This document shows, piece by piece, positions 1-62,415 of a DNA stretch of 62,415 nt. Made by a program: the position numbers and the translations under genes. The stretch lies in assembly GCA_016213785.1 (NCBI GenBank), contig JACQZQ010000030.1:1-62415 (forward strand), in the 5' to 3' direction. Under the pieces are notes generated by a model that saw only the letters and a program-made list of their open reading frames with translations, was not told the DNA's origin and did no database searches. Positions within the stretch are counted from its first letter, which is position 1. Each line of letters begins with the position of its first letter. The stretch is from Acidobacteriota bacterium (GTDB lineage Bacteria > Acidobacteriota > Blastocatellia > Chloracidobacteriales > JADJPF01).

Positions 1-210
1 GACAGAAATATAAAAACAAGTGTGGACTGGGAAATATACGAAAGTGTGCCAGTGATAGGAATAGATGAGATAGCCCTAAAAAAAGGACATAAGGATTATG
101 TAGCAATAATATCAACAATGGGAGAGCAAGGAGTAGAAATATCAGTATTATTAAACATAAACCTGTTTCGTACAACTTTTGTTTATCTAGACTGCAAAAA
201 GACAAGTTAA
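1..210 (+). mobile_element. ISL3-family transposase fragment (truncated at both ends)
   Basis: The reading frame is open from the left edge of the window and stops at 210. The stretch reading VIGIDEIALKKGH followed by DYV matches the first catalytic-Asp block of ISL3-type DDE transposases. After about residue 55 the protein leaves the family pattern and ends, so the remaining two thirds of the transposase is missing here. No inverted repeat was found in the flanking 200 bases. This is a decayed insertion sequence rather than an active one, unless the window edge hides the rest. Confidence 0.7.
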
Positions 211-408
211 GTTAAATATTATAGGTTTTAGAGCTAATACGTTTTCTTATGAATCTATTATAGCAACAACATTAATATACTGCGGCATACATAACCACCG
301 TAGCATAAATAGCCACTGTAGTATATTTTGACTAACGCAAAATATATTCCCAAGAAAAACTAATATTAGCTATACTAAAACTTAAAGCACAATAATTTAG
401 GGTATTTT
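211..408. other. Gene-free spacer
   Basis: AT-rich spacer between the transposase remnant and the TPR gene. It contains a loosely repeated phrase (ccaccgtagcataa, then ccactgtagtata) near 290-330 and a possible -10 box TATACT at 372-377. No open frame or convincing -35 box is visible. Confidence 0.5.
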
Positions 409-1800
409 ATGGCTAAAAAAATATTAGTATTTTTTTGTCTTATAGTTTTCTTTTTCTCTAATGAAGCTTTTGCTCAAATAGAAGATGAACCACCTTCTCA
501 ACTAGGGGAATTATTTGAGCAACAAAAGCAGTTAGCAACAAAGTTTTGGCAATCTGGTGATTTTCTAGAGACAGAAAAAGCACTTGGCCGCGCCTTAGAA
601 CTAAAACCGGACTGGAGTGCTGGCTGGAGACAACTTGCTATAGTAAAAAAGGCTCTTGGTCGTTCTAATCAAGCTAAAGAGTTTATTAAAAAGGCACTAG
701 AAATTGATCCAACTGATGCAACTAACCATTTTGCTCAAGCAGTGCTTTTAAGAGAATCAGGTGATCTTGAAGGTGCATTTATGGCTTTTAGAGCAGCAGC
801 TAAGTTTGATCTTAAAGATCCTTTCTCTCGTGCTGAAATGGGCAAATTGTTGGAACAAAAAGGGGAACTAGATAAGGCTATTAGGCTTTTTCGCAAAGCC
901 TTAGAACTTAATCCTGCTTGTGGAATAACAGAAAACCTATCCAACACATTACGTAGTAAAGCTATACTTGAGCGAGATTATTTTTCTAAAGTTAAGCGAC
1001 TTAATCCATATTTTAGCCAAGAAGATGCTTTGGGGAGTTTTGATATAAATTTAATTATTAAAGATATTGGAGATGAGACAAGTTTATTAATTTATGAAAA
1101 TAAAGTGCAAACAAATCCTAAAGATAGCTATGCACATTATGGGCTAGGTATTTTATTAAGGGCTAGGGGAAGATTATCAGAATCATTAAAATCCTTGCGC
1201 AGTGCATTGGAACTAGACCCATCTAATGTAGATCTCTTTAATGCAATTGGGCTAGGGTTGCAAAAGCAAGGCGACTTAAATGGCGCAATGCTAGAGTATA
1301 AAACAGCCTTAGAAATAGACCCTGATGATTATAAAGCAAGGATTAATATTGCAAATTTATTTAGAGAGCGTAAGGAGTTTGATTTAGCTCAAAAAGAACT
1401 TAAAACAGTTCTAAAACTTGATCCTACAAACTCACTTGCTCATCAAAATTTGGCTTGGACACTTTTAGCAAGCGGGGAAGTAGATAAAGCAATTGAAGAA
1501 AGTAAAATGATGTTAAAGCTTAATCCGTTTGATTCTTCGGCCTATTCAACCCTAGCAAGCTCTTTAGCTAAAGCTGGTCAAGTTCAAGAGAGCGTAGCCT
1601 CACTTAAAGAAGCTACAACTCTTGCTCCTAATGATGCTGAGCTTGTTTTTAATTATGCTGTTGCACTTCAAAAAGAATCCCGTTTTGAAGATGCAGCTGA
1701 TGCATTTGTGCGTTATTTAGAAGTTGCTCCAGAAACAGCTAATGTTACAGAAATTAAACAACGTATTTCAAAACTAAGGCAGTGGGCTAGAGGTTGGTAA
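409..1800 (+). CDS. Exported TPR-repeat protein
   Basis: Residues 1-22 form a signal peptide with a basic start, a long Phe/Leu core and an AFA-Q cleavage site. From about residue 40 to 450 the protein consists of roughly ten tetratricopeptide repeats, seen as recurring pairs such as ALELKPDWSAGW and ALEIDPTDATNH. TPR arrays form superhelical scaffolds for protein partners, and no catalytic domain is visible. The stretch around residues 180-230 is less regular and may separate two TPR blocks. It likely acts in the periplasm or at the envelope. The neighbouring genes run the other way, so it is probably monocistronic. Partner and process are unknown. Confidence 0.85.
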   Translation: MAKKILVFFCLIVFFFSNEAFAQIEDEPPSQLGELFEQQKQLATKFWQSGDFLETEKALGRALELKPDWSAGWRQLAIVKKALGRSNQAKEFIKKALEIDPTDATNHFAQAVLLRESGDLEGAFMAFRAAAKFDLKDPFSRAEMGKLLEQKGELDKAIRLFRKALELNPACGITENLSNTLRSKAILERDYFSKVKRLNPYFSQEDALGSFDINLIIKDIGDETSLLIYENKVQTNPKDSYAHYGLGILLRARGRLSESLKSLRSALELDPSNVDLFNAIGLGLQKQGDLNGAMLEYKTALEIDPDDYKARINIANLFRERKEFDLAQKELKTVLKLDPTNSLAHQNLAWTLLASGEVDKAIEESKMMLKLNPFDSSAYSTLASSLAKAGQVQESVASLKEATTLAPNDAELVFNYAVALQKESRFEDAADAFVRYLEVAPETANVTEIKQRISKLRQWARGW

Positions 1801-1833
1801 AAATTATCGTTTAAGTTGACACTTTTCTAACTG

Positions 1834-2466
1834 TTATTTTATTGATAGGGCAATTAGCCATTGGGCAAAAAAATATGTGGACATAAAATAAAACTGGGCA
1901 GATTTAACAGAACCCTTAAAACGATCGAGAGCTAAAATTGAGTCTGAAGCCATAAAAAACAGTGCTCCAATAAAGGCAACTAAGCTACTAGGAGGAGCAA
2001 AATCTATCCACCTACTAAAAGCTTGCCAACCCATAATTAATAAAACTGTTGCATAAATAGCAACTGGGATTTTCATTTCTTTTAAGAATGGGAGTAAATG
2101 GTTAAATAATATCGTTCCATAAAGGAGAAAAGGTATTAGATAAAATAAAGAAAAACTTGTAATTCCTGTTAAAGTAAAAGCAATGATATAGAAAATATGT
2201 GCTATTAAAAAGCTTACTAGACCTGCTACAAATTTATCTTTTGGAAGCATTAAAAATATATCACCAACTAAAGAAAATATAAGCCCAATAATTATCAAAT
2301 AATTATAATCATTATTTATTGAAAATGTAGATAGATATATAGCCATTAAAAGGACAAAAACCATTGTTAATGGCTTAAATATATAAAAATTAGCGCTATA
2401 TTTTTCTGCCTTAATATGTAAAATTGCAGAAATAAGCGCTAGTATTGATAGAATTATAGTAACCAT
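1834..2466 (-). CDS. YhhN/TMEM86-family membrane protein (lysoplasmalogenase-like)
   Basis: A 210-residue integral membrane protein with about eight hydrophobic segments. It carries the family signature: an early KPLTM, then GDIFLMLPKDKF in the middle and a C-terminal SDSILALDRF before YFFAQWLIA. The conserved Asp residues in GD and SD are the presumed active-site positions of this family. Eukaryotic TMEM86B hydrolyses the vinyl-ether bond of lysoplasmalogens; for bacterial YhhN proteins the substrate is generally not established. The length is normal. It is followed on the same strand by nothing closely spaced and lies tail to tail with the TPR gene. Confidence 0.8.
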   Translation of the reverse strand: MVTIILSILALISAILHIKAEKYSANFYIFKPLTMVFVLLMAIYLSTFSINNDYNYLIIIGLIFSLVGDIFLMLPKDKFVAGLVSFLIAHIFYIIAFTLTGITSFSLFYLIPFLLYGTILFNHLLPFLKEMKIPVAIYATVLLIMGWQAFSRWIDFAPPSSLVAFIGALFFMASDSILALDRFKGSVKSAQFYFMSTYFFAQWLIALSIK

Positions 2467-2507
2467 AAAATATTTATTAACTATTTATCAAAGTATTTAT
2501 TAATTAG

Positions 2508-3011
2508 CTATTTATCTTTGAAAAAAATATCAATATAGTCTGTAGTTGTGTTATCACATGGGTTTAGCATATCTTTAAGTCGCCAAAATTTTCTTTGTCC
2601 AGAAATTCTAAAAAGCATTTTACCCTCTCGTTTGCAAACTTTACCTTCATTATTGTAATTTACTCTCATGCTAATTTTTCCATTAAAAAGAAAATCCTTT
2701 TCATTAATTTCTAAAATATTTCCAGATATCTCTAAAAAATCATCTTTTTTATTTTGTTTACCTTCTATAAATAAAAGGCCATCTTTTTCTATAATTTCTG
2801 CGCTTCCCATTTCTTTAATGCTCCAAAAACTTAGCCATTGGAGTTGTAATCTATGTTTACCTATAAGCATTTTTTTTGCTTTTTCACTATTTACTATAGT
2901 TTTATTACTTTGAGCAGAGACTTTATTTATTAAAAATGTTTTTTCATTAGTAAGATTAAAAAATATTAGAAAAATTAATACTAAAAGACTAAAAAATATA
3001 TGTTTTTTCAT
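2508..3011 (-). CDS. Secreted hypothetical protein
   Basis: A 167-residue protein with a signal peptide (KK, then a Leu/Phe-rich core ending near VSAQ). The mature part has a beta-strand-like pattern with GKHRLQLQWLSF near its start, and ends with RKFWRL, NPCD and TDYIDI. Two cysteines (in KVCKRE and NPCD) could form a disulfide. I do not recognise a characterised family. I chose the ATG at 3011 rather than a TTG two codons upstream because an AGGAG ribosome site lies 8 bases before it. It sits 41 bases upstream of the YhhN gene on the same strand and may be co-transcribed with it. Confidence 0.65.
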   Translation of the reverse strand: MKKHIFFSLLVLIFLIFFNLTNEKTFLINKVSAQSNKTIVNSEKAKKMLIGKHRLQLQWLSFWSIKEMGSAEIIEKDGLLFIEGKQNKKDDFLEISGNILEINEKDFLFNGKISMRVNYNNEGKVCKREGKMLFRISGQRKFWRLKDMLNPCDNTTTDYIDIFFKDK

Positions 3012-3303
3012 TAGCAAAACTCCTATAAAAAGTAAGTTTTAATATATGTAGTAAAAGAGCTTTAATTTCTATAAGTATTAAACTTGTACATGTTAAACTA
3101 AATAAATTATCTAATCCAATAATTTTAATGGCTATAGCGCAACCTAAATAAATTATGGAGCACTTTATGGCTATGTAATAAAAATTTTGTTTTTATTTTT
3201 TGGCAATCATTTTAATTACTGCTATACTTATATTGCTTAAGAAAATTTTAATAGTCGCAGCCACTAATAAATAATTTGTAAGACTAAAACAGTTTTTAAG
3301 TTT

Positions 3304-4179
3304 ATGAGCAAAAAAATATTGCCCCTACTCATACTATTAGTAGTAGTATGTTTTACTAGTCAAGTAAACTCACAAGAAAAAGCCTCCACTAGCCTATTAA
3401 TAATGGTTAGTAAACCCGCAGACAAGCCGCTAAAAGTAGGCGAGTTTTTTGGTATTAAATTTAATGATATTTTAGTACCTGAGACAGTAGCCCTTACTAA
3501 AGGAGTTTTCAAAAGAGGGTTTCATAATCCAAATTTAGGTTGCCAGGAATGTTCTAGAGATGAACAACCCGTTAAAGAAATAACTGTTTCTGCTTTTGAG
3601 CTAGGCAGGTTTGAAGTTACTAATGCACAATATGAAGTATTTGCAAAAGCTTCGGGTAGAGAAAATGCTGATTGGGTAAAGTTTTACACTAGAGGCAAAG
3701 AAAATTACCCTGTAGCAAATGTTTCATGGTCAGATGCTCAAGCCTATTGTGCTTGGCTACAATCTATTACAGGCCGCGAATATAGGCTACCAACAGAAGC
3801 AGAATGGGAATATGCGGCTCGTGCTGCTAGTACAACGGTCTATCCAAATGGAAATGAACTAACTGGGAGCGAAGCAAATTTTAATAGAAGTGGCCCAGAT
3901 AGAGTTGATAAATATAAACCTAACCGTTTTGGTATTTATAATATGATTGGGAATGTTTGGGAATGGTGTTCTGATTGGTATGGAGAATTTTACTATAGTG
4001 AAAGCCCAGAAATTGATCCCCAAGGCCCTAGCACCGGTCAATATCGTGTTTTGCGTGGTGGTGGATGGTCATCAGCGCCTGATTTATGTAGAGTATCCAA
4101 CCGATTTTGGCATAATCCAGGATTTATTTTAGAGGGCAGAGGATTTCGAGTAGCTGTTAGTATAAAGAAAACTAACTAA
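3304..4179 (+). CDS. Exported formylglycine-generating-enzyme-like (SUMF1/FGE fold) protein
   Basis: A signal peptide (residues 1-24) is followed by a short linker and an FGE-sulfatase domain from about residue 70 to 288. Family motifs include FELGRFEVTNAQYE, VANVSWSDAQAYCAWL, RLPTEAEWEYAAR, GNVWEWCSDWY and RVLRGGGWSS. Members include enzymes that convert a sulfatase Cys to formylglycine, but many bacterial members are regulatory or ligand-binding homologues. The pair of active-site cysteines of true FGE near the C-terminus is not evident (only one Cys, in DLCRVSNRFW), so sulfatase-activating function is doubtful. No sulfatase is encoded nearby. Confidence 0.8.
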   Translation: MSKKILPLLILLVVVCFTSQVNSQEKASTSLLIMVSKPADKPLKVGEFFGIKFNDILVPETVALTKGVFKRGFHNPNLGCQECSRDEQPVKEITVSAFELGRFEVTNAQYEVFAKASGRENADWVKFYTRGKENYPVANVSWSDAQAYCAWLQSITGREYRLPTEAEWEYAARAASTTVYPNGNELTGSEANFNRSGPDRVDKYKPNRFGIYNMIGNVWEWCSDWYGEFYYSESPEIDPQGPSTGQYRVLRGGGWSSAPDLCRVSNRFWHNPGFILEGRGFRVAVSIKKTN

Positions 4180-4186
4180 AATATAC

Positions 4187-4909
4187 TTAGAAAAACCTTT
4201 TTCTTAACTCAGTGGAATATTTACGGCTAGTAGATAAAGGCTCTACTATATTTTTTAAGTATATTTGATAGGTACTCTTAAAACCTGGCTCAACTCTATC
4301 AACATAATCAATATTTATTATTTGGCTGCGGTGAATACGGAAAAAATGTTTATTAGGGAGGTTTTGCTCCCATTCACATAATGGTTTTAAGACTAATTTC
4401 TTTTCACCTTTATTAATATGAATTTCAGTATAATCTCCTATAGCACAAATATAGATAATAGAGCTAATCTTTACAAAACCTGTGCGGCCTTGACATTTAA
4501 TAAAAATAAAATCTTGGTAATCAAGTTTTAGTTTATTATCAAACTCAGGTTTTTCTTGTTTTTCTAAGCGGGTAATGGTTTGGGCAAGCCTATTTCTATT
4601 CACAGGCTTAAGTAAATAGTCTAGAGCATTTACTTCAAAAGCTCGAATAGCATAATTATCAAAAGCTGTAACAAAGACTACTGGAAAATCTACAGGAATT
4701 TTTTCAAAAAGCTTAAAGCCTGATTCTTTGGGCATTTGGATATCTAAAAACACTACATCAGGTTCAATATTATTAATTATTTCTACTGCTGTTTCTACGC
4801 TATTAGCTTCACCTACAACAATTATTTGTGGAAAGTTAGACAGTTGATTTTTCAAATCTTGGCGAGCTAAGTCTTCATCATCGACAATTACTGCTCGTAG
4901 GTTTTTCAT
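4187..4909 (-). CDS. LytTR-family response regulator
   Basis: A 240-residue two-component regulator. An N-terminal receiver domain (1-120) carries the acidic pocket VDDED, the phosphoacceptor Asp56 in FLDIQMP and Lys in LLKPVN. The C-terminal LytTR DNA-binding domain (about 135-238) has FIKCQGRTGFVKI, the HRSQIIN block and a terminal STSRKY. LytTR regulators bind direct repeats upstream of target genes. The gene lies 25 bases downstream of a REC-histidine-kinase gene on the same strand, so the two likely form one operon and a cognate pair. Confidence 0.9.
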   Translation of the reverse strand: MKNLRAVIVDDEDLARQDLKNQLSNFPQIIVVGEANSVETAVEIINNIEPDVVFLDIQMPKESGFKLFEKIPVDFPVVFVTAFDNYAIRAFEVNALDYLLKPVNRNRLAQTITRLEKQEKPEFDNKLKLDYQDFIFIKCQGRTGFVKISSIIYICAIGDYTEIHINKGEKKLVLKPLCEWEQNLPNKHFFRIHRSQIINIDYVDRVEPGFKSTYQIYLKNIVEPLSTSRKYSTELRKRFF

Positions 4910-4934
4910 AAATCATAAAACTCCGAAATAAATT

Positions 4935-5978
4935 CTATTCTATTGGGATTTCAATAGTTATACAGACTCTATCATTAGTATTAATAATAGTAAAACTATG
5001 ACTGGAAGGATAGCATTCTCTTAGGCGCTGTTTAATGTTTTGCAACCCTACACCTAAACTAGAGGCTTGTGGGATTTCATCATCACAAGCTGTTACCCAA
5101 TAACCTGTATTAGAGACGCTAAAAATGAGCATTTCATTTTTAATTTGGGCAGATATTTCAATAACTAGTGGCATTTCACTTGTTGCCATTCCATATTTAA
5201 TAGCATTCTCTACAAGAGGCTGAAGTAAAAATGCTGGCATAGAGTAGCGGTTAACTCCTTCATCAATGCTAGTATTAATAATTAATTTGTCCTTAAAACG
5301 GATTTTTTCAATAGCCAAATAGTTTAATGTAGCCTCTATTTCTTCATTTACATTAATATCCATTTTTTTTCTATTGATTAATAGATAGCGTAAATATTCT
5401 GATAGTTGGGTAATCATATCTTCAGCAGATTTACTATCTATAGAAACAAGTGCACGAATAGAATTTAATGAATTAAAAAGAAAATGCGGGTTTAGCTGAT
5501 AACGTAAAAGTTCTATATAAAGCTCACGGGAAAGTCTTGCTATTTTTAACTGGTTTTCAATACGAGCAATAACTTCCTCTACTTGAAAAGGTTTGGTTAT
5601 GTAATCTACACCTCCAGCATTAAAAGCTTTTATTTTATCAATGGTATCGCTATTAGCGCTTACAAAAATTATTGGAATTTTTTCGCTATTAGGATTAGCC
5701 TTTATATGGCGACTTGTTTCATAGCCATTCATTAAAGGCATATTAATATCCATTAAAATTATATCTGGAGCAGAGGATTTGATTGCAGCCAAAGCATATT
5801 GCCCGCTATTAGCAACTCTTACATCATAGTTTTGAGAAATTAACATTTTAGAGAGAATTTCTAAATTATTTGGTTCGTCATCAACAATAAGAATTTCCCC
5901 TTTATAATTATCTGATTCTATTGGCATAAATTTAGAAAAACTCTTTTCTTGGCTTTGATAAGCAAAAGTAGTTTGCAT
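4935..5978 (-). CDS. REC-linked LytS-type histidine kinase
   Basis: The 347-residue protein joins a receiver domain (residues 28-145, Asp77 in ILMDINMP) to a LytS/YehU-type kinase module. The phosphorylatable His165 lies in YQLNPHFLFNSLN, and the ATPase domain (about 250-345) has the N-box LVENAIKYG and the glycine-rich GVGLQNIKQRL. There is no membrane segment, so it is cytosolic and takes its input through the receiver, probably from a hybrid kinase such as the neighbour upstream at 6099-10052. It probably phosphorylates the LytTR regulator encoded just downstream. Confidence 0.88.
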   Translation of the reverse strand: MQTTFAYQSQEKSFSKFMPIESDNYKGEILIVDDEPNNLEILSKMLISQNYDVRVANSGQYALAAIKSSAPDIILMDINMPLMNGYETSRHIKANPNSEKIPIIFVSANSDTIDKIKAFNAGGVDYITKPFQVEEVIARIENQLKIARLSRELYIELLRYQLNPHFLFNSLNSIRALVSIDSKSAEDMITQLSEYLRYLLINRKKMDINVNEEIEATLNYLAIEKIRFKDKLIINTSIDEGVNRYSMPAFLLQPLVENAIKYGMATSEMPLVIEISAQIKNEMLIFSVSNTGYWVTACDDEIPQASSLGVGLQNIKQRLRECYPSSHSFTIINTNDRVCITIEIPIE

Positions 5979-6098
5979 CTTATTAACCTTAAAAAGACAA
6001 ACTTTATTTTTATCATTTTAGGGACGAAATTAAAAAATGTCGAATGAATATCTAAGCAGAGTTGCTTATTTAGCGATAAAAAAAACCTTTTGGCGATA

Positions 6099-9000
6099 CT
6101 ATTTTAATGATTTGCTGTTGATAGTTTGGTCAGCTAAATGTAGGAGTTCCTCTAATTGGTAAGACTTAATCATTGTTTGTAAGGTTAACATTAAAGATTT
6201 ATCATACCCTCCTATTTCTTTAATAGTTTTTTCTATAGAAATAAGTCTGCCTTGAGTTAAAGCTTTTCTTAATTGCTCTAATAGAGTTTCAGGAATTAAG
6301 CTTAAACTCTCTATAATCTTTGCGCTATCTAGCTCTAGGTTGAGAGATTTAATATCTACTTTAGGTAAACTTTCTTGATACTCAAATTTAGCACCTAGGT
6401 GTTGAGTTAGTTTTTCAAATATCACAGACTCTAAGTAAGGTTTAGTAACTATGTCATCACAACCAGCAGAATAAATTTTTGAGTGATCTTGATCAAAAGC
6501 GCTTGCAGTCATTGCAATAATTATAGTTTTTCTTGCTAGATTTTTTTCTAATTCTCTAATTTTTTGAGTAGCAAGATAACCATCCATAATTTTCATTCTA
6601 ATATCCATCCAGATTAAGTCTGGTTGCCATTCTTGCCAAACTCTTATGGCTTGTTCTCCATTACTTGCTTCAGAAACTATAAAACCTACAGAAGTAAGTA
6701 AGGTATTTAATACAGCACGATTTTCTAATCTATCATCTACAGTTAAAATACGGTATTCCTTTTGTCCTTTAGCTAAACCCATTACTTTCTTTATAGAGTT
6801 TTCTGTATTAGTAATTTGAGTTTTAGGTAGGTCAATATTAAAACTAAACCTAGTACCTTTACCAAGCTCGCTAATAATTTTTATTTCGCCTCCCATTAAG
6901 TGAACTAGATTTTGACTAATAAAAAGTCCTAGACCTGTACCTTCTTTTGACTGTTGACCACTAGCAGTTTGGCTAAAAGAGTTAAAGAGTTTTTCAAGTT
7001 CTTCTTTAGCAATACCAAAACCTGTATCTTCAACCTCAAAAAAGGCTTTAGAATCTTTATATTTAACACGTAAAATTACTTTACCTTTGCTAGTAAATTT
7101 TACTGCATTGCCTAAAAGATTAATTAAGACTTGTTTTAATTTCTTCTCATCGCCTTCAACTTGTTCTGGCAAACCTGGCTCAATCTCGTTAATAAAAACT
7201 AATCCTTTACCCACTGTATGAGAACCAAAAATTTTTGTTATATCGCCAAGGAAATTCTGTAGATTAAAGGTTTGTTTATTTAACTCAATTTTTCCTGCTT
7301 CAATTTTTGAAATTGATAAAACATCGTTGATTAAAGAAAGTAGGTGTTCTCCGCTACGCATAATGGTTTTAAGATAATCGTTTTCTTGTTCTGTTAATTG
7401 GTTTTTACGTAAAATAATTTGAGTAAAGCCTAGGATTGCATTAAGAGGAGTGCGCAATTCATGGCTCATATTAGCAAGAAAAGCGCTTTTAGCTTGGTTA
7501 GCGATTTCTGCGGCATCTGCACGTAGTTTTATTTCTAGGAGTTCTTGTTTAGTTTTTACTCTTTTATTTCTTGCACGCATTATTACACCGCTAATAATAC
7601 AAAAAGTTAATAAATAAAGACAATATGCCCACCATTTTCGCCAAGGCGGAGCAATGACTTTAATTTTTAGAGTTATGCCCTTTTCAGTCCAAACACCATC
7701 ACTATTTGCACCTTTTAGAAAAAAAATATAATCACCATAATCTAAGTTAGAATAGCTAATATAACGTCTATCACTAGGGGCAGCTATCCAATCTTCATTA
7801 ACTCCTTCTAATTTAAATAAATAACGATTTTTTTGACTATTAGAATAACTTAGTAAAGCAAATTCTAAGGAAAAATAATTTTCTGTGTGAGAAAGCTCAA
7901 TGCTTTGTGTTTCTTGGCTATAAAGATTACTTAATATTTTATTAGCTTTTGGAAAAGGCTTATCAAAAACCTTAAACTCTGTAATAGCTATTGTTGGAAT
8001 AGTTTTATTTTCTATAATCTGTTCTGGGAAAAACCTATTAAACCCTTTGCTACCAAAAAACATTTCTCCCTTTTTATTTTTATAATAAGCTCCAAAGTTA
8101 AAACCATCTGTAAGAAGCCCATCGCTTGAGGAATAATTAATAAACTCTTCTGTTCTAAGGTTAAATTTTGATAGCCCCCGATTAGTACTAAGCCACAAGT
8201 TGGATTGACTATCTTCTAGTATACCCATAACAGAACCACCTAATAACCCCTCTTCATTCTTATAACTCTTAAATGACTCTGTTTGAGGGTTAAATTTATT
8301 TAGCCCTCCTCCGTTTACTCCTATCCACAGGGTGTCTTGGCTATCTCGATAAATAGTCATTATTGTGTTACCACCTAAAGTGTTAGAGACCGTTGGATTA
8401 TTTTTATAGAGAGTAAAAGTATTTTTTCTAGAATCAAATTTATTTAGTCCACCTCCTTGAGTACCTATCCAAATAATCCCATCTTTATCAGGATAAATTG
8501 CAAAAATTCGGTTATTACTTAAGCTATTAGCATTAGTTGGATCATTTTTATAACTAGTTATTTTGTCTATTTTAGGCTCATATTTAATTAGCCCTGCTCC
8601 AAAAGTCCCAATCCAAAAAACTTCATCTAAGTCTTGAGTTATTACTGTTAATCCTGCATCAGCAAATTTTTTATTTTTAGGCTTAGATTGATAAGATAAA
8701 AACCCATCTATTTTAGGATCATATCTATTTAAGTTACCCTCTGATGTTCCTATCCAAAGAGTCCCAGAAATGTCTTCATAAATTGAGTAAACATCATTAT
8801 CGCTTAAACTTATAGGAGATGTTGGGTTATGTTTGTAAACAATGAAACTATTAGTTTTAGAGTCATATTTGTTAAGTCCGCCTCCACTTGTACCAACCCA
8901 AAGTGTGCCAGATTTATCTTCACAAAATGCATAAACTACATTTGCGCTTAAAGCATTTTTTTCATTTGGATTTTTAGTAAAACTAGTAAATTGTTGTTTT

Positions 9001-10052
9001 TTTAAATCAGCTTTGTTTAATCCTAAATCTGTTCCTAGCCAAAGTATTCCTTCTCTATCTATAAACATCGACCAAATAACATCACTACTTATACTAGTAT
9101 TTACAAATTGATTGTATTTATAGTTGGCAAGAGTATTTTTTTTAGGATCATATTTGTAAAGCCCTAAAGAAGTTGTCCCTATCCAAAGGATTCCTAAATG
9201 GTCTTCACAAATGGCATAAACGCTATCATCTGATAAATCATCAATCCCTGTAACTGTTTTGAAAGGGATAAATTGATTTTTTGCACTATCATATCTACTT
9301 AATCCGCTTGCTTCGCACCCAAGCCAAAAATTACCTAAACTATCTTCATATAACACTCTTACATTACCTATTTTTTCACCCGCTGAGTTAGTTTCGTACT
9401 TAGCAAAAGAATCTTTATCTCTATCATATTTATTTAAACCTTTGGTTTCTATCCCTACCCAAAGCGAGTCATCTTTAGTTTCATAAATAGTATTAACAGC
9501 ATCTTCATCTCCAATATTTTCATCTTGCTTATTTAAATCATAATAATACCTAACAAAAGTTTCTGTTTTATAATCAAATTTATTTAACCCCTTTGATGTA
9601 CCAATCCAAAGCACACCAAATTTATCTTCATAAATTGCATTAACTTTATCATTGCCTATACTCTTCAAAATCTTAGGGTTATGTCGATATATAGTAAAAT
9701 TATCTGTCTCAGGATTATACCTAGCTAATCCTTTGCTTGTACCTACCCAAACTGTCCCAGATCTACTAACACATAGAGCATTTACATAATCACCTGGTAA
9801 AGACTTGGGATCTTTAGGATCATTGCGATAAATCTTAAATCTATACCCATCAAATCTATTAAGTCCTTCTTCTGTAGCAATCCAAATAAAACCTTCTTTA
9901 TCCTGAGTAATATAATTTACACCATTATCTGATAAACCTTGGTCTGCTTGGTAATGAGTAAAATTAATATTACTTTCTTGAGCAAATGTATTAGAGAAAA
10001 AAATTAAGCTAATAACCATAGCTAAAGAAAAAAATATCATTAATCTACGCAT
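6099..10052 (-). CDS. Two-component beta-propeller hybrid sensor kinase
   Basis: A 1317-residue one-protein signalling system. A signal peptide is followed by about fourteen propeller repeats of the type DKFGVLWIGTSKGLNKFD (residues 35-670), giving two seven-bladed periplasmic propellers. Next come a Y_Y_Y domain (about 690-790), one membrane helix near 805, HisKA with His in MSHELRTPLN (about residue 863), a HATPase domain ending near 1080, a receiver domain (Asp in WMDIRMK near 1149) and a short C-terminal helical tail resembling an HPt-like bundle, although I see no clear HPt histidine. In Bacteroidota such receptors sense polysaccharide breakdown products. It probably feeds the REC-LytS kinase and LytTR regulator downstream on the same strand. 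Confidence 0.92.
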   Translation of the reverse strand: MRRLMIFFSLAMVISLIFFSNTFAQESNINFTHYQADQGLSDNGVNYITQDKEGFIWIATEEGLNRFDGYRFKIYRNDPKDPKSLPGDYVNALCVSRSGTVWVGTSKGLARYNPETDNFTIYRHNPKILKSIGNDKVNAIYEDKFGVLWIGTSKGLNKFDYKTETFVRYYYDLNKQDENIGDEDAVNTIYETKDDSLWVGIETKGLNKYDRDKDSFAKYETNSAGEKIGNVRVLYEDSLGNFWLGCEASGLSRYDSAKNQFIPFKTVTGIDDLSDDSVYAICEDHLGILWIGTTSLGLYKYDPKKNTLANYKYNQFVNTSISSDVIWSMFIDREGILWLGTDLGLNKADLKKQQFTSFTKNPNEKNALSANVVYAFCEDKSGTLWVGTSGGGLNKYDSKTNSFIVYKHNPTSPISLSDNDVYSIYEDISGTLWIGTSEGNLNRYDPKIDGFLSYQSKPKNKKFADAGLTVITQDLDEVFWIGTFGAGLIKYEPKIDKITSYKNDPTNANSLSNNRIFAIYPDKDGIIWIGTQGGGLNKFDSRKNTFTLYKNNPTVSNTLGGNTIMTIYRDSQDTLWIGVNGGGLNKFNPQTESFKSYKNEEGLLGGSVMGILEDSQSNLWLSTNRGLSKFNLRTEEFINYSSSDGLLTDGFNFGAYYKNKKGEMFFGSKGFNRFFPEQIIENKTIPTIAITEFKVFDKPFPKANKILSNLYSQETQSIELSHTENYFSLEFALLSYSNSQKNRYLFKLEGVNEDWIAAPSDRRYISYSNLDYGDYIFFLKGANSDGVWTEKGITLKIKVIAPPWRKWWAYCLYLLTFCIISGVIMRARNKRVKTKQELLEIKLRADAAEIANQAKSAFLANMSHELRTPLNAILGFTQIILRKNQLTEQENDYLKTIMRSGEHLLSLINDVLSISKIEAGKIELNKQTFNLQNFLGDITKIFGSHTVGKGLVFINEIEPGLPEQVEGDEKKLKQVLINLLGNAVKFTSKGKVILRVKYKDSKAFFEVEDTGFGIAKEELEKLFNSFSQTASGQQSKEGTGLGLFISQNLVHLMGGEIKIISELGKGTRFSFNIDLPKTQITNTENSIKKVMGLAKGQKEYRILTVDDRLENRAVLNTLLTSVGFIVSEASNGEQAIRVWQEWQPDLIWMDIRMKIMDGYLATQKIRELEKNLARKTIIIAMTASAFDQDHSKIYSAGCDDIVTKPYLESVIFEKLTQHLGAKFEYQESLPKVDIKSLNLELDSAKIIESLSLIPETLLEQLRKALTQGRLISIEKTIKEIGGYDKSLMLTLQTMIKSYQLEELLHLADQTINSKSLK

Positions 10053-10314
10053 ATATTAAAGCCTAATTTAACTTAACTTAAAGTACTATTAAATTACTTA
10101 ATACTTAATAATTAGCAATCAGTAAATAACTTTCCTTAAATAATTTACAATGGATTGATATAGAAGCAAAAGTAACATAAGTAATGAATTCTTAAAATAC
10201 ACTTACCCAAATTTGTTTAATTATTTTCCTTCTTTTTGAATCCTTTTATAAAAACTCTTGTATTGGCTATTAACAGAAAGATTCGATAAAAGATTTTGAT
10301 AAAAGGAGAAAATT

Positions 10315-10863
10315 ATGTCTATAGCTGATGTAATTGCAGTAGTTACAGGGCTGATATTACTAGCAATAGCCTTTCCTGCCCTATTTTCCCTAATTACTTT
10401 AACTTTCCCTCAACTTACTGAGCGAACTCAGATACAAATAAAAAGTAGCCCTTTAGGTAATATTCTTATAGGTTTTGTAATATTCCTAATAATGGCTATT
10501 TTAGTTGTAGTCTTCTTTAACATACCCGGCCCAACTAAACTACTTGCACTAATAATATTTCTAGCTACTCTAAGCATAGCAATGATTGGAGGTGCAGGCT
10601 TAGTCAATCAAATAGCTAGTAAATATGAAGTCTTTTCTCATTCTCAAAAAAGTGTGTCTAACATTTTCTATAGCACATTCTTTTTAGAATTTGCCCTTCT
10701 ACTCCCCTTTGTAGGCTGGTTTGTAGTCTTACCCATTACTTTTTGTTTAATGCTTGGGGCAGGAAGTAAAACTTTGTTACTAGGCTCTAAAAATAAACCT
10801 CAAGTCTCTTCAAAATCTCAAGATAATCCTCTTTCTAATGTTGAACTACACCCTGCTAGCTAA
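10315..10863 (+). CDS. Hypothetical multi-pass membrane protein
   Basis: A 182-residue protein with about five hydrophobic helices (residues 5-30, 48-70, 75-95, 120-140, 140-155) and a hydrophilic Ser/Asn-rich tail. The ATG has a good ribosome site (aaaggag). It resembles in length, topology and the placement of a PxL...R segment the protein encoded at 14729-15220. The two bracket the DUF1800/DUF1501/sigma/anti-sigma genes, so the pair may be paralogous. No family name is recognised. It is 52 bases upstream of the DUF1800 gene and may be its operon partner. Confidence 0.65.
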   Translation: MSIADVIAVVTGLILLAIAFPALFSLITLTFPQLTERTQIQIKSSPLGNILIGFVIFLIMAILVVVFFNIPGPTKLLALIIFLATLSIAMIGGAGLVNQIASKYEVFSHSQKSVSNIFYSTFFLEFALLLPFVGWFVVLPITFCLMLGAGSKTLLLGSKNKPQVSSKSQDNPLSNVELHPAS

Positions 10864-10915
10864 TTCCTAGAAAACCTAACATATAAAAATATATCTTGAT
10901 AGCTTGGAGAATCTT

Positions 10916-12343
10916 ATGATTACACGAAGAATTTTTCTTAAACTAGCAGCAATGACAAGTCTAGCACCTCTTTTTAGTGCTTGTGATCAAGCTCCTTGGC
11001 TAATTGGACAAGCTAATTTGCCTGCCCCAACAGCAAGTTTAATTAATTGGGATAATAAAAATATCAAACTAGCCTCTCATGTGCTTAAGCGCCTAACCTA
11101 TGGTATAAGACCTGGAGACATTGAGCAAATAAGCTCAAAAGGTGTTTTAGCTTTTATTGATGAACAATTAAACCCTGAAACCATCACTGACGATCGTACT
11201 TATTACTTAATTAGAAGACTTGATACCATCAGTCTAAAAGCCCCTGATATCTTTGAACTAACAGCTAAACAAGCCATAGATGATTTACGTCAAGCTACTA
11301 TTTTAAGAGCTATTTATAGTGAGCGTCAGCTACAAGAAATAATGGTAGAATTTTGGAGTGATCACTTTAATATCTATAGCGAAAAAGCTGATTGTGCTTG
11401 GCTTAAAATAATTGATGATCGTGAAGTTATCAGAAAACACGCCTTAGGCAAATTTAAGGATTTATTAAAAGCTAGTGCTACAAGCCCTGCTATGCTTTCA
11501 TATCTAGATAACTCAAGTAATAAAATAGGAAAGCTTAATGAAAATTACGCTCGCGAATTATTAGAGCTTCATACCCTAGGAGTTAATGGAGGGTATGACC
11601 AAAAAGATGTAATAGAAGCAGCTAAAGCACTTAGCGGCTGGCAAAGCAGTCAACGTTTTTGGAAAGGTAAAGCTAAATTTGAAAATAACCTTCATAATCC
11701 TGAAGAAAAAGAAATCTTAGGAAAAAATTTTCCTGCTAATAAAACTTCAGACTTAGATGAGTTAATCAATTTAATCTGTTCACACCCATCAACAGCAAAT
11801 TTTATTAGCACAAAACTTTGTTGTAAATTTGTAAGTGAAAATCCTTCTCAAGAACTAATTTTACAAGTAGCAAAAAGATTTCAAGAAAGTGATGGAGATA
11901 TTCGAGAAACCCTAAGAATAATATTTAACTCTGAGGAATTTTTTAATTCTCCACCAAAATTTAAGCGTCCATATACTTATATGATCTCTGCTCTTAGAGC
12001 AATTAATGCCAATTCTGACGCGGGTTCAGCCCTAAGACAACACCTAGACACACTTGGACAATTACCCTTCAATTGGCCTACCCCTGATGGATACCCTGAT
12101 AGAAGCCAACATTGGCAAACTCAACTACTGCCCCGCTGGAATTTTGCTATTTCACTAGCAAATAACCAAATAAGAGGAACAAAATGCAATTTAGAAAATC
12201 TAGCGCCTATACTAAATACCTTTGCAACAAACCTAATCGAGCGCCCTCTTACTAGCGAGGAATTACTAGCAATTAATCAAGTAAATAATGTTAGTGATAA
12301 AGTTGCTTTACTTCTTTCCTTACCTGATTTCCAACAGCAATAA
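10916..12343 (+). CDS. DUF1800 family protein with Tat/lipoprotein-like N-terminus
   Basis: A 475-residue DUF1800 protein. Typical blocks are HVLKRLTYGIRPGD, EIMVEFWSDHFNIY, NENYARELLELHTLGVNGGYD and FNWPTPDGYPD. The N-terminus TRRIFLKLAAM has a twin-arginine motif and is followed by SAC, a lipobox-like site, suggesting Tat export and perhaps lipidation. DUF1800 and DUF1501 genes are almost always paired; their role in the envelope is not settled. I chose the ATG at 10916, which has GGAG 6 bases upstream, over a TTG 12 bases earlier. The DUF1501 gene follows 16 bases downstream. Confidence 0.88.
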   Translation: MITRRIFLKLAAMTSLAPLFSACDQAPWLIGQANLPAPTASLINWDNKNIKLASHVLKRLTYGIRPGDIEQISSKGVLAFIDEQLNPETITDDRTYYLIRRLDTISLKAPDIFELTAKQAIDDLRQATILRAIYSERQLQEIMVEFWSDHFNIYSEKADCAWLKIIDDREVIRKHALGKFKDLLKASATSPAMLSYLDNSSNKIGKLNENYARELLELHTLGVNGGYDQKDVIEAAKALSGWQSSQRFWKGKAKFENNLHNPEEKEILGKNFPANKTSDLDELINLICSHPSTANFISTKLCCKFVSENPSQELILQVAKRFQESDGDIRETLRIIFNSEEFFNSPPKFKRPYTYMISALRAINANSDAGSALRQHLDTLGQLPFNWPTPDGYPDRSQHWQTQLLPRWNFAISLANNQIRGTKCNLENLAPILNTFATNLIERPLTSEELLAINQVNNVSDKVALLLSLPDFQQQ

Positions 12344-12359
12344 ATTTATGGAGAAAACG

Positions 12360-13493
12360 ATGTCTAACCAAACTTTAGTAATAATAAATTTACGCGGTGG
12401 TGCTGATGGCCTAAATATTGTGGTTCCATATAAGGAAGAAAATTATTATCGAATCCGTCCAACTATTTCTTTATTACCTCCTAATAAACCCAATGGAGTA
12501 ATAGATTTAGATGGGTTTTTCGGTATGCATCCAGCACTTGCCCAACTTCTCCCACTTTATGAGCATAAAGAATTAGCTTTTTTACATGCTGTTGGTTGGC
12601 CTGGAAAATCACATTCACATTTTGAAGCCTGGGAAGAAATCGAACTAGGAATTGCTAATACATTAGAAAAACCTTTGACAGGGTGGTTAACACGTTTTCT
12701 AGAACTAACTACAAAAGATTCTAGCCCTTTACAAACCATAAATTTTAGCTCTTGGCCTTCAAAACTCTTTATCGGTTGCCAAGGAGTAAATCAAATAACT
12801 CAGTTATCAGACTTTTGTTTAATAACTCCTAATAAGCTCAACAATTCAAATATGTTAGCTAGCTTAAAATCACTTTATAGCCAAAAATCTTTATTAGGAC
12901 AAATAGGCCAACGGACTATTAATGCAATTGAGGAAATAAATAAAATATTAGAGAGAAAAAACAAAGACTCTTCTTACCCTAAAACTAAACTTGGGAGCCA
13001 AATACAAAGCGTTGCCGAGCTAATAAATGCTCAAGTTGGCTTAAAAGCGGTTAGTCTAGACTTAAATGGATGGGATACGCATATAATGCAAGGAGGAGCA
13101 AAAGGCCATATGGCTAATTTGCTTTTAGAACTAGCTAGTGCAATTTCAGCTTTTGCTAAAGATTTAAAAGACTCAGACAAGTGGAAAAATGTTTTAGTAG
13201 TAGTAATGACAGAATTTGGTCGTAGAGCAATGGAAAATGCTAGTTCAGGAACTGAGCATGGTCAAGGTGGAGTGATGTTTTTTGCTGGTGGAAATATTAA
13301 TGGTGGGCGTGTTTATGGAGATTGGCCTGGATTAAGTGATGAGCAATTATCACAGCCAGGTGATTTAGCCATCACAACAGACTTTCGCCAAGCACTAAGC
13401 GAATTTATAATTCCTAAAGTTGGACTTGCCAATATCACAAAAATTTTTCCTGCTTACCAAATCAATAAACAAGTAGGTATTTTAGCAAGCTAA
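12360..13493 (+). CDS. DUF1501 family protein without a visible signal peptide
   Basis: A 377-residue DUF1501 (sulfatase-fold) protein, with NLRGGADGLNIVVPY at the start, FGMHPALAQLLPLY, LDLNGWDTH and VVVMTEFGRRAMENASSGT ending in an EHGQGG block. These are the family's metal-site and core motifs. Most DUF1501 proteins start with a Tat signal; here the best start (ATG 12360, GGAG 8 bases upstream) gives a protein that begins directly at the fold. An upstream in-frame start would overlap the DUF1800 gene without adding a Tat motif. It may be exported in complex with its Tat-bearing partner; this is inference. Confidence 0.85.
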   Translation: MSNQTLVIINLRGGADGLNIVVPYKEENYYRIRPTISLLPPNKPNGVIDLDGFFGMHPALAQLLPLYEHKELAFLHAVGWPGKSHSHFEAWEEIELGIANTLEKPLTGWLTRFLELTTKDSSPLQTINFSSWPSKLFIGCQGVNQITQLSDFCLITPNKLNNSNMLASLKSLYSQKSLLGQIGQRTINAIEEINKILERKNKDSSYPKTKLGSQIQSVAELINAQVGLKAVSLDLNGWDTHIMQGGAKGHMANLLLELASAISAFAKDLKDSDKWKNVLVVVMTEFGRRAMENASSGTEHGQGGVMFFAGGNINGGRVYGDWPGLSDEQLSQPGDLAITTDFRQALSEFIIPKVGLANITKIFPAYQINKQVGILAS

Positions 13494-13576
13494 TTAAGAC
13501 TTAGGCTTGCAGGCTAAGACCTCATAGTTAGAATTTATTTGAGGTTGGGGCTAAAAATATCCATAAATCTTATTTT

Positions 13577-14149
13577 ATGAATGAAATAGAACCAACCTTT
13601 GAAGCAAAACTAGTTGAGCGCATATTAAAAGGTGATGAAAGCGCTTTTGCTGAACTAGTAGCACAATTTCATAAGCGAATTTATAGTATTGCTTATCGTA
13701 TGGTTGGAAATGTTTCTGAAGCCGAAGACTTATGTCAGGAAATCTTTTTGCGGCTCTACCAAAAGCTATCGCAATATGACCCTAATTTGCCGCTTACACC
13801 TTGGATTTGTCGTATTGCTAGTAATACAACCATCAATTACTTAAAAAGACGTGGTATTAAAACTATGCCTCTTGAAATAATGGTCAATTTAAAAGAAAAA
13901 GAACGCCCTATTGCTGATGAACACGCAACACCAGAACAAGCAATGATCGTAGAAAACCGAGACAAAAAATTGCAATCTGCCATTATGGAATTACCAGAAA
14001 ACTATCGCTTAGCTTTTACGCTCAAATATGTAGAAAATTTAACATCTGAAGAAATAAGCGAAATAATGAATATTCCACGTAATACAATAAAAACTTGGCT
14101 GGTTCGCGCTCGTGAAGCCTTAAGAGGAAAGCTTATTAATGAACTGTGA
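13577..14149 (+). CDS. ECF RNA polymerase sigma factor
   Basis: A 190-residue sigma-70 family ECF protein. Region 2 (about residues 25-95) has FHKRIYSIAYRMVGN, AEDLCQEIFLRLYQ and the DNA-melting segment TPWICRIASNTTINYLKRR. Region 4 (about 130-188) is a helix-turn-helix with LPENYRLAFTLKYVENLT and IPRNTIKTWLVRARE. It overlaps by 11 bases the following zinc-finger anti-sigma gene, the usual arrangement for an ECF factor held inactive at the membrane. Its targets may include the DUF1800/DUF1501 genes just upstream. Confidence 0.92.
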   Translation: MNEIEPTFEAKLVERILKGDESAFAELVAQFHKRIYSIAYRMVGNVSEAEDLCQEIFLRLYQKLSQYDPNLPLTPWICRIASNTTINYLKRRGIKTMPLEIMVNLKEKERPIADEHATPEQAMIVENRDKKLQSAIMELPENYRLAFTLKYVENLTSEEISEIMNIPRNTIKTWLVRAREALRGKLINEL

Positions 14150-14732
14150 AACTGCACTGGTATTAATTTATGATTTGGTTGACGGCGAGATTTTGCCTAA
14201 AGATGAGATTTTGCTTAAAGAGCATTTAGCAATTTGCCAACATTGTCAAACAACTCTTAAATCAATAGAAAAAGCAGAAAAAATTTATAAACACGAAATT
14301 TTAGTTACTCCCGCTCCCGATTCAGTAAATACTATTACAAAACAAGTTTTAGAAAATAAAAATGTCTTTTCTCTACAATCTAAAAAACCCTACTGGTCAA
14401 CTAAACGGATTGTTTACTACTTAGGCACAATGGCAGCAAGCTTTGCAGCTTTTATATATTTAGCAGGTTCATTAATAATAGTTAACCTAGCCTCTAAAAT
14501 AGACTTAACCTCTGCTATTAGTAATACTTCTAGCAGTAACTTTAATCTAGATATGTCTTTTAGCCAATTTATAGAAAGCGATCTATTAAATTTACTCTCA
14601 ACAATTACTAACAATATTAGTCAATCAACTTTACTTAAAGATTTAGCGATAATTTTATTTTTAGTAAGTTTGCAATTTACTATAAGCTATTTATTTACAC
14701 AAAATAAAATTAAACAGGACAATAAATTATGA
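14139..14732 (+). CDS. Membrane anti-sigma factor with zinc-finger (ZAS-like) domain
   Basis: A 197-residue protein. The N-terminal 40 residues contain the HLAICQHC zinc-binding pattern of mycothiol/ZAS anti-sigma factors (H-x3-C-x2-C), preceded by LVDGEI. One strongly hydrophobic helix lies at residues 90-115 and a second near 170-190, so the C-terminal domain sits between two membrane segments. It overlaps the ECF sigma gene at its start and the next membrane gene at its end (ATGA). It is the likely regulator of that sigma factor. Confidence 0.85.
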   Translation: MNCETALVLIYDLVDGEILPKDEILLKEHLAICQHCQTTLKSIEKAEKIYKHEILVTPAPDSVNTITKQVLENKNVFSLQSKKPYWSTKRIVYYLGTMAASFAAFIYLAGSLIIVNLASKIDLTSAISNTSSSNFNLDMSFSQFIESDLLNLLSTITNNISQSTLLKDLAIILFLVSLQFTISYLFTQNKIKQDNKL

Positions 14733-15220
14733 ACCCTGGAGCAATACTTGCAGTTACATTATTTTCCTTAATGATAAGCTTTGGTTTAACAGCCGCAGCA
14801 TTAGCAACACGAGGATTTTGGCCTAATTTAGCCGAAGAATTAGATACTATTTCCCTTAGCAACTCACTATGGCGACGCTTTTTAGTCGGTTTTATTAACG
14901 CTCTTATCTCTTTTATTATCTTTGCCATTACAACAAAACATGGTGCTCTAGGTTTAATAGGATTAATTATTTTCTCTATAGCAATTATCTTTACGTTTGT
15001 AGGTTTGGTAGCAGAGTTTTGCCTTTGGGGAAGAAAAATACTAGTACTACGTGATAGCCCTAATTCTTTATTTACTCAAACAATAACAGGAGGTATTACG
15101 CTTAGTATAATTTTATTAATACCTTTTGCAGGCCAAACTATATTCTTTGTCGTTCTATTTCAGAGTTTAGGGACTACCATTTACTGGCTATTTCAACGAA
15201 AAAGTTTATATAAAACTTAA
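14729..15220 (+). CDS. Hypothetical multi-pass membrane protein
   Basis: A 163-residue protein with about four hydrophobic helices. It starts in an ATGA overlap with the anti-sigma gene, so the two are translationally coupled. Its layout resembles that of the protein encoded at 10315-10863 (an early Pro-containing segment, a basic residue cluster, then two pairs of helices), suggesting related proteins bracketing this cluster. No known family is recognised. The stop codon lies inside the stem of a terminator hairpin. Confidence 0.65.
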   Translation: MNPGAILAVTLFSLMISFGLTAAALATRGFWPNLAEELDTISLSNSLWRRFLVGFINALISFIIFAITTKHGALGLIGLIIFSIAIIFTFVGLVAEFCLWGRKILVLRDSPNSLFTQTITGGITLSIILLIPFAGQTIFFVVLFQSLGTTIYWLFQRKSLYKT

Positions 15221-15257
15221 TCTTAACCCCTTAGCAAGGCTAAAGAGTTAAGATTAA
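15217..15257. terminator. Bidirectional terminator hairpin
   Basis: TTAATCTTAAC pairs perfectly (11 bp) with GTTAAGATTAA, with a GC-containing loop region between. It separates the convergent membrane-protein gene and the pilus-like operon. The plus-strand side is followed by ATTTTAT. Confidence 0.7.
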
Positions 15258-15274
15258 ATTTTATACTTATAAAG

Positions 15275-16165
15275 CTATTTTACTTCTTGAGGATTATTTC
15301 CTGGATTAATGGGGTTTTGATTGGCTGGGTTTTGGTTAACTGGTGCACCAATTATACCAGCAGTGGGCGGTAGGTAAATAAAAACCCATTTATCATAAGT
15401 AATATCTTTACCAAATAATCGTTTATAAGCTTTTCCTTTACTATAACTTACAACACCTACTATTGGTCTACGAGATTCATCTATATTGCTAAATAAGTTG
15501 TCTGATTCTGAATAAGTCCCTATACCATTAGAATTACTATTGTTATCATCATCGTCATCATCGTCATCATCATCGTCATCATCGTCATCATCATCATCAT
15601 CATCGTCGTCATCATCATCGTCGTCATCATCGTCATCTACTTGACCACCATTATTATTGCTATTATTTCCAGCATTATTGTTATTGTTATTTACAATAAT
15701 ACTTCCACCTCTTACCCCTGCTAATTGAAGATAATCTGGTGGAATTGGTGTACCATTATAAGAAGACCAAGCTTGTAAGTATTGGAAAAGCAATGGATCG
15801 CCTGCTCGAATTGGCCTCCATTCTTCACTGCTGTTTAATAAATCCTTTAGGGCAAACTTACGTACATAAACTAGCTTTTTACCGTTTAGAGTAACCTGTT
15901 TACCTAAGTCAGATAGCTTAGTAGGAAATGGAGCACCTGTTCGTAAAGGTTGTAGTAAGCCAAAATTATTATATCTAGCAATGGCTTTTGCCATTTCTTC
16001 ACCGCGAAAAATAAACTCTTCTTCTTTATTACGCATAATTTCTGCATGGTAAGTATCTGCTGAACTAGCTAATACTATTGCAGTTATACCTAATATAATA
16101 ATTAGACCCAAAAGAGAGTAACCTCTAGCATTTTTTTTAATAATTGCTGTTAAAAGTTTAATCAT
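15275..16165 (-). CDS. Type IV prepilin-like protein with poly-aspartate tract
   Basis: A 296-residue protein beginning with a prepilin-like leader: basic residues, then GYSLLGLIIILGI, a hydrophobic helix starting after Gly as in class III signal peptides. The usual Glu at position +5 is replaced by Gly. Residues 50-150 resemble the globular part of GspG/GspH-type pseudopilins. Residues 177-207 are 31 consecutive Asp, flanked by Asn/Ser/Gly-rich linkers. The C-terminal end is Asn/Pro-rich. It overlaps the preceding gene by 4 bases, at the end of a pilN-pilO-like operon. It is probably a minor pseudopilin with an acidic, possibly calcium-binding insert (inference). Confidence 0.75.
   Translation of the reverse strand: MIKLLTAIIKKNARGYSLLGLIIILGITAIVLASSADTYHAEIMRNKEEEFIFRGEEMAKAIARYNNFGLLQPLRTGAPFPTKLSDLGKQVTLNGKKLVYVRKFALKDLLNSSEEWRPIRAGDPLLFQYLQAWSSYNGTPIPPDYLQLAGVRGGSIIVNNNNNNAGNNSNNNGGQVDDDDDDDDDDDDDDDDDDDDDDDDDDDDDDDNNSNSNGIGTYSESDNLFSNIDESRRPIVGVVSYSKGKAYKRLFGKDITYDKWVFIYLPPTAGIIGAPVNQNPANQNPINPGNNPQEVK
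15545..15637 (-). repeat. Aspartate-codon microsatellite
   Basis: 31 consecutive GAT/GAC codons in the prepilin-like gene. GAT and GAC alternate irregularly, so this is not a pure trinucleotide repeat. That suggests selection for Asp rather than fresh slippage. Confidence 0.95.
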
Positions 16166-17157
16166 AGTTTCTTTTTCTCACGTGCCATTACAGCACGTTT
16201 TTCCCATAATTCTTTACTTGTCATAGGTTTATTAGAGCGCTTAAAAAGATCTGTATTTAGAGTCTCATTTTTTTCAGTAACTTCATTATTAATAGTAACT
16301 TTACTTTGAGCTACCTCTTTTACCGGTTCAGAAACAATTTTTTCACCTTTTCTTAACCGATAAGATAATCCTGTTTCTCTATCTTCAAAAGTAAGTATTT
16401 CTCCTGAAAAATTAGCCATTTTCCAGCGATTTTTTACTAAATCTCCTACTGAAACAGTTAGCTCTTCTTTCCCTATTCTTAAAAGGAGTCTAGCATTTTG
16501 TCCACCTGAATCAGAAAACATCCCAACAAAAACAAAACTTGGCATTGGAGGTCTTACTACACTTACAAATAACCCATTAGAGTTGATTTCTTGATTTAAC
16601 TTTTGTGTTTTAACCTCTAAAGATATTGTTCCTTCCACAAATAAAAGCTGTGTGGGTAAGGTGGTTTCTATTTCTGAAGAGCTAATAAAATTTGTTTCTA
16701 GTAAATTACCATTAGCATAAATCTTAGAATTTTGGCTGAAGTTTGTTCCTTTTATTAAAAGCGTTGCAGGTTTATTTTGTACATAAAATCTATTGGGACT
16801 TGTTTCACTTATTTGAACCAAATTTGACTCAGTATTAAATCTTTGGATGGTAGGTATTACATCTTGAGAAGAAACTTTTCTAATATTTTCATTATTTTGA
16901 AATAGATTGCGCCCTATTGGTAAAATTTCCTCTTCCTCTATTCTAGCTTCAGAAAAAGATTGAAGGGTTTCTACTGCATTTTTTATAGACTCTTCTTTAT
17001 TTACAGTTAAGCTAGTTATAGCATTTTCATTTACAGGTAGGTTAGTTTGGCTAACTTTTTTTTCAGCAAAAAATGTTTGATAAATAAGCATCAAGCCTAA
17101 ACTAACGGTTAAAAATTGTAAAAGTCTTAGATACATATTTTTACTAGTTGGTAGCAT
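16162..17157 (-). CDS. PilP/GspC-like pilus assembly protein with IPT/TIG-like domain
   Basis: About 331 residues: a short cytosolic start, one membrane helix (YLRLLQFLTVSLGLMLIY), a long disordered linker, then an IPT/TIG-like beta-sandwich (about 130-205, with KPATLLIKGTNFSQNSKIYA). A C-terminal domain has FVFVGMFSDSGG, VSVGDLVKNRW and a basic tail. The VGD and glycine-rich pattern recalls the homology region of PilP/GspC proteins, which bridge inner membrane components to the secretin. Its place after pilO supports this. I chose the ATG at 17157 over an upstream GTG because it is preceded by AGGGAAG and overlaps pilO by only 14 bases. Confidence 0.65.
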   Translation of the reverse strand: MLPTSKNMYLRLLQFLTVSLGLMLIYQTFFAEKKVSQTNLPVNENAITSLTVNKEESIKNAVETLQSFSEARIEEEEILPIGRNLFQNNENIRKVSSQDVIPTIQRFNTESNLVQISETSPNRFYVQNKPATLLIKGTNFSQNSKIYANGNLLETNFISSSEIETTLPTQLLFVEGTISLEVKTQKLNQEINSNGLFVSVVRPPMPSFVFVGMFSDSGGQNARLLLRIGKEELTVSVGDLVKNRWKMANFSGEILTFEDRETGLSYRLRKGEKIVSEPVKEVAQSKVTINNEVTEKNETLNTDLFKRSNKPMTSKELWEKRAVMAREKKKL

Positions 17158-17902
17158 TTTCTTCCCTACGGAAATAAGCTTTAACACCTATTTGTACTGT
17201 AATCTCACCAGGGGCTTGTTGTATTGTTCTTTGTACAGAAGCAACTCTTTGAGTATTACCTGTTGATGTTTTAGCCTCATTATCTGGGGTTTGTAAGCTT
17301 AAATTATCGATGACAAAAAACATTTTGTCTGTTTCTAAAGCATATAAAAACTTACGAAAAGAAACGTAATTTCCAGAAACTGAAAAAGTTGCTTCTAAAG
17401 AAGGGTATAAAGAACTTTCATTTGTAGACTGTCTTTTTTCCTTACTTCTAGCAGTATTGCTATTGGTATTAGCTCTTGCTTTATCTGCAATTTTTTTATC
17501 AATATCATCTGAGTCTATTTTTTCAAAACTAATTCCACCTGTTAGCAATAACCCATTATCTTTTACTAATTTATTAATTTGATTTATTACATAAAGGCGA
17601 CCTTCTTGGCGATTTTTTAGGAATTTTGTCTGAAAAGCTTCTAAATTCTCTAATATAGCTTGTGTATTGTTAGAGGGAGTTTCTTTTTGTTCTTCTGCCG
17701 TTTTTTTCAGTCCGCGAATTTGATCTCTAAGCTCAACAGTCTGTTTTTGTAACTCTCCAACTTTATTAGTTTCTTTTTGTAATTTATTAACAGTTATGTA
17801 ACCTAATCCACCAGCATAGGTTAAGACTACCAAAATGGCTAAAATCTCTATAACCCTAAAATATCCTTTGCCAAGACCACTAAAAGGTAATCTTTTATTC
17901 AT
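17144..17902 (-). CDS. pilO: Type IV pilus assembly protein PilO-like
   Basis: A 252-residue bitopic inner-membrane protein: a short basic start, a membrane helix at about 15-37, a coiled coil (about 40-75, LQKQTVELRDQIRGLKKTAE) and a C-terminal ferredoxin-like domain containing SVSGNYVSFRKFLYALE, which matches the PilO core. PilN-PilO heterodimers link the cytosolic PilM platform to the PilP/secretin side. The ATG at 17902 has an AGGAGGGGAGG ribosome site and overlaps pilN by 8 bases, indicating coupling. A TTG 21 bases earlier is less likely. Confidence 0.85.
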   Translation of the reverse strand: MNKRLPFSGLGKGYFRVIEILAILVVLTYAGGLGYITVNKLQKETNKVGELQKQTVELRDQIRGLKKTAEEQKETPSNNTQAILENLEAFQTKFLKNRQEGRLYVINQINKLVKDNGLLLTGGISFEKIDSDDIDKKIADKARANTNSNTARSKEKRQSTNESSLYPSLEATFSVSGNYVSFRKFLYALETDKMFFVIDNLSLQTPDNEAKTSTGNTQRVASVQRTIQQAPGEITVQIGVKAYFRREENATN

Positions 17903-18515
17903 CCTCCCCTCCTTGATCAACAACTTGTTTAACCTCAGCAGCTTTTTTACTTTTTGCTATTTTGCTGCTGCGAGGTTTATAACTAACATCTAAGGAAAAT
18001 CCTATATCTCCACTTTGAACAGGAACTTCCTGATTAGTTGGGTTAACCAAAAATACTCCCTCTTTATCCATTTTTGCAATCATTTTAGTAAGATCTTCTA
18101 CGCTTCTTGCGTAAACCTTAACACTAAGAGGAATATCTGTGGTTTCTGAGCCTTTAGATGGTGAAATACCTATAATGCGTACTTCTTTAGGTAAGGCTTG
18201 CTCAAATTCCTCCATTAACTTTGTCCAAGAAAAGCGACGTTGTTTAATTAATTGAGCGGCATCTTCAATTTCTTGAATCTGTTTAGGGGTTAGAGTCTGT
18301 ACTGGAGGTGGTTTTATTTTTTCTAGTCCTTTTATTTCCAATTCTTGCTTCTTTATAGCCTCTTGCAACTTTTTACTAACATCTTGGGTTTGCTCAATCT
18401 TCTCAAATGTCCATTGTGTAGCCCAAAACATTAACCCAACTGCCACTAAAAAACTTAACCAAAAAAGCCTACGGTTATAAAATGGTTTTTGTGCGAGATT
18501 GATTTTTAATCTCAT
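17895..18515 (-). CDS. pilN: Type IV pilus assembly protein PilN
   Basis: A 206-residue protein starting with INLAQKPFYNRR, the PilM-binding peptide typical of PilN (INLLP/INLA type). A membrane helix follows at 17-37, then a coiled coil and a PilN/Fimbrial_assembly ferredoxin-like domain with LPKEVRIIGISPSKG. PilN recruits PilM and pairs with PilO. It is the first gene of the local operon. No pilM lies upstream, although pilM usually precedes pilN, so the cluster is split here. The acidic and Lys-rich tail (residues 185-206) is probably disordered. Confidence 0.88.
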   Translation of the reverse strand: MRLKINLAQKPFYNRRLFWLSFLVAVGLMFWATQWTFEKIEQTQDVSKKLQEAIKKQELEIKGLEKIKPPPVQTLTPKQIQEIEDAAQLIKQRRFSWTKLMEEFEQALPKEVRIIGISPSKGSETTDIPLSVKVYARSVEDLTKMIAKMDKEGVFLVNPTNQEVPVQSGDIGFSLDVSYKPRSSKIAKSKKAAEVKQVVDQGGEDE

Positions 18516-18559
18516 TAGCCTTCTCTCTTAAAATTTAATACTGATAATTTACTTAGCGG

Positions 18560-18703
18560 TTAGTAACTCTTAAGCATACCAAAATCTGATACTTGGGCGC
18601 TAGCAGATATTGAATTAAGTCCTTCTAACCGTTTTTGTAAATATGGTTAGTCTCTTGCACGTCTAGCCTTCTTTAGAGTTCCAGAAAGTTTGCTGATTAT
18701 CTG
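18560..18703 (-). pseudogene. Possible decayed coding remnant upstream of pilN
   Basis: On the minus strand one frame reads about 20 codons (QIISKLSGTLKKARRARD), a TAA, then about 28 more codons ending SDFGMLKSY and a stop. Two coding-looking pieces in the same frame separated by one stop suggest a decayed gene end, perhaps the missing pilM or another pilus gene. The match to PilM is not demonstrable by eye. The rest of 18516-18860 shows nothing else. Confidence 0.2.
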
Positions 18704-18860
18704 CTAACTATTTGCTAATCCAGAAATTCTTAATTTTTCCAGTCATTGCCCAATGCTACTTGGCATCAATAAAAAACAATAATATAGTTGCGTTTTTAAA
18801 ATTTATTATCATTAGAAATCTTAAGAAGATTAATAACTAAATGGAGGAAACCATAGTCTT

Positions 18861-24578: not shown

Positions 24579-25127
24579 ATGTGGGCAATGCGGCGAGTAC
24601 TTTTGTTAAATGCTTCCTATGAGGCTCTAGGAATTATCAGTATGCCTCGTGCAGTTCGCTTAGTTTGGAAAAAGTCTGCTGAGGTAGTAGAGCTTGATGG
24701 AAGTGCAATTTTACGCTCCCCTACATTTAGCTTACCTGCTCCATCTGTAGTACGTCTAAAAGACTACATTGATGTACGAGCACGTCAACGTCGTTCTGCT
24801 AGTAAACGTCAAGCAGTTTTGATGCGCGATAAGTTTCGCTGTCAATATTGTGGAGTAAAAGGAACATCCTTTGAGTTAACTCTAGACCATATTATTCCAC
24901 GTTCTAGAGGTGGAACTACTGAGCCAGAAAACCTTTGTGCATCATGTTTTACCTGTAATCAACGAAAAGGCGACCGTACACCAGATGAAGCTCGTATGCC
25001 TTTAATTTCTCACCCTAGTGCACTTTACTATGGCTTAGAGAAAGCTGCTTTACGAGGTGCTGCGGAAACTCGTCCAGAATGGCGTAAGTATTTATTCTTA
25101 CCAGAGCTGGAGATAAATGTTGCTTAA
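24579..25127 (+). CDS. HNH endonuclease
   Basis: A 182-residue protein with an N-terminal RRVLLLNASYEALGIIS domain and a C-terminal HNH nuclease. A zinc pair is formed by CQYCG (about residues 87-91) and CASCFTC (about 124-130), around LTLDHIIPRSRGG (catalytic His) and the NL...CN..K ending. The ribosome site is AGGAGG. This family is widespread in bacteria and phages, where HNH enzymes act on DNA or, less often, RNA. Its position between a tRNA array and a Ro60 gene suggests it belongs to the island and may have helped its mobility. Confidence 0.9.
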   Translation: MWAMRRVLLLNASYEALGIISMPRAVRLVWKKSAEVVELDGSAILRSPTFSLPAPSVVRLKDYIDVRARQRRSASKRQAVLMRDKFRCQYCGVKGTSFELTLDHIIPRSRGGTTEPENLCASCFTCNQRKGDRTPDEARMPLISHPSALYYGLEKAALRGAAETRPEWRKYLFLPELEINVA

Positions 25128-25178
25128 AGTATTGCATAACTAGTCTTAACAAAGCTAGTTATGCAACTTACAAACTAA

Positions 25179-25403
<225 letters not shown>

Positions 25404-25449
25404 AGTCTTAGAAATCTTAATTATTTAAGAATTTATTTTAAGTATTAAA

Positions 25450-25559
25450 TCTGCTCTACGCCCTAATCCAAGAAGTGTACATACAAAACTCGTCTGTAAA
25501 ACGAGTTCTCATAATAGAAATGGGAGCAAAAAAGACTTCTTAAACTTGCTTAGAGCAGA
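25450..25559 (+). ncRNA. Y-RNA-like RNA 1 (Tyr-type anticodon arm)
   Basis: Terminal stem TCTGCTCTA (25450-25458) pairs perfectly with TAGAGCAGA (25551-25559). After an asymmetric internal loop (CGCCCTAATCC on the 5' side, AAACTTGCT on the 3' side) a second stem AAGAAGT/ACTTCTT forms. The head contains an anticodon-like arm AACTCGT/ACGAGTT with loop CTGTAAA (GTA) and a small CTC/GAG hairpin, but no T-arm or acceptor. The stem, loop, stem plan is that of bacterial Y RNAs, and the Ro60 gene lies just downstream. Confidence 0.7.
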
Positions 25560-25613
25560 AACATTTATGGGCAAGTATTGGATTTAGTTAACCTTAACTC
25601 TTGCCTGTTCAGA

Positions 25614-25684
25614 ATCTAAAGGCGCAGGTTCGATTCCTGTGACCCTGTTATAACAGGGGTTAGTGTAGTGGAAGCATATTAGAT
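25614..25684 (+). ncRNA. Permuted tRNA-like module B1
   Basis: Read in gene order: ATCTAA (25614-25619, anticodon 3' strand), variable bases, T-arm GCAGG/CCTGT with loop TTCGATT, acceptor 3' strand GACCCTG, loop TTATAA, acceptor 5' strand CAGGGGTTA, D-arm with TGG, then TTAGAT (25679-25684), which pairs with the first strand. The chain is thus opened at the anticodon loop and the acceptor is closed by a loop, the plan of a tRNA-mimicking Y RNA. A long Ro-type stem outside it is not clear. Confidence 0.55.
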
Positions 25685-25721
25685 AGGTTCTAAGTAATGT
25701 ATTTACATTGCTTAACAAGTA

Positions 25722-25796
25722 ACGGGGGGTACGGGTTCGATTCCCGTCAGTTCCATTAATTTATGGGACTGTAGCTACAATGGATTGAGCACCCGT
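25722..25796 (+). ncRNA. Permuted tRNA-like module B2
   Basis: ACGGG (25722-25726) pairs with CCCGT (25792-25796) as an opened anticodon stem. Between them are a T-arm ACGGG/CCCGT with loop TTCGATT, acceptor 3' strand CAGTTCC, closing loop of 10 bases, perfectly matching 5' strand GGGACTG, and a D-arm GCT/AGC with TGG. It has the same topology as B1. Outside it the 3' side runs into a strong hairpin at 25810-25858. Confidence 0.6.
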
Positions 25797-25809
25797 CGCA
25801 TGCGCCATA

Positions 25810-25858
25810 GCTCATTGGCAAAAAATTGGTAAGAGGAAGTTTCCTCTTACCTTTGAGC
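25810..25858 (+). other. Compound hairpin in the Y-RNA cluster
   Basis: GGTAAGAGGAA pairs perfectly with TTCCTCTTACC (25828-25851), enclosed by GCTCA/TGAGC. No T-run follows, so it is probably part of an RNA rather than a terminator. It lies between module B2 and the next Y-RNA-like RNA. Confidence 0.6.
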
Positions 25859-25869
25859 AAAAATTTTGA

Positions 25870-26035
25870 TTATTGCTCCGTGTCCTTATCGGCAAAGCTT
25901 ACATACACGTCTGATTGTCTATCAGAAGGTTGCAGGTTCAATTCCTGTCGGCCCCGTTTTAACCTTATGGGGTCGTAGCTCAATGGTTAGAGCGTCTAGT
26001 GAAAAAAGGCTTTTTCAACTTGCATGGAGCGATAA
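25870..26035 (+). ncRNA. Y-RNA-like RNA 2 with permuted, four-arm tRNA head (Asp-type)
   Basis: Terminal stem TTATTGCTCCGTG/CATGGAGCGATAA (13 bp, two G-U), internal loop TCCTTATCGGC / TTCAACTTG, second stem AAAGCTT/AGGCTTT. The head reads anticodon arm TCTGA/TCAGA (loop TTGTCTA, GTC), T-arm GCAGG/CCTGT, acceptor 3' strand CGGCCCC, 13-base loop, 5' strand GGGGTCG, then a full D-arm GCTC/GAGC. All four tRNA arms form, but the chain is opened between D-arm and anticodon arm, where the Ro-type stem leaves. GTG/CAC pairing links head and stem. Confidence 0.8.
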
Positions 26036-26088
26036 ACAAAAACCTTATAAAAAATTTTAAGTTATTTAATAACATAGTTTTATAAAAG

Positions 26089-26238
26089 TTTGCTCTGCAC
26101 CCTTACAGACAAAGCTTACAAACACGCATCTGACTCTTAATCAGAATAATGTAGGTTCGATTCCTGCCAGCCCCTTTTTAACTTATGGGGCTGTAGCGAA
26201 ATGGCAAAAAATAGCTTTTTCAACTTGTGCGGGGCAAA
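26089..26238 (+). ncRNA. Y-RNA-like RNA 3 with permuted tRNA head (Lys-type)
   Basis: Terminal stem TTTGCTCTGCAC/GTGCGGGGCAAA (12 bp, two G-U), internal loop CCTTACAGAC / TTCAACTT, second stem AAAGCT/AGCTTT. Head: anticodon arm TCTGA/TCAGA (loop CTCTTAA, CTT), T-arm GTAGG/CCTGC with TTCGATT, acceptor CAGCCCC closed by a 12-base loop onto GGGGCTG (7 perfect pairs), then a reduced D-arm keeping TGG. It has the same permuted topology as RNA 2, and the compensating G-U pairs in the terminal stem support real structure. Confidence 0.8.
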
Positions 26239-26280
26239 AACCCTATCAGTTAAGTCAAGTATATTTACAGATTTATTGAA

Positions 26281-26421
26281 AGTTTATTGCCTTGTGTCCT
26301 AACTATAAAAACTTACATACTAGCTCATTTGGTAGAGCATTAGCTTTAAGCGCTAAGGGTAGCGGGTTCAATTCCCGCGTATACTTAAATAGTTTTTTTG
26401 ACTTACACAAGGCAATAAATT
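26281..26421 (+). ncRNA. Y-RNA-like RNA 4 with linear tRNA head (Leu-type)
   Basis: Terminal stem TTTATTGCCTTGTGT/ACACAAGGCAATAAA (15 bp, extendable to 17), internal loop CCTAACTAT / TTGACTT, second stem AAAAACT/AGTTTTT. The head is an unpermuted tRNA: D-arm GCTC/GAGC, anticodon arm TTAGC/GCTAA with loop TTTAAGC (TAA), T-arm GCGGG/CCCGC. The acceptor is reduced to ATAC/GTAT, so the tRNA is joined to the stem through its acceptor end. It would not give a normal charged tRNA. Confidence 0.78.
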
Positions 26422-26423
26422 TT

Positions 26424-26513
26424 GTTGGGGTAGACACATAGGTCTACCCCAACGTCTACCCCAACGTCTACCCCAACGTCTATACCAACATCTATACCAA
26501 CATCTATACCAAC
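26424..26513 (+). repeat. 12-base tandem repeats with a leading hairpin
   Basis: GTTGGGGTAGAC (26424-26435) pairs perfectly with GTCTACCCCAAC (26442-26453). That second arm is the first of six tandem 12-base units; three are exact and three read RTCTATACCAAC. Any unit could pair with the single upstream arm. It lies between Y-RNA-like RNAs 4 and 5 and may stop or protect the upstream transcript. There is no T-run. Confidence 0.85.
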
Positions 26514-26577
26514 GTATTTACTAGGAATATTTATTAGAATAAAAAGGCTAATCGTTTCAACTCAGAATTAAAAAAAG

Positions 26578-28224
<1,647 letters not shown>

Positions 28225-28228
28225 GATT

Positions 28229-28320
28229 CTGGGAGTATCGTTCATCTTGCTAGACTCTGCCACCATAGCCAACCAACCTGTCGCCAAGATGTGCTGAGAC
28301 TCCCAGTAGTTATCTGGGAG
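28229..28320 (+). promoter_or_regulatory. Structured RNA with two exclusive hairpins over the vWA ribosome site
   Basis: CTGGGAGT (28229-28236) pairs with ACTCCCAG (28299-28306), and inside it CATCTTG (28243-28249) pairs with CAAGATG (28285-28291), giving a Y-RNA-like stem, internal loop, stem. Alternatively CTCCCAG (28300-28306) pairs with CTGGGAG (28314-28320), whose GGGAG is the ribosome site of the next gene. The two forms cannot coexist: the first frees the ribosome site and the second hides it. Confidence 0.65.
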
Positions 28321-28326
28321 AAAGTT

Positions 28327-29256
28327 ATGAGAAAAGAACTTAATCAAGTTGATATTTGCTTTGTAATTGATACAACAGGAAGTATGTCTAGTTTTATCAA
28401 TGCAGCAAAACAACATCTATTAAAAATGCTTAGTAATTTAGGGTCAATAGCTGGGCTAGATTGGCAAGTTGGATTAGTAGAGTATCGTGATCATCCACCT
28501 CAAGAAAATTCATTTGTAAAAAGAGTTTATCCACTTACTTATGACTTAAAAAAGATGGAGAAAGCAATTAATGGGCTTGCTGCTAGTGGTGGTGGTGACG
28601 GGCCAGAAGCGGTTTATGATGGACTCCAGGCAGCTTGCAAAGAAATGCCCTGGCGTAAACATAGTTGTAGATTTGTTATCTTAGTAGGTGATGCACCTCC
28701 ACATGGTTTTGAATTAGTAGAGAGAAAAGACAATATATTTACTACAAGTAAAAACAATGGAGATCATTGGCCTAATGGATGTCCTTGTGGTTTAACAGGT
28801 AAAACTGTTGCTGCAATGGCAGAAGAAGCACGTATTACCCTTTATGCTATTTCTATGACTACTTGTAAATTTACTGTTGGGGCTTTTATGGAAGTAGCTC
28901 TTGGAACAGGTGGACAACACAATCAATCTAGTAAAGCCGATGATGTATTAAAACAAATCAATGTTGTTTTAGATAATGAATTTAAGGATATTTTGTTTGA
29001 TGGTCTAGTCCTAGACTTAATAACAAAACAGCCCTGTATAACGGCTCAGGAAATAGCTGAGAGGCTTGTTTGTCCTAGGCTCCAAGCAGTAGCATCAATT
29101 GCACGTTTAGGAAGACGTGGCTTTTTACAAATTCCTACACAAGAAAATAAAACTGAAGAAGTTAAAGCTAAAAGGGAGCCTTCAATAGATCATATTGAGC
29201 CAACATTTTTACTTACTTCTTTAGTAAATACATTTTTCCATTGGGTAAAAAGATGA
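28327..29256 (+). CDS. vWA-domain protein of the Ro60 cassette
   Basis: A 309-residue protein starting at ATG 28327 (GGGAG 6 bases upstream). A von Willebrand A domain occupies residues 5-210: MIDAS motif DTTGSM, a YRDHPPQ segment, GGGDGPEAVYDGL and ILVGDAPPHG. The C-terminal 100 residues resemble a winged-helix region (ITAQEIAERL, IARLGRRGFLQI) and end in a hydrophobic stretch. It is a stand-alone metal-dependent adhesion module, distinct from the vWA of Ro60. The stop overlaps the start of the next gene (ATGA), so the two are coupled. A partner role in a Ro60 complex is inference. Confidence 0.8.
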   Translation: MRKELNQVDICFVIDTTGSMSSFINAAKQHLLKMLSNLGSIAGLDWQVGLVEYRDHPPQENSFVKRVYPLTYDLKKMEKAINGLAASGGGDGPEAVYDGLQAACKEMPWRKHSCRFVILVGDAPPHGFELVERKDNIFTTSKNNGDHWPNGCPCGLTGKTVAAMAEEARITLYAISMTTCKFTVGAFMEVALGTGGQHNQSSKADDVLKQINVVLDNEFKDILFDGLVLDLITKQPCITAQEIAERLVCPRLQAVASIARLGRRGFLQIPTQENKTEEVKAKREPSIDHIEPTFLLTSLVNTFFHWVKR

Positions 29257-30107
29257 CAAATGTGCAAAGGCTTATAATGCAATTAAATCTTCAAGAGCAA
29301 GAACTTTGTAAAACACAGTTTCTTGCTCCTTGTGTTTTAGGTGGCAAAATACAAACTAAAGTATCAAATTTGGTTTATAAATTTGAACCTACACCTAAAG
29401 ACTTTATTGGATGGGCAATTTTTCAACCAATAAGCGAAAAAGTAGCTAGAGTAGTTGAGGAAGCTAGCTTTCCAATGATAAGCGAGTATCTAAAACTATT
29501 TAAGGCTTTTCGTTTTCGCTTAGCTTATAAGCTAGAGTCCCTAACTTGGCTAGCATATCCTGCTAATGAGTCAGATATGAAGCAAAGACTAGGGGTAGTA
29601 AAACCTGTAGCTATTAATCTAGCAACCGAAGCTACTCAACTAGAACAAGTTATAGCTCGTTATGATGGTGGGGCTTGGTGGTTTGAAGATATAGACCGAA
29701 GCGCAAATCCTTTTATTAGCGAAGAGTTACGTAATTCATTAGCTAAAAAATTGTCTGCAAAAGACTTAAACTTTTCAAATCTTACCCCTGAAATGCGAGT
29801 TACCTATAGTTTAATTGAAGCTAAAGAAAAAAAAGAACAAGAAATTAAACTTAAGCTATTCCAAAACAAAGACGAAGTTAGGCTAAAAGAGGCTTTAAGA
29901 ATAGGTGGAAATGCTAGGTTAAAACAATTTTCTGATAGAGGTGATTTTTGGTTAGTAGATTGGACAACCAAAGATGGTCAAAGACATAGTTCTGCTATAT
30001 CTAAAAGAGATTTAACGGTAGTTAGCTCAGGAATTTGCTTAAGTGGCTTAGATCGTAATTTTGATTTACAGTCTTTAGTAAAAGTAATGGAACAACGTGA
30101 TAATTAA
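29253..30107 (+). CDS. Unrecognised protein of the Ro60/ThiF cassette
   Basis: A 284-residue soluble protein, translationally coupled to the vWA gene (ATGA). Visible features are an FIGWAIFQPISEKVARVVEE segment near residue 50, ARYDGGAWWFEDIDRSANP near 145-163, a charged helix (SLIEAKEKKEQEIKLKLFQ) near 190-210 and a C-terminal beta-rich part with FWLVDWTTKDGQRHSSAI. I do not recognise a family. The position between a vWA gene and an E1-like gene, with a beta-grasp protein upstream, raises the possibility of an E2-like or adaptor role, but I see no conserved Cys suited to catalysis. Confidence 0.7.
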   Translation: MTNVQRLIMQLNLQEQELCKTQFLAPCVLGGKIQTKVSNLVYKFEPTPKDFIGWAIFQPISEKVARVVEEASFPMISEYLKLFKAFRFRLAYKLESLTWLAYPANESDMKQRLGVVKPVAINLATEATQLEQVIARYDGGAWWFEDIDRSANPFISEELRNSLAKKLSAKDLNFSNLTPEMRVTYSLIEAKEKKEQEIKLKLFQNKDEVRLKEALRIGGNARLKQFSDRGDFWLVDWTTKDGQRHSSAISKRDLTVVSSGICLSGLDRNFDLQSLVKVMEQRDN

Positions 30108-30148
30108 AGAGCAAAGTAGAGTTTCTGCTCTGGATTAAAGGGGGAACA

Positions 30149-30793
30149 ATGAATTTAGCACAATTTTTTCATGAAGAGCTTAACCGCAGTAAAACAACTA
30201 TGAAAAAACTATATGATTTTCCTCTTAGCATTTGTGGTGCAGGTGCACTTGGCGCTAATTTATGTGAAAACCTTGCCAGAAGCGGGTTTAGCCAGCTTAG
30301 GTTGATAGATAAAGATCGAATTGAAGAGCGTAATCTTTCTACCCAACCCTATTTTCGTACTGATATTGGAGCACAAAAAGCTAAGATTGTGGCTAATAAT
30401 CTTTATCGAGCATTGGGAACTAAAGTAGATAGTAAAACTGAAGAGCTAACCACAGGTAACATAATTAAACTCTTAAGTAATACTAAGCTAGTAATTGATG
30501 TATTTGATAATAGTAAATCTAGACAGATAGTAAAAGATTTTTGTCAGACAAATAAAATAGATTGTTTGCATGTTGGTTTAGCAGGAAATTATGCTGAAAT
30601 TATTTGGAATGAGCATTACAGAGTTCCATCGCCAAACCAAGATGATATTTGTGATTATCCTTTAGCTAGAAATTTAGTTATACTTGCAGTAGTAGTAGCA
30701 AGTGAAACTATTATCACCTTTATTGATAAAGGGTTAAAAGAGAACTTTACAATCACATTAACCGATTTTGCTATCAAACCCTACTTAAGCTAA
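30149..30793 (+). CDS. ThiF/E1-like adenylating protein
   Basis: A 214-residue Rossmann-type ThiF/MoeB/E1 domain. The nucleotide loop is CGAGALGANLCENLARSG; next come LIDKDRIEERNLSTQPYF with the Asp and Arg/Asn that contact ATP, a Lys in GAQKAK and the VIDVFDNSKSR segment. It is shorter than MoeB (about 250) and lacks the CxxC zinc pairs. DDICDYP offers one Cys near the crossover loop as a possible thioester site. Such minimal E1-like proteins occur in bacterial ubiquitin-like systems (for example PRTRC-type cassettes). Its likely substrate is the small beta-grasp protein at 25203-25403. Last gene of the cassette. Confidence 0.85.
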   Translation: MNLAQFFHEELNRSKTTMKKLYDFPLSICGAGALGANLCENLARSGFSQLRLIDKDRIEERNLSTQPYFRTDIGAQKAKIVANNLYRALGTKVDSKTEELTTGNIIKLLSNTKLVIDVFDNSKSRQIVKDFCQTNKIDCLHVGLAGNYAEIIWNEHYRVPSPNQDDICDYPLARNLVILAVVVASETIITFIDKGLKENFTITLTDFAIKPYLS

Positions 30794-30815
30794 TCTTGGT
30801 AGGGTTTTTATTTTT
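30776..30815 (+). terminator. Terminator at the end of the Ro60 cassette
   Basis: AAACCCTAC (30776-30784) pairs perfectly with GTAGGGTTT (30799-30807), followed by TTATTTTT. It starts inside the last codons of the ThiF-like gene and marks the operon end. Confidence 0.85.
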
Positions 30816-30959
30816 ACACTCTTGATATTATTTTCTGCTACATATAAGTTTGGGAGTAATAAATTAGATTGACAAAATTTTATTGCAAACTAGTTGATCT
30901 AAAGGTAAACTCTTTTGCCAAAAGACATTATATCCTTCCTTTAATAAAAATAATACATT

Positions 30960-32813
30960 ATGTCTAAGCGTCCTAGGGTAGTTTTAGTTGAGGATGATGC
31001 ACAGTTTCGGGCAGTGCTACTAAAGAGATTGCAATCTCTTGATTGTGATGTGGTAGCAGCAGAAGATGGTTTAAAAGGGTGGGAAACTATTAATGAATTT
31101 CGCCCTGATTTAATTGTCTCTGATTTAATGATGCCTGGGTTAAATGGTTATGAACTTTGTGAAAAAGTTAAATCTACACCAGAATTAGGCCATGTTTACT
31201 TCATCATCCTAACTGCAAGAGATTCTATAGATGACCGAGTTACGGGACTTGATATAGGAGCAGATGACTATATTGCTAAACCAATTAATAGCAAAGAGTT
31301 ATTAGCTCGTATTCGTGCCGGACTACGTATTATTAATTTATACAATCAAGTAAGTGCTTCTGAACAAAAATACCGTACTTTAGTAGAAAATGCTTCTGAT
31401 GCAATTTTACTTTTTGATACTTATGGAAAATGTGTAGAAGTTAATGAAAGAGCCTCACAAATTTTCGGCTATAGTAAAGAGCAACTTCTTTCTATGCGCT
31501 TTTCTGATCTACTTGCAGATACTGAAGATATTGAATCAGAAAAACGATTTGAGGCAATGTTTAGCATTGGTAATTTTACAGAAGAAACAAAAATGCGCCG
31601 TAAAGACGGTTTAACTATCCCTATAGAATCAGCTAACACTATAATCAAGACTGAAATGGGGACTTTTTGCCAATGTATTGTCAGAGATATTACGGTACGT
31701 AAGGAAAATGAACAGCACTTAATCCAAGTAGAAAAACTAAGAGCTTTAGGTGGGATGGTTGGAGGAATTGCACACGATTTTAATAATTTACTAGCAGCAA
31801 TTATTGGCTATACTGAACTTTCCTTACGTGATGCAAAAGATGAAACGTTAATTCGTCGTCTTAAGGTTATAGAAAAAGCTGGCCGTGATGGGGCTGAAAC
31901 AGTTCGTCTTTTACAAGAATTTACTAAACTGCGTAAAGATACCCGATTAGAATCAGTTAATCTAAATAAATTAATCGATCAAGTTTTGCTATTAACTAGA
32001 CATCGTTGGAAAGACTCTGCACAATCTCGTGGTATTTCTATTCGTATTGAAACTAGTTACGCAGATGTACCACAAATTCAAGGTAATATTTCTGAACTAA
32101 GAGAAGCTCTTGCCAACATTATTTTTAATGCTGTTGATGCAATGAATAAAGATGGTTCTATTAACTGTCGCACTTGGGCTGACAAAGAGTATTTATATGT
32201 AGCAATGAGTGATACTGGTATAGGGATGTCTGAAGAAATACGCCAGCGTATTTTTGATCCTTTTTTTACTACTAAAGGCTTATCTAACAGCGGATTAGGC
32301 TTATCAGTTTGTTACGGTATAATTAACCGGCATGGAGGAGAAATTTTAGTAGAAACAGCAGAAAATAAAGGATCTTCTTTTACAGTAAAATTACCTTTAT
32401 CTCTCCCAACATTACCAAGTATTCCTATAGAAATAAAAACTATAACATCAGCTAATATTCTAGTTATAGATGATGAAGATTTTGTTAGGGGTGCAATACA
32501 GGAAATTCTAGAAGATGCTGGTCATTATGTAGTTCCAGCTAGTTCAGGTGAAGAAGGTTTAGAAAAATTCCAGAAAGAAAAATTTGATTTAGTAATTACA
32601 GATTTAGGTATGCCTGGGCTTGCAGGATGGGAAGTAGTTGCTCGTGTTAAAGCAATTCAGGCTAAAATCCCAGTAATTTTACTAACAGGTTGGGCTAATC
32701 AAGCTGATGTTAAACTTGCAAAGGAAAGTGGTGTAGACTTAATTCTAACCAAACCTATTACTAGCAAAGACTTAACAACAATGGTATCTAAAGCTATTTT
32801 ACAAATAAAATAA
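30960..32813 (+). CDS. REC-PAS-histidine kinase-REC hybrid sensor
   Basis: A 617-residue cytosolic hybrid kinase. A first receiver (residues 5-122) has VEDDAQ, phospho-Asp in LIVSDLMMPG and Lys in YIAKPIN. A PAS domain follows at about 135-255, and then a kinase core whose phospho-His is in GGIAHDFNNLLAAIIGYTEL (about residue 271), an H-box type common in PAS-linked kinases. The HATPase domain ends near 480, and a second receiver (about 497-617) has Asp in LVITDLGMPGL. With no membrane helix, it must receive input by PAS ligand or by phosphotransfer. It stands alone and ends at a shared terminator. Confidence 0.92.
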   Translation: MSKRPRVVLVEDDAQFRAVLLKRLQSLDCDVVAAEDGLKGWETINEFRPDLIVSDLMMPGLNGYELCEKVKSTPELGHVYFIILTARDSIDDRVTGLDIGADDYIAKPINSKELLARIRAGLRIINLYNQVSASEQKYRTLVENASDAILLFDTYGKCVEVNERASQIFGYSKEQLLSMRFSDLLADTEDIESEKRFEAMFSIGNFTEETKMRRKDGLTIPIESANTIIKTEMGTFCQCIVRDITVRKENEQHLIQVEKLRALGGMVGGIAHDFNNLLAAIIGYTELSLRDAKDETLIRRLKVIEKAGRDGAETVRLLQEFTKLRKDTRLESVNLNKLIDQVLLLTRHRWKDSAQSRGISIRIETSYADVPQIQGNISELREALANIIFNAVDAMNKDGSINCRTWADKEYLYVAMSDTGIGMSEEIRQRIFDPFFTTKGLSNSGLGLSVCYGIINRHGGEILVETAENKGSSFTVKLPLSLPTLPSIPIEIKTITSANILVIDDEDFVRGAIQEILEDAGHYVVPASSGEEGLEKFQKEKFDLVITDLGMPGLAGWEVVARVKAIQAKIPVILLTGWANQADVKLAKESGVDLILTKPITSKDLTTMVSKAILQIK

Positions 32814-32841
32814 AAAAGGAATGGCTAAAACCATTCCTTTT
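32814..32841. terminator. Bidirectional terminator
   Basis: AAAAGGAATGG pairs perfectly with CCATTCCTTTT around a 6-base loop, with A- and T-runs on the two sides. It serves the hybrid kinase gene (plus) and etfA (minus). Confidence 0.85.
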
Positions 32842-32867
32842 GAAAAAACTTAGATTATTAAATATTC

Positions 32868-33854
32868 TTAGCCTTCTGCTTTAGCTTTTTCAATTTCTTC
32901 AACTAATGCAGGTACAAGCTCAAATAAATCCCCAACAATACCTAAATCTGCAATATCAAAAATAGGAGCATTGGCATCTTTATTAATTGCAACAATGGTT
33001 GAGGCATTTTTCATACCTACTACGTGTTGAATTGCCCCTGATATGCCTACGGCTAGGTAGAGTTTTGGAGCTACGGTTTGACCTGAGCTACCTATTTGAC
33101 GATCCATTGGAAGCCATCCAGAGTCACAAATTGGACGTGATGCACCAATATCAGCCTCAAGCGCAGTAGCAAGTCTTTCTACAACAGCAATATTTTCTTG
33201 GCTCTTAATTCCACGACCAACAGAAACAATAATCTTAGATTGAGTAAGGTCAACAGATTGTTTTGCTTCACGGAAAAGCTCTTGAGGTTGTAAGCGAATT
33301 TCTTGAGCAGAAAGATTAACCGACAAAGCTTTAATTTCAGCACTTCCTGCTTCAATATCATCACCACGAAATGCACCAGCTTGGAAAGAAATTAGTATTG
33401 GGCTAGAATCTTGAATACTAACATCTGCATTAATTTTGCCTTGGAAGATTTGTCTAACTAGACTTAGAGTTCCTGCTTCTAATTTATATCCAACACAGTC
33501 TGCAATTAAGGATTTACCCATAGAAGCAGCAAACTTTGGAGCAAAATCACGTACAAGATAAGTATGTGCAAGTAAAACATATTTTGGTTGAAGCGCTTCA
33601 ACAACCTGACGCATAGCTAAAGAAAAACCGTCTGGAGTATAGTTTTGTAGATGTTCATTATTAACTAAATAGACAGTGTTAGATTTTTTTGTCGCTAGTT
33701 CTTGTGCAATAGAATCTACTCCAGAACCTAGTAAAACCACAGATAGAGACAATCCTAGCTCAGAAGATAGGCGCTGCCCTGCTACGATTGCTTCATAAGT
33801 AACGCGATTAAGTTTTCCCTCGCGTTGTTCTGCAAATACAAGTATTCCACTCAT
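32868..33854 (-). CDS. etfA: Electron transfer flavoprotein alpha subunit
   Basis: A 328-residue EtfA. The C-terminal FAD domain (about 200-320) shows VSVGRGIKSQENI, GASRPICDSGWLPMDRQIG, LYLAVGISGAIQHVVGM and INKDANAPIFDIADLGIVGD, all FAD-binding signatures. The N-terminal half is the alpha/beta ETF domain. EtfAB carries electrons from acyl-CoA dehydrogenases to the quinone pool. It follows etfB by 27 bases at the end of the fatty-acid gene run, though ETF serves oxidation rather than synthesis. Confidence 0.95.
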   Translation of the reverse strand: MSGILVFAEQREGKLNRVTYEAIVAGQRLSSELGLSLSVVLLGSGVDSIAQELATKKSNTVYLVNNEHLQNYTPDGFSLAMRQVVEALQPKYVLLAHTYLVRDFAPKFAASMGKSLIADCVGYKLEAGTLSLVRQIFQGKINADVSIQDSSPILISFQAGAFRGDDIEAGSAEIKALSVNLSAQEIRLQPQELFREAKQSVDLTQSKIIVSVGRGIKSQENIAVVERLATALEADIGASRPICDSGWLPMDRQIGSSGQTVAPKLYLAVGISGAIQHVVGMKNASTIVAINKDANAPIFDIADLGIVGDLFELVPALVEEIEKAKAEG

Positions 33855-33881
33855 GAAATTCTGCTCCTAAAATGCTTATGC

Positions 33882-34664
33882 TTATAAAGCACGCATTTGC
33901 TTAAGTTTAGTTACTAGTTTAGCTGCGGCTTCTTTAGCTGAGCCATCAATAATTTCGGTCTTTTTGCTTTTAACTGGGAAGTAAACTCTCTCGATTTTCT
34001 GTTTAGGCACTAAAAGGTCTTTACTAATAGAAAGATCAGATAAAGTAACTTTGCGAATTTCTTTCTTCTTAGCATTCATAATACCTTTTAAGGTAGCATA
34101 ACGAGGTTGGTTTAACCCTGATTGAATGCTTATAGAGGCTGGAAGAGGCATTTGATACCATTGGAACCAACCTGCTTCTAGTTCTCGTTTAACCCTAACA
34201 CTCTTTTCACCGTCTTGAACTTCGACGGCCATAGCAATGGTAGCGCTAGGAACACCTAGGAGTTCACCTAAGATTACGCCTGTTTGAGCAAAACCATAGT
34301 CATCAGATTGAAGACCTGTAAAGACTAAATCAAAGCCTTCTTTACCAATAACTTCAGCCATTGCACGAGCTTGAGCTAGAGCATCAAGATTATCTAAGGC
34401 AGGGTCACAAATATGAATGCCGCGATCAGCGCCTTTAGCTAAGCCTTCTTTAATTGCAACTTGGACTCTTTCAGGCCCAAGTGAACAGATAACTACTTCT
34501 CCGCCAAATTTTTCTTTAATTTTTAGTGCTTCTTCTACTGCATAAGAATCAGGTTCATTAACATCATAGGCAATATCTCTATCTTGGATCCAGCTACTAG
34601 TCTCGTTAATGCGTAGAATTGCATCACGAGAAGGAACTTGTTTAACACATACAATTATTTTCAC
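33882..34664 (-). CDS. etfB: Electron transfer flavoprotein beta subunit
   Basis: A 260-residue EtfB. It begins with the typical KIIVCVKQVPSRDAILRI and has YAVEEALKIKEKFGG, a VQVAIKEGLAKGADRGIHI segment, LVFTGLQSDDYGFAQTG, PSATIAMAVEVQ and RYATLKGIMNAKKKEI. This subunit binds AMP and forms the heterodimer with EtfA. It starts only 4 bases after fabF ends, which suggests it is transcribed with the fatty-acid genes. Confidence 0.95.
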   Translation of the reverse strand: MKIIVCVKQVPSRDAILRINETSSWIQDRDIAYDVNEPDSYAVEEALKIKEKFGGEVVICSLGPERVQVAIKEGLAKGADRGIHICDPALDNLDALAQARAMAEVIGKEGFDLVFTGLQSDDYGFAQTGVILGELLGVPSATIAMAVEVQDGEKSVRVKRELEAGWFQWYQMPLPASISIQSGLNQPRYATLKGIMNAKKKEIRKVTLSDLSISKDLLVPKQKIERVYFPVKSKKTEIIDGSAKEAAAKLVTKLKQMRAL

Positions 34665-34668
34665 TTTT

Positions 34669-35910
34669 TTACTCCTCGAAACGCTTAAAGATCACCGCAG
34701 CATTTGTGCCACCAAACCCAAAAGAGTTTGAGAGTACGTATTGTAACTTAGTTGTACGTGAATTATTTGGTACATAATCAAGGTCACAATCCGGATCTGG
34801 TGTTTGATAGTTAATAGTTGGGGGAATTTGTTGATGATAAAGTGTTAGTACACTAATACCTGCTTCTAGCCCACCAGCAGCGCCAAGTAAATGTCCTGTC
34901 ATAGACTTAGTAGAGCTAACAGGGATTTTATAAGCATGTTCACCAAAAACTTGTTTAATAGCAAATGTTTCTATTTTGTCGTTAAATGGTGTTGAAGTAC
35001 CATGAGCATTAATATAGCTAATATCAGCAGGGTTAAGACCTGCGTCTTTAATGGCATTTTTCATTACTCTAATTGCACCATCTGCATCTTCTGAAGGTTG
35101 AGTAATATGAAAAGCATCTGATGACATTCCATAACCAACAATTTCTGCAAGTATGCGTGCCCCGCGATTACGGGCAAACTCATATTCTTCTAGGATTAAA
35201 ATTCCTGCACCTTCGCCAATGACAAAGCCATCTCGGTCTTTATCAAAAGGCCGACTAGCACTTTGAGGTGAGTCATTACGTGATGAAAGTGCGCGTAATG
35301 CAGCAAATCCAGCAACACTCATAGGAGTTATAGCTCCTTCAGCCCCTCCACAAATCATTGCATCAGCATCACCACGTTGAATTATCTTAAAAGCATCACC
35401 AACAGCATGAGCGCCTGAAGCGCAAGCTGTTGCAGTAGCAGAATTTGGCCCTTTTGCACCAAAACGAATTGAAACATTACCTGAAGCAAGATTTATAATT
35501 GTAGAAGGAATAAAGAAAGGTGATACTTTACCAGGCCCACCTTGTAAAAGCTTTGTATGTTCGCGCTCAATAATGCCAAAACCACCTATACCAGAACCAA
35601 TATAAGTACCTATTCTATCAGCATTTTCTGGAGTGGCTTTTAACCCTGAGTTATCCATAGCCTCTTGTGAAGCAGCAATTGCATAATGGATAAAGACATC
35701 CATTTTTTTAACTTCTTTTTTTACAATAAATTTTTCAGGATTAAAATTCTTTACTTCACCAGCAAACCGTACAGGATATTCACTAGCATCAAAGTGTGTA
35801 ATATTTTCAATACCACTACGCCCAGCAATTAGCCCTGCCCAAGTTTCTTCAGCAGTATTTCCAAGCGCACTAATAATTCCAATGCCTGTAACTACTACTC
35901 GACGATTCAC
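34669..35910 (-). CDS. fabF: 3-oxoacyl-[ACP] synthase II
   Basis: A 413-residue FabF condensing enzyme. The Cys-His-His triad is present: Cys163 in [14 protein letters not shown], His303 in [11 protein letters not shown] and His340 in [13 protein letters not shown]. The length is normal. It elongates acyl-ACP with malonyl-ACP in type II fatty-acid synthesis. It lies 96 bases after acpP, the common acpP-fabF order; fabG, often between fabD and acpP, is absent here. Confidence 0.97.
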
Positions 35911-36006
35911 AATACCTCCTAAAGTAAAGCCGAATAATAGCCCAGCAATTATTACTAGGCTATTATTTTTTACCTTTAAGTAAAATTAAAAGTTTTTTCA
36001 AAAAGT

Positions 36007-36255
36007 TTATTTACCTACATGGCTTTCTATATAAGCAATTGCATCACGTACACTAGTAATTTTCTCTGCATCTTCATCTGGTATTTCAATACCAAATTCT
36101 TCTTCAAAATGCATTACTAGTTCAACTGTATCTAGAGAATCTGCACCTAAATCATCTATAAAACGAGCATTAGCAGTAACTTCTGCTTCATCTACACCAA
36201 GTTCTTCAACAATAATTTGTTTAACTCTCTCCTCAATATTTGACACATCTGCCAT
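36007..36255 (-). CDS. acpP: Acyl carrier protein
   Basis: An 82-residue acidic ACP. Ser40 in [19 protein letters not shown] is the 4'-phosphopantetheine attachment site, followed by [11 protein letters not shown]. It sits between fabD and fabF and carries the growing acyl chain for both. Confidence 0.97.
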
Positions 36256-36318
36256 AATTTTTCCTACCTTTCAATATATATTTCAAAATTAATTTATTAG
36301 AAATAGCTCTTTGTATAC

Positions 36319-37245
36319 TTAACTTAGACTTATTTGTTCTAAAGTTTTTCTATCTTCTACATTAAGTAATGTAGCGCTACGAGTAATACTTTTGATTAAC
36401 CCAATTAAAACATTTTTAGGGCCGACTTCAATAAATCTTTCTACCCCATTATCCAGCATTAGCTCTATAGACTCTACCCAACGAACAGGAGAGAAAACTT
36501 GGCGTATTAGATTTTCTTTTAACTCTCCGCCTTTTGTAGTAATACTAGCATCAACATTATTAACTATAGGGAAAATAGGGTCTTGAAAACTGACTTCTTT
36601 AAGATCTATGGCTAATTTTTCTGCTGCACTTTTCATTAGCTCACAATGAAAGGGAGCACTAACAGGTAGCATTCTTGCACGGCCAGCTTTACGTGCTTTT
36701 AGTTCTTCTATAGCTCTTTCTACAGCGCTTTTATGTCCAGCAATTACGGCTTGATTTGGAGTATTAAGATTAGCTGGGCTACAGACTTCATCCCCTGCAA
36801 CTTTCTTGCAAACTTCTTTTACTATTTCTAAATCAGCGCCAATAATGGCTGCCATAGCTCCAAACCCTACTTCAACAGCCTCTTGCATATACATGCCACG
36901 TTTATGAACTAATTTAACAGCCGTCGATAGGTCTATAGCTTCTGCTGCAACTAGTGCAGAATATTCGCCTAAACTATGACCAGCAACAAAGTCTGGGCGC
37001 AAGCCTAATTTACTAAGAACTCTATAAGCAGCAACAGAAACTACTAAGATAGCAGGCTGAGTATTAGCCGTCAATTGTAGTTCAGAGTCTGGGCCTTCAA
37101 AACAAAGTTTACTAATAGAAAAACCTAGGGCTTGGTCGGCTTCTTCAAAAACATTATGGGCTTCTTTATAATTTTCATATAATTCTCGCCCCATCCCTTG
37201 ATACTGTGAAGCTTGTCCAGGAAATACAAAAGCTGTTTTACTCAT
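36319..37245 (-). CDS. fabD: Malonyl-CoA:ACP transacylase
   Basis: A 308-residue FabD. The nucleophile Ser91 is in VAGHSLGEYSALVA, catalytic His200 in LPVSAPFHCELM, and the oxyanion Gln in FPGQASQYQGMG. The C-terminal VEVGPKNVLIGLIK segment is also typical (FIEVGPKNVL). It loads malonate onto ACP. It lies 63 bases upstream of acpP on the same strand. Confidence 0.96.
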   Translation of the reverse strand: MSKTAFVFPGQASQYQGMGRELYENYKEAHNVFEEADQALGFSISKLCFEGPDSELQLTANTQPAILVVSVAAYRVLSKLGLRPDFVAGHSLGEYSALVAAEAIDLSTAVKLVHKRGMYMQEAVEVGFGAMAAIIGADLEIVKEVCKKVAGDEVCSPANLNTPNQAVIAGHKSAVERAIEELKARKAGRARMLPVSAPFHCELMKSAAEKLAIDLKEVSFQDPIFPIVNNVDASITTKGGELKENLIRQVFSPVRWVESIELMLDNGVERFIEVGPKNVLIGLIKSITRSATLLNVEDRKTLEQISLS

Positions 37246-37307
37246 AAAACTTAAATATATAAATCCTAAGTAAGTATAGTTAATATCATTATTTTAAGAT
37301 AATAAAT

Positions 37308-37586
37308 TTATTTATCTTTAAATAGTTCGCTAAAAATTTTTTCACGATATCTCAAGAAATATAAAATAGCTAAGATATCTAAAACCAACCCAATTATAAG
37401 ACTAAATACTACTATGATAGGAGAAATAGATAATGGAAGATTACTAAGCAAACGATATAGGCCAACGGCTCCAAGACTAAGAAATACTCCACCAACAGTA
37501 ATAAAAGCAAAAAACTTAGCCAAAAAGCTACCAACTGATATATTTGGTTTATCTGATTTATCTGATTTATCCGATTTATCTAGCAC
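37308..37586 (-). CDS. Small two-helix membrane protein with DKS repeats
   Basis: A 92-residue reading frame starting at GTG: an N-terminal DKSDKSDKSDK repeat encoded by 9-base tandem repeats, then two hydrophobic helices (about 24-45 and 53-78) and a basic end. The pattern recalls AtpZ/AtpI-type small membrane proteins but lacks a decisive signature. No strong ribosome site is seen before the GTG, so the start is uncertain. It lies between a lipoprotein gene and fabD on the same strand. Confidence 0.5.
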   Translation of the reverse strand: MLDKSDKSDKSDKPNISVGSFLAKFFAFITVGGVFLSLGAVGLYRLLSNLPLSISPIIVVFSLIIGLVLDILAILYFLRYREKIFSELFKDK

Positions 37587-37610
37587 AAAGAAATTAGCTT
37601 TTTATTTCAA

Positions 37611-38378
37611 TCAAGGATTAGAGTCAAGGAATTTGGCCGTAATTTGGCAGTCAGATAAAATCTGATCTGTAAAACGGCCTTGTTCTAGGACTTGTTTTTC
37701 TAGCTCTTCTTGTTCCTCTAAAGAAGGGTTTCCACGACCACGACTATATGTAAGTAATTGATTGAGCGTTATATTATCAGCTACACGCCAAATAGCATAT
37801 TGTACAGGAGTTAAGTCAACTTTTGAATCAGCTTGAGGGTGATTAAAGCAAAAATATTCTACTAGTTTTCTTAAGTCTCCCTGAGCTAAGTTACCAAGTT
37901 GATAAGTTGCTGGTTTATAAGGGTAATGGCGACGCATTTGTAGCGAAAAAACTTCTAAATTACCTCTCCATTCACCATAAGCAAGAAGTTCTGTTTCTAT
38001 AGAGCGAGTCACAATTAAATCTTGATAACGAGCACTTAAGGCACGCAGAACCGTACCACAATCAATGCGGAGGGTTTGGTTTTTATTGGTTTCATTTTTT
38101 ATATGAATAGCTACCACTTCACCAAAGGGCAATGCATTTTCTAAAGTATCTGAGAGTGCAGTAATACTCTTAATTGTCAAAAACTCTTTGTCTAGCAGGT
38201 CAAAAATTTGTGCTTTTTCTTCCCCTTCATAACGAGTAGGAGTATTTACACTGCTTGTGCTATTTGTACTATTTGCACTATTTGCACTATTTAGAGTTGG
38301 TTTAGTTTCGGTTTGACAATTTATTGTACTAAGTAAAAAAGTTAGTATTAATAAGGAGTAAAGTAAAAATTTTACCAT
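37611..38378 (-). CDS. Lipoprotein of unknown function within the fab cluster
   Basis: A protein of about 255 residues from ATG 38378: basic residue, hydrophobic core FLLYSLLILTFLLS, then TINC as a lipobox-like site. A Ser/Asn/Thr low-complexity linker follows, encoded by 9-base repeats (NSANSANSTNST). The globular part (residues 55-240) has HIKNETNKNQTLRIDCGTVL, RHYPYKPATYQLG and FCFNHPQADSK, and no recognised family. The start overlaps the end of fabH by 7 bases, so it is translated with fabH. An upstream in-frame extension within fabH is rejected. Confidence 0.65.
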   Translation of the reverse strand: MVKFLLYSLLILTFLLSTINCQTETKPTLNSANSANSTNSTSSVNTPTRYEGEEKAQIFDLLDKEFLTIKSITALSDTLENALPFGEVVAIHIKNETNKNQTLRIDCGTVLRALSARYQDLIVTRSIETELLAYGEWRGNLEVFSLQMRRHYPYKPATYQLGNLAQGDLRKLVEYFCFNHPQADSKVDLTPVQYAIWRVADNITLNQLLTYSRGRGNPSLEEQEELEKQVLEQGRFTDQILSDCQITAKFLDSNP

Positions 38379-39361
38379 CTTACTAAAGCTGATCCCCAAG
38401 TTACTCCAGCGCCAAAAGATACAAACATTAATATATCTCCAGATTTTACACGGCCTGCTTTTATACACTCATCTAAAGCAATTGGTATAGAAGCTGAAGA
38501 AGTATTGCCGATACGAGCAATATTTCCATATATTTTTTCTTGTGGTATACCTAAGCGATCTGCTACAGCATCAGCAATACGTTGATTTGCTTGATGAGGG
38601 ATTAACAAGTTAATATCACCTGCTGTAATTTTCGCGTCATCAAATACCAGATTAGAGACTTCGCACATATTACGAACTGCAATCTTAAAAAGCTCATTAC
38701 CCTTCATTTTTATATAATGAAGCTTAGAATCAACACTTTCATAAGTAGCAGGATGGCGAGTCCCTCCTCCAGGAATATAAAGATACTCAGCATAATCTCC
38801 ATCGCTTTGTATTCTACTAGCAAGTAGTCCCGATCCATCTTCCTTAGGGACTATTACTGCTGCACCTGCACCATCACCAAAAATTACACAGGTTGCTCGA
38901 TCAGTATAATCAACATAACGGGAAAGAAGTTCTGCCCCAATTATTAAAATGCGTTTTGCCGTATTACTACGAATAAATTGATCTGCAACAGTTAGAGCAT
39001 AAATAAAGCCTGAACAAGCAGCAACTAGATCAAAGGCTGCTGCGCGTTTTGCCCCCAACTGAGATTGAATTAAGCAAGCTGTTGAGGGTAAGGCCATATC
39101 AGGACAAACCGTAGCACAGATAATTAAATCTAGTTCGCTAGCTTTTACTCCCGCTCTATCTAGAGCTTGTTGAGCAGCAGCAACAGCAAAAGTTGAAGTA
39201 AACTCATCAGCGCGAGCAATATGACGCTCTTTAATTCCTGTACGAGTTATTATCCACTCATCACTAGTTTCTACTATGCGCTCTAAATCGCTATTAGTAA
39301 GTATTTTTTCTGGGAGTGAGTGTCCTGTACCAATAATAGCGGCTCTAAGATTGTTTGTCAT
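38372..39361 (-). CDS. fabH: 3-oxoacyl-[ACP] synthase III
   Basis: A 329-residue KAS III. Triad: Cys116 in FDLVAACSGFIYAL, His256 in LIPHQANQRI and Asn286 in ARIGNTSSASIP. The length is normal. It starts fatty-acid synthesis by joining acetyl-CoA to malonyl-ACP. It follows rpmF; plsX, which usually lies between them, is missing. Confidence 0.97.
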   Translation of the reverse strand: MTNNLRAAIIGTGHSLPEKILTNSDLERIVETSDEWIITRTGIKERHIARADEFTSTFAVAAAQQALDRAGVKASELDLIICATVCPDMALPSTACLIQSQLGAKRAAAFDLVAACSGFIYALTVADQFIRSNTAKRILIIGAELLSRYVDYTDRATCVIFGDGAGAAVIVPKEDGSGLLASRIQSDGDYAEYLYIPGGGTRHPATYESVDSKLHYIKMKGNELFKIAVRNMCEVSNLVFDDAKITAGDINLLIPHQANQRIADAVADRLGIPQEKIYGNIARIGNTSSASIPIALDECIKAGRVKSGDILMFVSFGAGVTWGSALVRW

Positions 39362-39423
39362 TTTAGTAAATCCTTAATAAAACTAAGCGGTTAAAACAAA
39401 AGCTTAAAAAGTTTAAGCTAAAA

Positions 39424-39603
39424 TTACTCTTCTGTTTCAAATACTTGGGTTTCGTTATAATAACCACATTTACTACAGACTCTATGTTGTTCTTTAGGGG
39501 CTTTACATTGAGGGCAAGCCATTACAAGTGGGGCAACAATAAAATCATGAGCGCGTCGTTTACCACGACGAGATTTTGAGTGACGTCTTTTTGGATTTGG
39601 CAT
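39424..39603 (-). CDS. rpmF: 50S ribosomal protein L32
   Basis: A 59-residue protein read on the minus strand: PNPKRRHSKSRRGKRRAHD at the start and two zinc CxxC pairs (CPQC and CSKC), then GYYNETQVFETEE. The start has AAGGAG upstream. It lies between yceD and fabH in the usual bacterial order and is co-transcribed with them. Confidence 0.96.
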   Translation of the reverse strand: MPNPKRRHSKSRRGKRRAHDFIVAPLVMACPQCKAPKEQHRVCSKCGYYNETQVFETEE

Positions 39604-39693
39604 AAAAAATTTCTCCTTAAATTATTTCCCAAGATTTATTTTGGGCTATCAAAATTTTTTAGAACTAAAAATTAATATAGTCTCTTAATAGTC

Positions 39694-40218
39694 TTATTTA
39701 AACTTTTTCTTTAGATCTGTTAAAGCGCTCCAACGCGGGTCAATATCTTTAGAGGAACAATCGCACTTTTTTTGGTTAAGATCTTGTCCACATTGACTAC
39801 ATAAACCTAAACAATTTTCTTTACATAAGTTTGACATAGGTATAGCAAGTTGAATTTGTTCTTTTACAATATCATCTAAGTTTAATTTGTCATTTTGATA
39901 AAAACAAAAGTCAAGTTCACGGCGCTCTAAAATTAATTCATCTGTCTGATTAAGGTTATTTTCTGGTAAACAAATCAAATTAAACTTATTTGCTATAACT
40001 ATTTTTATATCTGTTAAACAACGATCACATAAGAGATTTACTTCTGTTTCTATTTTACCACTAAGGTCTATATCTGTTTTGCGACGGCGCAGAGTTAAAG
40101 AAACATTGCAAGATGATGCTAGTGTATGCTCTTTATCTTCTAGATCTAGTGTATTTTCTGGATATAGATGTTTAATAGATAGATCATCTTTTTCTAGTTG
40201 TGTTAGATCAATTAACAT
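39694..40218 (-). CDS. yceD: YceD/DUF177 family protein
   Basis: A 174-residue DUF177 protein with the conserved LLCDRCL pair in the middle and CKENCLGLCSQCGQDLN near residue 145, then CDC. DUF177 proteins precede rpmF almost everywhere and in plants and bacteria affect 23S rRNA accumulation. I chose the ATG at 40218, which has GAGG 5 bases upstream, over a GTG two codons earlier. First gene of the minus-strand housekeeping run. Confidence 0.88.
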   Translation of the reverse strand: MLIDLTQLEKDDLSIKHLYPENTLDLEDKEHTLASSCNVSLTLRRRKTDIDLSGKIETEVNLLCDRCLTDIKIVIANKFNLICLPENNLNQTDELILERRELDFCFYQNDKLNLDDIVKEQIQLAIPMSNLCKENCLGLCSQCGQDLNQKKCDCSSKDIDPRWSALTDLKKKFK

Positions 40219-40366
40219 AAACACCTCTTAATAACACCGAAACTAGCAATTATATTAAGGAGATAGCTTTTGTCAACCTCTGCCTACCACAAGAAAGTTT
40301 ATTCCTTTAAGTCCCTTAAGGCTAATGATTACTAGGAAAATTAAGCAGTTTCTATTTAGCAAATAA

Positions 40367-40395
40367 TTGACAATAGGTTTAGGAAAAAATATCTT
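40367..40395 (+). promoter_or_regulatory. Sigma-70-type promoter of the ECF sigma gene
   Basis: TTGACA (40367-40372), a 17-base spacer, TATCTT (40390-40395). This is the clearest -35/-10 pair in the window. It lies 110 bases upstream of the chosen start codon and makes any translation start upstream of it impossible. Confidence 0.7.
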
Positions 40396-40504
40396 TATAT
40401 TTGCGGTTGTTTTGGAACTTTTTCTAAAACCTAGCGTGATAGCAAGCATAAAGTCAAATATAAACGAAGCAAGTAATTCTAAACCCTTAATTAGGAACGA
40501 CTTA

Positions 40505-41125
40505 ATGAGTTCGTTGAGCTATAGTGCAGAAATAGACCTAGCCAATGGAGTTTCCTCAGCTACTGACCATGAACTAGTTATGGCTATTGGGCAGGGTGAT
40601 GAAGCTGCATTTCAGGAGATAGTACATCGTTATCGTAATCAAATAATTAACTTTATTTACCGAATGCTAAATGATTATGATCGGGCTACAGATCTTTCTC
40701 AAGAAACATTTCTGCGTATCTACACTAGCGCTCATAAATACCAAGCAACTTATAGTTTTTCCACATATATCTATAGAATTGCGGCTAATTTAGCAATTAG
40801 TGAATTAAGACAGCGTAAACGCAGACGTTGGGTGTCCTTTCTACTACCCTTCCGCAGTCATGATGATACAGAACAAGAGATGGAATTTCCTGATCAAGCA
40901 CCTTTACCTGATGAAATAATGATTGATGCAGAACGCCGTAAAGCTGTATCTATAGCTATCCAATCACTTCCAGAAAAATATCGTTTAACTTTGGTCTTAC
41001 GCGATGTTGAAGGTTTAAGTTATGAAGAGATTACAGAAATTACAAGCCTTTCAGAAGGTACTGTAAAATCTCGTATTAATCGTGGTCGTAATTTATTACG
41101 CGATAAATTACAAAAATATATTTAA
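40505..41125 (+). CDS. ECF RNA polymerase sigma factor
   Basis: 206 residues from ATG 40505 (AGGA 8 bases upstream). Region 2 has FQEIVHRYRNQIINFIYRML, DLSQETFLRIY and FSTYIYRIAANLAISELRQR; region 4 has LPEKYRLTLVLRDVEGLSYE and SEGTVKSRINRGRNLLR. The open frame extends upstream to 40367, but that would start inside the promoter. A zinc-finger anti-sigma gene follows 17 bases later and then an HtrA-like gene, the layout of RpoE-type envelope stress operons. Confidence 0.92.
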   Translation: MSSLSYSAEIDLANGVSSATDHELVMAIGQGDEAAFQEIVHRYRNQIINFIYRMLNDYDRATDLSQETFLRIYTSAHKYQATYSFSTYIYRIAANLAISELRQRKRRRWVSFLLPFRSHDDTEQEMEFPDQAPLPDEIMIDAERRKAVSIAIQSLPEKYRLTLVLRDVEGLSYEEITEITSLSEGTVKSRINRGRNLLRDKLQKYI

Positions 41126-41142
41126 TAGTAGGGAACATAACT

Positions 41143-41901
41143 ATGCTCTTGAAAGAATTTCCTCTTACTCCAACTGGATGTCGTCTAGTGCAACAAAGCC
41201 TAGATATGGCAGACTTTAATGTGGTACAACAAATTGCAATTCTTAGCCATTGTCAAAAATGTCCTACTTGTCAAAAGTACTCTCAGGAATTAACAAACCT
41301 ACGTGCTTTACTGATATCACAAGTTCGCATTCAAGTCCCTAATGATTTTGATATTAAATTACGACAAAAAATAGCTGCTAGTAAAACAGCTAAACCCATT
41401 TCTTTTTGGGGACAATGGGTTTCTCAACCTGCATTTGGAGTTAGTTTAGCAGCAACTGTTGTTATAGGTGTTTTAGTTGGCGTTAGTTACTATAGACAAC
41501 CTTCTATTATTACTATACCTACTTCTTCAACTACTGAAGTAAGTAATAATGTAACACCTATAACGAAACAACCCCTTACTAACAATATATCTGACACAGT
41601 TAATCAAAGTCCAGATGCTGAAGCTAAACGCATTTTGTCTGAAAGAGCAAAAGTAAGAGTACCTGATTATGTCGCTTCTAATGAAAATCGCTCTTTAGCT
41701 AGAAAAGCTAGACCTCTAAACCAAGCACCTAAGCAACTTAGCTTAGATGAAATAGATGTAGAAATACATTATGGTAGCGCTTCACGCACTTTGCCACTCT
41801 CTGCTGTAACCTATGGCTCAAGACCTGTGCTTAAAGTTGATAATGTTAGTACAGGAGAAAACAAAAATAGTGGTATTGCTCCTGAAGCAAAGATTTTTTA
41901 A
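41143..41901 (+). CDS. Anti-sigma factor, single-pass membrane protein
   Basis: A 252-residue protein. An N-terminal zinc-finger-like segment ILSHCQKCPTCQKYSQEL (His-x2-C-x2-C) is followed by a membrane helix at about 90-112 (FGVSLAATVVIGVLVGVSYY), a Thr/Asn-rich linker and a basic C-terminal domain. The order sigma, anti-sigma, HtrA-like and the topology (finger inside, tail outside) fit a RseA/ZAS-like anti-sigma factor regulated by envelope signals. Confidence 0.78.
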   Translation: MLLKEFPLTPTGCRLVQQSLDMADFNVVQQIAILSHCQKCPTCQKYSQELTNLRALLISQVRIQVPNDFDIKLRQKIAASKTAKPISFWGQWVSQPAFGVSLAATVVIGVLVGVSYYRQPSIITIPTSSTTEVSNNVTPITKQPLTNNISDTVNQSPDAEAKRILSERAKVRVPDYVASNENRSLARKARPLNQAPKQLSLDEIDVEIHYGSASRTLPLSAVTYGSRPVLKVDNVSTGENKNSGIAPEAKIF

Positions 41902-41925
41902 TTTATTTAGCCGGTAAAACTAACT

Positions 41926-43848
41926 ATGTTCAAATTCAACAAATTAAACAAACATCTTTTTCTAATAACTCTCTCAGCTATTTTATTTGCTTGTCTAATA
42001 CCTGGTGTATTTGCTCAATCAGTTAGTAAAAAATCTAGTTCTCAAAATTTTGCTCCACCTGCTAGTAAAAAATCTAACCCTCAAGATAAAGTGCAGCTTC
42101 AAATAGTTAATGATAAACCTTGGTTGGTTACTGTTGTTCATCAAATAAATCTCTCTGAAATAGAAAAAGCCTTACAACAACGAGGAATTAAAATGAATAT
42201 TTCAGGAGATAGACTAATAAATTTTGTACCTGTTAATGTTACAACAGGTATAGTAATTGATAAACAAGGACATATTTTAACTAGGTTAGTAAATCTTAAT
42301 CCTGAAGCAGGAGAAAAAGGCATTGGGAATATTACTATTATGCTGCCTTCAGGAGAAGAACGCCAAGCTCGTTTTGTGGGCTTAGATGGGCCAAGTGGAT
42401 TTTGTCTATTAATGGTAGAAAATCTTAATATTGAGCCTGCTCGTCTAGCTAATCAAGTTTCCTTAGACTTTAATGCTCCTGTTACTTTACTAAATGTTGA
42501 ATTTGGCGATAAACCAAATACTAAGCAGAATTTAGATAGACTAGATCGCTTACGTCAATTTAGTCGTAAACTTTTATCACAAACTAGTAAAGTGGTTCAA
42601 TTTGCCAATATAGGTTTTTTTAGCATAAGTTTTAGTAATACTTTTTCTAAAGACTCCTCATTAAGTTTTGGTGTAGTACTTAATCAAAACAAAGAGATAA
42701 TAGGAATTCCTGAAAACTTTCAAAATAATGCAATGAAAGTCTTTAGTGCTTCAGAAGCACACCGTGCAGCAACACGAGTTATAGATCGTCAAGGAAATGT
42801 ACCTCGTGCTTGGCTAGGTATAAGTGGATCTGATGTTAGCAAACTCACTGAAGATAAGATTTTAGAACTTAAGTTAACTCGACATAATGGAGTTTACGTT
42901 AATAATGTGATTCCTAACAGTCCTGCTGAAGTTTTTGGATTACGTGAAAATGATGTGATTCTTACTCTTAATAATGAGTTTTTAGAGTCAGAAACTCAAT
43001 TATCTTCTTTTATAGCTCTACAACCAGCTGGAGAAGCTTTAGATATTGGAGTATGGCGTAGCAGTCAATTATATAATTACAGAGTAGTTTTAGGGGCTAG
43101 AGGTTATAATTCTCCTTTTGTTTTAGATAAAACAGAAGAACAAGCTCAAATATATTCAATGGAACAGGAATTAAAATCTGTAGAAAATTCTCTATATAAT
43201 TTTCGTAAAGAGTTTTCTAAGCTTAATAATCAACTAAACAATCAACCACCAGAGAATAATTCTGTAGAAAACAGTTCTGTAGAAAATAATTCTGTAGAAA
43301 ATAGTTCTTTAGAAAATACTATTGATAATATTAAAGCACTTGAAATTAAGCGCAAAAAAATACTTCTTAAACTAAAAGGCTTTCCTTATAACCTAGGAGA
43401 TTTTAATTCAGTAGAAAACTTTTTAGGGGTAAAGGTAGAAGATTTACCAGAGCCTCCACCTAATCCAGATCCAACTAAACCACAAAAATTTCCTCATGGA
43501 GTAAAAGTGATAGAAATTTTACCTAATTCACTAGCTGAGCGTACAGGGGTTAAAGTAGGTGATGTTTTAGTGCAAATTGCTACACTTGCAATAGATAACA
43601 AAGATTCTCTTAACGTCATATTGCCACTAGTTAAACGCTCAGCAGCGCTAGCACAAAATACTTTGATTGTCACTCGTGATAGCCAAAGGTTAGTTCTAGA
43701 AATGCCACTTCCAAGAAAATTACCTAAGATAACTTTTACAGATGATGGCTATATTCTAACGGAAGATATGAGAAAAAAATTAGAAGATGAAAAATTCAAC
43801 TTCCAATACAGTAATACAGCAGAGGAAGATAAACCTCAGAATAAATAA
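41926..43848 (+). CDS. HtrA/DegP-like PDZ protein with a degenerate protease domain
   Basis: A 640-residue exported protein: signal peptide (1-29), a trypsin-like domain (about 75-285), PDZ1 (about 287-395, AWLGISGSDVSKL and NVIPNSPAEVFGLRENDVIL), an Asn/Glu-rich repeat linker (about 430-470) and PDZ2 (about 515-600). In the protease domain TGIVIDKQGHILTRLVNL lacks the catalytic His expected in the NHV position, the Asp region reads GLDGPSGFCLL, and the GNSGGP Ser motif is replaced by LSFGVVLNQN. All three triad residues thus appear lost, which points to a chaperone or sensor. It is the third gene of the sigma/anti-sigma operon. Confidence 0.78.
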   Translation: MFKFNKLNKHLFLITLSAILFACLIPGVFAQSVSKKSSSQNFAPPASKKSNPQDKVQLQIVNDKPWLVTVVHQINLSEIEKALQQRGIKMNISGDRLINFVPVNVTTGIVIDKQGHILTRLVNLNPEAGEKGIGNITIMLPSGEERQARFVGLDGPSGFCLLMVENLNIEPARLANQVSLDFNAPVTLLNVEFGDKPNTKQNLDRLDRLRQFSRKLLSQTSKVVQFANIGFFSISFSNTFSKDSSLSFGVVLNQNKEIIGIPENFQNNAMKVFSASEAHRAATRVIDRQGNVPRAWLGISGSDVSKLTEDKILELKLTRHNGVYVNNVIPNSPAEVFGLRENDVILTLNNEFLESETQLSSFIALQPAGEALDIGVWRSSQLYNYRVVLGARGYNSPFVLDKTEEQAQIYSMEQELKSVENSLYNFRKEFSKLNNQLNNQPPENNSVENSSVENNSVENSSLENTIDNIKALEIKRKKILLKLKGFPYNLGDFNSVENFLGVKVEDLPEPPPNPDPTKPQKFPHGVKVIEILPNSLAERTGVKVGDVLVQIATLAIDNKDSLNVILPLVKRSAALAQNTLIVTRDSQRLVLEMPLPRKLPKITFTDDGYILTEDMRKKLEDEKFNFQYSNTAEEDKPQNK

Positions 43849-43860
43849 TTGATCAAGTCC

Positions 43861-43908
43861 AAAAATTAAAAGCAGGATTAGATTTAACTAATCCTGCTTT
43901 TAATTTTT
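43861..43908. terminator. Very strong bidirectional terminator
   Basis: A 21-bp perfect stem from AAAAATTAAAAGCAGGATTA to its complement ending TTTTAATTTTT, with a 6-base loop (43882-43887). It serves the HtrA-like gene (plus) and the ABC permease gene (minus). Confidence 0.92.
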
Positions 43909-43921
43909 TATTTTTAGCTTC

Positions 43922-45433
43922 TTAGGCTTTATCGCGTAACATTTCTTCGCGAGTTCGTCGCCACTTCCAATACATAAAACCAATAGAGAGTAGAGCAAAG
44001 GCTATTTCAATAATAAGACCATAGGCCATTGTGCTTGAAATTCCAATATTGTCATCTATTAAAACACCTGCAAAAAGAATAGGGTTAAAAAACCCTGGAA
44101 TGCTATATGGGCCAAATATGCCTGAAGCAATACCTGCAACAATTATAAGCATTATCCAAAGAACTGCCCCTGCACGATTAGCCACCTTAAAGCGAAACAT
44201 TGCACAAAATTGGATAAAACTTGCTGCTGAAACCATAGTTACAGCAAACCCAAGCAAAATAGCTAGGAGCGTAGGAATAGGAAAATGATAAGTTAAAGAT
44301 TCACCTGAAAATCTTAAGTAAATGCTTACCCATAAAACCATTGCTCCAATCAAAGCTATTGCAACAGCAATTGGATAGTTAAAAACAGAGTTTTTAATCT
44401 CTGTTCGTTTTAACATAGAAACAGCATCATCTCCGCCACTCCACCACTCTTGTAATTGGTTACGTGAAATAGCTGAAATTCCTGCCAAGGCTGTTAAAAA
44501 TACCCAATTAATTACTAAATAAGCCAATATTAAAAAACTAGATTGTTCGCTTTGATAAGTATTTTGCTCAGAATAAAGGTTTTGTTCCCAAACAGTTTTT
44601 GCTCCCCAAAACCAGCCTACTAGCAAAACTTCTAGTGTAATAAAAAAGTACCAAATTGTTCTTGGAGAAAGTAAAACAAGTTGCATATCCTTAAATGCTC
44701 TTACTGCACCAACATAAGCCCAAAAACCAACAAAGGCCATAACTAAAAGAGCAAAGGAAAGATTAAAAATTGGCAGTCCAAAAAAATATGTGGTTTCTTC
44801 TTGAAATTCCCAATTTCTACGCCAAAAAATATTAAAGAAAATAATCATAAAGAAAACAGCTAAGCCACCAATACTATAGCTTAAGCCTGCAAGATTGCGC
44901 CCTACATTTTCATTAGCATTAACTGCTGAGGTAGAGAAAAAAAGACTTACTGCCTGCCAGCTTAGCGCACCTATAAATAAAACCAAATAAGCACCTATCA
45001 TACTACCTATTGAAACTTTGGCTAATAGTCCACTGACAAAGGCAAAAGGCATTAATAATGCAGCTAAAATATAACAAATCGCTGTTGAACCAAACATTTT
45101 CCCCAGTAAAACTTCATGAGGAGAAAGTAATGTCATTTGTTGAAAAATAAGTGTATTACGTAATCTTTCTTGAATCATATTGCCACCTAACATACTAGGG
45201 GCCATTGCAACTAATAGAATCACTTGAGCAAAAAATAATAGATTAAAGCTAGCCGTTCCAAAGGCACCAATTCTATCATAATCAGACGGAGAATATTGCG
45301 TAGGAGATGTAGCTGACCAAATTAATAATTCACTAATCAAAATTAGCCCTACGGTTAACCCACAAGTAAATGCTAGACGACGAGGGGTTAACTGAACTCT
45401 TACATTACGTAAAAACTCTGCATTATTAAACAT
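43922..45433 (-). CDS. ABC transporter permease (ABC-2-like)
   Basis: A 503-residue integral membrane protein with about twelve hydrophobic segments. The N-terminus is cytosolic with TPRRLAFTCGLTVG, and an early loop reads IQERLRNTLIFQQMTLLSPH, resembling the coupling region of ABC-2 exporters (ERERGTLE...SP). The gene for its ATPase lies 48 bases upstream on the same strand. It probably exports a lipid, peptide or toxin; the substrate is not evident. Confidence 0.82.
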   Translation of the reverse strand: MFNNAEFLRNVRVQLTPRRLAFTCGLTVGLILISELLIWSATSPTQYSPSDYDRIGAFGTASFNLLFFAQVILLVAMAPSMLGGNMIQERLRNTLIFQQMTLLSPHEVLLGKMFGSTAICYILAALLMPFAFVSGLLAKVSIGSMIGAYLVLFIGALSWQAVSLFFSTSAVNANENVGRNLAGLSYSIGGLAVFFMIIFFNIFWRRNWEFQEETTYFFGLPIFNLSFALLVMAFVGFWAYVGAVRAFKDMQLVLLSPRTIWYFFITLEVLLVGWFWGAKTVWEQNLYSEQNTYQSEQSSFLILAYLVINWVFLTALAGISAISRNQLQEWWSGGDDAVSMLKRTEIKNSVFNYPIAVAIALIGAMVLWVSIYLRFSGESLTYHFPIPTLLAILLGFAVTMVSAASFIQFCAMFRFKVANRAGAVLWIMLIIVAGIASGIFGPYSIPGFFNPILFAGVLIDDNIGISSTMAYGLIIEIAFALLSIGFMYWKWRRTREEMLRDKA

Positions 45434-45481
45434 ATCTACCTCGCTAAACTTAGGCTATATGCCTTTAATTAAAGTGTTTAT

Positions 45482-46417
45482 TTAAGATGTTCGATGGCTA
45501 CTTACGGCCATAAAGACATCTTCTACAGTTAATTGCTTTTCATAAAAAGATATAATACCACTATGATTTAATACTATTTGGCGGTGTAGCTCGACTAATT
45601 GTGTTCGGCTACCTAAAAAAGTAAAGTTTATTTTGTAGTTTGAAAGAGAAATATTTTGAATTTCAGGAATTTGTCTTAAAGTAGCGGCAAGATTGTCAAA
45701 AACTAGTAAGTCTTCCATCATTTCAATACAAACTAAAATACCAGTAGAAATTTTTTCTACTATTTCATTAATTCTTCCTGAACGTACCAAACGCCCCTGC
45801 TCCATAATTGCAACAGAAGTACAAAAATCTGCAAGTTCGCTTAAAATATGTGAGCTAACAACAATAGTCTGTCCCATTGAGCCTAACATTTTAATTAATT
45901 CACAAAGCTCTTTTCTAGCTAAAGGATCTAGTCCTGAGGCAGGCTCATCAAAGAGTAAGACCTTAGGATGGCCTAGTAGGGTTTTAGCTACTAAAACTCT
46001 TTGTCTCATACCTCGCGAAAGCGTTCCAACCAAAGCATTACGTTTGGAAACAAGTCTTGTTAGGTCTAAAACCTTTTCAATGCGGCTAGAAATAGATTGT
46101 CTTTCTACTTTTTGTGCATTAGCAAAATAATCTAAGAATTGCCAAACGGTTAATTCATCATAAAGTCCAAAATTATCAGGTAAATAGCCAACAAATGAGT
46201 GGAGTTTTTTAGGTTCTGCTCCAACTTCTTCTCCTGCTATTTCAATCCGCCCACTAGTAGGAAGTAGTAAACCAGCTAGCATTTTTAGGACTGTTGTTTT
46301 ACCTGCTCCATTAGGCCCTATTAAACCACAAATTTCTCCAGCACCAATAAATAAATCTACATTTTTAACCGCAGGGATTGTTTCGTAATATTTTGTTAAA
46401 GCAAAAGTTGATATCAT
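45482..46417 (-). CDS. ABC transporter ATP-binding protein
   Basis: A 311-residue NBD: Walker A GPNGAGKTTVLKML (about residue 37), Q-loop LPDNFGLYDEL, signature LSRGMRQRVLVAKTL, Walker B VLLFDEPASGLDP, and the H-loop in VVSSHILSEL. A C-terminal ACT-like extension (230-311) is common in CcmA/DrrA-type exporters. It forms an exporter with the downstream 12-helix permease. Confidence 0.93.
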   Translation of the reverse strand: MISTFALTKYYETIPAVKNVDLFIGAGEICGLIGPNGAGKTTVLKMLAGLLLPTSGRIEIAGEEVGAEPKKLHSFVGYLPDNFGLYDELTVWQFLDYFANAQKVERQSISSRIEKVLDLTRLVSKRNALVGTLSRGMRQRVLVAKTLLGHPKVLLFDEPASGLDPLARKELCELIKMLGSMGQTIVVSSHILSELADFCTSVAIMEQGRLVRSGRINEIVEKISTGILVCIEMMEDLLVFDNLAATLRQIPEIQNISLSNYKINFTFLGSRTQLVELHRQIVLNHSGIISFYEKQLTVEDVFMAVSSHRTS

Positions 46418-46691
46418 GAAAAAATAACCTTTCTAAAAGATTAATAATACTATGAAAGTTTGATTAGAACCCCATAAAAAATTAATAGGTTAGAAATATT
46501 TTATTGTGTTTTTAATACTAATTTTGGGTAGGGAAAATTATTCTTTGAGTAGGTTATATATTACGTTATTTTGAGTAGAAATAAATAAAACTAGATTAGA
46601 TAGATTTATTTTAAACAGGTTTATAAATATCTTCTTGAGATTTCAGAAAATATCTATAAACTTGTTTATTTAGTTATAGTTAGAGAGATCA

Positions 46692-47759
46692 TTATGCGCG
46701 TTTTAGGCTACGTGCTGGTTTTTCTTCAGCAATAATTAATTCCTTTTCTACCACAGAGATATCTTGTTGAGATTTTAATTTTTCAATACGTACTGTCATA
46801 CGTCGGTCTAAATCTAGGATTTGTTCCGTTGTTAAATGATAAATATTAGGTTGGTTATGATAAACCCGTGCGGCAGTAATAACATCAGCTTGTTTAAAGC
46901 CATGTTTTACTGCCTTCTCTATCAGATCTTTAATGGTTATTGTTGGTGCGACTACTGAGAGGGACACGGGTTTTTCGTCTAAAGTTATTGGAACTGTTAT
47001 AGGTTTTGGGCTATCCATTGGTAGGTCTGGGCCGCTTTCCCTTCTCATATGGTCTAGAAAGTCCTTAAAAGTAACATTTCCTACCATTTCAAAACCTACT
47101 TCAAAAACAGATGAATTGCTTTTTATTACTTGAAAAACTCTAACTATCTCACCATCACGTTCTTGTAGAGAAACTTCCACCATAATATCTACAAAATATT
47201 CCAGTCCGCTAGCAGTCATAGGTAGGACTCTACCCACTTCATTATCTTCTTTTGCTTCTTTGCCTTTAGCAGGAATTTGATCAATTATTACCACAGATTT
47301 ACCGCTTTCAATACAAAGTTTTCTTAAAACTCCTTGAAGGATCATTTGATCAGCAGCTAATTCCTCAGCCGTTGGTTGGGCAAGAGGATCGCTTGTTCTT
47401 TCCCTAACAGCCGCAACCATTTCACTATGTTTTGCACTAAAGTACGAAGCCCAAGAATCTAAGGCAAAACAACCATAGTTTTGCTCTCTACCTTCCCCAT
47501 TTAATGCCCAATCAATAAATTCAGGGAGTTCATCAGGTTGTTCTATTTCTAAACCATCAAATTGATATCCAACACCCTTAAGTAATCTTGACTTACGCTC
47601 TACATCAAAAATACAAAGTCTACCAAGTTGAGCATCTGACATACTACGAACAAAATGACTTTTTCCAACTCCTGCACCACCTCTAATAGCCATTACTAGG
47701 CGTTGTTGACGTGGGCGACGACTAAGAGGATTAATTTTTGGTTTTTGTACTATTGCCAT
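46692..47759 (-). CDS. P-loop ATPase, AAA_24/RecA-like (phage-type)
   Basis: A 355-residue protein with Walker A AIRGGAGVGKSHFVRSM (about residues 24-40), then LCIFDVERKSRLL, CFALDSWASYFSAKH as a Walker B-like strand, and VVIIDQIPAKGKE. This resembles AAA_24/Sak4-type RecA-like ATPases common in phages. The C-terminal 100 residues (IKDLIEKAVKHGFKQADVI) look like a small helical domain. It is isolated, with non-coding flanks of about 270-290 bases, and may be a phage remnant or a stand-alone DNA-binding ATPase. No integrase or capsid gene is close. Confidence 0.7.
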   Translation of the reverse strand: MAIVQKPKINPLSRRPRQQRLVMAIRGGAGVGKSHFVRSMSDAQLGRLCIFDVERKSRLLKGVGYQFDGLEIEQPDELPEFIDWALNGEGREQNYGCFALDSWASYFSAKHSEMVAAVRERTSDPLAQPTAEELAADQMILQGVLRKLCIESGKSVVIIDQIPAKGKEAKEDNEVGRVLPMTASGLEYFVDIMVEVSLQERDGEIVRVFQVIKSNSSVFEVGFEMVGNVTFKDFLDHMRRESGPDLPMDSPKPITVPITLDEKPVSLSVVAPTITIKDLIEKAVKHGFKQADVITAARVYHNQPNIYHLTTEQILDLDRRMTVRIEKLKSQQDISVVEKELIIAEEKPARSLKRA

Positions 47760-47917
47760 TTCTATCTCCTATATTTTATTAAGTTTCCAAAATTTTTAGT
47801 AATTATTAGTAATGAAAGAGGTTAGCTAATAAGTTTTCATTTTTTCTATTAACTTATATTTGAAAATTTTTTGCTTTTATTACATTTTTAATTTCTACCA
47901 TATTTTACAGAAACTAT

Positions 47918-47985
47918 AAGCGAAACTTCAAGCGAAAATTTCACTTTTTAGTAAATTTTAAGCGAAAATTTATTTTTAAGTGAAA
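47918..47985. repeat. AAGYGAAA repeat boxes upstream of the ATPase gene
   Basis: Four direct copies of AAGYGAAA (near 47918, 47930, 47960 and 47978) and one inverted copy TTTCACTT (about 47939-47946), spaced irregularly over 70 bases. They lie about 160-230 bases upstream of the ATPase start on the minus strand. They could be an operator or iteron-like binding array. The rest of 47760-48050 shows nothing else. Confidence 0.6.
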
Positions 47986-48050
47986 TACTAAAATGTAGGG
48001 GAGGAGAAAAAAGCAGATTACAAGTAATTTAGCGTAGTCTATTTATAAAG

Positions 48051-48887
48051 TTAAACTCCTGCCTTATCCCAAAGTTTAACTGTATCTTTAATTAGATCTG
48101 CAATAGCTTTAGTAACACGCTCAAAATAGATTTGTGCTTTTTTCTCATCAAAATCAGGGTAGCCTTGATTTGGCTGATAAAGACCAATAGATGTAGGAAA
48201 AGGAGTAGCAGCCCAAGTCCCAGGACTAGGATAAGGGATTGCCATATCTTTTGAGTAGCGTTCTGGATGAACTAGACTAGGATCAATAGCTTGCATAAAA
48301 GCAGTTTCGTTAAGACCTGCATGGCCTCCATCTTGACCAAAAACTTCTTTTGTAATGCTACTAGTAAAAGACCACCAGTTTATTACTAAAGTTCTAGTCC
48401 CACGATGACGATTAGTAACTTCTGCGGCAATAGCTTGAAGAGCAGATGTTTGAGGGCCTCCATGACCATTCATAATAATTATGTTCTTAAACCCATTAGC
48501 TACTAAACCTTCTAAAATTTCTTTTATAAAAGCTCTATAAACACTATCTGAAATCTCAAAAGCCCCTGGATAGTTAGACATACTACCAGTCATTCCATAG
48601 GGTAGAGTAGGTGCAATAAGAGAGTTAATTTCTACGGCTATTTTACGGGCAATAGCTTCAGGAGCAATATTATCAGCCCCATTAGCGGTAACTCCATGCG
48701 GTTCTAAAGTACCTGTAGGTAAAATCACGGTATTAATTTTAGCTGGTACAACTTCCTTAAATTCTAACCAATTAATACGATTCATTTCCCGAGTAGAAAC
48801 TATATCTGATTTTGTTTGGCTAAAAATGGGGTTAACAAAAATAAAGAAAAATAAACAAGTTAAAAGAAGTTTTACTAATTTAATCAT
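48051..48887 (-). CDS. Creatininase family amidohydrolase, exported
   Basis: A 278-residue protein with a signal peptide (1-23). The mature part has creatininase motifs: LPTGTLEPHGVTANGADN (metal-binding Glu, His, Asp), a PTLPYGMTG segment, IIMNGHGGPQTSA, and DGGHAGLNETAFM. Family members hydrolyse cyclic or linear amides with two metals; substrates include creatinine and formamide-type intermediates of cofactor synthesis. The signal peptide makes a periplasmic role likely. The neighbouring hydrolase gene on the same strand is unrelated. Confidence 0.9.
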   Translation of the reverse strand: MIKLVKLLLTCLFFFIFVNPIFSQTKSDIVSTREMNRINWLEFKEVVPAKINTVILPTGTLEPHGVTANGADNIAPEAIARKIAVEINSLIAPTLPYGMTGSMSNYPGAFEISDSVYRAFIKEILEGLVANGFKNIIIMNGHGGPQTSALQAIAAEVTNRHRGTRTLVINWWSFTSSITKEVFGQDGGHAGLNETAFMQAIDPSLVHPERYSKDMAIPYPSPGTWAATPFPTSIGLYQPNQGYPDFDEKKAQIYFERVTKAIADLIKDTVKLWDKAGV

Positions 48888-49005
48888 TAATTATCCTCAC
48901 TTAAGAAATATTTTAGGAGTGATTAAAATGTTTTTGGAAAAAATTTCTCCAAAAACATTTTATTTTAAGCTAGAAAGACACCTTCTGTATTCTCAATTAA
49001 GCTTT

Positions 49006-50904
49006 TTAGGGCACTACATTTAGTTTTACCTGAGAAGCAAACTCATTAGAATGATAGAGTCGTTGAGTAGCTTTTTGGAAATCTGATTCTTGAGCATTAT
49101 AAATATCAACAAATTTTTGAGGATTACGATCAGTTAAAGGAAACCAACTACTTTGCACTTGAACCATTATTCTATGGCCTTTAAGAAATGCATGGTTAAC
49201 ATCTGGCATAGTAAATTCTATCTTTGTAACTTTACCTGGTGTCATTGGTTTTGGTTGAGAAAAACTCTCACGGAATTTTCCTCTCATTGGCTCGCCTCTA
49301 ACCAGCATTTGAAAGCCTCCCATTGGTAGAGTAGCATCACTAGGAGAAATATCTGTTCTATCATCTGGGTAGACATCAATAAGTTTTACTATCCAATCTG
49401 AGTCTGTCCCAGTAGTTGAAACATACATAGTTACAGTAATTGGGCCAACAACTCTCATATCGCTATTAAGCTTATCACTTTGATAAACCAACACATCAGA
49501 ACGACGGCTAGCAAACCGCTGATCCTCTCCCATATAATCTCTGGTCATACCTATTGATGTTCCGCTAATGAATGGCACAGGTTTATCTGGATCGCTTATA
49601 TACTCATCAAAAGATTCTTTGGTTTCTGTTGGAGGATCAAAAGAGAGTTTTCCATTAGATTGTATATATATTGATTTTTCTATTATATTCTTTGGCGGCC
49701 AATGCTCATAAGTCTTCCAGCTATTAGAGCCTGTTTCAAAAACATAAGCTTCAGGTAAATTAGGCTCACCCTTGTCTTTTAAGTAGAAATTAAAAAAAGG
49801 TAGCTCAATCTTTTCTCGATAAAAAAGGGATGTTTTTGTTGCAAAACTAAGATGCTTTAGAGTGTCGCCATCAGAGCGTGCCCAACCTCCATGAAACCAT
49901 GGCCCCATTACAATTATGTTATTTATGCCAGGATTCTTTTGCTCAATGGACTTATAGGTTTGCAATGCTCCATAAAGATTCTCAGCATCAAACCAACCTC
50001 CTACTGTCATTACTGCACATTTAATATTATTTAAGTTTGTTAACAAGTTACGTGACTGCCAGTATTCATCATAACTTCCATGCTTCATTATATCATTCCA
50101 AAACTCAACTTGATTCTTTAAGTACATCTCATTAGCATTTTTAAGTGAGCCTAGCTCAAGAAAAAACTTGTAACCATCAGGTGTACCATGTTCAAAACGC
50201 TTTGGTGATTGGGTTGTTGGAGATGGTCTAGGTAAACCAAAAGAAGAAAAGAAATTAAATGCATGAGGTAGGAAGAAAACCCCATTATGGTGAAAATCGT
50301 CTCCTTTAAACCAATCACCAATAGGTGCTTGAGGAGAAACAGCTTTTAATGCAGGGTGGGAGTCAATACTTCCTGCCGATGTATAAAAACCTGGGTATGA
50401 AATTCCCCACATTCCCACTCTACCATTATTATTAGGAATATTTTTTATCAGCCATTCTATAGTGTCATAGGTGTCAGTACTTTCATCTATTATATTTGAT
50501 GAGCCTTTTTTCTGTTGATGAGGTCTCATATTAACAAACTCACCTTCAGACATATATTTACCTCGTACATCCTGATAAACAAAGATATAGCCTTCTTTAG
50601 CAAACTCAATACTTGGCCCTAGATTTGTCTTAAAAGCCTCTAAACCATATGGATCAACACTATAAGGAGTACGATTAAGCATTATAGGATATTTTTTTGA
50701 ATTATCTTTAGGTAAATAAATAGAAGTAAATAGCTTATTTCCATCTCTCATAGAGATAGTAATTTCCATTTTTGTATAATTTGCACTAATATCAAAATTA
50801 TTTTGTGTTTGATTACTTTGAGCTTGTGGTATTTGTACTGAGCCAAACACAAAAATAAGCAAGATTGATAAAACAGCTATATGGAACAGTTTATATAGTT
50901 TCAT
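49006..50904 (-). CDS. CocE/NonD-type alpha/beta hydrolase (X-Pro dipeptidyl-peptidase family), exported
   Basis: A 632-residue protein with a signal peptide (1-31). The alpha/beta hydrolase domain (about 45-370) has YQDVRGKYMSEGEF, the nucleophile elbow MWGISYPGFY (Ser), MTVGGWFDAENLYG (Asp) and GPWFHGGW (His). A C-terminal jelly-roll domain (about 400-630, with VVGPITVTMYVSTTGTDSDW) is typical of CocE, PepX and glutaryl-acylases. It probably hydrolyses an ester or peptide in the periplasm. Confidence 0.93.
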   Translation of the reverse strand: MKLYKLFHIAVLSILLIFVFGSVQIPQAQSNQTQNNFDISANYTKMEITISMRDGNKLFTSIYLPKDNSKKYPIMLNRTPYSVDPYGLEAFKTNLGPSIEFAKEGYIFVYQDVRGKYMSEGEFVNMRPHQQKKGSSNIIDESTDTYDTIEWLIKNIPNNNGRVGMWGISYPGFYTSAGSIDSHPALKAVSPQAPIGDWFKGDDFHHNGVFFLPHAFNFFSSFGLPRPSPTTQSPKRFEHGTPDGYKFFLELGSLKNANEMYLKNQVEFWNDIMKHGSYDEYWQSRNLLTNLNNIKCAVMTVGGWFDAENLYGALQTYKSIEQKNPGINNIIVMGPWFHGGWARSDGDTLKHLSFATKTSLFYREKIELPFFNFYLKDKGEPNLPEAYVFETGSNSWKTYEHWPPKNIIEKSIYIQSNGKLSFDPPTETKESFDEYISDPDKPVPFISGTSIGMTRDYMGEDQRFASRRSDVLVYQSDKLNSDMRVVGPITVTMYVSTTGTDSDWIVKLIDVYPDDRTDISPSDATLPMGGFQMLVRGEPMRGKFRESFSQPKPMTPGKVTKIEFTMPDVNHAFLKGHRIMVQVQSSWFPLTDRNPQKFVDIYNAQESDFQKATQRLYHSNEFASQVKLNVVP

Positions 50905-51111
50905 AAGATTTTTCCTTATACTATTTTGTTAACGTTGGTTTAAGAAAACATGCTTTTAGCCCAATAATAGATAAAGAAAGCACTAAAGAAAACTTGAGTT
51001 GGAATTACTTGAGCTTTATCATTAAAGAGCAACCATTGATAAAATTATGTAAACACTAAAGTAAAAAACTTTAGCGAGAAATTTTAAGGAAATAATAAAT
51101 TTAGGAGCAAA

Positions 51112-51477
51112 ATGTTACTTGGATTACGAACTATTGTTTATTATGTTACAGATATAGAAGAAGCAAAAAATTGGTATACTAAAGTATTAGGCATTAAACC
51201 TTATTATGATACACCTTATTATGTAGGTTATAATGTAGGGGGTTATGAGTTAGGGTTACATCCTGGTAAAGGGGGAAGTAGCGAAAAAGAAACAGGTTCA
51301 GTTGCTTATTGGGGTGTTTCTAATATTGAAATAGCTTTTAAGCACTTAATTTTAATGGGAGCAACACCACATAGCGAAATCCAAGATGTGGGAGAAAATA
51401 TTCAAGTTGCAGCAGTACTTGATCCTTTTGGAAATATTTTAGGAATAATTGAAAACCCTAATTTTTCTTTATCATAA
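51112..51477 (+). CDS. Glyoxalase/VOC-family protein
   Basis: A 121-residue VOC domain: LRTIVYYVTDIEEAKNWYTK at the start, a beta-strand block with GGYELGLHPG, and DPFGNILGIIENP at the end, the typical paired beta-alpha-beta-beta-beta units. Metal ligands could be the His of LHPG and a Glu near the C-terminus. The ribosome site is AGGAG. Family roles include metal-dependent isomerases, dioxygenases and drug-binding proteins; the specific one cannot be told. Confidence 0.88.
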   Translation: MLLGLRTIVYYVTDIEEAKNWYTKVLGIKPYYDTPYYVGYNVGGYELGLHPGKGGSSEKETGSVAYWGVSNIEIAFKHLILMGATPHSEIQDVGENIQVAAVLDPFGNILGIIENPNFSLS

Positions 51478-51573
51478 ATAAAATTTACTTATATTGGAGG
51501 CTTTAGAGTTAAAGCTCTTAAGACCTCCTAAAGATTTCCAAGAGACTTCCAAAACAAATAGAATCATTTTGTA

Positions 51574-51777
51574 TTATTTTGTGTCATCAGAGTTGGCTTT
51601 ACCTAAAAAAGCGCGTTGTTGAAAATTAATAATCAAAACAACCTCACCATTTTCCCACTGATAGTAAATATCACCTGATCCAAGGCGAATTAAAGTGCCT
51701 TCAATGTCAACATCAGCAGCCTTTTGAGCTTCTTTCCACTGTTCATCTGTTAGTCGAATTACTAGGTCATTATTCAT
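51574..51777 (-). CDS. Small hypothetical protein
   Basis: A 67-residue soluble protein (start MNNDLVIRLTDEQWKEAQKA) with an AGG-containing ribosome site. The pattern of an amphipathic helix followed by strands (GDIYYQWENGEVVLII) suggests a compact fold. There is no recognised family. It stands between the VOC gene and a divergent response-regulator gene. Confidence 0.6.
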   Translation of the reverse strand: MNNDLVIRLTDEQWKEAQKAADVDIEGTLIRLGSGDIYYQWENGEVVLIINFQQRAFLGKANSDDTK

Positions 51778-51923
51778 GTTATACCTAACCCTTAAAATTA
51801 TAGGATTATTTTCTCTAAATGACTACCCCTTAAAATTATTTTCCCATATTATATAAAATTCGCTACCAAGAACACGATAAGAAAATCTTGTGTTCATACT
51901 TCAAGACTAGTTTGAGAAATTTT

Positions 51924-53015
51924 ATGGAACCTATTAATGTATTGCTAGTAGATGATGATAACATTATTTTAAAGTTAGTCTCTACTTACTTAAGAATGCA
52001 TGGCGTAAGTGTTGCAACAGCACAAAATGGGCAAGAAGCCTTAGAACATCTAAAAATAAATACGCCTGAACTAATTATTGCTGACATAGACATGCCAATA
52101 ATGGGTGGTTACGAACTTTATAGACAAGTAAAAATATCTGGACACGAAGACATACCTTTTTTCTTTTGTTCTGCTGCAAGCGGACTACCAGAAAGAATTG
52201 TTGGCCTACAAATGGGAGCAGATGATTATATTGTTAAACCAATAAACCCGCCTGAATTACTGCTTAAAATAAAACTTCATCTAGTAAAAGCTCGTCAGTT
52301 TCGTTTTATGAAAAAACTGCTTCAAGAGCAAAAATTTGACTATGTAATGAGTGGTAAATTAGGCGATACAGATGTGCCAGGATTATTACAAATTATTAGT
52401 TTTCTTGGACATAGAGATTTTTATTTAGAAATTGATAATCCTAGTCAAGGTCTAGGCGAAATATATTTATCAAATGGAATAATTGTTCATGCTGCATCTA
52501 GTAATCAGATTGGAAAAAAAGCCTTATTTCGCATCCTAGATTGGCATGAAGGAACTTTTAAGGTAGAAAAAAAATTGTTCCTAGAAAACCCTACTGTTAA
52601 TGAGCGTTTAGAAGAATGCCTTTTAGATACTGTAGCTAAACTAGATGAGTATAAATCATTATTTAAACGACTTACTGAAGAAGGTGAAGACTTTATTCTA
52701 CATAGTAAAGAAACTCCTGATTCTAAGCTATTAAATAACTCAATAAATAATGCTAATAATTACCAGATCTTAATAAATGAGCAAGAAACTAGCATTGAAA
52801 AATTAGAAGAAAAGGCCACAGAACCTTATAGAGTAATAGAAGATGATAATGAGGTTCTAACCGATAGTAAAAAGATTATCTTAAAGCTAATAGAACAATA
52901 TAATAATATCTATGAAGTACTTAACCAAAGCCCATTACTTGATTTAGAAACTCTAGAAATAGTTGATCAATTAGTCATAGAGAACATTGTTAAAACAAAA
53001 AAATTTTTTGAGTAG
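51924..53015 (+). CDS. Response regulator with PatA-like DUF4388 domain
   Basis: A 363-residue protein. The receiver domain (2-120) has VDDDN, phospho-Asp in IIADIDMPIMGG and Lys in YIVKPINPPE. A DUF4388/PatA-like domain (about 135-235) reads GDTDVPGLLQIISFLGHRDF, GEIYLSNGIIVHAAS and GKKALFRILDWHEGTFKV. The C-terminal part is charged and helical. Such proteins occur in gliding and developmental signalling and often lack DNA-binding domains. I chose ATG 51924, at the receiver start, over a TTG 36 bases earlier. Confidence 0.85.
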   Translation: MEPINVLLVDDDNIILKLVSTYLRMHGVSVATAQNGQEALEHLKINTPELIIADIDMPIMGGYELYRQVKISGHEDIPFFFCSAASGLPERIVGLQMGADDYIVKPINPPELLLKIKLHLVKARQFRFMKKLLQEQKFDYVMSGKLGDTDVPGLLQIISFLGHRDFYLEIDNPSQGLGEIYLSNGIIVHAASSNQIGKKALFRILDWHEGTFKVEKKLFLENPTVNERLEECLLDTVAKLDEYKSLFKRLTEEGEDFILHSKETPDSKLLNNSINNANNYQILINEQETSIEKLEEKATEPYRVIEDDNEVLTDSKKIILKLIEQYNNIYEVLNQSPLLDLETLEIVDQLVIENIVKTKKFFE

Positions 53016-53164
53016 AGTAATAAGAATAAATTTTAGGCAACTGTTGATTATAACTTAGTGTTCTAAGAAATATGTTTAGAATCAATAGTTCTTGAGTTTT
53101 ATATATTGGATAATAAAAATGTTTTTAAGTTTATTTGTTTAAGATTTCCTTAATTTTTTAGTTT

Positions 53165-53938
53165 TTGGAGGCGATCATCGTAGATTTGGAAAATACTAAA
53201 AAAACAGTGAGTAAGATAGCAAAATTACCAATTTGGCTTTACTGTGCTTTAACAAGAAAACAATTAACTGATGCTATTGCTAGTCGTGTTTTACGCTCAA
53301 GCGTAACAGCACCTTTGATACTTACTAAAACACGCCAACAATTACAACAAGTCCGCAAACCTCGAACAATATTAGTTAGAGTTGCGGCCCAAGCTGCGGC
53401 TCAGGCTGGAGCTATTTTTGAATCAATTAAGGGAGGATATCATACTAGTAAATTATCCTTACAATATATTTCTTGTAGTAAACTCTCAGGTCGTTATCAA
53501 AAGCTAACTAGGGTTGACTGTGCTGGAGGAATAGTTTTAAGAACTAAACAAGACCCTGAAATTCTTCTTTTATTAAAAGCTGAAGGCGATCAACTAGACT
53601 GGGTTTTGCCTAAAGGTAGACGTAAAGCTGGGGAAAACCGCCAGCAAACGGCTATTAGGGAAGTACAAGAAGAAACGGGTTTAACAGCACTTAAAATAAA
53701 AAAATTTCTTGGTCGTGAAGGCTATTTTGTAGTCTCAAATAAAAGTGTTTCTTATAAACGTATAAGCTATTATCTAATGTATAGCTTAGAACCTAATTCT
53801 CTTAGTGTTCAAGAAAGAGAAGGCTTTATAGATGGGCGGTGGGTAAATATCGCTGATGCTTTATCTTTAACTAACCCAACCCGCGCTCATAACATATTAA
53901 ATAGATTAACTAGTGAATTAGGAAAAGAAAAAGGATGA
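53165..53938 (+). CDS. NUDIX hydrolase with N-terminal extension
   Basis: A protein of up to 257 residues. The C-terminal NUDIX domain (about 115-255) contains the full box GRRKAGENRQQTAIREVQEE followed by TGL, with metal-binding REVQEE. The first 110 residues are basic and helical (repeated Ala/Gln/Arg) and not recognised. The start is uncertain: TTG 53165 overlaps its own ribosome site, and TTG 53186 is 14 bases from GGAGG. NUDIX enzymes cleave nucleoside diphosphates linked to other groups; the substrate is unknown. Confidence 0.8.
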   Translation: MEAIIVDLENTKKTVSKIAKLPIWLYCALTRKQLTDAIASRVLRSSVTAPLILTKTRQQLQQVRKPRTILVRVAAQAAAQAGAIFESIKGGYHTSKLSLQYISCSKLSGRYQKLTRVDCAGGIVLRTKQDPEILLLLKAEGDQLDWVLPKGRRKAGENRQQTAIREVQEETGLTALKIKKFLGREGYFVVSNKSVSYKRISYYLMYSLEPNSLSVQEREGFIDGRWVNIADALSLTNPTRAHNILNRLTSELGKEKG

Positions 53939-54057
53939 TAAATAGCTAATTCTAAAAGCTATTGACCATAAAATAGGTTAAAAATAGAATTTATAAAGTT
54001 TAGTTAACCACAAAGTATTAAAATACTTAGAGGTATTTTTTTTAGAGGTACTTTTTA

Positions 54058-54585
54058 ATGCGTTATTTTGTTTTTGTTCTAATAGTTTTATTTTTTTCAG
54101 CTTGTTCAAAAAATACAACAAGTAATCAATCCACCAAAAATTCTACAACTCAACCACCAACAAATTCCCAACTCCAATTGCAAATTAATAAGGAAACACC
54201 TGAAGAACATGTGCCTAAACCTCCTTTAGATGGAAAAACTGCAATGGATGTTTTTAAGCACTTAAAATCAAAAGGTTGGCAATTAAACCAAGCTACAGCT
54301 GTAGAAATTCCTCCTTTTGGCTCAGAAGAAGCCGTAGGATTTAATAGACCTGATAGAGTTGGTTTTTTAATAATGCGTTATGATTCTTTAAATACAGCAC
54401 AATCTACATTCCTAAAAATAGATGATATTTACCGAAATAAATTTGGTCGTGCTATTACAGCTAAAAACTTTACTATTGCTGTCTTTGGTGGGCAAATTAG
54501 AATTAATGCACCTGACTTTAAACAGTTAAGCGAGGAAGAATACTTAAAACTTCAACAAGATTTAGTTGAGTTTTGTAATCTTTAA
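54058..54585 (+). CDS. Lipoprotein of unknown function
   Basis: A 175-residue protein with a lipoprotein signal (RYFVFVLIVLFFSACS, lipid-attachment Cys16) and a Ser/Thr/Asn/Gln-rich linker, then a compact domain (about 60-175) with HLKSKGWQLNQATAVEI, VGFNRPDRVGFLIMRYDS and IAVFGGQIRIN. No family is recognised. Monocistronic, ending before a terminator hairpin. Confidence 0.7.
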   Translation: MRYFVFVLIVLFFSACSKNTTSNQSTKNSTTQPPTNSQLQLQINKETPEEHVPKPPLDGKTAMDVFKHLKSKGWQLNQATAVEIPPFGSEEAVGFNRPDRVGFLIMRYDSLNTAQSTFLKIDDIYRNKFGRAITAKNFTIAVFGGQIRINAPDFKQLSEEEYLKLQQDLVEFCNL

Positions 54586-54682
54586 GCATTTGGGTAAAAG
54601 GTTTTAGATTTTCTCTTAAACTTTCTTTAACGGTTTTTAGAAAACTACTTAAGATCAAAAATTATCTTAAAATTTAAACTAA

Positions 54683-54721
54683 TAAATTATTATGTTCCTT
54701 TTTTAAGGACATAATAATTTA
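54683..54721. terminator. Bidirectional terminator hairpin
   Basis: TAAATTATTATGT pairs with ACATAATAATTTA, plus CCTT/AAGG with one bulged T, around TTTT. It separates the convergent lipoprotein and coiled-coil genes. Confidence 0.75.
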
Positions 54722-54729
54722 TGCTTAAC

Positions 54730-55350
54730 TTAACTTTTATCTGCTTGAATTTGTCTAAGTTTTTCTGTGACATTAAGATACATTTTCATAGCACGTTCTT
54801 CAGCATCATTTGCACGATCTTCGGCTTCATTTGCCCGACGTTCAGCCTCTTCTAATTGGGCTTTTAATTCTGTTACTTGTGCTTCATTAGCAATTGCTCT
54901 ATGCTCAGCCTCAGTTGCTCTTAATTGAGAAGTTTCTAAATTTAGCCGTAGAGTCCTATTTTCATTTTCTAGTCTTACTATAAACTGTTGGGCTTCCTTT
55001 AATTGTATTTGGGCTTCTTCTAAACGAGCCTCTACTTCAACACAACGAGCCTCAGAAGTAATAATTTTGTCTTTTGTTTCAATTAATATAAACTCTGTTT
55101 CAGTTAATTTTACTTGTAGGTCGGCTAATTGTTTTTGTGCTGCTATTGCCTTACGATCATTTTCTAGCGCACGTATCTCCATAGCATGAAGTCTTTGTTT
55201 TAAGTTTGCCACTTGAGCTTGAGTATCTCCGCTAGGTGTAGAAGCAATATCATTTAATATTTGGTAAAGTAGGCGGCGCATCTGCATTAGAGCTTGGTCT
55301 ATTTGCTGCTCTTGTAGGGTAAAAGGTGATTTAGTCTCTATGTTTGACAT
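54730..55350 (-). CDS. Coiled-coil protein
   Basis: A 206-residue soluble protein. From about residue 45 to 200 it is an uninterrupted coiled coil rich in Glu, Ala, Gln and Arg, with repeats such as ATEAEHRAIANEAQVTELKA and AEERRANEAEDRANDAEERA-like segments (11-residue periodicity). The N-terminus (TLQEQQIDQALMQMRRLLYQ) may form a helical cap. There is no enzymatic domain and its role is probably structural or scaffolding. Confidence 0.75.
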   Translation of the reverse strand: MSNIETKSPFTLQEQQIDQALMQMRRLLYQILNDIASTPSGDTQAQVANLKQRLHAMEIRALENDRKAIAAQKQLADLQVKLTETEFILIETKDKIITSEARCVEVEARLEEAQIQLKEAQQFIVRLENENRTLRLNLETSQLRATEAEHRAIANEAQVTELKAQLEEAERRANEAEDRANDAEERAMKMYLNVTEKLRQIQADKS

Positions 55351-55654
55351 TTATTGTTTCCGTTTTTATTGGTTAATTAAATTTATTTTCAGGAACTCTA
55401 ATTCTAAACAAAATTAGATGTGCTAGAATTACTTTAATTAAGCGAGATTTTATAGCCTATTGTCAAATACTTTTATTTAAATTTTATTAATTTTTAGCAA
55501 TAATTTTTAATCTTAAAAAACCTGAATAGGTAGACTTACTAGCTTAAAATTTAAATAACAGCGAAAAATGCCAACATTTAAAGCATTTTAGCTTGCTCAT
55601 CCTATAATTTGCTTTTATGATTTTGGCTCACAATTATTTGGAGAAAAAATATCT
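55351..55654. other. Gene-free divergent spacer
   Basis: AT-rich spacer between two divergent genes. A TATAAT box at about 55601-55606 could be a -10 site for the zinc-ribbon gene, but the -35 is unclear. Nothing else is visible. Confidence 0.4.
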
Positions 55655-56071
55655 ATGGTAGATTCCTCAAAACCTGCCCATAGCCGTATTGGAGAAGAAA
55701 TCGAAGCTCCTTGTGGCCGTTGTCGTATGGATCGTATTCATCGTATTGTCGCTCAAGACCCTGACGGTAGTATAAAAAAGATAATTTGTGGTATGTGTAA
55801 CTCATATCGCAGTTATCGACAACCAAAAGCCCAAAGCGAAACAGGCACTAAAGTTGCTAAAGTGCGTAGTAGCTCTAGTCGTTCTACCACCACAGCAGCA
55901 GAAGATTTTGGTCTTCCCAGTCGTAATTATAATATGCGTGAAAATTATGATGTAGGAGAAGTAATAGGTCATTCTACTTTTGGTGTTGGTAAAGTTCTTT
56001 CTATTAAAGATATGAACAAAATAGAAGTTAAGTTCTCTGATGGAATAAAAGTCTTACTACAAAATAAATAG
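55655..56071 (+). CDS. Zinc-ribbon protein with CarD/UvrD-tail-like domain
   Basis: A 138-residue protein. An N-terminal zinc ribbon has CGRCRMDRIHRIV and CGMCNSYR (two CxxC pairs about 28 residues apart), then a Ser/Thr-rich linker. A C-terminal segment (100-138) reads YDVGEVIGHSTFGVGKVLSI, the small beta-barrel found in CarD-like and UvrD/PcrA C-terminal domains that contact RNA polymerase. It may be an RNA-polymerase-associated regulator (inference). Confidence 0.75.
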   Translation: MVDSSKPAHSRIGEEIEAPCGRCRMDRIHRIVAQDPDGSIKKIICGMCNSYRSYRQPKAQSETGTKVAKVRSSSSRSTTTAAEDFGLPSRNYNMRENYDVGEVIGHSTFGVGKVLSIKDMNKIEVKFSDGIKVLLQNK

Positions 56072-56203
56072 ACTTACTTATTAAAAAGGCTACTATCAAA
56101 AACCTTAAGGTTTAAGGCTTAAAAATTAGAATTAGCTACTCTAAATCTATTAATTCTAATAATCTTTTATAAGATAGGATTGGTAATAGCCTTAGAATTT
56201 ATC

Positions 56204-57016
56204 TTAAATTTTCGTTTTCTTAATTTTTCTTAAGAACTCTAAAACTAACTGATTACATTTTTTGCTCCCTTTGGTGCTTGTATGGGGGCTATGACCAATA
56301 TCTGAGAGAAACTGAAATTCTGCTTGAGGTAATAAGGCTTTTACCTCTTCCATTTCTCCTATCTCTGTTCGCAGATCTTTTTCTCCATGAATAAAAATTG
56401 TAGGAGGAGCTAATTCTGATAACCTTTGAAAATAAAAGTCTTCTTCTAAATTATCTGCCTTAGAAATAATTTCAAGCCAAGCTCTTCCCCCATTTTCTAG
56501 CACCTTACGCCAGTTTGTTGAGTGGTCTTTAGCAAGAATTTGAGTGACTTTTTCTCCAAACTCATCAGGTGAATTTACCATCATTTGAAAAAATTCCACC
56601 GATTTAGTTTTTGCTCGAAAAAAATGAAAAGCTTCTAAAATCAAACCTGATACTCTTAAAGGGGCTATTAAACCCATAATTGCAGCTATTACAGCTCCAT
56701 CACTATGCCCCCAAAGAAAAGCTCTCTCAATAGCTAATTTATCTAAAAACTCTAACATATCTAATGCTGCTAGCCTATGAAAATTACTAGGTAAATAATC
56801 TAAACTAGTTGAACGTCCATATCCAGCCCTATCGGGAATTAATATGCGAAAATCTTCTTCTAGTAGCTTTACTTGTTCAATAAAATGGTAGAATTCATAG
56901 CCCCATCCACTATGTAAAAAAACAAGTGGAAACCCTTTACCATACTCACGGTAGTATAATTTTATAGGCTGGGAATTTTGACTAAAAAGTGATTTTTCTA
57001 ATTCAACAAAAGCCAA
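56204..57016 (-). CDS. Alpha/beta hydrolase
   Basis: A 270-residue single-domain alpha/beta hydrolase: oxyanion segment FPLVFLHSGWGYEFYHF, RILIPDRAGYGRS, nucleophile elbow LWGHSDGAVIAAIMGL (Ser), FIHGEKDLRTEIGEM (Asp) and SDIGHSPHTS (His). No signal peptide, so it is cytosolic. The substrate is unknown. Confidence 0.9.
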   Translation of the reverse strand: MAFVELEKSLFSQNSQPIKLYYREYGKGFPLVFLHSGWGYEFYHFIEQVKLLEEDFRILIPDRAGYGRSTSLDYLPSNFHRLAALDMLEFLDKLAIERAFLWGHSDGAVIAAIMGLIAPLRVSGLILEAFHFFRAKTKSVEFFQMMVNSPDEFGEKVTQILAKDHSTNWRKVLENGGRAWLEIISKADNLEEDFYFQRLSELAPPTIFIHGEKDLRTEIGEMEEVKALLPQAEFQFLSDIGHSPHTSTKGSKKCNQLVLEFLRKIKKTKI

Positions 57017-57129
57017 AACTTTTCTCTTTTCTTACAAAATATTGTATATATTTAGAAATAGATATGGTTAAATACACTTGCCCTAGCCGCCTATATAACC
57101 TTAAAAGATAAAAATAATTTGGAGTGATT

Positions 57130-58365
57130 ATGCCTCAAACCACTATTTCTTCTGATATTTATGGAGTTACAACTAATACAGAAAGAAAAATCAAGGATAC
57201 ATTTCTTATCGCTGATTTAAGAACAGGTCAAACCTTAGCAAATAGTTTGCAATTAAGTCAATCACTAGATAAAAACTCTATTTTATTACTAATTTCTCAA
57301 GATCTAGGCCCAGATTCTCTAGGAAATTCAGCAAGCGAATTAACAGTCCTTGCAATTAAAGATGCTCTTCTTAGGATACCTTCTAGTGTCGCTCCTTATG
57401 ACCGTCTAGTAGCTGCTGTAGAAGAGGCTAATAATATTATTTGGAATGAGCGTAAAACTAATCTAGAAATGAAAGAAGCACTTACAACAGTTACAGCTGT
57501 TCTTATAGAAGGCGATCAAGCTTTTGTTGCAGAAGTTGGTTATAGTCGAGCTTATCTTATTCGTGGTAGTAAGATTAAACAACTAACTACTGATCAAGTT
57601 TCTGATAGCCAAATATCAGCAGAAAACTTTATAACCCCTGAACAAAGAAAATCTTATAGAGACTTTGCTTTGCAAGCCATAGGTAAAGCTGAGGCTGTTA
57701 AAGTTGCTATAAGTATGTTTCAGCTTCATCATTTAGATATTTTAATGCTCTCTACTAATAATTTATCTAAAATCTCTGAACAAGAAAAAATCCTAGAACT
57801 AACCTTAACCTTACCTCCTGAAAATATTTGCCAAGAACTAGCTTCTTTACTCTCAAAACAAAAGTTAAAAGAAAATATTACTTCTATTATTTCTCAATTT
57901 AGAGGCGAAGTATTAAATAATAAAAAACCTGGTAGTACTATTACAAGTAGCGTACAAATTCTTTCCCGTTTTGACCCTCAAGAGAAAGTAGAAAAAAGCC
58001 ATAAACGAACATTAATGCTAGGAGATATGTCTCTTACTAATAAATACTATCGTACTGGTGAGCAGTCTTCTTTAGAAAATGTTATACCAATAAAATCTAT
58101 TTCTGCTTTCCCAGAAAGCACTGTAATTAAAAGTGAGTGTGATACTTTACTTGAGCACTTAAACTACTGCCATACCTTGTTAAGTATTAAGCCAGAGCAA
58201 TTTCGCTATGCAAGCAAATGGTTAGAAACACAAGGATATAATTATTCTAATCTTGAAAAAAGACTAACAAACATTTCTATGGGTATTGAGTATGTTCAAA
58301 AAATTAGACAATTAATGTATGAAATAATAAAAGATTTAGAGGGTGATGATAATTTTGGTAGCTAA
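57130..58365 (+). CDS. PP2C-like protein with degenerate catalytic motifs
   Basis: A 411-residue protein from ATG 57130 (GGAG 5-6 bases upstream). Residues 30-260 follow the PP2C plan: ILLLISQDLGPDSLGNSASE aligns with the VADGMGGH block and EALTTVTAVLIEGDQAFVAE with VGYSRAYLIRG aligns with the GTT...VGDSRAYL block. The metal-binding Asp-Gly is replaced (QDLGP) and GDSR reads GYSR, so phosphatase activity is doubtful. The C-terminal half is helical with no domain recognised. A Ser/Thr kinase gene is the next protein gene downstream on the opposite strand. Confidence 0.65.
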   Translation: MPQTTISSDIYGVTTNTERKIKDTFLIADLRTGQTLANSLQLSQSLDKNSILLLISQDLGPDSLGNSASELTVLAIKDALLRIPSSVAPYDRLVAAVEEANNIIWNERKTNLEMKEALTTVTAVLIEGDQAFVAEVGYSRAYLIRGSKIKQLTTDQVSDSQISAENFITPEQRKSYRDFALQAIGKAEAVKVAISMFQLHHLDILMLSTNNLSKISEQEKILELTLTLPPENICQELASLLSKQKLKENITSIISQFRGEVLNNKKPGSTITSSVQILSRFDPQEKVEKSHKRTLMLGDMSLTNKYYRTGEQSSLENVIPIKSISAFPESTVIKSECDTLLEHLNYCHTLLSIKPEQFRYASKWLETQGYNYSNLEKRLTNISMGIEYVQKIRQLMYEIIKDLEGDDNFGS

Positions 58366-58414
58366 TAGATTGACAGTGGAAAGTCAATAATCTATACTCG
58401 GCGCTTAAAGCTCT

Positions 58415-58488
58415 GGCGCATTAGTGTAGGTGGTTAACACGCGGCCCTCTCAAGGCCGAGATCACGGGTTCGAGCCCCGTATGCGCTA
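58415..58488 (+). tRNA. tRNA-Glu(CTC), chromosomal
   Basis: Acceptor GGCGCAT/ATGCGCT, anticodon stem CGGCC/GGCCG with loop CTCTCAA, T-arm ACGGG/CCCGT with TTCGAGC. It is GC-rich, fully paired and has T33, in contrast to the array's Glu(CTC). Confidence 0.95.
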
Positions 58489-58546
58489 TAAATTTTAATC
58501 CTTCTATTTTTCCTAAACCACTATACCACTTACTACTTATTACTTA

Positions 58547-60682
58547 TTAATCCCCATCATCATAAGAAATTTTTTCTGGAGGTAAGCTGTTACCAGATTT
58601 TACTCTTTTAATAAAACTAGTGTATGGATCATCAGCATAATTTTCTAAGAAATTATCATAAGCCTCATTAGCTAAGTCTATCTTATTAGTAAGTTGATAA
58701 GAAAACCCCATAAAAGCTAAAGTTAAGGGATTAGATGAGTCTAGTTGATTAGCTCTAATAAAAGCTTCTAGGGCATTATCATATTGTTTTATGTTATAAA
58801 GAGCTACAGCTAAGTTTTCTTGTGCTTCTAAAAAGTTTGGGTCTAATTCTATAGCTAACTTAAACTCTTTAATTGCAAGCTCATAATTTTCTTCATCTAG
58901 ATAGTTTACGCCTTTTTCATAATAATCATCTTTAGTGTCGGATGAATTATTAGACCATTTATCTGTAGAATTATTATTTAAATCATTACTGGTTGTCTCA
59001 GCAGTCCTATTTATAGGATCTTCCACTGGTGTAGAGTTAGGTGAATTCTCTGCATTAAGTACAAGAACACAAACGCTACAAGAACCTGCAAGTACGACAA
59101 AAATAAAAATAGCTGCAAAAATCCAAAAGGTTTTATATGACTTCTTTTTCTCTTTGGGCAAAATTTGTGGTTGTGGGGGAAAGGGGGGCTGAACTGGTTG
59201 CATTGGTTGTGGAGAATAAGGGCTATTTAATGGTTGTGCAACATTTTGCTGTTGGTAAGGAAAACCTGCATTAGGTTGAGGCATTGATTGTGTAGGTGGA
59301 AATTGTGGCTGTTGAGTTTTTGGTGGCTGAATAGAAGGGCCAGTATTAGCATTTGGATAAGATGGTATTTGTCCTGATATAGGTACTTGTCCTGGCTTTG
59401 GATTATTGGGCGGTGGATAAGGTGGTGGAGTTGGTATAGTCGGATTATTAAAAGGCTTTGGATTTGTTGGCATCCCTGATATAGGTTGGCTAGGAAAAGG
59501 CATTTGTCCTGGTGGAATAGGATAAGCTGTAGGGTTTTGATTAGGCGGAAAACCTCCTAAATTTGGTGGCGTAAAGCCTGGTTGAGAACCTGGTACAGAT
59601 TGAGGCCCACTAGGAATATTTTGTGTTGGTGGAATAACTCCAGGTGTTGGCACAAATGGAATTTGAGGTTGAGGAGATGTTGGAATTGTAACGTTAGGGG
59701 AAGTCTTCCCTCTATAGTTATTAAAATCTTTAATACCTTGATCAAATTGTTCAACAAACTTTTGAATAGTTGGAGTTCTCATATTACGATTACGAACAAG
59801 TGCATTCATAATCGCGGCCTCAACCCCTGGAGGAATCATTACTTGAGGGTTAGCTACTGTAGGTGGAATGGGGTTTTCAGTAATTCTTTTTACCATAATT
59901 GACTGCGCATTTTCTCCAGAAAAAGGTAATTTTCCTGTTAAAAGCTGATAAGCAATTATGGAAAAACTATAGATATCTGACCTAGGATCTAGCTTTTCTC
60001 CTGCTAACTGTTCAGGAGACATATAAAGTGGAGTGCCTATAACCATCCCTGTTTGGGTTAAATCATTGCTTTTATCATCAATTGCGCGTTTAGCAATACC
60101 AAAATCTAAAACTTTTACCCAATCATTCCCATCCTTTTTTGCTAGCATTATATTATCTGGCTTTAAGTCCCTATGCACAATATTTTGATTATGAGCGCAA
60201 GCTAAGGCTTGACCAGCTTGTCTAACTATATCAAAAGTACGGTTTAATTGTATTATTCGCTCACGCTTAATTAAACTTGCTAGAGTTTCGCCCTCTACAT
60301 ACTCCATTGCAAGGAAATACATTCCATTATTAGTTTCCCCAAAATCATAAACTGTTACAGCATGCGGATCATTAATAAGTGCTGACATTTGGGCTTCACG
60401 GTTAAAACGCTCTATTGCATCGCCATTTTGAGCCATCTCTTCTGGGATGACTTTAATTGCACAAATACGATTCATTCTAACTTGTTCAGCTTTATAGACA
60501 GCCCCCATGCCACCTTGACCAATCTTAGAAATGATTTTGTAACGCCCTTCCAAAATTGTACCTATCAAAGCATCAAACATTTGTTTTTTGTCTTCTTGTA
60601 TAGCTTCTAATCTAACTCCATCTTGTTGGCAAATACTATCTTGGTTTTCATACCTCAAATGACAACGAGGGCATATTTTCAT
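58547..60682 (-). CDS. Ser/Thr protein kinase with proline-rich linker, membrane helix and TPR domain
   Basis: A 711-residue PknB-type kinase. An N-terminal zinc ribbon (CPRCH at 4-8, SICQQDG) is followed by a kinase domain (about 45-310) with GQGGMGAVYKA, CAIKVIPEEM (Lys), VHRDLKPDNIML (HRD), VLDFGIAKR (DFG) and GTPLYMSPEQL. A long Pro/Gln/Asn linker (320-515), one membrane helix (about 523-545) and three TPRs outside the membrane (about 590-690) follow. The kinase faces the cytosol and the TPRs the periplasm. Confidence 0.94.
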   Translation of the reverse strand: MKICPRCHLRYENQDSICQQDGVRLEAIQEDKKQMFDALIGTILEGRYKIISKIGQGGMGAVYKAEQVRMNRICAIKVIPEEMAQNGDAIERFNREAQMSALINDPHAVTVYDFGETNNGMYFLAMEYVEGETLASLIKRERIIQLNRTFDIVRQAGQALACAHNQNIVHRDLKPDNIMLAKKDGNDWVKVLDFGIAKRAIDDKSNDLTQTGMVIGTPLYMSPEQLAGEKLDPRSDIYSFSIIAYQLLTGKLPFSGENAQSIMVKRITENPIPPTVANPQVMIPPGVEAAIMNALVRNRNMRTPTIQKFVEQFDQGIKDFNNYRGKTSPNVTIPTSPQPQIPFVPTPGVIPPTQNIPSGPQSVPGSQPGFTPPNLGGFPPNQNPTAYPIPPGQMPFPSQPISGMPTNPKPFNNPTIPTPPPYPPPNNPKPGQVPISGQIPSYPNANTGPSIQPPKTQQPQFPPTQSMPQPNAGFPYQQQNVAQPLNSPYSPQPMQPVQPPFPPQPQILPKEKKKSYKTFWIFAAIFIFVVLAGSCSVCVLVLNAENSPNSTPVEDPINRTAETTSNDLNNNSTDKWSNNSSDTKDDYYEKGVNYLDEENYELAIKEFKLAIELDPNFLEAQENLAVALYNIKQYDNALEAFIRANQLDSSNPLTLAFMGFSYQLTNKIDLANEAYDNFLENYADDPYTSFIKRVKSGNSLPPEKISYDDGD

Positions 60683-60998
60683 AAATTTTTCTCTATAATT
60701 TTGTAAACTTTCTTACTGAAAATTAAAACCCTTTGGCAAGTAAAAGTCAACTTCAACAATTATTTTTAGGATAATTGGGAGTTTAAAATTCATAAACCCT
60801 TAAAAGCTTGATATATTCCTAGGTTAAAACTTCTATGCCATCAATACTGAGGCTGTAAAATAAAGTTAACCCAAGACATAGTTCTTAAGGAAAATATATA
60901 GCTTTACTGTTTTTTAATATTTTTCGTTTAAGTATTATAATTAGTGGCGATTTTTAATAGGGACAGAATTATCTATCTGCCCCTATTAAGAATGTAGA
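60683..60998. other. Gene-free spacer with a hairpin
   Basis: Spacer between the kinase gene start and the end of the TerC gene. Near the TerC end, AATAGGG pairs with CCCTATT and CAGA with TCTG (60956-60987), a likely RNA 3' hairpin but without a T-run on the minus strand. Nothing else is visible. Confidence 0.55.

Positions 60999-62415: not shown

Follow-up and report, generated by a model that had tools for sequence, protein, structure and literature searches.

What does the short stretch of DNA between a gene for a divergent Ro60-like protein and the gene for a vWA-domain protein do? In the window analyzed here, by which we mean the whole stretch of 62,415 nucleotides, the two genes are separated by 102 bases. 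The initial annotation placed in this spacer two hairpins that exclude one another, one freeing and the other hiding the Shine-Dalgarno sequence (SD) of the vWA gene. The pairings and their coordinates proved correct, including the 7-bp inner stem and the partner CTGGGAG downstream, and both the exclusivity and the opposite effects on the SD are borne out by the sequence and by folding computations (Table 1). The observation is therefore confirmed, and a switch built upon it is plausible. As argued below, the spacer probably contains a local element for translation control.

Table 1. Features of the Ro60-vWA region and of the DNA upstream of it, in window coordinates
Feature	Positions	Strand	Basis
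Probable Y-RNA candidate	25452..25562	+	Spotted by eye
tRNA-like Y-RNA candidate	25875..26030	+	Pattern search; overlaps sub-threshold Rfam YrlA match
tRNA-like Y-RNA candidate	26092..26235	+	Pattern search, motif scoring
Probable Y-RNA candidate	26274..26423	+	By eye; tRNA-like core by ARAGORN and Rfam
Probable Y-RNA candidate	26577..26740	+	By eye; tRNA-like core by ARAGORN and Rfam
Ro60-like protein gene, divergent TROVE + vWA	26755..28224	+	AlphaFold model, Foldseek
Conserved block, Ro60 end through spacer to vWA codon 7	28214..28346	+	Comparison with sister species (L004)
First arm, CTGGGAGT	28229..28236	+	Sequence; pairs with 28299-28306 in fold
Inner stem, 5' side, CATCTTG	28243..28249	+	Fold
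C-rich loop, 35 bases	28250..28284	+	Sequence; identical in sister species
Inner stem, 3' side, CAAGATG	28285..28291	+	Fold
Shared switch strand, ACTCCCAG	28299..28306	+	Sequence, fold
SD-containing arm of vWA gene, CTGGGAG	28314..28320	+	Sequence, fold
vWA-domain protein gene; SD covered in form B	28327..29256	+	Pfam VWA_4, 5.8e-13

In the first structure, form A, CTGGGAGT pairs over 8 bp with ACTCCCAG, the two arms lying 63 bases apart and enclosing the 7-bp inner stem. In the second, form B, CTCCCAG (28300-28306) pairs over 7 bp with CTGGGAG across a loop of 7 bases, a hairpin that amounts to -12.0 kcal/mol alone. The vWA SD, GGGAG, is located 6 bases before the ATG at 28327, within the form B arm. 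The strand 28300-28306 is common to both forms, which are thus mutually exclusive, while the inner stem is formed in either state in the computed folds. The window has three copies of the 8-mer TCTGGGAG, two within the element.

The product of the upstream gene is too divergent for the Pfam TROVE model. Its AlphaFold model (mean pLDDT, 81.9) has D. radiodurans Rsr (2nvo; E = 1.6e-11) as its best Foldseek match, with other Ro60 structures next, and a Ro60 fold is supported at the level of this model. A second, weak TROVE-profile match, below the cut-off, is found in the same genome (G000:C105:96981-97361). Many Cyanobacteria have relatives of the Ro60 gene (59 loci altogether), as a rule followed by P3 and ThiF-like genes, and the cluster of Ro60, P3, and the ThiF-like gene (26755-30793 in the window) is kept across many Cyanobacteria and some Blastocatellia. 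P3 has no family match, and the ThiF-like gene matches PRTRC ThiF weakly. Upstream, ARAGORN finds 38 tRNA genes packed closely together at 20700-24554; an HNH gene (24579-25127) and the Y-RNA candidates come next, in that order. A Blastocatellia relative (L049) likewise has tRNA genes upstream. A 66-codon open reading frame (ORF) at 25203-25403 has no NCBIfam match and no Pfam match above the cut-off, and a similar protein is encoded upstream of Ro60 in L072. Ro60 and vWA are probably on one transcript, because no terminator-like site was found in 26600-28500 and the only promoter-like site in the analysis of that region is inside vWA.

How well is the spacer conserved? Compared with that of the sister species (L003/L004), it is identical at 100 of 103 columns (97%), while the adjoining Ro60 gene is 84% identical and has changed at 58 of its 173 fourfold sites. 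Measured against those sites (binomial, 1.9e-14), the comparison points to strong constraint on the spacer. The three differences, namely, a +1 insertion with one neighboring base change near 28240 and a T-to-C change at 28292, all fall in internal loops. L004 shows no change in any arm, in the 35-base loop, in the SD, or in the first codons of vWA, and the next differences on either side are at 28213 and 28347. The conserved block consequently ends at vWA codon 7, which fits the expectation for a translation-start element. The one relative with the element retains both pairings and has zero arm substitutions; covariation gives no readout from these two sequences, because all of the arms are identical. 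Conservation is silent on which fold matters, and the frozen 35-base loop is left unexplained by a switch.

The element was found in only 2 of the 162 genomes of the class, bar one weak match of 28 bases in a third (G234; E = 0.0019) that covers the SD and start region only, and a vWA homologue at E ≤ 1e-30 is present in 3 of the 162. The spacer of the window bears no sequence relationship to the two other Ro60-vWA spacers, those of L072 and L005. The element is limited to one genus within the sets searched. In L005 (3210-7410), the vWA gene is flanked by two Ro60 genes.

Might the spacer be conserved for some other reason, either because it encodes an independent small RNA or a short peptide, because it contains a DNA binding site, or simply because it lies where local divergence is unusually low? 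The unchanged 35-base loop, needless for a simple hairpin switch, would be in keeping with such explanations, but no frame spanning the whole spacer survives the +1 insertion of the sister species, no promoter-like site is found just upstream, and the genome has just one copy of the spacer, the remaining matches being 14 to 16 bases long. We consider this family of explanations quite improbable. Several specific candidates were rejected. Readthrough of the stop codon into a Ro60-vWA fusion would be possible in the window, where no stop interrupts the 102 bases between the genes and the frame is continuous, but the sister species carries the +1 insertion. Frames for a short peptide or an antisense gene across the insertion likewise break in the sister species; apart from Ro60, the only ORFs that overlap the spacer are a 71-codon antisense ORF and a GTG extension of vWA. 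This insertion excludes a coding role for the spacer. A mobile or repeated element was rejected as well, given the single copy and a loop pattern that does not occur in viral contigs.

Is the folding more than chance would produce? Positions 28225-28310 fold with -27.6 kcal/mol (z = -3.35), and none of 200 shuffles is equally stable; for the longer stretch 28225-28332, z is only -0.99, and 36 of 200 shuffles are equally stable. In the isolated element, the computed probability of form A is about 0.98 and that of form B about 0. Making the first 12 bases, just past the Ro60 stop codon, unavailable brings form B to 99.6%, the length of this cut having been picked with prior knowledge of where the arm ends. 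The sister species gives 0.977 for form A in isolation and 0.996 for form B after the cut. Transcripts that start at 28234, 28237, or 28240 are also predicted to adopt form B (0.983 to 0.996), and a start at 28230 stays with form A. Accessibility of the SD swings from 0.63 to 0.004 on the cut. When the SD/start region was held fixed and the remainder of 28225-28312 was shuffled, none of 1,000 shuffles matched this swing and 3 of the 1,000 reached a swing of 0.5. Among 57 real neighboring gene pairs with an SD (taken from 68 sources and including the window's own pair), the swing ranks second, with one of the other 56 being larger.

In longer RNA, reaching at least 276 bases past the stop codon, the predicted balance shifts to form B in the majority of contexts, though not in all, and this holds for both species; folds forced into A and into B differ by just 1.3 kcal/mol. 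The element is therefore near balanced in longer RNA, and its default state in the cell is uncertain because the predicted balance moves towards form B. A long-range pairing of the loop with the vWA coding RNA was also considered and rejected, since the predicted partners are not the same in the two species.

What could such an element do? The reading that we favor, to which we give almost as much credence as doubt, is that a cis-acting intergenic RNA element sets vWA translation, with form A opening the SD and occupation of the first arm leading to form B, which closes it. The proposed steps would be 3-fold. (i) Form A would keep ACTCCCAG off the vWA SD, leaving the isolated element open. (ii) Occupation of the first arm by a ribosome terminating on Ro60, by another RNA, or by a protein, or else its cleavage, would release the switch strand. 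(iii) The released strand would pair with the SD arm and close the vWA site. A ribosome at a stop codon has a footprint that extends beyond it; because the first arm starts 5 bases past the Ro60 stop codon, a ribosome there should overlie or melt part of this arm. The sign of such control would be opposite to that of ordinary translational coupling. The swing may occur in cells and affect how much vWA protein is made, with the ribosome being one possible trigger among those listed.

A repressing trigger that removes the first arm fits better than a model in which Ro60 binding switches vWA on. Ro60 binding would not be needed to open the SD in the isolated element, because form A already accounts for about 98% there, and it would add little wherever form A is the default. 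The near balance of A and B in longer RNA does leave room for a stabilizer of form A. A broader proposal is that of a feedback switch in which the end of the Ro60 message decides vWA production, either through ribosomes at the stop codon or through Ro60 bound to a Y-like hairpin that lacks a tRNA module; this we judge to be improbable.

Well-folding RNA is not peculiar to this one Ro60 gene. The 85 bases past the Ro60 stop codon fold unusually well (z below -2) in 51 of 71 loci, where the 71 ends come from related loci, some counted twice because one genome can contribute both a short and a long locus, and include the second Ro60 of L005 but leave out the window's own copies. By the same measure, the figures are 6 of 44 for stretches following P3 and 8 of 43 for those following ThiF. 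The window's own 85 bases have a z of -2.94. A separate count of well-folding stretches past the Ro60 stop codon gave 48 of 62 loci; for this set, 8 of 60 loci were omitted (L003 as a duplicate of L004, and L032, L050, L051, L055, L057, L061, and L062 because they were truncated or frameshifted or their stop was unclear), the window and nine Blastocatellia were added, and one sequence appears twice, as L049 and as L091. The hairpins are unrelated in sequence across the set, and their position is kept. Form A is this genus's version of the post-Ro60 hairpin, here overlapping the start of vWA.

Could form A then be just the usual hairpin, concerned with 3' end protection, processing, or weak termination, with form B irrelevant? 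The match between the SD and the first arm would in that case be a by-product of both being GGGAG-like, and the excess of well-folding stretches after Ro60 over those after P3 and ThiF speaks for such an explanation. However, the other hairpins survive complete turnover of their sequences, whereas here neither the loop nor the SD nor the first vWA codons differ between the two species. The swing, matched by none of the 1,000 shuffles, and the lack of a terminator-like site with a T-run in the region searched also speak against it, and we find this explanation somewhat unlikely.

The remaining question is whether form A is a Y RNA. The initial annotation took it for another small Y RNA that, on binding Ro60, would turn on vWA. 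Form A has the architecture of one (terminal stem, internal loop, and second stem), it is encoded beside a gene whose product has a supported Ro60 fold, and the near balance of A and B in longer RNA means that a binder of form A could matter. The candidates upstream of Ro60 provide a comparison. They have in common an arm motif, approximately GCRCCCYAAC...AAAGC on the 5' side and GCTTTTNAACTTGYGC on the 3' side, and candidates bearing it occur upstream of Ro60 in Cyanobacteria and Blastocatellia, with 28 kept, from 20 loci, out of 76 raw matches. These elements were picked by patterns that demanded two stems, one terminal and one inner, together with a loosely defined AACT motif; the 5' motif was not demanded in the initial search. 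The raw matches were then filtered by loose motifs, so that the scores of the retained elements and their degree of pairing (242 of 252 cells) are inflated by selection. The filter discarded some genuine-looking elements, including the window's 25875-26030, which overlaps the sub-threshold Rfam YrlA match (25911-26021; E = 0.0011). We infer that the upstream tRNA-like elements are the Y RNAs of this Ro60. At least two of the five candidates in the window look like circularly permuted tRNAs set into the Ro60 stem, with the anticodon arm first, then the T arm, a loop-closed acceptor, and the D arm; those of L072 appear unpermuted, and sub-threshold matches to YrlA and to permuted tmRNA are seen among the upstream candidates.

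The arm motif is absent from 28229-28306. Scored in register, this element reaches -23.7 and -37.0 bits, whereas the lowest leave-one-locus-out values across the 28 retained elements are 12.4 and 17.1 bits, and the element's best placements anywhere are equaled by 31% and 17% of random stretches. ARAGORN and Rfam find no tRNA-like module, Y RNA, or YrlA match at these positions. On its sequence, 28229-28306 is not a member of this family of Y-RNA candidates. With form A already the default in the isolated element, a Y RNA that turns on vWA when bound by Ro60 is, in our view, very improbable. Of the earlier reading, the exclusive SD hairpins in a strongly conserved spacer stand, and the upstream form as another Y RNA is unsupported. 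A two-stem hairpin beside a Ro60 gene is insufficient for a Y-RNA call, because the arm motif common to the upstream elements can serve as a test.

If the proposed switch works, cis-regulation by RNA folding would tie the Ro60 gene to a partner gene, in a system of Ro60, tRNA-like Y-RNA candidates, P3, and a ThiF-like enzyme that is common to Cyanobacteria and Blastocatellia. A full-text literature search, covering titles and the starts of abstracts, returned no Ro60-vWA intergenic element, a scope that does not establish its absence from print.

How does the element compare with systems already described? In translational attenuators that sequester an SD, of the ermC type, mutually exclusive stems decide whether the SD is free, and a ribosome on the first segment makes the choice. 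The spacer element is alike in having two exclusive stems that govern an SD and a first segment over which a ribosome could choose between them. It differs in that the stop codon ahead of the first arm belongs to a full-length gene rather than to a short leader peptide, and in that ribosome occupancy here would close the SD, not open it. Bacterial Y RNAs such as YrlA (Rfam RF02553) likewise lie beside a Ro60 gene and consist of two stems with an internal loop, but the spacer element is without the arm motif, the tRNA-like module, and an Rfam match, and the Y-RNA candidates of this locus sit upstream of Ro60, unlike the spacer element. Metastable hairpins are reported in the mRNA of a type I toxin of H. 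pylori (PMC6733600), and the likeness is in the use of alternative structures for control of a bacterial mRNA, the difference being that the structures there belong to a toxin mRNA, whereas the element described here lies between two cistrons.
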